Shown one piece after another: positions 1 through 30,561 of a stretch of DNA of 30,561 nucleotides. The DNA comes from a virus, in IMG/VR virus record IMGVR_UViG_3300033806_000084, positions 1-30,561 of that record, one strand, 5' to 3'. Below the pieces are notes generated by a model. The model was not told the DNA's origin. It saw only the letters and a program-made list of their open reading frames with translations, and did not search any database. How positions within the stretch are numbered: position 1 is the stretch's first letter; every line of letters starts with the position of its first letter. The translations under genes were made by a program, and so were the position numbers.

Positions 1-567
1 GGTTTCAGTGCCAGCAGACGCGGTATCAACAAGTGCTCGCAATCTGGCGTAATGCTGAACGCCGAGATGGTACGAGAGAAACTCAGAGCCGCTGTACACA
101 GGGGTTGTGTCCGCATGGGCATTGACCAGAGGGAATGCGGGCGTGATCACGGCGCTGGAGAATGATCCTACTGTGAAAAATTCAGCCGTGTCATTCAAAA
201 ACAAAACCTGTCCTTTCACTAGTCCAGTACCACTAGTCAGCGTAATTGAAGTGGCACCCGCATTAGTGGCCCCACTTTCAGTAGTGTGTATTACCGGAGC
301 GGCCGTCAATCCTGTGGAATTTAGGACAGTAATAGGAACCCACATATCATCATAACCCTGGCCGGACGGAGCAGGGTTTCCCTGGATGATAACGCCTAGC
401 TGATTGGATCCTGCTGATGCAGAAGCTCGACCTATGCGTACCACGCAGACCCCTTCCGTAGCGTTCACGGGCACTGTCACTTCACTGCCGGCCAGTATGG
501 TCGCACTGGCGACCTGCTGTAATTTTACGGAAAAATATGGGTTACATTGCTGGACTGTAATTGTCAT
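1..567 (-). CDS. Virion-associated protein, 205 aa, interrupted by the window join
   Basis: The gene starts at the ATG at 567, which overlaps the stop of the upstream small terminase as ATGA, and runs off the window at base 1. Because the window end repeats the start, it continues at 30369 and stops at 30319, giving 205 residues with 189 encoded here. The protein is rich in Ala, Gly, Thr and Val with no charged clusters, as in beta-rich virion proteins. Residues about 100-145 (GATSITLTSGTGLVKGQVLF) look like the small beta domain found in many phage head and tail proteins. Its place between terminase genes suggests a capsid-associated or decoration protein, but no specific family was recognised. 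Residue 168 is Leu in this copy and Phe in the copy at the window end. Confidence 0.8.
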   Translation of the reverse strand, partial: MTITVQQCNPYFSVKLQQVASATILAGSEVTVPVNATEGVCVVRIGRASASAGSNQLGVIIQGNPAPSGQGYDDMWVPITVLNSTGLTAAPVIHTTESGATNAGATSITLTSGTGLVKGQVLFLNDTAEFFTVGSFSSAVITPAFPLVNAHADTTPVYSGSEFLSYHLGVQHYARLRALVDTASAGTET

Positions 568-1013
568 GGGTTATTGTGCTCTGGGTTAGATATAGGGGGA
601 TCGAAACTTACTTCCTGCTGGAGCCAATGCACAAATTCAGCATGCGTCATCGTGCCTCCAGTGGTTTTTACGTGCTCCAGCATTCTGATCCGTAGCCACG
701 CGGATGCTTGTTGCGGCGTGATCGTGCCGGTTAACACCGCATCAGCCACTGCTGCCTCTGGAGCATCAGCAGGTAGGACAAAATCGTTGGGTGCCTCAGT
801 CGGGCGGATGTCAGGCATTACTTTGCTGGCTAGAAATGTAGCGGCTTGTCTATCGCCTTCATCAGCCGCTGCGATCAGTTTTTCCAGAATTTTTGGGAGT
901 TTTTTATAGATTTGTTGTCGCGCTTTCACGATCACTGACGCTACAGCAGGCCTGCCGGCCCGATAACATCGGGGATCACCCTTCACAAACCTGCCTCCAT
1001 TTATTGCTGTCAC
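564..1013 (-). CDS. terS: Terminase small subunit (DUF5681-like)
   Basis: The product is 149 aa and would recognise phage DNA and hand it to the large terminase. The N-terminus reads GGRFVKGDPRCYRAGRP, the basic F-x-KGDPR-x-GRP signature of DUF5681-type small terminases. It is followed by a helical segment (residues about 30-72, ILEKLIAAADEGDRQAATFL) that fits the helical core of that family. The start is a GTG at 1013 preceded by AGGTG at good spacing; no in-frame ATG lies nearby. It is the first gene of the leftward late block, seven genes ahead of the large subunit. The family match is from memory of the motif, not from a search. Confidence 0.7.
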   Translation of the reverse strand: MTAINGGRFVKGDPRCYRAGRPAVASVIVKARQQIYKKLPKILEKLIAAADEGDRQAATFLASKVMPDIRPTEAPNDFVLPADAPEAAVADAVLTGTITPQQASAWLRIRMLEHVKTTGGTMTHAEFVHWLQQEVSFDPPISNPEHNNP

Positions 1014-1046
1014 TTTTCACCTACATAAATAAGAAGGTTGATATTT

Positions 1047-1075
1047 ATTGTATATCACACCAAGCCTGTGAGCAA
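1047..1075 (-). promoter_or_regulatory. Putative leftward late promoter
   Basis: Read on the minus strand, TTGCTC (1070-1075) and TACAAT (1047-1052) are separated by 17 bp and sit 34 bp upstream of the small terminase GTG. This is the only good sigma-70-like candidate ahead of the roughly 22 kb leftward block. The -35 box is imperfect, so an activator or a phage-modified polymerase may be needed. Confidence 0.45.
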
Positions 1076-1098
1076 TGAAAATAATATTAAAAAAAGTC

Positions 1099-1126
1099 TT
1101 GACCTTCATGTGAGCAGTGCTAATAT
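1099..1126 (+). promoter_or_regulatory. Putative rightward early promoter
   Basis: TTGACC (1099-1104) and TAATAT (1121-1126) are 16 bp apart, a good sigma-70 pattern, and point towards the gene at 1321. It is back to back with the leftward candidate, so this 80 bp AT-rich stretch probably forms a divergent control region. Confidence 0.5.
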
Positions 1127-1320
1127 ATGCATTGTGAATGGCATGTACCAGGGAGGGCCAAGGCACCCACCTTGTGGCCACCAAATGGGGAGTTTCGGAG
1201 GTTCTGGACGCACCGATGAACACCGGCAGGAAGGCTGCCGGGCCAGGAAGGGATACTTGAGCACATACATACATATATATGAGTGCGTTCAACTATCCCA
1301 ACCAATCCATGAGGTGATGT
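1127..1320 (+). other. Long structured leader with no gene, between early promoter and first early gene
   Basis: The stretch between the two divergent gene blocks (1014-1320) holds the two promoters and then about 190 bases without a convincing reading frame. This part is GC-rich and can fold. GGCCAAGG (1156-1163) pairs with CCTT and GGCC at 1170-1179 across a 2-base bulge, and CCGGCAG (1223-1229) pairs perfectly with CTGCCGG (1235-1241) around a 5-base loop. It ends in a strong ribosome site, GAGGTGATGT, in front of the ATG at 1321. It may be an attenuating leader or an untranslated RNA. Confidence 0.35.
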
Positions 1321-1629
1321 ATGAAACGCGAAAATCTGATACTAGGAAAAAACGAAGGTGAGTACTATATAAATGACTACGAGGATACGATCTTCGGACA
1401 GGAAGTAGAACTCCGAGTGGAGTTCTGGTACGAGGATGACAACGTGAATATAGAAAAGTTCGTGGCCATCTGCAGATATGATGAAACCTACACGCCAGCC
1501 GGAGGATACATGCCTCGGCAAGAATGTAGGCACGCTGATGTAACAGAACTTTTCAACAAGAAGGTGATCCTGGCCTTGGAACAGGAAATAGAAAAGGAAA
1601 TCAAGAAAGCTGTCCTGCAGGCAGCATAA
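1321..1629 (+). CDS. Hypothetical early protein, 102 aa
   Basis: Not recognised. The start is the ATG at 1321 with GAGGTG placed well upstream. The product is acidic in the first half (EGEYYINDYEDTIFGQEVEL, residues about 12-31) and has a Lys/Glu-rich helix at the end (residues about 80-98). It has no signal peptide or membrane segment. It is the first gene after the long leader and the rightward promoter, a usual place for small host-takeover or anti-defence proteins, but nothing in the sequence shows a function. A perfect 13 bp hairpin follows 7 bases after the stop codon. Confidence 0.65.
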   Translation: MKRENLILGKNEGEYYINDYEDTIFGQEVELRVEFWYEDDNVNIEKFVAICRYDETYTPAGGYMPRQECRHADVTELFNKKVILALEQEIEKEIKKAVLQAA

Positions 1630-1636
1630 ATGAAAA

Positions 1637-1668
1637 CGGCTTGGCTGTGCGCCAACACAGCCAAGCCG
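1637..1668. terminator. Perfect 13-bp hairpin after the first early gene
   Basis: CGGCTTGGCTGTG (1637-1649) pairs perfectly with CACAGCCAAGCCG (1656-1668) around a 6-base loop. On the plus strand no T-run follows, but on the minus strand the stem is followed by TTTTCA. It could therefore stop leftward transcripts, or act on the rightward mRNA as a processing or stabilising hairpin between the genes at 1321 and 1701. Confidence 0.5.
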
Positions 1669-1700
1669 GGTACTGCCTACGCAATCAATGAGGTATCACA

Positions 1701-1943
1701 ATGCGCGTCAATCATAACACGAATGCGTCGCCGTCAACAATAATCGCCAGTCTATCTCTGATGGACAATGACGGACAGGAGGCAATATCCCGCCTGATTC
1801 TACGAGTTGGTAGGAAAATCCCATGGATAGGTGAAGCCATACATGAAGCACTGAAGGAGCAGATTTCCCACGAAGAAAACTATTCTGCATGGCTAGAGTA
1901 TGAATCTGAAAAGCACGAAAATCGCTACGCCCTAGAGAAGTGA
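1701..1943 (+). CDS. Hypothetical early protein, 80 aa
   Basis: Not recognised. The ATG at 1701 is preceded by GAGGTATCACA, a good ribosome site. The product is mostly helical in character, with an amphipathic central part (residues about 25-55, ISRLILRVGRKIPWIGEAIH) and an acidic, Glu-rich end. No membrane segment or metal-binding motif is seen. It lies between the hairpin at 1637 and the next early gene, 7 bases from the latter, so it is probably co-transcribed with it. Confidence 0.6.
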   Translation: MRVNHNTNASPSTIIASLSLMDNDGQEAISRLILRVGRKIPWIGEAIHEALKEQISHEENYSAWLEYESEKHENRYALEK

Positions 1944-1950
1944 AGTAACC

Positions 1951-2181
1951 ATGAGCACCACGATCTACGCAAATGGCACATACTCCATCTCCATCTCCAC
2001 ATCAAAAAACCGCGCCATTTTAAAAAATGGCACACAAAAAATAGAATTTCCATTTTGTAGCCTGGCTACGGAAATCCCACAGAAATACTTGGCCAGCTTG
2101 GGAAAAGCGGTTCAAAACCCGGCAGACTACTTCTTTGTGGGTACACTCGATGATGAAACACTTTTTGATTGGAGATATTGA
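1951..2181 (+). CDS. Hypothetical early protein, 76 aa
   Basis: Not recognised. The ATG at 1951 lies 8 bases after the previous stop. The product begins with alternating Ser/Thr/Ile residues (TIYANGTYSISISTSKNRAI), as in a small beta-sheet protein, and ends in an acidic, aromatic tail (DDETLFDWRY). The stop codon is one base before the next start at 2183, and the ribosome site of that gene lies inside this one, so the two are translationally coupled. Confidence 0.6.
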   Translation: MSTTIYANGTYSISISTSKNRAILKNGTQKIEFPFCSLATEIPQKYLASLGKAVQNPADYFFVGTLDDETLFDWRY

Positions 2182-2182
2182 A

Positions 2183-2461
2183 ATGGCTGAACCCCCCGTG
2201 AGTTCCGAATTACTGGCCGCATTGCAAACGCAATTGAGCGCTATTCAAAGTGGCGGATGGGGAATGATCCCTGCCATGCCGACAATCCAGGGCATATCTG
2301 TACCCATTCGAATGGAGACGCCACAAGGGGCAGTGCGTGTCTATCTGCATCTGCCCGCCGAGTGCGCTGCCTCCTCACAGACTCTCATTTCCACACTCCA
2401 GGCGATAGCGCAAAAATACCCGCTTGATGCTTGGCAAGGTAAAGGGAAAAAGTCATGGTGA
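2183..2461 (+). CDS. Hypothetical early protein, 92 aa
   Basis: Not recognised. The start is the ATG at 2183 (MAEPPVSSEL), 10 bases after GGAG; a longer frame upstream overlaps the previous gene and is less likely. Residues about 12-40 are Gln/Gly/Met/Pro-rich. The second half (ISVPIRMETPQGAVRVYLHL) looks like beta strands, followed by a helix. Its 3' end overlaps the exonuclease start by 7 bases, so it belongs to the same transcript and may work with that gene, but no role can be read from the sequence. Confidence 0.6.
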   Translation: MAEPPVSSELLAALQTQLSAIQSGGWGMIPAMPTIQGISVPIRMETPQGAVRVYLHLPAECAASSQTLISTLQAIAQKYPLDAWQGKGKKSW

Positions 2462-3177
2462 ACTGGATATGTCTAGATATAGAAACGGCAAATGCCTCTG
2501 CCTCTGATATTGAGGCAGCGATAGCAGCATGGAAACCGCCTGGCAACTGCTCGAGATCTGAGACAATCGAGACAAAGCGGCAGGAATACGCTGCTCGTAT
2601 GCATGAACGCGCAGCATTGATGGATATGTCCCCAATCATCTGCTGTTCAATGATATGCAAGACAAGCCAAGAAAAGATACTATTCCATTGCTTCCCCAAT
2701 GGATTTGTCAACGAATCCATCATAGATGGATGGAAATGGATTCATGGACGCACTGAGATGGAAATGCTCATCATGATGAGAAGCTGGCTGGATTCCTTGC
2801 CGGAAGATCCCGTGATTGTGGGGCATAACGTGAAGGCGTTCGATCTTCCGAAGATACGTCAGTCATATATACGAAACAGATTGAAACTACCTGACTTGCT
2901 GTCCGTACAACTTGACTATATCGTAGATGTCATGGACACGATGCAATTGATTCGGTCATTTTCTATGGAGTTAAGGGACGAGCGTTTCATCAGCCTGGAT
3001 CAGGTTGCCCGCATTATGGGGATCGAACGTCCCAAGAAATTACTGTCGGGTGCTGACATTCCTAAACTATACTCCGCAGGAAACTATCAAGAGATAGGAA
3101 CCTACTGCGCCATTGACTGCGTGACAACTGCCTGCGCATTCACACTCATGACGAACCAATCGAGCGACTTACAATGA
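2455..3177 (+). CDS. DEDDy-type 3'-5' exonuclease (DnaQ/PolB-exonuclease-like)
   Basis: A 240 aa single-domain nuclease expected to remove nucleotides from 3' ends using two metal ions. All three exonuclease motifs are visible: ExoI WICLDIETA with D8 and E10, ExoII IVGHNVKAFDLP with D130, and ExoIII TYCAIDC with Y217 and D221 in Y-x3-D spacing, which marks the DEDDy class. Between ExoI and ExoII lies the segment with PPGN and a run of charged helix (residues about 28-60), as in predicted phage exonucleases related to the exonuclease domain of family B polymerases. No polymerase domain is present. It overlaps the genes on both sides by 4-7 bases. Likely roles are recombination, repair or host DNA turnover. 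Confidence 0.8.
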   Translation: MVNWICLDIETANASASDIEAAIAAWKPPGNCSRSETIETKRQEYAARMHERAALMDMSPIICCSMICKTSQEKILFHCFPNGFVNESIIDGWKWIHGRTEMEMLIMMRSWLDSLPEDPVIVGHNVKAFDLPKIRQSYIRNRLKLPDLLSVQLDYIVDVMDTMQLIRSFSMELRDERFISLDQVARIMGIERPKKLLSGADIPKLYSAGNYQEIGTYCAIDCVTTACAFTLMTNQSSDLQ

Positions 3178-3461
3178 AACCATCAGAAAGAATGAGAATA
3201 TGGAAAAAGCAGTTAAGGAAAAAAGTAGGGAAAAATGTATATAAGGAAATTATGGATGCGGTAAAGGATGAGAAGACAAGAGTAGTGATAATAAAAACAG
3301 ATGTGGGATGGGCAAAGGAAGACTATCACTGGGTTATCGAAGTAATCTATCCTGAAAAACACAATGAATGTTGGATAGATATTAAGGAAACTCAGGAAGA
3401 AATAATAAAAACAGTAGAGGATTTGGGATTAAAAATGTGGGAAGAAATGCCTACACTCTAA
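3174..3461 (+). CDS. Hypothetical basic protein, 95 aa
   Basis: Not recognised. The ATG at 3174 overlaps the exonuclease stop as ATGA. The first 30 residues are very Lys/Arg-rich (MRIWKKQLRKKVGKNVYKEI); the middle has a strand-like part (TRVVIIKTDVGW) and an aromatic HWVIEVIY segment; the end is an acidic helix. The gene is clearly richer in A and in AAA/ATA codons than its neighbours, a sign that it may have been acquired separately. The basic N-terminus would allow nucleic-acid binding, but this is inference only. Confidence 0.65.
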   Translation: MKPSERMRIWKKQLRKKVGKNVYKEIMDAVKDEKTRVVIIKTDVGWAKEDYHWVIEVIYPEKHNECWIDIKETQEEIIKTVEDLGLKMWEEMPTL

Positions 3462-3473
3462 GTGATCACAACC

Positions 3474-3836
3474 ATGACTGAATCCACTATCCCAATCTTA
3501 CTCTTGACGATAAAGGAAACCGCCCGACAGCTTGCGGTATCTGTGCGTACTGTGCGCCGCATGATCGATGATGGATATATTACCTCCATCCGGGTTCGAG
3601 GCCGTAGGTTGGTAGAACAGGATGTGATCACCCAATGGATTGCGTTTCAAAGAATTAAGGAAGAAAATAATTGCGCAAGGGTGCGCATGAGGGTAACCAC
3701 ATGCGAAAAGATCGTGACGGGCTGTACAAGCAGCCGGAATCGCCCAATTGGTATGCCAGTTATACCGGCGCCGACGGCAAACGCTGTCGCCGTAGCACGG
3801 GAACGGATAGCTACCGCGAAGCGCAACTCATCTTAG
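3474..3836 (+). CDS. Excisionase-like HTH protein (HTH_17 / MerR-type)
   Basis: Residues about 12-58 read LLTIKETARQLAVSVRTVRR, then MIDDGYITSIRVRGRRL and DVITQWI, the pattern of excisionase-family winged HTH domains that bend DNA at att sites. The start is taken as the ATG at 3474; a GTG at 3462 just after the previous stop would add four residues. The remaining residues have no domain character (Arg/Ala/Thr-rich) and overlap the integrase by 136 bases in another frame, so the functional part is probably the first 65-70 residues. Its place directly ahead of the integrase supports a role as recombination directionality factor, or as a regulator of the integrase. Confidence 0.7.
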   Translation: MTESTIPILLLTIKETARQLAVSVRTVRRMIDDGYITSIRVRGRRLVEQDVITQWIAFQRIKEENNCARVRMRVTTCEKIVTGCTSSRNRPIGMPVIPAPTANAVAVARERIATAKRNSS

Positions 3837-4783
3837 GACACTGGCGTGCTGAGGCACGCCGCAATCAAGGCACACCACCGATGACTTTGCAGGATGTCAT
3901 ACTGGCTTATATTGATGCTCATAGCAACAAACGCAGCTTGAACCGAGATGTGTACAGTCTGAAACATCTGTACGATATTATAGGAGAGCATAGTCCCATC
4001 AATTCGCTAACCACTGGCAAAATGGTGCAATACCAACTGCAACGGCAAGCGGAAGGAGCTAAGCCCGCGACTATCAATAAGGAGTTGGGTTTCCTTTCGG
4101 CCTGCCTGAATTGGGCGAAGACCAAACAAGGCTGGAAAGTGGAGAATGTCGCTGCTGGACACCGACTGCCGGAGCCACCTGGACGGCAACGTTGGCTGTC
4201 GCGTGCTGAAGCGGCCCAACTCATCGAGGCCGCCAAGCAGGAGCCACAGGCGCCACATCTGGCGGATTTCATCCTATTGGCATTGCATACCGGCATGCGC
4301 TGTGGTGAGCTGTTAGGCTTAGCGTGGAAACGGGTAGATTTCCAGAAAAACCGCATTCTGCTCGAACAACAAAAGAATGGGAAACCTGGGATGGTGCCAT
4401 TCAATCAAACCGCACGGAATGCGCTTCTGTCACTCGCCAATTTCCGAGCTACCCATTGCCCGGCATCGCTCTGGGTATTCTGTGACCGCCAAGGAAGGCG
4501 GATATCAAGCATCAAAAAGAGTTTCGCTTCCGCTGTCCGCCGCGCTGAGATCGAACACTGTACGATTCATGATCTACGTAGGACTTTCGGTTCATGGCTT
4601 GTACAGGCAGGTGTTCACATTCAGCACGTATCCAAATTGTTGCGGCATAGTGATATTCGGATCACTGACCGGGTATATGCACATCTCCAGCCAGAGCAAC
4701 TGCACCAGGCAGTAGCCGTGTTGGATAGTTGTCATAGCGGAGTCATAGTGGAAATGGAAAGTGGGGGGCAATCATGGCGGTGA
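3701..4783 (+). CDS. int: Tyrosine recombinase (phage integrase)
   Basis: A 360 aa site-specific recombinase that would integrate the phage into a host tRNA gene. Residues about 8-55 form an arm-type DNA-binding domain (NWYASYTGADGKRCRRSTGT), 61-140 the SAM-like core-binding domain and 165-330 the catalytic domain. Catalytic residues are visible: R200 (HTGMRCGELL), a likely Lys in KNGK (K228), H290 and R293 (HDLRR), H316 (LLRHSD) and the nucleophile Y326 (DRVYAHL). The start is the ATG at 3701 with GAGGGT upstream; an in-frame TTG at 3671 is less likely. The attP-like tRNA segment begins 3 bases after the stop. Confidence 0.93.
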   Translation: MRKDRDGLYKQPESPNWYASYTGADGKRCRRSTGTDSYREAQLILGHWRAEARRNQGTPPMTLQDVILAYIDAHSNKRSLNRDVYSLKHLYDIIGEHSPINSLTTGKMVQYQLQRQAEGAKPATINKELGFLSACLNWAKTKQGWKVENVAAGHRLPEPPGRQRWLSRAEAAQLIEAAKQEPQAPHLADFILLALHTGMRCGELLGLAWKRVDFQKNRILLEQQKNGKPGMVPFNQTARNALLSLANFRATHCPASLWVFCDRQGRRISSIKKSFASAVRRAEIEHCTIHDLRRTFGSWLVQAGVHIQHVSKLLRHSDIRITDRVYAHLQPEQLHQAVAVLDSCHSGVIVEMESGGQSWR

Positions 4784-4786
4784 GAG

Positions 4787-4836
4787 TGGTAGGCGATGCT
4801 GGGATCGAACCAGCGACCCCTGCCGTGTGAAGGCAG
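4787..4836 (-). other. attP: Putative attP core: 3' half of a tRNA-Val(CAC)
   Basis: On the minus strand the sequence contains a complete anticodon arm, CTGCC-TTCACAC-GGCAG (4820-4836), with U33 and anticodon CAC (valine). A variable segment GGGGTC, a T-arm with GGTTCGATCC, an acceptor strand and a terminal ACCA (4787-4790) follow. Upstream of the anticodon arm there is no D-arm or 5' acceptor strand, so this is not a whole tRNA gene. A 3' tRNA fragment directly after an integrase is the classic phage attachment site, where integration rebuilds the host tRNA. Confidence 0.85.
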
Positions 4837-4964
4837 GGTATTCCAGGCAATTTCAATCAAATCATCAGGTTGCGCATCCTTGCGCTCCCCAACCGTGCCA
4901 GAAATAGCCGGCAAATAGCAGGCTATGCCAAAAGGTTGTCATGGTCTAGTCATATCTGTTCATC

Positions 4965-5237
4965 CTATTGGGAGAGCACCTCGACAAACCTCCGTACAGA
5001 TATCTCTAAAACGGAAACGTTCAATAGCTTAGCGAATTTTATGAGTGTGTTCGTATTCAACGGCAATCTTCCGTGTAAATAGTGATTCACGGTGGTATAG
5101 CTATCGAACTTCATATATTCCGCCGCTTTCACTTGGGTCAGGCATAGGGATTTCTTCTTCTTTTCCCAGATTGCCAATAAGCGGGCAGCCGCTGCCTTCT
5201 CTTCATCAGTCAGCTCTCTACGACCACTACGTTTCAT
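4965..5237 (-). CDS. Short HTH transcriptional repressor (CI-like, XRE family)
   Basis: A 90 aa DNA-binding protein, probably the lysogeny repressor. The N-terminus is basic (MKRSGRRELTDEEKAAAARL). Residues about 32-78 have an XRE-type helix-turn-helix pattern: LTQVKAAEYM, then TTVNHYLHGR and LPLNTNTLIKFAKLLNV. It has no C-terminal peptidase domain, so it would not respond to RecA by self-cleavage as lambda CI does. The ATG at 5237 is preceded by a near-perfect ribosome site, GGAGGAAGGAT. It is divergent from the cro-like gene and lies between the att site and the replication genes. It could instead be the Cro of the pair, but its size and orientation towards int favour the repressor role. 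Confidence 0.7.
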   Translation of the reverse strand: MKRSGRRELTDEEKAAAARLLAIWEKKKKSLCLTQVKAAEYMKFDSYTTVNHYLHGRLPLNTNTLIKFAKLLNVSVLEISVRRFVEVLSQ

Positions 5238-5262
5238 ATCCTTCCTCCAAAACAGACAAGAA

Positions 5263-5315
5263 TGTTACCAATGCTAACAGATTGTAAAACATTATAAAAG
5301 TAACTATTGATAACA
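5263..5315. promoter_or_regulatory. Two operator-like dyads between repressor and cro
   Basis: Site 1 (5263-5279) has arms TGTTA and TAACA around 7 bases. Site 2 (5299-5315) matches the reverse complement of site 1 over its last 10 bases, ATTGrTAACA, and has a weaker other half. The sites are 36 bp apart. Site 2 overlaps the putative cro -35 box, as expected for repressor control. A minus-strand TATAAT (5291-5296) between them could be the repressor -10 box. Confidence 0.55.
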
Positions 5316-5335
5316 TCTGCGATATGATTTAAAAT
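5307..5335 (+). promoter_or_regulatory. Putative cro (early right) promoter
   Basis: TTGATA (5307-5312) and TAAAAT (5330-5335) are separated by 17 bp, 18 bp ahead of the cro-like ATG. The -35 box lies inside operator-like site 2, so a bound repressor would block it. Confidence 0.6.
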
Positions 5336-5352
5336 CATGGTTGGAGGTGAAG

Positions 5353-5571
5353 ATGAAGTCCGACCATGCAGAAATCTTGAAGAAATATTTGATCGACAGT
5401 GGCACCACGCAACGGCAGCTAGCGCGCCAGGTTGGGGTCACTGATAACTTCGTGAATCACTGGGTACATGGGCGCCGACCCATCCCTATCGTTCGGGCCA
5501 AGAAAGTGGAGGAAGCAACAAAGGGAGCTATCCGGCGCGAGCAACTCTATCCTGACATTTTCGCATCCTGA
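5353..5571 (+). CDS. Cro-like regulator of the YdaS family
   Basis: A 72 aa HTH protein. Residues about 15-68 follow the YdaS/Cro pattern: TTQRQLARQVGVTDNFVNHW, VHGRRPIPIVRAKKVEEAT, then the characteristic end IRREQLYPDIF. YdaS-like proteins act as Cro-type repressors in many lambdoid and proteobacterial prophages. The start is the ATG at 5353 after GGAGGTG; an in-frame TTG at 5341 lies before that site and is unlikely to be used. It is divergent from the repressor gene, and is expected to shut off the repressor promoter and favour lytic growth. Confidence 0.8.
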   Translation: MKSDHAEILKKYLIDSGTTQRQLARQVGVTDNFVNHWVHGRRPIPIVRAKKVEEATKGAIRREQLYPDIFAS

Positions 5572-5598
5572 TGCCTCAATGTTTCAATCCTTATTCTA

Positions 5599-5781
5599 AT
5601 GGATCAAAAACTCAAACGCTCAGTAAGAAAGAAGCAGCATAACCACGAAGCAGAGCGATTGCTATTAATTCAATGGTTGCGCTGCTATCCAACAACATCG
5701 GCGGAAGACATTGCACGCGCCCGATGGCGAATTCTCAAGCTACTCCACCGACCAGCCCACCGTGTCGGACCGCAAAGGTGA
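5599..5781 (+). CDS. Hypothetical small basic protein, 60 aa
   Basis: Not recognised and only moderately supported. The frame opens at the ATG at 5599, without a clear ribosome site. It encodes a basic product with Lys/Arg clusters at the start (KLKRSVRKKQHNH) and an amphipathic helical middle (EAERLLLIQWLRCY, then SAEDIARARWRILKLL). It sits where lambdoid phages carry CII-type or antitermination genes, between cro and the helicase, but shows no motif of either. A terminator-like structure follows it. Confidence 0.4.
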   Translation: MDQKLKRSVRKKQHNHEAERLLLIQWLRCYPTTSAEDIARARWRILKLLHRPAHRVGPQR

Positions 5782-5817
5782 ATAACGGGGAGCTATGACA
5801 GCCTGGATAGACAGCCT

Positions 5818-5897
5818 CCACCTTCCTGATAGGTGGTTATCCTCCTTTTTGGTGACTTTCCCGGCCATGGGTTTTTACATTTTTTCCTATGGCCGGG
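5818..5897 (+). terminator. Two tandem hairpins, the second terminator-like, between cro region and helicase
   Basis: Hairpin A pairs CCACCT (5818-5823) with AGGTGG (5831-5836). Hairpin B pairs CCCGGCCATGGG (5860-5871) with CCTATGGCCGGG (5886-5897), 12 bp with one G-T pair, and is followed by CATTTTAATG, a short T-run. Read rightward this could end or attenuate the cro transcript 21 bases before the helicase ATG. A 36-codon frame (5795-5905) with GGGGAG at tight spacing crosses both hairpins; it is not called as a gene. Confidence 0.5.
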
Positions 5898-5917
5898 CAT
5901 TTTAATGAGATAACAAG

Positions 5918-7420
5918 ATGAAAAGTGATCGAAAACTGTCTGTCATAAAGCTACCGCAACCACCTGCCAGTTCGCCTGAAGCTGAACAGAATGTGCTTGG
6001 TGGATTGCTATTAGAAAGTGATGGTTGGGATAAAGTAAAGGCATTGATCCAATCTGGAGACTTTTTCCTCGGCAACCATTCCATCATTTTTTCCGCAATA
6101 CATGAATTAGCCACTAATGGGTGTTCATACGACGTAATAACCGTAGGGGACATACTGGAGAGAAAAGGAGAACTAGAAAAAATAGGGGGATATCAATATC
6201 TAGCCATATTAGCCAGAAATACACCGAGCACTGCGAATATCCATGTCTATGCAGCCATTGTTAGGAGGAAAGCACTGGAGCGTAGGCGGATAGACGCTGT
6301 GGCTAACGGGCGCTGGGAAGAAGTGAATGCGCTAACCGATGCGATTACCATCCTGGAAGCCGGAGGGCAGGCACTCATGCTGCCCACAATAGACGAAATT
6401 CTCTCCAGGGATATAGATAATAATTGGCTGATTCAAGGATGGTTAGAGCATCACCAGACAGCCGTTTTGTTTGGTGAGTCGCAAAGCTATAAATCGCTGT
6501 TGGCCATCGATATGGCCTGTTGTATCGCCACCGGAAACCCCTGGAGGGACAACCCCGTAAAACAAGGAGGTGTCCTGTATATTGTCGGAGAAGGTGCGGG
6601 TGGTGGTATCACACGCCGTTTTACGGCGTGGCAAATAGCTAACAAAATTAAATTAAGTGGGTGCCCTCTCTTCTTCGTGGAAACTCCGACCACTCTACCA
6701 GACGATCTTTCCAAACTAATGGTAGGAGTCAGAGAAACTCTGCGAGAAAAGGAGTGGACACTCAATCTGATCATTCTGGATACGCTATCCAAGACAATGG
6801 CTGGGGATGAGCGTAGTAGTGCTGATTTCAATGCCTATCAACGGACATTGGACAATCTCAAACAGCAGTTTTCTTGTAGCTGTTTGATTATTCACCACAC
6901 AGGCCATATGAACAAAACCCGGGAACGTGGCGTCAGTGAAATTGCATGCAACACTGACGTGCGGTTGGCCATGGAGATTATAGGGGAAAAGACCCGGCGA
7001 TTGCGTGCCATCAAGACTAAAGATGCAGAGACGCCGCCTGAGATGATCTTTACGCTGGCCACAGTGGAATTAGGTGGTGCAAATCACGGAACACCCGTCA
7101 CCAGCGTCGTGCTGCGACAATTGTCGCAGGAAGATCAGCCGGCATTGGACCACGTACCGGCGCAAGCTATTCTTGCTCTCAAGGTGCTTTATCGTCTTGA
7201 AGAGACGTACCGCAAAAATCTGGACGATGCCGGATTCCCCAACGGGATTGTCAGGGTGTCAGCGGATGATTGGAAGACCGCATTTTTCACTGAGCTGTCT
7301 GCAGAGCTAGGACCCACTGCTAAGCGCGTAGCGTGGAATAGGGTTAAGACAGTTCTTCTGGAAAAACGGAAAGTGATGATTGAGAGTGGTTTCGTAAGCG
7401 TTATATCGTCCTCGCCATGA
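5918..7420 (+). CDS. Replicative helicase: DnaB-N domain fused to RepA-type AAA ATPase
   Basis: A 500 aa replication protein. Residues about 15-125 (SPEAEQNVLGGLLL, the helical HSIIFSAIHELATNG and IGGYQYLAILARNTPS parts) match the N-terminal domain of DnaB, which binds primase and stabilises the hexamer. Residues about 165-390 are not DnaB-C but a RepA/AAA_25-like RecA fold: Walker A GESQSYKS with K192, Walker B NLIILD with D288, and an IIHHTGH sensor at 324-330. The C-terminal 100 residues may bind DNA or a loader. It would unwind the phage origin; the GTAAC cluster begins 4 bases after its stop. The ribosome site (GAGATAACAAG) is weak. No separate loader or phage primase is seen. Confidence 0.8.
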   Translation: MKSDRKLSVIKLPQPPASSPEAEQNVLGGLLLESDGWDKVKALIQSGDFFLGNHSIIFSAIHELATNGCSYDVITVGDILERKGELEKIGGYQYLAILARNTPSTANIHVYAAIVRRKALERRRIDAVANGRWEEVNALTDAITILEAGGQALMLPTIDEILSRDIDNNWLIQGWLEHHQTAVLFGESQSYKSLLAIDMACCIATGNPWRDNPVKQGGVLYIVGEGAGGGITRRFTAWQIANKIKLSGCPLFFVETPTTLPDDLSKLMVGVRETLREKEWTLNLIILDTLSKTMAGDERSSADFNAYQRTLDNLKQQFSCSCLIIHHTGHMNKTRERGVSEIACNTDVRLAMEIIGEKTRRLRAIKTKDAETPPEMIFTLATVELGGANHGTPVTSVVLRQLSQEDQPALDHVPAQAILALKVLYRLEETYRKNLDDAGFPNGIVRVSADDWKTAFFTELSAELGPTAKRVAWNRVKTVLLEKRKVMIESGFVSVISSSP

Positions 7421-7423
7421 ACA

Positions 7424-7634
7424 TGTAACGTTTTGTTACGCTAGTATGAGAATGGCTCTACAGTGGGTCTCAGCAAGCGTTACATCAATGTAACGCTGAC
7501 GTAACAAAACGAAACAAAACGTTACATCGATGCATACAGGAGCGATGCGTTACATTTTGTTACATCCCCCTTAAGGGGGATGTAACAAAATAATGTAACG
7601 CTCGCGATGCATGTAACGCTTTCAGATCGTAACA
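7424..7634. repeat. Candidate replication origin: 12 GTAAC/GTTAC elements with palindromes
   Basis: The 233 bp non-coding gap between the helicase gene and the gene at 7654 contains 12 copies of GTAAC in either orientation: 7425, 7435, 7479, 7490, 7501, 7521, 7549, 7559, 7582, 7595, 7613 and 7629. Most fit TGTAACG or TGTAACA. Less than one would be expected by chance. Several are arranged as inverted pairs, including perfect 10 bp arms AGCGTTACAT/ATGTAACGCT (7476-7497, 2 bp spacer). The layout is that of an iteron or DnaB-loading origin, or of a large operator. Confidence 0.65.
7555..7590. repeat. Perfect 36-bp palindrome at the centre of the GTAAC cluster
   Basis: Each half is TTTTGTTACATCCCCCTT followed by its exact reverse complement, centred on CTTAAG at 7570-7575. 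Two GTTAC/GTAAC elements lie in the arms, and outer copies flank it at 7549 and 7595. It lacks a trailing T-run, so it does not look like an intrinsic terminator. As RNA or single-stranded DNA it would form a 16 bp stem with a TTAA loop. Confidence 0.9.
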
Positions 7635-7653
7635 CTTCAAAATGAGGTATCTA

Positions 7654-7902
7654 ATGAGCGAAGCAACGAAAGAAGAAATTCTGAAGGATGCCATGAATGC
7701 ATACATCGCAAGGCGGGCGAAGCAGACGAAGAGAATATATGAGGTAGAGCTGAAGCAACTCGAACACACTATTCTGCTACGTCTCATCGCTGACAGCGAT
7801 GAGGATGCATTGATGCAAACTCATAAGGCACGACAGATTACTGCGAACCTATGTGAGTACCTAATAGGGGATGTGCGCCAATTAAATCCCCTCGACCTTT
7901 GA
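7654..7902 (+). CDS. Hypothetical helical protein, 82 aa
   Basis: Not recognised. The start chosen is the ATG at 7654 (MSEATKEEIL), 5 bases after GAGGT; an ATG at 7642 upstream lies ahead of that ribosome site. The protein is almost entirely charged helix (residues about 3-60, EEILKDAMNAYIARRAKQTK) with heptad-like spacing. It has no membrane segment. It is the first gene after the origin-like cluster, with the last GTAAC element 20 bases from its start, so it may be controlled by whatever binds there. Confidence 0.6.
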   Translation: MSEATKEEILKDAMNAYIARRAKQTKRIYEVELKQLEHTILLRLIADSDEDALMQTHKARQITANLCEYLIGDVRQLNPLDL

Positions 7903-7935
7903 CCGAACGAAGTGCGAACCTGCTAGAGGAACACA

Positions 7936-8221
7936 ATGAAGACTAAGTTGATCGGTAAGTTTGTTATCGTGCGATGCCATGATGCCGGCGTACATGCTGG
8001 CACCCTGCTAGATTTTGAGGGACGGACAGCATTAATTTCCAATTCCAGACGCCTATGGTACTGGATTCCAAACGAAGGAAAGTTTCTAAGCGCCGTAGCC
8101 AAGTATGGCCTACACGAAGACAGTAAAATAGGCACTAAACTGCCATTGTTGTATCTGAGCGAAACATGCGAAATCATATTATGCTCGAACCTAGCCAAAA
8201 GATTAATAAGTGGATTCCCAG

Positions 8222-8229
<8 letters not shown>
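7936..8229 (+). CDS. DUF6948-like phage protein, 97 aa
   Basis: The sequence IGKFVIVRCHDAGVHAGTLL, then ALISNSRRLWYWIP, LSAVAKYGL and EIILCSNLAKRLI follows the DUF6948 family: a short VIVR strand, A/S-GVxAG-L, the hallmark xRRLWYW, and an EII-x-C ending. The family is widespread in phages and its function is unknown. The family assignment is from pattern memory. The ATG at 7936 has AGAGGAACACA upstream. The 3' end overlaps the start of the Gly/Ser-repeat gene, so the two are probably translated together. Confidence 0.7.
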
Positions 8230-8485
<256 letters not shown>

Positions 8486-8517
8486 TGACAGCTACTACTA
8501 CGGTAAAACTTAGGGCA

Positions 8518-8952
8518 ATGAGTGGCGAAAAATCAATCAGCAAGGGGAAACGTGCGGAGCAAGAATTGGTTAAATTATTCCTATCCGTTGGGATAAAATG
8601 CACACGTAAAGTGAGGCAAAACAAGGATGACTTGGATTTGGAATTCAATAGCCATTTTCCTTTCTCCGTAGAGAGCAAGCGTAGATCCAGGGCCATTACG
8701 CCTAGGCAGGTTTTAGGCTGGTGGGAAGAATTGGTCCCTAAGGCAGAAGCTAATGAGAAGTATCCTGTACTCGCTTGGAGGCAAGATGCACAGCCTTGGC
8801 AATTTATGTTTCCCCTGTACCTGCTTCAGGAGTTCCATAGCTCCCACTACACGTACTCATTCACGGTTGATTGGCCAATCGCTACAATGCTGTTTAGGAG
8901 ATTTCTTGAAGATGAATCCTTCGAAAAGTGGCAACAAGTGCATGCAGTGTGA
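8518..8952 (+). CDS. Holliday-junction-resolvase-like nuclease, 144 aa
   Basis: The start is the ATG at 8518 (MSGEKSISKGKRAEQELVKL), with AGGG close upstream; the open frame extends upstream only through the simple repeat. The sequence KGKRAEQELVKLFLSVGIKC, then DDLDLEFNSHFPFSVESKRR follows the PD-(D/E)XK order: a helix with Glu, D-L-D-L, then E-x-K (VESKRR, residues about 45-50). This order is typical of small phage resolvases of the archaeal Hjc/VRR-like kind. It would cut branched DNA before packaging, or act in recombination with the exonuclease. Its 3' end overlaps the next gene by 41 bases. Confidence 0.65.
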   Translation: MSGEKSISKGKRAEQELVKLFLSVGIKCTRKVRQNKDDLDLEFNSHFPFSVESKRRSRAITPRQVLGWWEELVPKAEANEKYPVLAWRQDAQPWQFMFPLYLLQEFHSSHYTYSFTVDWPIATMLFRRFLEDESFEKWQQVHAV

Positions 8953-9142
8953 ATGTTACACACCGCTAGAGCACAAAAAATATGGGGATGGTACTTGTAG
9001 GTTTTACATCATCCCTGTGTCCGTGATGGATAATGTACTCAGCCGCTGTGAGATCAGCGGAGAAGGGACTAAATTTAGCCCAAGGAAGCGTTTAATGGAG
9101 CTACCCGCTACCCTACTATTGACTTCTCAGGAAAACGCCTGA
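8912..9142 (+). CDS. Small Cys-rich, probably zinc-binding protein, 76 aa
   Basis: Residues 10-15 read CMQCEC, and GTCRF follows about 17 residues later with another Cys in LSRCE. This C-x2-C ... G-x-CR pattern is common in small phage zinc-ribbon-like proteins. The start is taken at the ATG at 8912 (MNPSKSGNKC); AGGAG lies 12 bases upstream, somewhat far. A start at 8942 (MQCECYTP) would lose the first Cys. It is the last rightward gene before the convergent late block. Function is unknown; a DNA-binding or regulatory role is inference. Confidence 0.55.
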   Translation: MNPSKSGNKCMQCECYTPLEHKKYGDGTCRFYIIPVSVMDNVLSRCEISGEGTKFSPRKRLMELPATLLLTSQENA

Positions 9143-9165
9143 GAAACGATTTTTAGGGCTATTTG

Positions 9166-9187
9166 GCCTGCATCTTCGGATGCAGGC
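9166..9187. terminator. Stable TTCG hairpin after the last rightward gene
   Basis: GCCTGCATC (9166-9174) pairs perfectly with GATGCAGGC (9179-9187) around TTCG, the very stable cUUCGg tetraloop. No T-run follows on either strand. It stands 23 bases after the last rightward stop codon, in the 242 bp gap between convergent blocks, and likely marks the transcript end. Confidence 0.55.
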
Positions 9188-9291
9188 GACTCAACCAGCT
9201 CCTGATCCTGTGGCCGGCGGTTAAACAGTACGGCGACAAGTTCAGCCACGCGGCTCGGCTTGAAGGAGGAGGGAAGAATAACTTTAGAGAC

Positions 9292-9326
9292 AAAAGCGCC
9301 CGGTCTTGATGGGGCAGGACCGGGCG
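9292..9326 (-). terminator. Terminator of the leftward late block
   Basis: CGCCCGGTC (9297-9305) pairs with GACCGGGCG (9318-9326), loop 12. On the minus strand the stem is followed within two bases by TTTTG. It lies about 60 bases after the last leftward gene (stop at 9385), so it probably ends the late transcript. A weaker stem, AGTTGGG (9361-9367) with CCCGACT (9378-9384), lies between the gene and this terminator. Confidence 0.65.
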
Positions 9327-9384
9327 GCGGTTCTATTGATAACTATCCTCTATCCCTACTAGTTGGGAAACAAAAAACCCGACT

Positions 9385-9582
9385 TTATGGTGTAACGATG
9401 CTGTCCAGAGCTTGGGCTTCTGCCTGCAGATCGGATAAAGCTTTTTCGGCATCAGCTGGCAATTGCACCTCCTTCAGGGCATCCTCAAGCTCTTTCAGCT
9501 TAGCCAGGATGTTGGTTTGGGCTTCGGTAAGTTTTGCATCGACAGCCGTTAGTGCGGAAGCGAGGTCATTTAGAGAGGTCAT
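9385..9582 (-). CDS. Small coiled-coil protein, 65 aa
   Basis: The start is the ATG at 9582 with a clear GGAGAAG; the frame is open further upstream but in sequence with no ribosome site and a Cys-rich translation. The product is one long amphipathic helix: residues 3-40 SLNDLASALTAVDAKLTEAQ followed by ILAKLKELEDALKEV, with heptad spacing, then a short Pro-containing hinge and a second helix. Proteins of this shape are common in phages near tail and ejection genes; a minor virion or scaffold role is inference. It is the last leftward gene before the terminator. Confidence 0.7.
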   Translation of the reverse strand: MTSLNDLASALTAVDAKLTEAQTNILAKLKELEDALKEVQLPADAEKALSDLQAEAQALDSIVTP

Positions 9583-9688
9583 AATCTTCTCCAGTTTTGA
9601 AAATACGCAACATAGGCAACAACAGGACATAAGATTAGTCCTACGTGGTAATCATGTTAAGTATATAACAAGTCATAGGTGATGTGAT

Positions 9689-9871
9689 ATGCAATACACG
9701 CACATGCTGGTCGAGCTGATGCTGAATATAGAAGCCTGCAAATACCGATGTGAAGCCGGGCCTTTAGAAAACAATACAGATTGGAAGAAAATTAAGAAGA
9801 TAATTCTAAACGCTTATACAGATCGAGCTATTATGGAGTTGAATAGCGTTCAATCTGACGAATTTGCCTAG
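9689..9871 (+). CDS. Hypothetical small protein inside the leftward block, 60 aa
   Basis: Not recognised. The frame opens at the ATG at 9689, preceded by AGGTGATGTGAT, a fair ribosome site. It ends 41 bases inside the 3' end of the large transglycosylase gene on the other strand. The product looks natural: a helical N-terminus (MLVELMLNIEACKYRC), then NTDWKKIKKIILNAYTDRAI. AT-rich DNA just upstream (TATATAAC at 9661-9668) could hold a promoter. It is the only rightward gene in the late block, like a moron or regulatory insert. It could still be a chance frame. Confidence 0.4.
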   Translation: MQYTHMLVELMLNIEACKYRCEAGPLENNTDWKKIKKIILNAYTDRAIMELNSVQSDEFA

Positions 9872-12800
9872 GTTTCAGGCCATAGGATTGCAGAATATGC
9901 TCTGCTTCTTCAGATCTCCCTTCCTTCAGCAGCTGCCGTGCCTTCTTGATTGCTGCTTCTCTATGTGCAGCCAGTTCAGTGGCATGTTGTTGTCCAGGTG
10001 TTTTTACTGCCCATCCAGGCGCCGGCGTGATCCCTATCTGGGATCTAGATAGCACCCAATTTTTCAGCTTTTCCCCAGGCGAAAGATCGAGTTGTCCTTT
10101 AGTTATGGCTTGTTGTTGGGCATTTCTCCATGAAAATGGTAAAAATTGATTTGCCATGTATTTGGCTTCATCGCCTATTTGCCGTACAAGCGGATCCTCA
10201 GGATTCATAATCAGGGCGCCATAGAAGTCCTCATTGTTCAGCATATCCACCACTGTAGAGGCTAATGGATTAATCTTGTGCTTAGCAGTTTCCCATGGCG
10301 AAGTACCCCACCCAACTACATCTTTCATGTAGGTAGGTAGCGTGTCACGATCAGGTTGGCCTTGCCTGATTCCACCATTCTTAGGATAGAAGTAATCTCT
10401 CAATTCGGTGGGCCTCTCTCCGGTCGCCAGATACTGATATAAAGCACCAGCCATGCCTGTCATGATAGGCAGCGTGATGACATAAGCAGCACGATCAGAG
10501 AGTTCTTTCTTACGCCACATCGATGGCTTGAATAGATCAGTGATTCCTCCCCCGAGCTGGCGGAGAGTGCCTAAGTTCCATCCAACTGATCTGACACTAA
10601 TCATTGCCAGATCCTTAAACGCCCTGTCCCAGAACAGGTTGTCGTAAATAACTTGGCCGAGGCGGTCATCAATGGTATCGGCAAATCGCCGATAGGCTGC
10701 GTTTCTCTCTACCGTTGATGCCTGTGGATAGGATTCATTGAAATCCTTCACCAGCTTATAGAACACACCTAGCTTCTGTATGGGCACAACATGCTCGAAC
10801 AGCCAGCCTGTAGCCCTATCCATGACTGTAGGCAAGAACTCCTTAGCTGCTCTGCCATATTGCTGTAACCTCACCGCCTGGCGGAAGGCGGCGGGTGCAG
10901 TGTTTCGATAGAATGGGTCTTGCGCAATCCTACCGCCGCCTTTCACCAGTGCCTCAACATAGGGACGTAACTCCTGGTATTTAGGATTAGCCAAATAGGC
11001 TTGTCTAAGCTTGTATCCCTGCACAGGGTTAGTAAATACAGAAAACGGACTAGTCACCCAATTCCAAATACCCTTAGCTAGATAGTCTGGGCGACGCTGC
11101 ATCAATCCCCTGCTGATCTGTTTGGTGCCTAGTGCAGCTTGGCTAGTTATCACGTCAGCCGTAGTGAAGCCAAGATGAAAAGCGGAGAATCCAAGCTGTG
11201 CTTGATTCAGCATGTTAGAACTGCCACGAATCAAGTCATATATGGCATTTCCTTGTAAGCCGGCACCCACATGATTATTGAACACTACGGCTGCCGTTTC
11301 TGGCGCATAGTAGTTTCCTCGTTCAATTACTCCCTTTTCAATGTCGCTGAATTGTCTAATGTGTGCGACCTTGTCATCCAGCCGTACCCAGCCGGCTGGT
11401 GCTTCCCCAGGCCGAAAGAATTTCGCCAAACCTGCCTCTTTCATCTGTTGAAATATTTTCTGTCCATAGATGTACCTGTCCATTTCCCTGACCTTCAACA
11501 AGGCGAGTTCGATTGGATTGTCTGAAACAGGCTTAAGACCTGCCCTGAGTCCGTCTAAAAAATAATCATAATGCCTATGTTTTAAGAATGATCCGGAGCC
11601 GGTCAAACTTTTCCCGAAGGTATGATAGAACTGCTCAGCGGGTTCACGCTCCAGCCAGATATGAGGGAAGTAATTTTCATAAAAATGTTCAAGCTTGCCT
11701 GTTCCTAAGTCGCGAACTTGTTCACGTCTATCATCCAGCAACTTACGAAGATTTCCCGCTATGTCATCGAGGGCTACGCTTTGCTGGCGCGTACCGTGTT
11801 GCATGCGGTCGATGAATTCATATTTTTCCTGTTGCGGTAACGCGTCCATGGCCTTGGCATGTTCATACAGGGCGTGATAGGCAAGCTCCTGCTGCCTAGC
11901 TTCTTCACCACGCTGCGCACGGATAATACCGGCTGTCGCTTCAGCTTCCTTCCCTCTGCTTGCAGGCGCTATGATTTTTCGTATAGCGTCAGAAAATGTT
12001 CCCGATTTTCGCGCCTGCTGATAGGCTGGGGTGAAACCCCAAGGCATAGATTCTGACAATGCCTTCAGCCCGGCTGTGTGCATTTCTGCCTCACCCGTTA
12101 TCGGGTTCACAGCAGGCGGAGTAGGTACTTCAGGTTTTGTTACTTCTGCGCTGGGGGCTACTGGTTTTGTTTTGCCGGAAATTCGTGTTTCTGGAATGTT
12201 GCCGACAGCAATATTCGCCACTGTTCCGGCTACTGGGCCAAAACGAGAAGTCACCAGACTAGGTACTGTGAGTGCTGTACCCAAGGCAATTGGCGCTTCA
12301 ATATATTCCTCTGGAACGCCAGTAACTTTACCAACTGGTTCTGCTATTCCTCCCCTGATCAATCCTGTAACGGGAGAAGATAACGCCCGCAGTGCTCCCC
12401 AGGCAACATCACCTATTCCTAATTTGAATTCTCCACCCGGCTTTTCCCTGCCGAACGTCAACGGGTGTCTAAGGCCCTGTTCAATCTCTCCGGCACCCTT
12501 CAAGTATTCCTCTTTTGATATTTCCGCTGACCGCTTGACGGGTTCTATGAACGCTCTTCCCGCCTGCTCGAATGTGGGAATAGCAATAGAAGATGGCGTC
12601 TTGGTGGGCTTAAGGTCCAAAAATGGATTCTTCTGTGCTGGCGGCGTAAGCCCTAGAAACGGATTTCTTTGCTGTGCTGGCGGCGTAAGCCCTAGAAACG
12701 GATTTCTTTGTTGTACAGTTTCTCTTGCTTGTGCTGCTGGAATCAGTACATCCAGAACCTTTCTGACGTAACCACGAGTTTCTGAATAGGGGGGAATGCC

Positions 12801-13121
12801 ACCATGCTTGTCTACTGCCCCTTCTCCAGCATTGTAAGCGGCTGCGATCAGCGATGTGTTGCTGCCGTATTTGCGGCTGAGACGGGAAAGATAGGGAGCG
12901 ACCTTCCCTGCCTGCTCGTAGGGATCGAATGGATTCTGTATCCCCAGCATGCGAGCAGTGCCAGGCATGGTCTGTAGTATTCCTTGTGCACCTTTGGCAC
13001 TGACAGCTTTGGGATTTCCCTTTGATTCTACCTGGACAATAGAAGCCAACAGTCCAGGCTGTAATCCGTATTGCCTCTCTAATTGGCTGAGATAGTCTCC
13101 ATATTGCTGATCAATAGCCAT
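9831..13121 (-). CDS. Large internal (ejection) virion protein with N-terminal lytic transglycosylase
   Basis: 1096 aa. Residues about 4-125 are an SLT/LysM-associated transglycosylase domain (GH23): QYGLQPGLLASIVQVESKGN with catalytic Glu at 32, GILQTMP (47-53) and AAYNAGEGAV (94-103). It would open the murein layer during DNA entry, as gp16 of T7 does. Residues about 137-172 hold three NPFLGL/NPFLDL repeats forming a Pro-rich linker. Residues 300-1096 are long, mostly helical and without a recognised domain, with some hydrophobic segments (about residues 885-910). The ATG at 13121 has GGTGAG upstream. It follows other ejection-type genes. A tape-measure role is less likely, because no tail-tube or sheath genes are present. 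Confidence 0.85.
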   Translation of the reverse strand: MAIDQQYGDYLSQLERQYGLQPGLLASIVQVESKGNPKAVSAKGAQGILQTMPGTARMLGIQNPFDPYEQAGKVAPYLSRLSRKYGSNTSLIAAAYNAGEGAVDKHGGIPPYSETRGYVRKVLDVLIPAAQARETVQQRNPFLGLTPPAQQRNPFLGLTPPAQKNPFLDLKPTKTPSSIAIPTFEQAGRAFIEPVKRSAEISKEEYLKGAGEIEQGLRHPLTFGREKPGGEFKLGIGDVAWGALRALSSPVTGLIRGGIAEPVGKVTGVPEEYIEAPIALGTALTVPSLVTSRFGPVAGTVANIAVGNIPETRISGKTKPVAPSAEVTKPEVPTPPAVNPITGEAEMHTAGLKALSESMPWGFTPAYQQARKSGTFSDAIRKIIAPASRGKEAEATAGIIRAQRGEEARQQELAYHALYEHAKAMDALPQQEKYEFIDRMQHGTRQQSVALDDIAGNLRKLLDDRREQVRDLGTGKLEHFYENYFPHIWLEREPAEQFYHTFGKSLTGSGSFLKHRHYDYFLDGLRAGLKPVSDNPIELALLKVREMDRYIYGQKIFQQMKEAGLAKFFRPGEAPAGWVRLDDKVAHIRQFSDIEKGVIERGNYYAPETAAVVFNNHVGAGLQGNAIYDLIRGSSNMLNQAQLGFSAFHLGFTTADVITSQAALGTKQISRGLMQRRPDYLAKGIWNWVTSPFSVFTNPVQGYKLRQAYLANPKYQELRPYVEALVKGGGRIAQDPFYRNTAPAAFRQAVRLQQYGRAAKEFLPTVMDRATGWLFEHVVPIQKLGVFYKLVKDFNESYPQASTVERNAAYRRFADTIDDRLGQVIYDNLFWDRAFKDLAMISVRSVGWNLGTLRQLGGGITDLFKPSMWRKKELSDRAAYVITLPIMTGMAGALYQYLATGERPTELRDYFYPKNGGIRQGQPDRDTLPTYMKDVVGWGTSPWETAKHKINPLASTVVDMLNNEDFYGALIMNPEDPLVRQIGDEAKYMANQFLPFSWRNAQQQAITKGQLDLSPGEKLKNWVLSRSQIGITPAPGWAVKTPGQQHATELAAHREAAIKKARQLLKEGRSEEAEHILQSYGLKPRQIRQIERYSTP
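12634..12711. repeat. 39-bp direct repeat inside the transglycosylase gene
   Basis: Two adjacent 39 bp copies (12634-12672 and 12673-12711) differ only at the last base. They encode two copies of the 13-residue NPFLGLTPPAQQR-type linker unit. A degenerate third copy (NPFLDLKP) lies at the C-terminal side of the protein repeat. Near identity shows recent duplication. Confidence 0.9.
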
Positions 13122-13124
13122 GGC

Positions 13125-14054
13125 TCACCGGGGAGGATCAGTACCATACATTTCGCGCCATTTTATATCGATCAATGCTTTATTTTGCGGTTCTTTGAGC
13201 ACCGCCTCCCTGTACATTGCTTCTGGGCTTTGAACAGGTGCCCGAGCTGCGCTATCTGGAGCAGGAAGTCCTAGTGCTGCTCCCTGTTCCCGACCGCCGG
13301 CAGCCAGCCACTGGTCAAATGACAATGCCTTTCCTATCTGTTGAGATGTGACATAGGTATTGTACAGACTACGCCATTGCTGCGCTATCTGCTGGGGTTT
13401 CCATCCAGATGCAGCCGTTGCAGCAGGCGTTGCGCGGGAAGCATAATACTGGGTTCGGGCCTCTGTCAGAGGTTGGGCCTGTTGCAGGCGTTGTTGTTCT
13501 AAGCCTAACCGCTGCTGTCCTAGATTCAACTGCTGCTGTCCCAGAGCAAATCGCTGTTGACCCATAACGCCACTCTGAGCTAATCCTTGGCGGCGCAACT
13601 CATCAGACGTGGTGTAATGTTGTCCCAGCTGCTGATGCCACTTGCTCAGTTCATTCCCCCTGATAAAGGCGTCAATCTCCTTCATAGGCATATTACTCAA
13701 CTGCTCGAGCTGTTCTGCCGGAATATCGGGTAGGGTCTGCTTGAGCAATGCCATCTTTATGGGTTTCTGCTTGGCTTCATTGGCTTCATTGAGCTGCTGA
13801 TACCTTTCGAGTTCCTTTGCTTTTCGCTGCTCGTCTTCTATGGCCATTTGGCGAGTGCCCATGACTTTCCCGGCTACGCCTAAGGGATAGAAGGGTTGTA
13901 ACCCCGATAGGGGCATCCCTCTTCTGCGAGGTATTCGCAATGGCGCTAGTGAGGTGCCTGCGACTCGCAACCAATCAGTCGGGGTCAAACCCATAAACCC
14001 GGGCTGAGTCCAGGCTTGTTGTGCAGCCTGCCCCCCACCAGCTAACCCACCCAT
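13125..14054 (-). CDS. Internal virion protein, Gln-rich, 309 aa
   Basis: Probably one of the ejection proteins. The N-terminal 60 residues are Gly/Pro/Leu-rich. Residues about 70-145 form charged helices (EDEQRKAKELERYQQLNEAN). Residues about 165-195 are a Gln-rich heptad run (GQQRFALGQQQLNLGQQRLG) typical of coiled coils in podovirus internal proteins. The C-terminus is Ala/Pro-rich, then helical. It lies between a set of small late genes and the transglycosylase gene, from which it is separated by 3 bases. No enzyme motif is seen. Assignment rests on composition and position. Confidence 0.6.
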   Translation of the reverse strand: MGGLAGGGQAAQQAWTQPGFMGLTPTDWLRVAGTSLAPLRIPRRRGMPLSGLQPFYPLGVAGKVMGTRQMAIEDEQRKAKELERYQQLNEANEAKQKPIKMALLKQTLPDIPAEQLEQLSNMPMKEIDAFIRGNELSKWHQQLGQHYTTSDELRRQGLAQSGVMGQQRFALGQQQLNLGQQRLGLEQQRLQQAQPLTEARTQYYASRATPAATAASGWKPQQIAQQWRSLYNTYVTSQQIGKALSFDQWLAAGGREQGAALGLPAPDSAARAPVQSPEAMYREAVLKEPQNKALIDIKWREMYGTDPPR

Positions 14055-14062
14055 AGCATCAA

Positions 14063-14242
14063 TTACTTTGGCAGTAACTTTCTGGGACGATCCCTTTTCG
14101 CTGTGAATGCATGTTCCCAGCTATCAAAACTGGGATGCACACAAGAATAATGGGAAGGGTCACCATACGGTTTGGGTTTAAGCGGTTGGCCATAAGCATC
14201 GGTGTACAGATGGTCGCCATCGCGCTTAGTCGAGGTAATCAT
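14063..14242 (-). CDS. Hypothetical late protein, 59 aa
   Basis: Not recognised. The likely start is the ATG at 14242 (MITSTKRDGDHLYTDAYGQP), preceded by AGGA 9 bases upstream and overlapping the upstream gene by 17 bases. The frame is open further upstream, but that part lies inside the neighbouring gene in another frame. The product is basic and hydrophilic, with several Tyr, His and Pro (GDPSHYSCVHPSFDSWEHAF) and a KRDRPRKLLPK tail. It lies in the ejection-protein cassette, so a minor virion role is possible. Confidence 0.55.
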   Translation of the reverse strand: MITSTKRDGDHLYTDAYGQPLKPKPYGDPSHYSCVHPSFDSWEHAFTAKRDRPRKLLPK

Positions 14243-14471
14243 AATTCTTTTTCCTGTTGCCGCGATTAGGAGTATTTGGCTTACCAGGCTTACTTTTCTT
14301 GCCGTCTGCGAAGTATCGGTCCCGAGTTGCCGGCGCATCGACATGCTGGCGAAATTCGCCAGCCCAACCTTGCGCGGTAGGTTCAAATACAGTCTCCCCA
14401 CCAGGGTAATTTACTGGCCAGGGAATATCTACTGGCCCACCTTCATCTTTCCATAATTGACTTTTAGCCAT
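14226..14471 (-). CDS. Hypothetical late protein, 81 aa
   Basis: Not recognised. The start is the ATG at 14471 (MAKSQLWKDEGGPVDIPWPV), with AGGTG 8 bases upstream; the GTG at 14480 lies within that ribosome-site region. It begins 2 bases after the upstream stop. The N-terminal half is Pro/Trp/Gly-rich and the C-terminal third is strongly basic and Asn/Lys-rich (DGKKSKPGKPNTPNRGNRKK), probably disordered and able to touch DNA. Its place among internal virion genes fits a small packaged protein; this is inference. Confidence 0.6.
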   Translation of the reverse strand: MAKSQLWKDEGGPVDIPWPVNYPGGETVFEPTAQGWAGEFRQHVDAPATRDRYFADGKKSKPGKPNTPNRGNRKKNYDYLD

Positions 14472-14472
14472 C

Positions 14473-15120
14473 TTACGCACCTTTCATAGACTGTAACAGC
14501 GCTATTAACTGTTGAGGATTTATATTTGCTCCCCCACTTCCTCCTGGAACAGGAGGTAAGCTGGGCGCCTGCATCTGGGGGGTCAATGGTGTAATACCCC
14601 CACTATTAGGAAGTGGATTCCACATAGCCCGCCCCATTTGTGAAGTGTTTTGTGGTGGAGGGATCACACCAGGTTGTTGCGACATTCCTTGCATCATAGC
14701 GGTAGTCAGCGGACCAACCAGTTGTCCTGCAGAAAGACCCATCGGCAAGGACCACGTGCTTGCAGCAGGTCCCACTAAAGATCCCGCTGCACCCGCTCCA
14801 CCCAATCCTGAACCAAGCGTTGACATAGCACCGATGTCGGCAGCAGTCATAGCTCCGCCTGCACCTGTGCCTAACGCCAGTGGCATCGTTGTGGCTGCCA
14901 AGTCAGCAGCACCTGCCGCACCCGCTCCGGCGCCTAATGCACCCGCCGTGCCCGCACCCGCACCCGCTGCTGCCGCTCCGGCACCTGCAGCGCCTGCATC
15001 AGCTGCTAACATTCCTTCCAATGCTGGAGAGGCGGCGCCAGCAGTATATATTGTAGCGACCACTGCCGCCAATGTACCTAGTCCTTCCAGGACGCCTCTG
15101 GTTGTTGATCCGCCCATCAT
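14473..15120 (-). CDS. Ala/Gly-rich internal virion (membrane-active) protein, 215 aa
   Basis: Residues about 10-120 are dominated by Ala and Gly with long uncharged stretches (GLGTLAAVVATIYTAGAA; then repeated AGAGAAGA-like blocks), as in P22-type ejection proteins that enter or cross the host envelope. The C-terminal part is Pro/Gln/Gly-rich with a final helix (PQQLIALLQSMKGA). The ATG at 15120 is preceded by AGGTGC. It sits between two Gln-rich internal-protein genes. No signal peptide is evident. The role is inferred from composition and order. Confidence 0.6.
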   Translation of the reverse strand: MMGGSTTRGVLEGLGTLAAVVATIYTAGAASPALEGMLAADAGAAGAGAAAAGAGAGTAGALGAGAGAAGAADLAATTMPLALGTGAGGAMTAADIGAMSTLGSGLGGAGAAGSLVGPAASTWSLPMGLSAGQLVGPLTTAMMQGMSQQPGVIPPPQNTSQMGRAMWNPLPNSGGITPLTPQMQAPSLPPVPGGSGGANINPQQLIALLQSMKGA

Positions 15121-15183
15121 GACGCACCTTTGAATTAATGCCTATTTTTCACTGGAACAGGCAAACCAGCGCTTGCGCGGGGT

Positions 15184-15243
15184 TTAGGCACGAGCGTGCC
15201 GGCGACCACCACGACGTCCGCGTTTCCGACCTCTGCGAGCCAT
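15184..15243 (-). CDS. Tiny Arg-rich (protamine-like) peptide, 19 aa
   Basis: In the 189-base gap between two ejection-type genes the minus strand encodes MARRGRKRGRRGGRRHARA, with 9 Arg and 1 Lys in 19 residues. The ATG at 15243 is preceded by GGAGACAGTCA, a good ribosome site. An in-frame ATG at 15273 would add 10 residues. The high charge suggests DNA or RNA binding, for example packing of DNA in the head. Because it is so short it could also be chance. The rest of the gap (15121-15183) holds only the ribosome site for the next gene and a short GC-rich dyad. Confidence 0.4.
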   Translation of the reverse strand: MARRGRKRGRRGGRRHARA

Positions 15244-15309
15244 TGACTGTCTCCAAGCTAGAGGGTAGAACATCCGGGGATATACCACCGGGGCCTTTCT
15301 GCAGTGACG

Positions 15310-16191
15310 TTACTTGCCACCGCCAGAAGTTTGTGTAGTAGGCACGGTTTGCGCCTGCATGAGTCCGGCAAATGGACCCGCTACAGTTTGCCCTAACATA
15401 TTTCTCAATGCCTGCAATTCAGCGTAATTGGCTTGTCCCTGCTGGGCCTGCAGGGTACGAGGCAGACCAACATCCTGTAACGCCTGCTGCGTTCCAGTGA
15501 ATTGTTGTTGCCACTGGTTCAGAGCATCTTGCCAGCCTTGTTGGGCCAATTGATTCTGTGCCTGCCAATTCTGGAAGATATCACCGTATCCTTGTTGGGC
15601 CAATTGATTCTGTGCCTGCCAATTCTGGAAGATATCTCCATAGCCCATCTGTGCCGCCTGATTGATGAGCTGCTGCGCTTGATTCTGCTGCGACGCTTGC
15701 TGCAAATTATACCCGGCAATATTTTGTGCCTGTTGTAAAGCGGCATTACTTATTGCTTCAGCTTGTGCGCCTTGCCCCATACCGGACAGGGCATTAGCTT
15801 GCAGGATTTGCGGCAGCTGCGTTTGTTCAAATGCAGTAAACAAGGGATTGGTTCCTATCTGTCCCAGATCAGTAGCCGTCTGAAAACCAGTGCCTAAAGC
15901 AGGGACACCCGGAGCGGTCATGTTGAATGATGGGGCACCCGGAGCGGCCATGTTGAATGACGGTAAGCCAGGCATAGCACCTAGTTGCCCCTGCAAGGAA
16001 TTAAGGAGATTCTGTTCTGGACCGGATATCTGGGGAATATATTGTGGCGTATATGCTGTCAGTGCTGTCGCTTGAGGCAACAATCCCCCCAACATGGCCT
16101 GCATTCCTAAAGCAGACTGTGTCTCTATAGCGCCTGTCGGGTTGAGCACGTCATAATAGGTTGTTGACGTTGAATCCCCGCCGCCTCCCAT
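15310..16191 (-). CDS. Internal virion protein, Gln/Ala-rich with repeats, 293 aa
   Basis: Probably an ejection or head-internal protein. It starts MGGGGDSTSTTYYDVLNPTG at the ATG at 16191, overlapping the upstream stop codon by one base. It contains a duplicated PSFNMxAPG unit (residues about 77-96) and, at about 183-218, a twice-repeated 18-residue unit GDIFQNWQAQNQLAQQ. Overall it is very rich in Gln, Ala and Leu with long helices (AISNAALQQAQNIAGYNLQQ). The N-terminal Gly run and helical Gln-rich middle resemble podovirus internal proteins encoded after the tail-adaptor genes. No catalytic motif was found. Confidence 0.6.
   Translation of the reverse strand: MGGGGDSTSTTYYDVLNPTGAIETQSALGMQAMLGGLLPQATALTAYTPQYIPQISGPEQNLLNSLQGQLGAMPGLPSFNMAAPGAPSFNMTAPGVPALGTGFQTATDLGQIGTNPLFTAFEQTQLPQILQANALSGMGQGAQAEAISNAALQQAQNIAGYNLQQASQQNQAQQLINQAAQMGYGDIFQNWQAQNQLAQQGYGDIFQNWQAQNQLAQQGWQDALNQWQQQFTGTQQALQDVGLPRTLQAQQGQANYAELQALRNMLGQTVAGPFAGLMQAQTVPTTQTSGGGK
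15536..15643. repeat. 54-bp direct repeat in the internal-protein gene
   Basis: Two adjacent copies (15536-15589, 15590-15643) are nearly identical over 48 bases and differ in the last few. They encode two copies of an 18-residue coiled-coil unit, which suggests length change of a helical rod by duplication. Confidence 0.9.
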
Positions 16192-16727
16192 TACTTTCTC
16201 TCCGCCAGTTGTTGAATCTGATTGATGTCCAGACTCAACACGCTACGCTCAAATCGGCACAACCGTTTTAGGCTGCGATGCCAAGCGTCTCCACGATGTG
16301 TCGCCCATCGCAATTCCATCACTGGAGGTTTGCAACCCAATTGATTCACCATAGTAATCCAGTGATACAGTTCCGTCCAAGCAGCAGAGCGAAATTTCCT
16401 GACATCTAAATCTGCCTTGAGCTGATGGACCAGTGCATAATTTCTTCCCCACAATATTTCTATCCAGGCAATCAAATGAGCATTAATGTTGTGATGCTCA
16501 TCATGCAATACCATGATGCAATACAGAGGGTTATCAGCGACAAATGCTTGACGCAACACGGAAATCAGCATATCCACTGGTGTGTCAGTAGCAATCTCAG
16601 GACTATACAGCCGAATACGCCTTTCCAATACAGGAAATAATTCCCATGCCAGCCAGTCACCCACCCGTAACCGGAGCACCTGGTAAATAGGTTGCTGCTT
16701 TGAATTGATAGCCCGTAACGTGTTCAT
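16191..16727 (-). CDS. Hypothetical late protein, possibly GNAT-like, 178 aa
   Basis: Start at the ATG at 16727, overlapping the adaptor stop as ATGA. The middle part (LYCIMVLHDEHHNINAHLIAWIEILWGRNYALVHQLKADL, given here only as its general pattern of two strands joined by a turn and followed by a helix) recalls the small acetyltransferase-fold proteins found near internal virion genes, such as T7 gp13. However, the acetyl-CoA loop (R/Q-x-x-G-x-G/A) cannot be found. The C-terminus has a Trp/Arg-rich piece (ELRWATHRGDAWHRSLKRLC). Position between adaptor and internal proteins supports a head-assembly or ejection role. Confidence 0.5.
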   Translation of the reverse strand: MNTLRAINSKQQPIYQVLRLRVGDWLAWELFPVLERRIRLYSPEIATDTPVDMLISVLRQAFVADNPLYCIMVLHDEHHNINAHLIAWIEILWGRNYALVHQLKADLDVRKFRSAAWTELYHWITMVNQLGCKPPVMELRWATHRGDAWHRSLKRLCRFERSVLSLDINQIQQLAERK

Positions 16728-17659
16728 GCAATCTTGGTCAGTGAGAGTGATTGCATCGCCCGGAAGGCTGACAGCCAGCCAGGATCATTGAAATTCGGGA
16801 TGTCTTCCACATCTAACACGGTTGGACGAGACCCCTGCCGCCGGCGATCTTCACGCGCCAAACTATCTCGCAATTCGACATATTCATCATGATAGCCTTT
16901 TCCCAGGGATAGCCACATCGTCTCACCAGTGCGGCCAGCCAGAATGCCGCACGCTTCGGCTTGAGCACTTTTCATAATGGTTTCACCAGGCAATACAGGC
17001 ACATCAGTGCTGTTGACCAACGCCGGAATAGTGGCCCGATAAGTCAAGGAGTAGTCCAGATTCTCTGAAGGATATGGCCACAACTCCACTTCGATAGGCC
17101 CGCTATTCCCTCCGTAGGTAGTCACCTCGCTATACACCAGGGGAGAACCACTAATAACTCGTACAGGGTCTTCTATATCCAACAGGAAACCGTTGTCCCG
17201 CGCCAGTGCCCAATATTTTCCAGCCATACCAATAACTCTTTCAGCATCACTGGGAAGCTGAAAGCGATTACCCGTAATCTGATAGCCTACATTGTACACT
17301 GACGCCGTACCCCAGGGGACATCCAACACCAACTGGTTACTCAAGACTGCTGTTATCCTATAAGCTATTCCATTATTTATTTTAATGAATTGGCCAGCTA
17401 CTACGTTGGCCGGCCAATTGACTCCTGAGCCAGTAACCACATTGCTGCCCTGATTGATAGCAATAGTGCCTGTGCTATAGGGTGCACGGGTAGTGATGAC
17501 GGTTGTCTTGGTACAGGCCACCCATTGCTTGAAACGCAACAGGGTGGAGTACGCATCGTTGACGATAGCACCAACATTACTCGGATCAGCAGGGTTTACA
17601 GTCAACTGGTTGGGCGACAAGCGCAACACAGCATTCTGCAAATCCGAGAATGTCATCAT
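16724..17659 (-). CDS. Head-tail adaptor (tail tubular / gp4-like) protein, 311 aa
   Basis: The N-terminal helix MMTFSDLQNAVLRLSPNQLT followed by a helix with RFKQWVAC, and the C-terminal helical part (LPGETIMKSAQAEACGILAG, YHDEYVELRDSLAREDRRRQ), match the usual plan of podovirus adaptors that close the portal and join it to the nozzle. Residues about 57-127 form an inserted beta domain (GTIAINQGSNVVTGSGVNWP ... GQFIKINNGIAYRI), seen in many phage structural proteins. The final acidic segment (VEDIPNFNDPGWLSAF) is typical of gp4-like ends. It lies after the capsid genes in the transcription direction. Confidence 0.7.
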   Translation of the reverse strand: MMTFSDLQNAVLRLSPNQLTVNPADPSNVGAIVNDAYSTLLRFKQWVACTKTTVITTRAPYSTGTIAINQGSNVVTGSGVNWPANVVAGQFIKINNGIAYRITAVLSNQLVLDVPWGTASVYNVGYQITGNRFQLPSDAERVIGMAGKYWALARDNGFLLDIEDPVRVISGSPLVYSEVTTYGGNSGPIEVELWPYPSENLDYSLTYRATIPALVNSTDVPVLPGETIMKSAQAEACGILAGRTGETMWLSLGKGYHDEYVELRDSLAREDRRRQGSRPTVLDVEDIPNFNDPGWLSAFRAMQSLSLTKIA

Positions 17660-17675
17660 GGCGGACTACTACTGC

Positions 17676-18083
17676 CTACTGCAAAGGATAATACTCATAC
17701 CTATAATCTAAAGTATAAGATCCCGTTGGTGCTCCGTTACAATACAAACCAAAGTAAGCCGTAGCGGCCAAATCAGATATCATATCTACAGGTAGGGTAG
17801 TATTAGCCGTTATGTAATTGCTGGAAGTATCCACAATAGCAATGGCTTGTTGGAAATTAGACGTTAAGGTGTTATTGGACCCTGTGCGAGGGAATAAGGC
17901 CAGCGCAGTACCAACAGCTTTAAACTTCAAGAAGGCATAGATCAAACATGGACCTGACTTTGGCAATGTCCATACCGCATTAGTGCCATTAGCCAACGTG
18001 AGATCTGCGCCCAACAGCGTCGCCGAGGGAGTAGTCGGCATGAGGGTAAAAATTAGGTCCTTTATTCCTATGGTTTGTGCCAT
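17676..18083 (-). CDS. Structural protein following capsid, possibly head decoration, 135 aa
   Basis: Not recognised as a family. The ATG at 18083 has AGGA upstream, and the gene starts 11 bases after the capsid stop codon. The protein is uncharged and beta-rich (LLGADLTLANGTNAVWTLPK; LTSNFQQAIAIVDTSSNYIT; SYTLDYRYEYYPLQ), like a small trimeric decoration or fibre-base protein. Position right after the major capsid gene supports a head-surface role. Confidence 0.6.
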   Translation of the reverse strand: MAQTIGIKDLIFTLMPTTPSATLLGADLTLANGTNAVWTLPKSGPCLIYAFLKFKAVGTALALFPRTGSNNTLTSNFQQAIAIVDTSSNYITANTTLPVDMISDLAATAYFGLYCNGAPTGSYTLDYRYEYYPLQ

Positions 18084-18093
18084 GGTTCAGTCC

Positions 18094-19089
18094 TCATACA
18101 TTGGTGGCGTTGATAATTTTGGAGCAATAGCGCGGCGTCTTGACGCGCAAATTCCCAGACCATACGATCTTAGTGTTGATGGTCCGCTCTGATGGAGTCC
18201 CTGGGATGATGGGGTCTATGGCCCAATTTTCCTCTTCATGAGATACCAGGTCTACCCATTCTTCGTTTAGAAATAAAACTGTACCTGAGGGGCAATTTCT
18301 GTCCACGACCAACGCTGCCCGGTTGAACCTTAACGCCTCAAATCCGGCCTTCGTCATTTCATCATCCTGAACATAGCGTTGCTGGGCTTGTAGCTGTCCC
18401 CAGATGTAATTGAATCCCGTTTGCGTAGTGACCATCAATGTCGGTTGGAGGTCTCCGTCACAGGCACGACCGTACATATCCTGAAGCACGGTCATTGTCA
18501 CCGGCGTGGCAGTACTCAATACACCATCTTGATTCAGTCCAGGCTTCCAGAAGAAGGCACCCGCACTATTAGTGGCTGTATGGCTGATGCCAGCATAACT
18601 GGTTGTTACGCCGCCATCATCAATAGCTTGCAAGAGATTGTCTAGGGATAGAGCTGTAGCATCTGCTGTGTACAAGGCTGTACTGACACGGGATCTGACG
18701 TTCAGCAGCGCTTCATCCATCTTCGTCTTAATCAGATTGACTTTCGCGTATGGCGTCCGTGCTTTCAACAAATCAGTGCGTGGAATAGTCACATCTTCAG
18801 CCACATGTCGCCACAGCACTTCTGCCGGTTGGATCGTGTCTTCCACGCCATGGGGAAGTTGTCCGGCCCCTGTGTACCACCCACCGTAGGTTTTGGTGTT
18901 AGACAGAATAGGCCATATAAGAGAAGCGCCCCCGTCCAAAACAGGGCCTTTGCGCCAGAACCGATAGAGAACCGGATTGTGTTTCAGAACCTGGTCGAAT
19001 ATGGTTGGTTCAATGTACTTCTGAACAAACGCATTAATGGTATTAGTCAGCACGACCATACTGCTGTCTACACCTGTACCAACAGCCAT
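18094..19089 (-). CDS. Major capsid protein, 331 aa
   Basis: Likely the HK97-fold shell protein. It has an N-terminal helix (VVLTNTINAFVQKYIEPTIF), a typical FWRKGPVLDGGASLIWPI segment leading into the E-loop-like strands (TKTYGGWYTGAGQLPHGVED), a helical middle (LLKARTPYAKVNLIKTKMDE; LQDMYGRACDG) and a C-terminal beta part with FLNEEWVDLVSHEEENW. Size and composition fit, and it follows the scaffold gene. The start is the ATG at 19089 with GGAGG 5 bases upstream; a longer TTG start (19104) lies before that ribosome site. No protease gene is seen, so the head probably matures without cleavage or with a fused activity. Confidence 0.8.
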   Translation of the reverse strand: MAVGTGVDSSMVVLTNTINAFVQKYIEPTIFDQVLKHNPVLYRFWRKGPVLDGGASLIWPILSNTKTYGGWYTGAGQLPHGVEDTIQPAEVLWRHVAEDVTIPRTDLLKARTPYAKVNLIKTKMDEALLNVRSRVSTALYTADATALSLDNLLQAIDDGGVTTSYAGISHTATNSAGAFFWKPGLNQDGVLSTATPVTMTVLQDMYGRACDGDLQPTLMVTTQTGFNYIWGQLQAQQRYVQDDEMTKAGFEALRFNRAALVVDRNCPSGTVLFLNEEWVDLVSHEEENWAIDPIIPGTPSERTINTKIVWSGNLRVKTPRYCSKIINATNV

Positions 19090-19140
19090 AGGGGCCTCCA
19101 GCAAAGGTAACGCGCTGCCTCACGGCAGTGCCTTAGTCAT

Positions 19141-19395
19141 TCATCCTACGAAATTCCAATCAAATATTGGTAATCCCGTAGACCCATCAATAATATCAGT
19201 TGTTGCCAAGGTATACGTCGAACCTGAACCCGTAGCAGTGGTAGGATCATTCCATCCCCCGGCGCCACCGTTCCATATCGATATTCTCTTGTTTGCTTGG
19301 TCATAATAGATATACGACCCAATCGCCCATCCTTTACGATTGGCTTTCTTACCGCTTTCTATACAACCTCGCAGCGCCTCATGAAAATAAGCCAT
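19141..19395 (-). CDS. Tad2/DUF2829-like protein, 84 aa
   Basis: The start FHEALRGCIESGKKANRKGW follows the N-terminal signature of DUF2829, F-x-x-AL-x-x-x-x-x-GKK-x-x-R-x-x-W, and the end TTDIIDGSTGLPIFDWNFVG resembles the family's closing D-[LI]-(x)n-DW. This family includes Tad2, small tetrameric proteins that bind the cyclic ADP-ribose-type signal of the Thoeris defence system. The middle (about residues 37-62) is shorter on the Trp/Pro-rich strand than usual. The gene starts one base before the scaffold stop and lies between scaffold and capsid, where a decoration protein might be expected instead, so a virion role cannot be excluded. Assignment is from motif memory. Confidence 0.5.
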   Translation of the reverse strand: MAYFHEALRGCIESGKKANRKGWAIGSYIYYDQANKRISIWNGGAGGWNDPTTATGSGSTYTLATTDIIDGSTGLPIFDWNFVG

Positions 19396-20097
19396 CTAGC
19401 TGCTCCCATGTCCTAATGTCTGAAAATCGTTCAACAGTGATGTCCAAGCTGAACTATAATCTGCCTTAGCAGAGGGTAGCGGCTGAGGATTTAGACTTCC
19501 CATCTCCGTTTGAATAGGCGCACCTGCCATACCTTGCGCTTGCCCCTCACGCCGGGCCTTTTCAACTTCCTCTTTGATAATGTCTGGCAGTCGCGTCGCC
19601 TTCTCCGCTTCATAGGCTGCTTGCCAGCTATTGATACCGTGTCGCTGTGCGTAATTACGGACACGATCTTCATCAAAATCCGAATTCTCTTGCTTTAGGT
19701 GACGGACTTCCTGCTGATTTGCCCATGTCACCGCCTGCTGTATAAACTGCTGCAAAGTGTTGGCTAACACGCCTATCTTCTTCTGCTGTAAATCGTCCAC
19801 CTCATCCCGTAACTGCTTAAATGAATCAGCAATAGGGCGTAGTAGTTCATCATTGTACCATGCTGGTACTTGACCAGTTTGCTGGTATTCGGTGGTAGCT
19901 TGTTGTTGGAGTTGCTGGATCTGTGATTCATAGGCAGCCAGCGCTTGGTGTTTGGATTCAAGAGCCATTTCTAGTTCCTGAGAACGCCCAGCGCGGGTGA
20001 CAATATCATGAAATTTTCCAGCGCCTTCGATTTCCAGGTCAGCCAGTAATTGGTCCGACGAGATACCCAGTTTTTCTGCTAGTTCACTTATCTTCAT
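19396..20097 (-). CDS. Capsid scaffolding protein, 233 aa
   Basis: Acidic and helical from end to end: MKISELAEKLGISSDQLLAD, a coiled-coil stretch at about 45-72 (ESKHQALAAYESQIQQLQQQ), another at 88-115, and a charged C-terminal part (DIIKEEVEKARREGQAQGMA) before a loose Pro/Ser-rich tail. Scaffolds have this profile, and it lies upstream of the capsid gene with one small gene between. It would shape the procapsid and then leave. The ATG at 20097 is followed by no conflicting starts. Confidence 0.75.
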   Translation of the reverse strand: MKISELAEKLGISSDQLLADLEIEGAGKFHDIVTRAGRSQELEMALESKHQALAAYESQIQQLQQQATTEYQQTGQVPAWYNDELLRPIADSFKQLRDEVDDLQQKKIGVLANTLQQFIQQAVTWANQQEVRHLKQENSDFDEDRVRNYAQRHGINSWQAAYEAEKATRLPDIIKEEVEKARREGQAQGMAGAPIQTEMGSLNPQPLPSAKADYSSAWTSLLNDFQTLGHGSS

Positions 20098-20100
20098 ACA

Positions 20101-20538
20101 TTAACCACCAAGAGGAGGAGGAGCACCCCCAGGAGCAAGACCTGACAAAGGCCCTGCCATACCAGCAGTCCCGCCAACAGGCGGAGGAATGGCCATGCCT
20201 TGACTTTGCGGGAATGCCGGCAGTGCTCCTGCTATACTCTGAATCTGAGCAGGGCCGATGTTGGCTGTAGCGCTAATACGTAGCAGTTTGGCAGCAAACG
20301 TTTCAATTTCCGCTGCCGCTTTGGGATCACTACCGCTAAGCATGACGCTAATAGCTTTCAATATTTTCCTGGCTAGATTGCATAGCATAGCCAACCTGCC
20401 ATGTTGCTGCTGCAATCCGCCGCCGAGGCGGTCTGCCAGAGGAGAAGCCAGTAAAGTACGGGGTTCAGGTGAAGGAGGCCCTTGATTCAGTTCTGGTGAG
20501 GATAAATTTGCTGGACCGCCAGGAAGCCCTATAGGCAT
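20101..20538 (-). CDS. Hypothetical head-assembly protein, Pro/Gly-rich ends, 145 aa
   Basis: Not recognised. The product has a Pro/Ser-rich start (NLSSPELNQGPPSPEPRTLL), a helical core at about residues 45-105 (ARKILKAISVMLSGSDPKAA, then AAEIETFAAKLLRISATANI) and a Gly/Pro/Ala-rich end. Such a helical core with loose ends is seen in small phage proteins found just before the scaffold. It starts at the ATG at 20538, nine bases after the fibre-anchor gene, and ends 3 bases before the scaffold start. A head-completion or scaffold-partner role is inference. Confidence 0.6.
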   Translation of the reverse strand: MPIGLPGGPANLSSPELNQGPPSPEPRTLLASPLADRLGGGLQQQHGRLAMLCNLARKILKAISVMLSGSDPKAAAEIETFAAKLLRISATANIGPAQIQSIAGALPAFPQSQGMAIPPPVGGTAGMAGPLSGLAPGGAPPPLGG

Positions 20539-20547
20539 AACAGCACC

Positions 20548-20793
20548 TTAAATGGATACCCAAGATGAGCCATTATCATAATACATTATTGATGTATCAG
20601 TGGCAAAATAAAAACGTCCACTTTGCCCTGCCGCTGGCATGCTAGCGGTAAGTCCCTGTAACACCATACCATTAAAAGCCCGTGCTATGGTCATATTAAG
20701 ACTTAGCAGCGCCCGTTGAATATCATTAACCAGCAGTTCATCATCTGAATACCGGGCAATATTAAAGTTGAATTGAGGTATAAGAGGAATCAT
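20548..20793 (-). CDS. Short fibre-anchor paralogue, 81 aa
   Basis: The protein aligns over its length with residues about 20-80 of the Gly-rich protein encoded just upstream: LVNDIQRALLSLN against LVYDIQKSLFALN, PAAGQSGRFYFATD against PAPGQSGRIFYATD, and YYDNGSSWVSI against SYDNGSAWLPI. The G-x-FYFATD-x-x-x-x-YYDNGSxW motif is common in phage tail-fibre N-terminal or trimerising parts. It starts at the ATG at 20793, overlapping the previous stop as TGATG. It lacks the C-terminal Gly-rich domain, so it may be a remnant, or a partner that mixes with the long form. Confidence 0.7.
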   Translation of the reverse strand: MIPLIPQFNFNIARYSDDELLVNDIQRALLSLNMTIARAFNGMVLQGLTASMPAAGQSGRFYFATDTSIMYYDNGSSWVSI

Positions 20794-21731
20794 CAACCGA
20801 ACTCCTCAACAATGATCAGCCCGGCGCCGCCATTGCCACCTTTGCGGGCAGTCGCTTGACTATAGTTGTTATAGGCGCCACCTCCTCCCGCTCCAAAGGT
20901 TCCGGGATTACCGTCACTACCCGAACTTACCGTTCCAATATTACATATCGACAAACCACCAGCGGAGATAATGCTATTTCCACCATATCCTGTCTCAAAA
21001 AAATTGATTCCTCCTCCAACAAGTATTTTCCCTACACCTCCACCTGGCCCTGCTGTACCGAAGCCAGCTATCCCACCGCTTCCATAATATCCTGTACCGC
21101 CGCTCGATCCGGCCACCACTAGCATGCTGCCATTGGTTTGGGCGCCCATATTCCCTCCTGAACCAGGAACACAGTTCAGAATGCTGCCAGCAGAACCAAA
21201 GTAAGTGTTGCTTCCCGCTGACCCAATACCGCCGGCATTCCCAGCACCACCGGAACCAACAGTATAACTGATACTATTGGGATTTATAATATAGCATTCA
21301 CCATAACCGCCACCACCACCACCAGCGCCCACCGCTACAGTACTTGAACTAGTAATTACTGCACCACCGCCACCGCCACCGCCACCAAAAGCGCGTACTT
21401 TTATTATCAAAGTGCCTGTTGTGGGAGTATAAACACCTGCCCCAGCAGTAGAGAAAATTTGGACATTGAATAATCCTTGTGAGGCAATGGGCAACCAGGC
21501 AGAGCCATTGTCATAGCTGAATAGGTGTTTATCTGTAGCATAGAATATCCTGCCTGATTGTCCAGGTGCAGGGCGATTAGCAATCAGATCCTGTGTAATT
21601 AAACTATTAGTAAACGTGGCGACAGTGCTATTAAGTGCAAACAGTGATTTCTGTATGTCATAAACAAGATTCTGATTATACGATGAATATAAAGTTGGAT
21701 CAGGTGCATAAACAGAAAATGGAATACTCAC
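20793..21731 (-). CDS. Tail-fibre/adhesin protein with Gly-rich C-terminal domain, 312 aa
   Basis: Residues 1-85 form the anchor domain (LVYDIQKSLFALN, PGQSGRIFYATDKHLFSYDN). Residues about 88-312 form a Gly-rich domain with poly-Gly turns (FGGGGGGGGAVITSSSTVAV, GGYGECYIINPNSISYTVGS) and the closing GGNGGAGLIIVEEFG. This kind of domain is found at tips of phage fibres and is thought to bind host surface. The start is the GTG at 21731, which overlaps the nozzle stop as GTGA and has GAGGAG upstream; an in-frame TTG at 21752 is less likely. It shares its C-terminal style with the protein at 25609. Confidence 0.7.
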   Translation of the reverse strand: MSIPFSVYAPDPTLYSSYNQNLVYDIQKSLFALNSTVATFTNSLITQDLIANRPAPGQSGRIFYATDKHLFSYDNGSAWLPIASQGLFNVQIFSTAGAGVYTPTTGTLIIKVRAFGGGGGGGGAVITSSSTVAVGAGGGGGGYGECYIINPNSISYTVGSGGAGNAGGIGSAGSNTYFGSAGSILNCVPGSGGNMGAQTNGSMLVVAGSSGGTGYYGSGGIAGFGTAGPGGGVGKILVGGGINFFETGYGGNSIISAGGLSICNIGTVSSGSDGNPGTFGAGGGGAYNNYSQATARKGGNGGAGLIIVEEFG

Positions 21732-23311
21732 TCGTAACTTCTCCTCTTCCAAGCGGATAATTCGATCCGCCTAATTATCAGGCGATAAAACAAGTTCCCT
21801 TGAATAACAAAGGCCATATATTTGCCTCTAAGGTTAATCCCGTTATCCTTTAGTCTGTTAGTTGTTGTTGTTCCTGTATAGACAACAGCCGTATTGTACG
21901 CTTCGTCATTATCACCATAATTTATTGTTATTGATATAGAATTTTGATTACCATCTAATTGGATATCAAATCCATCAAATTCCCATTCATTGTTAGCAAG
22001 CATGGGAAATTGAATATCAAGTTTTATTTGCATCGAAGACTGCGACAATGCGGAATCATAAGATGAATTAGATATGGCCAGGTGTTTCCCTAAGGCTGCT
22101 ATATTCACATAAGAATTGATAGCGGAATAAAATATAGAATATCGGAGGTATTCAGTAGGTATATTGCCAAAATATATCTGTTTACTTATGATATCAAAAT
22201 AGAAAATGTTGGTTTTAGTATAACTTAAAAAGAGTACTAAACCAGATATACCAGGATTAGAAACGATAATTATTAGATTAGTAAGCCCATTAGTACTGAC
22301 CAGGACTAGCGTAGTTCCAGATACCGAAAGAATGGCATAAATCTTGATAACATTTTCGTAAAAGTCGTATAACAGCGAGCAGTTATCTATTCTACTAGTA
22401 TCGAAGTACAAGTTAGAAATATCAGACAATCTGTAGAGAAGAGAAACATAACTCCCATTGAAAATATACAGATTGCCATCCCTACCCAAATAAACATGTG
22501 TTCCATCAGGACCTTGGCAAATGGCATTGGTTCCCACCGGGCCAGGTTTGGTCACGTCGATTAACTGGAATTGAAACGCAGCGGCATCCTGTCCTGCTTG
22601 TGGCAACGCATACCATACCGAGTTTTCCTTGTAGATCACAATCCCTTGCTGGAAGGGGAGCATGGCTACGATATTATCCTGCGTGGCCAGAAGGTCAGCA
22701 TACGCCGTAGCCACATAAGTCGCCGGATCATTCAGGGCAGACCAGCGTACCCTGCTGCCATAGCGCGTCCCGCCTTCGACAGTGTTTCCAAACATGACGC
22801 GGTTTCCCGCTACACCGAAGTTGCTGATGGCTACTGTGCGTGCGCTACTAGGTGCATTAGCGCCATTGATGACCGTCCAACTAGTATCTCCGACTTTCCA
22901 AGATATCGGCATATTCTGATTATTCGTGAATACCACGCCACCCTTAAATCCAGGAGCAACATAATTCGCGAACACACCAGCATTCGTATCTGCAGCTGTT
23001 AGCGAAGCATTCGCCCCTTTCAAACTGGCCAAGCTGGAGAAACCATCAGTGCTAACCGCAGAATACAGCGTATCTGTGGTAGCCACGACAACATGATAGA
23101 TGCCATCACTGGCTTGGAATCCATTTAGTCCTATGATGGATTTATTGTCAGGAGCATCTACTAACAGACTCCAGCCCCATCGACTTGAAAGTCCTCCCTT
23201 AGCAGGGTATATGTTATAGCTGGACTGGTGCAATGTAAGCGCATCCCTGTATTTGTGGGGAATGTCACTGACCAGACTGTGATCATCAATGACAAAACTA
23301 GGAGCCTCCAC
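21728..23311 (-). CDS. Tail nozzle (gp10/gp12-like beta-propeller) protein, 527 aa
   Basis: A long beta-rich protein with repeated strand motifs, for example IIGLNGFQASDGIYHVVVAT, GGVVFTNNQNMPISWKVGD, NRVMFGNTVEGGTRYGSRVR, WSALNDPATY, MLPFQQGIVIYKENSVWYAL and HVYLGRDGNLYIFNGSYV. These are typical of the beta-propeller nozzles that form the end of short tails. The W-S-x-x-N-D-P step is a common marker. The GTG at 23311 is the best start, with GGAGGG 7 bases upstream; a GTG at 23356 lies deeper in the portal gene. The C-terminal half is more AT-rich than the N-terminal half (see findings). Confidence 0.75.
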   Translation of the reverse strand: MEAPSFVIDDHSLVSDIPHKYRDALTLHQSSYNIYPAKGGLSSRWGWSLLVDAPDNKSIIGLNGFQASDGIYHVVVATTDTLYSAVSTDGFSSLASLKGANASLTAADTNAGVFANYVAPGFKGGVVFTNNQNMPISWKVGDTSWTVINGANAPSSARTVAISNFGVAGNRVMFGNTVEGGTRYGSRVRWSALNDPATYVATAYADLLATQDNIVAMLPFQQGIVIYKENSVWYALPQAGQDAAAFQFQLIDVTKPGPVGTNAICQGPDGTHVYLGRDGNLYIFNGSYVSLLYRLSDISNLYFDTSRIDNCSLLYDFYENVIKIYAILSVSGTTLVLVSTNGLTNLIIIVSNPGISGLVLFLSYTKTNIFYFDIISKQIYFGNIPTEYLRYSIFYSAINSYVNIAALGKHLAISNSSYDSALSQSSMQIKLDIQFPMLANNEWEFDGFDIQLDGNQNSISITINYGDNDEAYNTAVVYTGTTTTNRLKDNGINLRGKYMAFVIQGNLFYRLIIRRIELSAWKRRSYE

Positions 23312-24944
23312 GTTTTTTCCCTCCAGCTTTTGCTTCTTCTGCTTTGGCCATGACACCTGCCATAACCTCAGCCCAACCGCTACTGGCCTCTATCCTAACC
23401 TCCATGGCTGCAGGCAACTCTGGCCAAGTCAACTGCGCCGGCTGTGTAATCCGTTCGTTGGTAAACATGGGTATGATCCGACCAGGCAGATATTTCTGTC
23501 GTTGTAAGCCTACAATGCGCATCCCTATTCTCTCCAGTGATTGCTCCCCCAGTTTGGCCATTTCACCTAACAGGAAATGACCTTTTTGCTGTAGAAACGA
23601 CACCGTCTTGGCTGCCACTGCTTGTCCTGGAGCGATAGGTGGATCATGCAGTCCTACGACTTCTTCAAGCTTTTTTATGAGATAGTCTGGTAGTTGATAC
23701 GCCTGTGGAGGTAGAGGCTGAGGGAATACGACTTTGACTTCTGTACCGCGTCTCTTCAGTATCTTGGCGCCGGGGACCAGCGACAACATTTTCCAGTCTT
23801 CTTCATCCATGGCCTGTTCATCAGCGACTACCAAGGCATTCGTCACTTTTATGGCATTCTCAAGGAGCAGAGACATGCTACGGTTGATAGCCTTCTGTAA
23901 CTCAACCAGATTACTACAAAGACCTGGCCTCCATAGCCTATGTGGCGCTTCAGCCCCAGGCACAAAGACAAACGGCCACCGCATATTCCAACCAAATGCC
24001 TGGCCGAATGGATTGGGGATATCTCTCAACACAACTTCACGAGTGCAGGTGATCACACGGCCAAAAGGATATTTTGGGACCCACCTTCCGCGTTTGGTTT
24101 GTGTTAAGCTGAGTTCTCCAGCCTCATTGACCACAAGATCAGGTTCTCTATCCTCAACATACTCAAGGGTTGAATCATCGATCCAAAGCTCGAAGACTTC
24201 AGCACGTGCACGAGATATACCGGCGCCCTGTGTCCACCCACCAGCCGGCGCAATGGATAAGGATTCTTTCGCATCCTCTATATTAGATGACTTGATAGAT
24301 GAGGCATCTGGCTTAACACGCCAGCCCTGCTCTGGGTACCGGCGTGTAATCGTTCCTATATCCAAGATATCTCTGTAAATGATGTAACTGCATTCCTGGA
24401 CAGTGATATCAGAGCAGTCAGGATCAGGCACTATCTTATTTGGGTGGGGACAGGACACCAGTACATCTGGCTGCTTCTGCAACACATCACGACATCCATA
24501 GCCGACTTTGAGCCATCCGCCATCACCCAGCAATCCCCAGCTCAATGCCTCGGTCCACTTCTCAATTACAGATTCAGTCTTCAAGACAGACCAAAGTGCA
24601 TGCTGCCATACTTCCAGCGCTTGCGGATTTCCCATGCCTTGAGGAATGAGTTTCAAAATGGGCCTTCCGCCGGTTAGCACAGCTAGCAAAATATGATAGG
24701 CACGGCGCCAGATATTGACGGTAATTGGCCGTCGATAAGAAGGCAGCGGGCCTTCCCACTGACTGGAAGCTACTATGAATTCGAGGTCCCTATCCCAGTT
24801 CGACTCATGGGTTTGTGTTTTTCGTTTGTCGGCAGCATGCTGTGCCAGGCTATGCACCCATTTCGCCAACTTAGTGGCGGCCTCTATGTCATAGTCATTT
24901 GGCTCTTGCGTGAGGACTTCATGGACAGTAGGCGTTTCGCTCAT
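23298..24944 (-). CDS. Portal protein, 548 aa
   Basis: It forms the dodecameric channel for DNA. The N-terminus is helical and charged (YDIEAATKLAKWVHSLAQHA), followed by a conserved-looking block RRPITVNIWRRAYHILLAVL and WTEALSWGLLGDGGWLKVGY, a DPDCSDI turn, an FVFVPGAEAPHRLWRPGLCS loop and the long helix LVELQKAINRSMSLLLENAI typical of portal wing/stem regions. A C-terminal helical part with a K/G-rich tail follows. Length and order (after terminase and before scaffold and capsid) fit. The ATG at 24944 overlaps the previous stop as ATGA, and the end overlaps the nozzle gene by 14 bases. Confidence 0.75.
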   Translation of the reverse strand: MSETPTVHEVLTQEPNDYDIEAATKLAKWVHSLAQHAADKRKTQTHESNWDRDLEFIVASSQWEGPLPSYRRPITVNIWRRAYHILLAVLTGGRPILKLIPQGMGNPQALEVWQHALWSVLKTESVIEKWTEALSWGLLGDGGWLKVGYGCRDVLQKQPDVLVSCPHPNKIVPDPDCSDITVQECSYIIYRDILDIGTITRRYPEQGWRVKPDASSIKSSNIEDAKESLSIAPAGGWTQGAGISRARAEVFELWIDDSTLEYVEDREPDLVVNEAGELSLTQTKRGRWVPKYPFGRVITCTREVVLRDIPNPFGQAFGWNMRWPFVFVPGAEAPHRLWRPGLCSNLVELQKAINRSMSLLLENAIKVTNALVVADEQAMDEEDWKMLSLVPGAKILKRRGTEVKVVFPQPLPPQAYQLPDYLIKKLEEVVGLHDPPIAPGQAVAAKTVSFLQQKGHFLLGEMAKLGEQSLERIGMRIVGLQRQKYLPGRIIPMFTNERITQPAQLTWPELPAAMEVRIEASSGWAEVMAGVMAKAEEAKAGGKKRGGS

Positions 24945-25180
24945 CGTGCTGCAAATACCATCTGTTTTTTGTTCCTATGGTCTTTCATCACATCCAAAAG
25001 ATGCTCTACCTTTTCCACTCTGTCCTTGAGATTAGTCAAGTTGATCAGCAGCAGTTCATCGGACACTTGATGTTCATGCAGTATCCATTGATACACTCCT
25101 CCCCCGAACATATTCAGGGCAGTAAGCACTACAGCGAACATAGACCACATCCATGGGGATCTGAACCCTCCTAAGATCAT
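24941..25180 (-). CDS. Small membrane protein with coiled coil, 79 aa
   Basis: The start chosen is the ATG at 25180, overlapping the upstream stop as ATGA; an ATG at 25192 is possible. Residues about 10-32 are hydrophobic (MWSMFAVVLTALNMFGGGVY), followed by a helix with heptads (LLINLTNLKDRVEKVEHLLD) and a basic tail (KDHRNKKQMV). One N-terminal membrane segment plus a coiled coil is the plan of inner-membrane spanins (Rz-like) and some holins. No outer-membrane partner was found, so the lysis role is inference. Its place directly ahead of the portal gene is unusual for a lysis gene. Confidence 0.6.
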   Translation of the reverse strand: MILGGFRSPWMWSMFAVVLTALNMFGGGVYQWILHEHQVSDELLLINLTNLKDRVEKVEHLLDVMKDHRNKKQMVFAAR

Positions 25181-25596
25181 GGCGCTAACCATGCCAACTT
25201 ATCAGTGGTTGTCACGTAATTCGGGTACGTAGCAATCAGATAATCCAGGGCAGCAGAAAGATAGGGAGATTGCAAATCTACATCTGTAAGTGTGGGATCA
25301 TCCAAAATATCCATAAAGGCCCACACCACTGAATCAGTCGCCGTGAGTTGTTTCAAGTTGGCGTATTTTTGCGGCGGAATCCGCATTTTCCAATCAGTCT
25401 TTTTCATCGTATGAGTCACTATAGTAGACGGCGCATGAAAGGATGACGTAGGCGTGTCGCGTACCCACCCTACATCTATCCCTGACGCATCTAGATATTG
25501 AACGCCTGTCACTGGATATTTTTTTTGCAGGGCGGCAATAGATAACGCCTCGACAATAGTATCCACCTTGTTGTTCATAACCACTGCGACTCTCAT
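25177..25596 (-). CDS. Hypothetical protein, possibly fibre-assembly type, 139 aa
   Basis: Not firmly recognised. The start MRVAVVMNNKVDTIVEALSI followed by a YPVTGVQYLDASGIDVGWVR segment resembles the opening of many phage tail-fibre assembly/attachment proteins: a short strand with NNKV, then D-x-S-G-I-x-V-G-W. The second half is helical (PPQKYANLKQLTATDSVVWA, LSAALDYLIATYP). It begins 12 bases after the stop of the Gly-rich fibre gene at 25609, in keeping with a fibre chaperone or fibre component. Confidence 0.55.
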   Translation of the reverse strand: MRVAVVMNNKVDTIVEALSIAALQKKYPVTGVQYLDASGIDVGWVRDTPTSSFHAPSTIVTHTMKKTDWKMRIPPQKYANLKQLTATDSVVWAFMDILDDPTLTDVDLQSPYLSAALDYLIATYPNYVTTTDKLAWLAP

Positions 25597-25608
25597 AAGA
25601 TACTCACA

Positions 25609-26505
25609 TCAAGAACTAGGATAAAATAAGAATTCTACGTAGCCAGGCGAGCCATCACCACCATTCCCGGCATTCGAGTTCCCGGCGCTGTTACCGCCAC
25701 CGCCGGAACCAGAACCCCCATAGCCATAACTGGGAGAATTTCCTGCCGCATGACCAGCACCGCCAGTGCATCCAGGACCAAATAGAGACAAACGGCCAGC
25801 CCCGCCACCACCCGCACCATCCTGAGCGGCGCCACCGGCTCCGCCATAAGCCGGCGAGGTACCACTTAATGCTGAGTTGTAAACGCCACTAGAACCATTG
25901 GCGCCTGCATTTCCACCTGCAGCGCCACTCAATCGGAAAATAGCAGTAATACTATATTGCTGCGCTAGGTCAGCCGCTTGCATACCATTGCCTGGCGCAG
26001 TCCCTCCCGTTCCACCGGATGCTGCATTACCGTGAGTTCCGCCTATAATGTACCATCGGGCATTGTTTCCGATAGTACCGCCATCCTGGGTGAGACTCTG
26101 GCCTTGCGCCAATCCGCTGTGTTCTATGATAGTAGCTCCTCCAGCAGTAGCTGAAGCTCCACCAGCAACACCGCCTGTTCCCTTAGCACCCAAAGTGATC
26201 TTCAAACTCTGACCAGCAGCGATAGGAAATCTGAGATTCAGAAGACAATTTCCAGAAGCACCCCCGCTTCCGCCGGCGCCGGCACTGGCGCCATTATTGG
26301 AGCCGGCGCCACCGCCGCCCCCACCACTGCAGCCAGATAAATAAATCAGCCCTTTCGATGGAGCAGTCCAAGTCCATACATTTGAACCGTTAGTGGCATA
26401 AGAAGTAACCAATTGGAAGTCTTCATACCACCCAGTGTCGGGAATAACCTGTACAAAAGTACTTTGGGTGCTACCTACACTACCTGCTTCTTTGAATACA
26501 ATCAT
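25609..26505 (-). CDS. Gly-rich tail-fibre/adhesin protein, 298 aa
   Basis: The start is the ATG at 26505 (MIVFKEAGSVGSTQSTFVQV), overlapping the upstream stop as ATGA with GGTGAG upstream; a longer frame lies inside the neighbour and is not needed. Residues about 45-60 hold VWTWTAPSKGLIYLSGC, and the rest is a Gly-rich domain with poly-Gly turns (GCSGGGGGGAGSNNGASAGA; PAYGGAGGAAQDGAGGGGAG), ending GDGSPGYVEFLFYP. This is the same type as the C-terminal domain of the protein at 20793 but with a different N-terminus, so two distinct fibre attachments may exist. Host-surface binding is inferred from the domain type. Confidence 0.65.
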   Translation of the reverse strand: MIVFKEAGSVGSTQSTFVQVIPDTGWYEDFQLVTSYATNGSNVWTWTAPSKGLIYLSGCSGGGGGGAGSNNGASAGAGGSGGASGNCLLNLRFPIAAGQSLKITLGAKGTGGVAGGASATAGGATIIEHSGLAQGQSLTQDGGTIGNNARWYIIGGTHGNAASGGTGGTAPGNGMQAADLAQQYSITAIFRLSGAAGGNAGANGSSGVYNSALSGTSPAYGGAGGAAQDGAGGGGAGRLSLFGPGCTGGAGHAAGNSPSYGYGGSGSGGGGNSAGNSNAGNGGDGSPGYVEFLFYPSS

Positions 26506-26903
26506 GAGCTCACCACGTTGCAGAAAACCTTCGTTCCCGTGCCACTGATAGCAGACACTTCGGCCCAATAATGCAGGTAATTCGCAGTTACATACAAGGC
26601 ATCGCTGGCGTTCGGAACACCATCACCAGTACCCGTACCCGTTAAAGCAGTTGATTGTCCTAACAGTATCTTGGAGCAGTTGGTCTGTGAAGTAAGGCAA
26701 CTCAAATCGTTGCTTCCCCATATCTTTACCGTAGCCGTGATTGTTCCAGAAGTACCCGTGATCCATAAATTGAAAGTGATCGGGGCCAACGAGCTGAGAA
26801 CAGGCCCTACTCCAGTAGCAGAAACGCCAGTGAGAGCTCCCTGCAACAGTTCGTGTAGAGTAGTAGGAGAACCAAAATCGTGCTTAACAGAGGTTACAAT
26901 CAT
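26502..26903 (-). CDS. Hypothetical tail-associated protein, 133 aa
   Basis: Not recognised. The ATG at 26903 overlaps the previous stop as ATGA. The product is uncharged and Thr/Ser/Gly-rich with a beta pattern (ITFNLWITGTSGTITATVKI, WGSNDLSCLTSQTN, YVTANYLHYWAEVSAISGTG), like a small beta-sandwich virion protein. It lies immediately before the Gly-rich fibre gene, to which it is coupled, so a fibre-base or tail-knob role is reasonable. Confidence 0.6.
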   Translation of the reverse strand: MIVTSVKHDFGSPTTLHELLQGALTGVSATGVGPVLSSLAPITFNLWITGTSGTITATVKIWGSNDLSCLTSQTNCSKILLGQSTALTGTGTGDGVPNASDALYVTANYLHYWAEVSAISGTGTKVFCNVVSS

Positions 26904-27277
26904 GTCGCTATCTCTTCTAGTTCAGATACTGATTCTGGCCATTCGCCAGCGATCACTTTAGCGGATTTCAGGATAATCCTGGACAATTCACTAACAAACT
27001 GCATTGTCTCGAAGTGGCAGCGATTTTGTATCGTGGCATATAGATTCAATGGCATTTCCATTACAATTCTTCGTAATTCAATAGGCCAGTCAGTAGACAT
27101 TTTTCGCGCTATGATTCTGTTAGGATTTAGGTGGCTGGCATACCACAACGTGGCGCCATTGAGCAATCTGATACATGTTTCCACGTCCAATTCGTAGTAA
27201 GAATCGAACCACGCTCGTTGCGTCTCATCCCATTCCAGCCACGACCAGGACAGCACTTCTTTACGCTTCATGATCAT
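26900..27277 (-). CDS. Hypothetical late protein, 125 aa
   Basis: Not recognised. The ATG at 27277 overlaps the large terminase stop as ATGA; the ATG at 27271 is equally possible because GGGG lies 10 bases from it. The protein is helical and rich in Trp, Glu and Arg (VLSWSWLEWDETQRAWFDSY, ELDVETCIRLLNGATLWYAS, RRIVMEMPLNLYATIQN), with no membrane segment. It may be a small terminase-associated or head-completion protein by position only. Confidence 0.6.
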   Translation of the reverse strand: MIMKRKEVLSWSWLEWDETQRAWFDSYYELDVETCIRLLNGATLWYASHLNPNRIIARKMSTDWPIELRRIVMEMPLNLYATIQNRCHFETMQFVSELSRIILKSAKVIAGEWPESVSELEEIAT

Positions 27278-29004
27278 CCCCAATCATCTAGGCCAACCAA
27301 TGATTCACGTCTAGACATTCGTCCGACGGCCTCTCCCCACCGCGTACCCAATGGCTGCATCGGTTCTTCTTGAGGGTCATCTACACCCTGCTGTCGCCTA
27401 GCTGATTGCCCGCCATGAATTCGATGCAGCATGTCGCGCAGTTCCGATAATCCGATGCCAGGATAAAGATGTTGGAACCATGAAGTGACTGCAATCATGA
27501 ACGCCATCACACGATCATCCCCCCGTGCGCCTTCAAATTGATCCGTACCCGCAATCTGCCGGAAAAACATCAATTCTTCCACTAACTCCGGGTCCCGCAA
27601 GATGACGTGTTGGGTGCGCAGCAGCCAATCAGTCAGACCTATCATGACCTGTTTTGACTTCCATGTTGTTTCCCATCCCCATGTATCGGAATTCGACTTG
27701 TAACGGTCGAAGGGAATCCATCTGTGTAGGTCCGGATAATAATATACATTCTGCAACGCTGTTTGAGTGCCTCGTCCCAAGCCAGTAACCTCAACAGCCA
27801 GTAACGCTATGTTGTAATAATGTCCCAGTATACTCAACGTTTTCGCGAAAGTGACGGGATCTTCCTTTACCGCCAGAGATGCGACTTGCACTGGCCAACT
27901 GCCAGCTTGCTTATGGACATGAAACACCATAGCGACCGACCAATCCCCATTCTCGAACCCGCCCGCCGGGTCTGCTCCGATGACATATCGCTGGCCTTCT
28001 TGCGGTTTCTGCCATACCTTCAGCGGTCCACTTTTCGCCTTTCGTATGCCGCGGTCATCTACTAATCCTTCCCATTCGGGAGGCATTTTATGGTACACCC
28101 CCATAATGAGTTGGGCGTCCCAAAGTTCATGTTCCACGCTACTGAATGCGTCTTCTGGAGTGGACGGATATTCCCGCCGTCGCATCCGTTCGTTACCGAA
28201 GCATATCGTTTCCTCAACATCCCTAAGCCATGCTAATTGATGTCCATCTACTCCAAACCGCTCATTTAGCATGCACTCTTCGTCATTCCATTCCTCCCGC
28301 TCAATCGCGTAATCCAGGCGGAAATCGGCATCTACGAACCAAGGAAAGAACAGGGTTTCATAACCTTCTGTTATGTCCTCAGTGGCGGACCGTTTCCATA
28401 CATCATAGAAAAACCCCGCCGGGCCATCTGCCGTACTTTCGAGAACCAATTTGCAGTTTCCGGTCAGGGGAATCTGGGGGAGCAAAGCACCTAAATAAAA
28501 TTCAGGATCAGGGTAAAAAGCGACCTCTGAGAGGTGGATCAACTGCGCATCACCACCACGCCCGGCTTCTGGCGTAGAAGCACTACTGACTTCTAGGGCA
28601 CTGTCGATACCGTGAAACTGCATCTTGTTTCCCCGGCTACCCGTGCGCTTGGGCTTCAATGGCACACCAGCAATACTGTCTGGGATATGCTCGTAGAAGC
28701 GCTCATAGATAGAAAAGAGTACTGCTGCATCTGGGCCACGATGCGCTACCACCATGCCGCGCAAATGGGGAGTGAATAGAATTTTATGCAGGAAGTAGCC
28801 GGCTATTCCTGTGGATGAGCCTAAGCGACGTGATTTGAGAATGAGTATCTTCCTGAGGCGTCCAGTGTTTTGGTGGAGGCGTTCAATGATCTGCTGTTGT
28901 ACCAGTTTCAGGTGGAAGGGGACTAGCGTCCCACCTTCACGCTTCTTTACCTTCATAAAGATTGGTGCGAACTGCTCAAACTGGAACAGCGATTTATTGA
29001 TCAC
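27274..29004 (-). CDS. terL: Terminase large subunit
   Basis: A 576 aa packaging ATPase and nuclease. The ATPase part shows an adenine-binding-type start (TLVPFHLKLVQQQIIERLHQ), a variant Walker A LILKSRRLGSSTG (about residues 52-64) and Walker B AQLIHLSE with the catalytic Glu (about 153-160). The nuclease part shows three acidic sites: VIGADPAGG (about 336), LLAVEVTGLG (about 394) and GDDRVMAF (about 500). The start is a GTG at 29004, overlapping the upstream stop as GTGA. It would cut concatemers and drive DNA into the portal. Packaging type (headful or cos) cannot be told from the sequence alone. Confidence 0.93.
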   Translation of the reverse strand: MINKSLFQFEQFAPIFMKVKKREGGTLVPFHLKLVQQQIIERLHQNTGRLRKILILKSRRLGSSTGIAGYFLHKILFTPHLRGMVVAHRGPDAAVLFSIYERFYEHIPDSIAGVPLKPKRTGSRGNKMQFHGIDSALEVSSASTPEAGRGGDAQLIHLSEVAFYPDPEFYLGALLPQIPLTGNCKLVLESTADGPAGFFYDVWKRSATEDITEGYETLFFPWFVDADFRLDYAIEREEWNDEECMLNERFGVDGHQLAWLRDVEETICFGNERMRRREYPSTPEDAFSSVEHELWDAQLIMGVYHKMPPEWEGLVDDRGIRKAKSGPLKVWQKPQEGQRYVIGADPAGGFENGDWSVAMVFHVHKQAGSWPVQVASLAVKEDPVTFAKTLSILGHYYNIALLAVEVTGLGRGTQTALQNVYYYPDLHRWIPFDRYKSNSDTWGWETTWKSKQVMIGLTDWLLRTQHVILRDPELVEELMFFRQIAGTDQFEGARGDDRVMAFMIAVTSWFQHLYPGIGLSELRDMLHRIHGGQSARRQQGVDDPQEEPMQPLGTRWGEAVGRMSRRESLVGLDDWG

Positions 29005-29504
29005 ACGTGCACAATCCCGCTGACAGTGGCGTATGATTTAGCGCCATGTATTTTCAATGTGGCGAGAGTAGGACCTGTATCAATGGCATAGCCTTCCACT
29101 GAATGTCCAGGCATGACCCGTCTGATTTGGGTGATAGGCGCCATAATTAAATGTATTTCTGTTCCCATGGGCATGGGAACAATCGACAACTCACCCGGAG
29201 TGCATTCTCGCAATTCCTGGAATTTCACTGTCATATCGTCAGAATTGGCAATCGCAATCTTCTGGGTCGCTGTGGCAACTAGCGGATAATGCTCACGACC
29301 GTCTACTATCATTTCCAGTATGTTCTGATCTTCCAAAAACTCAGGGGAGTAAGTAGCACATCCCATAATCCGTGCGGGGTTGGCGAGCACGTTCAGCGTG
29401 ACACCCAACACCTCCCCAATAGCCGTCTGGCAAATGTAATCACCCATCCGCCGGCAATAATTATCTGCCCACAGGTCGCAGATCATGGTATTGAGCGTCA
29501 GCAT
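29001..29504 (-). CDS. Hypothetical late protein, 167 aa
   Basis: Not recognised. The ATG at 29504 has AGAGGATAT upstream and lies 7 bases inside the sigma-like gene. The N-terminus has several Cys (NTMICDLWADNYCRRMGDYI CQ), followed by a beta-rich body (IGEVLGVTLNVLANPARIMG, YPLVATATQKIAIANSDD, LSIVPMPMGTEIHLIMAPIT). No known catalytic motif. Directly before the large terminase, it may belong to packaging or to head completion; this is position only. Confidence 0.6.
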   Translation of the reverse strand: MLTLNTMICDLWADNYCRRMGDYICQTAIGEVLGVTLNVLANPARIMGCATYSPEFLEDQNILEMIVDGREHYPLVATATQKIAIANSDDMTVKFQELRECTPGELSIVPMPMGTEIHLIMAPITQIRRVMPGHSVEGYAIDTGPTLATLKIHGAKSYATVSGIVHV

Positions 29505-29767
29505 ATATCCTCTAGCGTATATCCTCGATCTTTGAGGCTCAAATATATCTTGTATAGGGCAGATATTTCTATCTGTCGCACCCTTTCTCTGCTGATTTGC
29601 TTTGAACCTTCTTCATGACTAATGATTGCGGATACTTCAGACAAGGTAAGCAACGCGCTCCTGACCATACGCTCAAATCCTGCACGAAAGACAGGATCAC
29701 GCATGGCGACAAGATAGCGAGGAGGCAACTTCTTGGGTCTAGACTTTCTTTTTCCTATTGTTCCCAT
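29498..29767 (-). CDS. Sigma-70 region-4-like HTH protein, 89 aa
   Basis: The last half reads LTLSEVSAIIS (residues 40-50), a short insert, then SRERVRQIEISALYKIYLSL (59-78). This is the region 4.2 signature of sigma-70 factors, in which L-T-x-x-E is followed by the recognition helix R-E-R-V-R-Q-I-E. In sigma factors this helix binds the -35 box. The N-terminus is basic (GKRKSRPKKLPPRY). There is no region 2, so it cannot be a whole sigma factor. It could bind DNA as a late-gene regulator or compete with region 4 of the host sigma. It sits between a membrane-protein gene and the gene before the large terminase. Confidence 0.75.
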   Translation of the reverse strand: MGTIGKRKSRPKKLPPRYLVAMRDPVFRAGFERMVRSALLTLSEVSAIISHEEGSKQISRERVRQIEISALYKIYLSLKDRGYTLEDIC

Positions 29768-30009
29768 TCGGTCCGCTGTCTTCTAATAGTAGCTGACGCT
29801 CGCATCATGGCCTCCCGTTCGGCTTCTTGCCAATCGAGGTTGTCGCCTTCACCCGGCGGTTGCGGGCCTAAACCCGCTACTTCAATCCGCTGTGGTTGTC
29901 TGCGCAGCTTCAGCGCCTGAATACGTATCCATGCTACAAATAGTAGCCATACCATCGCCAGGAACAGGCACCCCAAAATCAAGACCCATACCTGCAATTC
30001 GGTAATCAA
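29755..30009 (-). CDS. Small membrane protein, 84 aa
   Basis: The start is a TTG at 30009 with GGGGAG 4 bases upstream, overlapping the previous stop as TTGA. Residues 5-29 form one hydrophobic segment (LQVWVLILGCLFLAMVWLLF), followed by a basic stretch (IRIQALKLRRQPQR) and a hydrophilic, Glu/Gln-rich tail with a helix (DWQEAEREAMMRASATIRRQ). This plan suits a phage holin-like or Rz-like inner-membrane protein; T7 also carries such genes just before its large terminase. The basis is topology and position only. Confidence 0.6.
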   Translation of the reverse strand: MITELQVWVLILGCLFLAMVWLLFVAWIRIQALKLRRQPQRIEVAGLGPQPPGEGDNLDWQEAEREAMMRASATIRRQRTEWEQ

Positions 30010-30128
30010 TCTACTCCCCGGATGGTTCCTGCATTACGGGACGCATAGAAAACACGTTTGGCACGTTTGGCGCCGTAGCGCTTTCGCATGGCACGCAGAA
30101 TCTTCTTCCCCTTTCGAGTAAGCGGCAT
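30006..30128 (-). CDS. Small basic phage protein, 40 aa
   Basis: Too short for usual gene finders but convincing. The ATG at 30128 overlaps the stop of the upstream gene as TGATG. The protein MPLTRKGKKILRAMRKRYGA, then KRVFYASRNAGTIRGVD matches a common small phage family with the pattern MPLTxKGxKI...YG...VFYASxNxGTIxGV (recalled, not searched). It is strongly basic and may bind nucleic acid; no function is established as far as I know. Its stop overlaps the next start as TTGA. Confidence 0.75.
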   Translation of the reverse strand: MPLTRKGKKILRAMRKRYGAKRAKRVFYASRNAGTIRGVD

Positions 30129-30316
30129 CAAGTCCACCAGAGCCAAATACACCACCCAACGAATGAGAGACCAAACAACACGCCAATCACAAACAGAATG
30201 ACTAAAGAGTATAGGGCGATACGGTCGCTCAACGTTAACCTTGGATAGTCGTGTTGCTCCGTTTCTAGCAGAGAAACATAAGCATACAGCGGATCACTTT
30301 TTGGTGTTTTCTGCAT
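30128..30316 (-). CDS. Small C-terminal membrane-anchored protein (holin-like?), 62 aa
   Basis: The start is the ATG at 30316 (MQKTPKSDPLYAYVSLLETE), with GGATG 9 bases upstream; an in-frame TTG at 30328 overlaps the previous gene. Residues about 34-60 are one strongly hydrophobic segment (LYSLVILFVIGVLFGLSFVG) ending with several Trp, so the protein would be held in the inner membrane by its end. Single-pass proteins of this size near the terminase genes may be holins (T7 gp17.5 has such a place), but no lysis enzyme lies beside it. Confidence 0.6.
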   Translation of the reverse strand: MQKTPKSDPLYAYVSLLETEQHDYPRLTLSDRIALYSLVILFVIGVLFGLSFVGWCIWLWWT

Positions 30317-30318
30317 GA

Positions 30319-30561
30319 CTACATCCAAATTGAGACACCTACATAGACTGGGACGCCAACGGCGGCAGCGGTTTCAGTGCCAGCAGACGCGGTATCAACA
30401 AGTGCTCGCAATCTGGCGTAATGCTGAACGCCGAAATGGTACGAGAGAAACTCAGAGCCGCTGTACACAGGGGTTGTGTCCGCATGGGCATTGACCAGAG
30501 GGAATGCGGGCGTGATCACGGCGCTGGAGAATGATCCTACTGTGAAAAATTCAGCCGTGTC
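30319..30561 (-). CDS. Virion-associated protein, C-terminal part (continues at window start)
   Basis: These are the last 80 codons (residues 126-205) of the 205 aa protein that begins at 567, in the copy at the window end. The stop is TAG at 30319. Bases 30370-30561 are the second copy of window bases 1-192. Here residue 168 is Phe (TTC) instead of Leu (CTC). The C-terminus contains PVYSGSEFLSYHFGVQHYAR and a hydrophobic VGVPVYVGVSIWM end. Confidence 0.8.
   Translation of the reverse strand, partial: DTAEFFTVGSFSSAVITPAFPLVNAHADTTPVYSGSEFLSYHFGVQHYARLRALVDTASAGTETAAAVGVPVYVGVSIWM
30370..30561. repeat. 192-base end repeat of window bases 1-192
   Basis: Every base of 30370-30561 equals 1-192 except one (A at 30435, G at 66). 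A coding frame crosses the join without shift, which shows that the molecule is circular or terminally redundant, with a unit length of about 30,369 bp. Confidence 0.95.

Follow-up and report, generated by a model that had tools for sequence, protein, structure and literature searches.

What is the dense cluster of GTAAC sites that directly follows the helicase gene of a virus, and which protein reads it? The cluster lies in IMG/VR record IMGVR_UViG_3300033806_000084, a linear virus fragment of 30,561 bases that we refer to in its entirety as the window. Integrase, exonuclease and helicase genes occupy its + strand, and head, tail and terminase genes its - strand. Searches for near relatives of the window DNA and of the helicase gave none.

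The iteron cluster and the helicase beside it

Twelve copies of GTAAC or GTTAC lie between positions 7425 and 7633, seven on the + strand and five on the - strand, where shuffles of the window predict about 0.25 per 210 bases (36.4 copies per 30,561 bases). The maximum in any other 210-base stretch of the window is 3. This recount agrees with the original prediction, made from the sequence alone, of 12 copies in 210 bases against fewer than one by chance, most of them TGTAACG or TGTAACA. The exact heptamer TGTAACG accounts for seven copies (three on one strand, four on the other), and the remaining five are TGTAACA or CGTAACA. The shorter palindrome, with its 10-bp arms and 2-bp spacer, is as first described. 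The longer one had been given as a perfect 36-bp palindrome at 7555-7590; it is indeed perfect, but its length is 38 bp, in two 19-nt arms with no spacer. The first GTAAC site falls 4 bases past the helicase stop codon, which bears out the placement of the cluster directly after that gene. Coordinates are collected in Table 1.

Table 1. Features of the iteron cluster and its flanking genes (positions in the window)
Feature	Position	Strand	Remarks
Helicase gene, 500 aa, proposed origin-binding initiator	5918..7420	+	DnaB N-terminal domain, RecA-fold AAA_25 core, predicted C-terminal winged helix
Codons of predicted C-terminal winged-helix domain, residues 405-500	7130..7417	+	AlphaFold models, pLDDT mostly >90
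Codons of predicted recognition helix H3, residues 466-482	7313..7363	+	includes AKRVAWNRVKTVLL
V471 codon	7328-7330	+	covaries with iteron bases 4-5
R475 codon	7340-7342	+	probably base 2
Iteron cluster, proposed replication origin	7424..7634	.	12 GTAAC cores
GTAAC cores, + strand	7425, 7490, 7501, 7582, 7595, 7613, 7629	+	
GTAAC cores, - strand	7435, 7479, 7521, 7549, 7559	-	
Inverted iteron pair, AGCGTTACAT-CA-ATGTAACGCT	7476..7497	.	10-bp arms, 2-bp spacer
Perfect 38-bp palindrome	7554..7591	.	contains inverted pair of TGTAACA iterons
Next gene, 86 aa	7642..7902	+	82 aa from the start at 7654 first proposed; weak matches only

The position of the cluster directly 3' of the gene is that found for initiator helicases with a downstream iteron origin, of the SaPI Rep or P4 alpha kind. 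A classical iteron plasmid origin has tandem direct iterons of ~17-22 bp in one orientation, and the cluster does not follow this plan: its sites are 7 bp long, divided 7 to 5 between the strands and unevenly spaced. The original prediction had called the mixed orientation unlike ordinary iterons, which is correct for the classical tandem pattern; yet mixed orientation is normal in kin origins, including the annotated P4 crr. An oriC/DnaA-type origin was rejected on the absence of DnaA boxes, with no exact TTATNCACA in the window and no site within one mismatch of TTATCCACA at 7201-7900. No AT-rich unwinding stretch is outstanding. Because the window is a linear fragment whose strand skew follows the direction of transcription, skew is uninformative on the location of an origin.

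Two other regions of the window deserve mention. Around 4965-5340, divergent small HTH genes (4965-5237 on the - strand and 5341-5571 on the + strand) resemble a CI/Cro switch, with a single GTTAC (5264) and a single GTAAC (5300) between them. At 8233-8500, a GC-rich tandem repeat (GGCTCCGGCTCC...) lies at the 5' part, as counted from a putative start, of an ORF with a RusA-like C-terminal part (phrog_244).

Pfam recognizes only DnaB (PF00772, 1e-27) and AAA_25 (PF13481, 2.7e-32) in the window's helicase. Among solved folds its predicted core is best matched by RSF1010 RepA (1olo, Z 23.4, rmsd 2.5 over 222 residues), the three top matches being 1olo, 1g8y and 1nlf (Z 22.7-23.4), and RSF1010 RepA is also the closest solved structure by sequence. 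The protein thus belongs with the RSF1010 RepA-like (AAA_25) helicases, which have a RepA-type RecA-fold hexameric helicase core. The match to RSF1010 RepA stops before residue 410, and the predicted C-terminal winged helix of the window's protein is extra. In RSF1010 the iterons are bound by a separate protein, RepC. The SaPI Rep and Cch2 families proper were rejected for this helicase, which is without a DUF927 or Primase_Cterm/D5_N domain, as was identity with the TIGR01714 replisome organizers, whose domain it does not match.

Judging from the models, the C-terminal domain is likely of the winged-helix fold class, with predicted helices at residues 415-437 and 449-459, H3 at 466-482, and a wing of two strands. 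Structural matches to this domain are generic winged helices and include origin-recognition and plasmid Rep domains (Z about 8), and we therefore claim no specific winged-helix relative.

Iterons and the predicted recognition helix across helicase relatives

Scanning viral contigs for TGTAACG clusters yields matches in many unrelated phages. A scan with the reversed heptamer, used as a control, also yields many matches, so that raw match counts carry little meaning. Among the matches listed, dense two-strand clusters make up 47 of 119 for TGTAACG and 13 of 120 for the control. A first set of 98 loci, each with at least 7 copies and sites on both strands, has two prominent settings: directly 3' of relatives of the window's helicase, and inside genes of another protein kind. 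The cluster lies directly 3' of the helicase gene in 7 of the 9 phmmer relatives found near GTAAC clusters. Three PVT/PT proteins (L147, L195 and L213) were set aside, their GTAAC clusters being coding repeats.

A second set was assembled blind to the repeat. The full alignment of relatives diverges too much to yield usable patterns as a whole. Helicase peptide patterns were used to gather 160 helicase loci, 102 of them non-redundant. The region from -60 to +400 of the helicase stop was compared with 510 control windows from the same loci. A significant two-strand iteron cluster is present at the helicase 3' end in 62 of 102 loci versus 8 of 510 control windows, the profile seeds being GTAAC-selected helicases, such that the closest relatives are not fully independent and the more distant ones are. 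Significance was not reached in the other 40 of the 102 relatives. The search in related phages proposed along with the original prediction places clusters at the same position in relatives. The repeat itself varies by helicase, and includes TGTGACG, TGTCCCG, TGTCACG, TGTTACG, TGTCCG, TATCCCG, GGGAACG and others. Three loci (L487, L896 and L898) have a different helicase C-terminus and dense G+C-rich iterons (ACTTCCG, GCGGAGAT and GCGGAA types), mostly in one orientation. Another group (L715, L723, L747 and about 12 others) comprises viral helicases with RRFKE in the C-terminal helix and TGTACCG iterons, 8-15 copies each.

Within the Rhodobacteraceae clade of L424, the iteron varies between close proteins in step with the residue that follows the conserved arginine of AARxAFxRxK. 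The helicases of L424 (V, TGTAACG) and L449 (T, TGTGACG) are 92% identical and differ in iteron letters. At the position of residue 471, V accompanies TGTAACG, T TGTGACG, M TGTTACG, Q TGTCACG and K TGTCCCG; the window, with V471 and TGTAACG, fits this code. We widened the code table with loci from genomes and viral contigs, a few of which (the window, L368, L444, L210 and L356) were found via TGTAACG. With relatives grouped on the remainder of the protein and each group counted once, 31 of 39 agree with the code, and mutual information reaches 1.67 versus 0.62 in shuffles. On a hold-out restricted to groups from other clades than the one behind the rule, the code gives the correct dinucleotide in 24 of 32 cases, against 7.2 in shuffles, with none of 20,000 shuffles doing as well, and the correct base 4 in 27 of 32. 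Column 471 is the top iteron predictor among 330 columns (z 9.8), followed by 467 and 470 of the same helix. Because residue 471 tracks iteron bases 4-5 across relatives, this covariation points to the helicase itself as the very probable reader of the cluster.

The second arginine of the motif, R475 in the window, probably reads iteron base 2, as suggested by the few cases in which variants at this position accompany an altered TGT half (Q with TATCCCG, K with GGGAACG, A or S with GGTAACG). Arginine to G and glutamine to A are classical contacts.

Exceptions to the code are L457, L502, L645, L672, L654, L510, L526, L210/L356 and plasmid pKp_Goe_795-4. Four of the five named phages and plasmids examined last fit: p101 of Rhizobium phage 16-3 (RQRFNR, with 15 TGTCACG-type cores past the gene), RHph_X2_25 (RQRFNR, 16 copies of TGTCACG), a Pseudorhodobacter turbinis replicon (RTAFGR, TGTGACG) and a Xanthobacter dioxanivorans plasmid (RKAFKR, TGTCCCG). 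The misfit is pKp_Goe_795-4 (RKSFPR, TGCGGC). Where relatives do not have the R-X-x-F-x-R helix, the clustered repeats are of other kinds (Alteromonas phage PB15, Idiomarinaceae phage 1N2-2, RHph_N65) or missing. As a side observation, pKp_Goe_795-4 (L894) and Caenibius p1 (L898) have no PLSDB replicon type, and in each the gene for this type of helicase is followed by dense iterons (TGCGGC and GCGGAA, respectively); it is possible that these plasmids are unrecognised replicons.

In-gene iterons of TIGR01714 replisome organizers

Six proteins with in-gene GTAAC clusters were compared with NCBIfam: two match TIGR01714, one gives a weak DnaD-domain match and three match nothing. Among ORFs with a selected GTAAC cluster inside, 29 of 34 have the motif R-V-x-x-[HYF]-R, versus 5% of other ORFs, and the five cluster-containing ORFs without it are repeat proteins or doubtful frames. 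We also gathered 36 non-redundant TIGR01714-type organizers blind to the repeat. At least four GTAAC copies lie inside the gene in all 23 organizers with the motif versus 1 of the 13 without it (P 1e-8, not corrected for kinship).

These organizers, although seemingly of a family unrelated to the helicases, resemble the window in their TGTAACG iteron and in a basic helix with the same R-V-x-x-x-R spacing. They differ in having no helicase domain and in carrying the iterons within the organizer gene, and their helix sits after the N-terminal domain, whereas that of the window is H3 of the predicted C-terminal winged helix. In lactococcal phages, the origins bound by the organizers are repeats inside the organizer genes themselves (PMC8965321), which supports in-gene iterons as origins in general. 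The organizer genes of TP901-1, Tuc2009 and r1t, which are known in-gene origins, have neither a GTAAC cluster nor an RVxx[HYF]R helix, and the shared iteron therefore does not reach these phages. When 203 gammaproteobacterial genomes were searched for TGTBACG triplets, few loci emerged, and none contained an organizer with another residue, so that within the organizers the code stands on its V entry. Organizer L831 may add an entry to the code: it has RERFKKF in place of RVxxHR, and its gene contains 8 copies of CGTTAG (CTAACG). Five further organizers (L813, L827, L834, L839 and L868) have R-N-x-x-Y-R and few or no GTAAC copies.

On balance we favor a shared code in the R-X-x-x-x-R helix, in which X (residue 471 in the window's helicase) would set bases 4-5 of TGTnnCG (V-AA, T-GA, Q-CA, M-TA, K/R-CC) and the second arginine would set the TGT half. 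RepA-like helicases and TIGR01714 organizers would then share V-to-TGTAACG, whether by convergence or by helix exchange. No residue-to-iteron code for these families was found in the open-access papers searched, in which the concept of a helicase with downstream iterons is present. As far as the open-access literature searched extends, the arrangement in RepA-like helicases at large scale, the residue-to-base code and the overlap with organizers are new.

Origin, operator or accessory site

From these sequence comparisons, the cluster is very probably a phage replication origin, with the adjacent upstream helicase serving as its own initiator. The original prediction had proposed a probable origin bound by the helicase or by some other initiator. 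It gains support here, and the clusters of relatives together with the covariation point to the helicase itself. Each subunit would bind one TGTAACG iteron through its C-terminal winged helix, with R470, V471 and R475 on H3 contacting bases. The roughly 12 sites in mixed orientation would gather several subunits, presumably as one or two hexamers facing in opposite directions, and these may melt nearby DNA and load, perhaps bidirectionally, as replicative helicases.

There are precedents in other helicase classes. SaPI Rep helicases act through their C-terminal domain on iterons that lie just past the gene, and the isolated C-terminal domain of SCCmec Cch2 binds such repeats (PMC7581432). SaPI Rep and SCCmec Cch/Cch2 thus share with the window a helicase with a C-terminal DNA-binding domain (predicted, in the window) and short iterons directly downstream. 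They are of the DUF927 or D5/Primase_Cterm type, whereas the window's protein has a RecA-fold RepA-like core and a DnaB N-terminal domain. P4 alpha and crr share the short mixed-orientation iterons immediately 3' of the helicase gene, and the P4 iteron TGTTCACC begins with TGT, as does TGTAACG; unlike the window's helicase, alpha is a primase-helicase of another class whose C-terminus has no R-X-x-F-x-R helix. By analogy, the window would work like SaPI Rep, Cch2 and P4 alpha, on a different helicase fold.

The P4 comparison also provides an alternative, that the cluster is an accessory site required in cis, with the true start of synthesis elsewhere. In P4 the iterons past alpha constitute crr, and the origin is annotated about 4.5 kb away, where the same repeats recur as a second set. 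Since P4 shows that iterons in this position may be required in cis without marking the start of synthesis, we retain this reading as an unlikely one; there is no second GTAAC cluster in the window, itself a fragment. A large operator, through which the winged helix or another protein would control the gene at 7642 and the downstream operon without firing replication, strikes us as very improbable. The cluster does lie between two genes of the same direction, winged helices often repress, and covariation speaks for binding and not for origin activity. However, promoter-like sites at the cluster are at chance level (1 versus 0.9), no terminator-like site is found at the cluster or its 38-bp palindrome, and the CI/Cro-like divergent pair elsewhere looks like the lysogeny switch. 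Moreover, the partner conserved across relatives is the upstream helicase, which leaves the operator, originally offered as an alternative for a gene starting at 7654, weaker than the origin. Least probable of all is that GTAAC is bound by a separate small phage protein or host factor, which in turn brings in the helicase. Other phages do use separate organizers, and those of TIGR01714 share the iteron, but the covarying positions fall within the helicase's own C-terminal helix, and iteron letters switch between helicases as close as those of L424 and L449.

Few phage origins have been mapped so far. If the helix of an initiator predicts its iteron, the origins of many uncultured phages and prophages could be annotated by sequence. 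If the code is true, origins and their specificity would be predictable from protein sequence across many phages, as would compatibility and cross-talk of co-resident phages and satellites. Close winged helices that differ mainly at one residue, and iterons that differ at one or two base pairs, form a natural set in which the evolution of DNA-binding specificity becomes directly testable. The same signature in two classes of initiator raises the question of convergence versus domain exchange.
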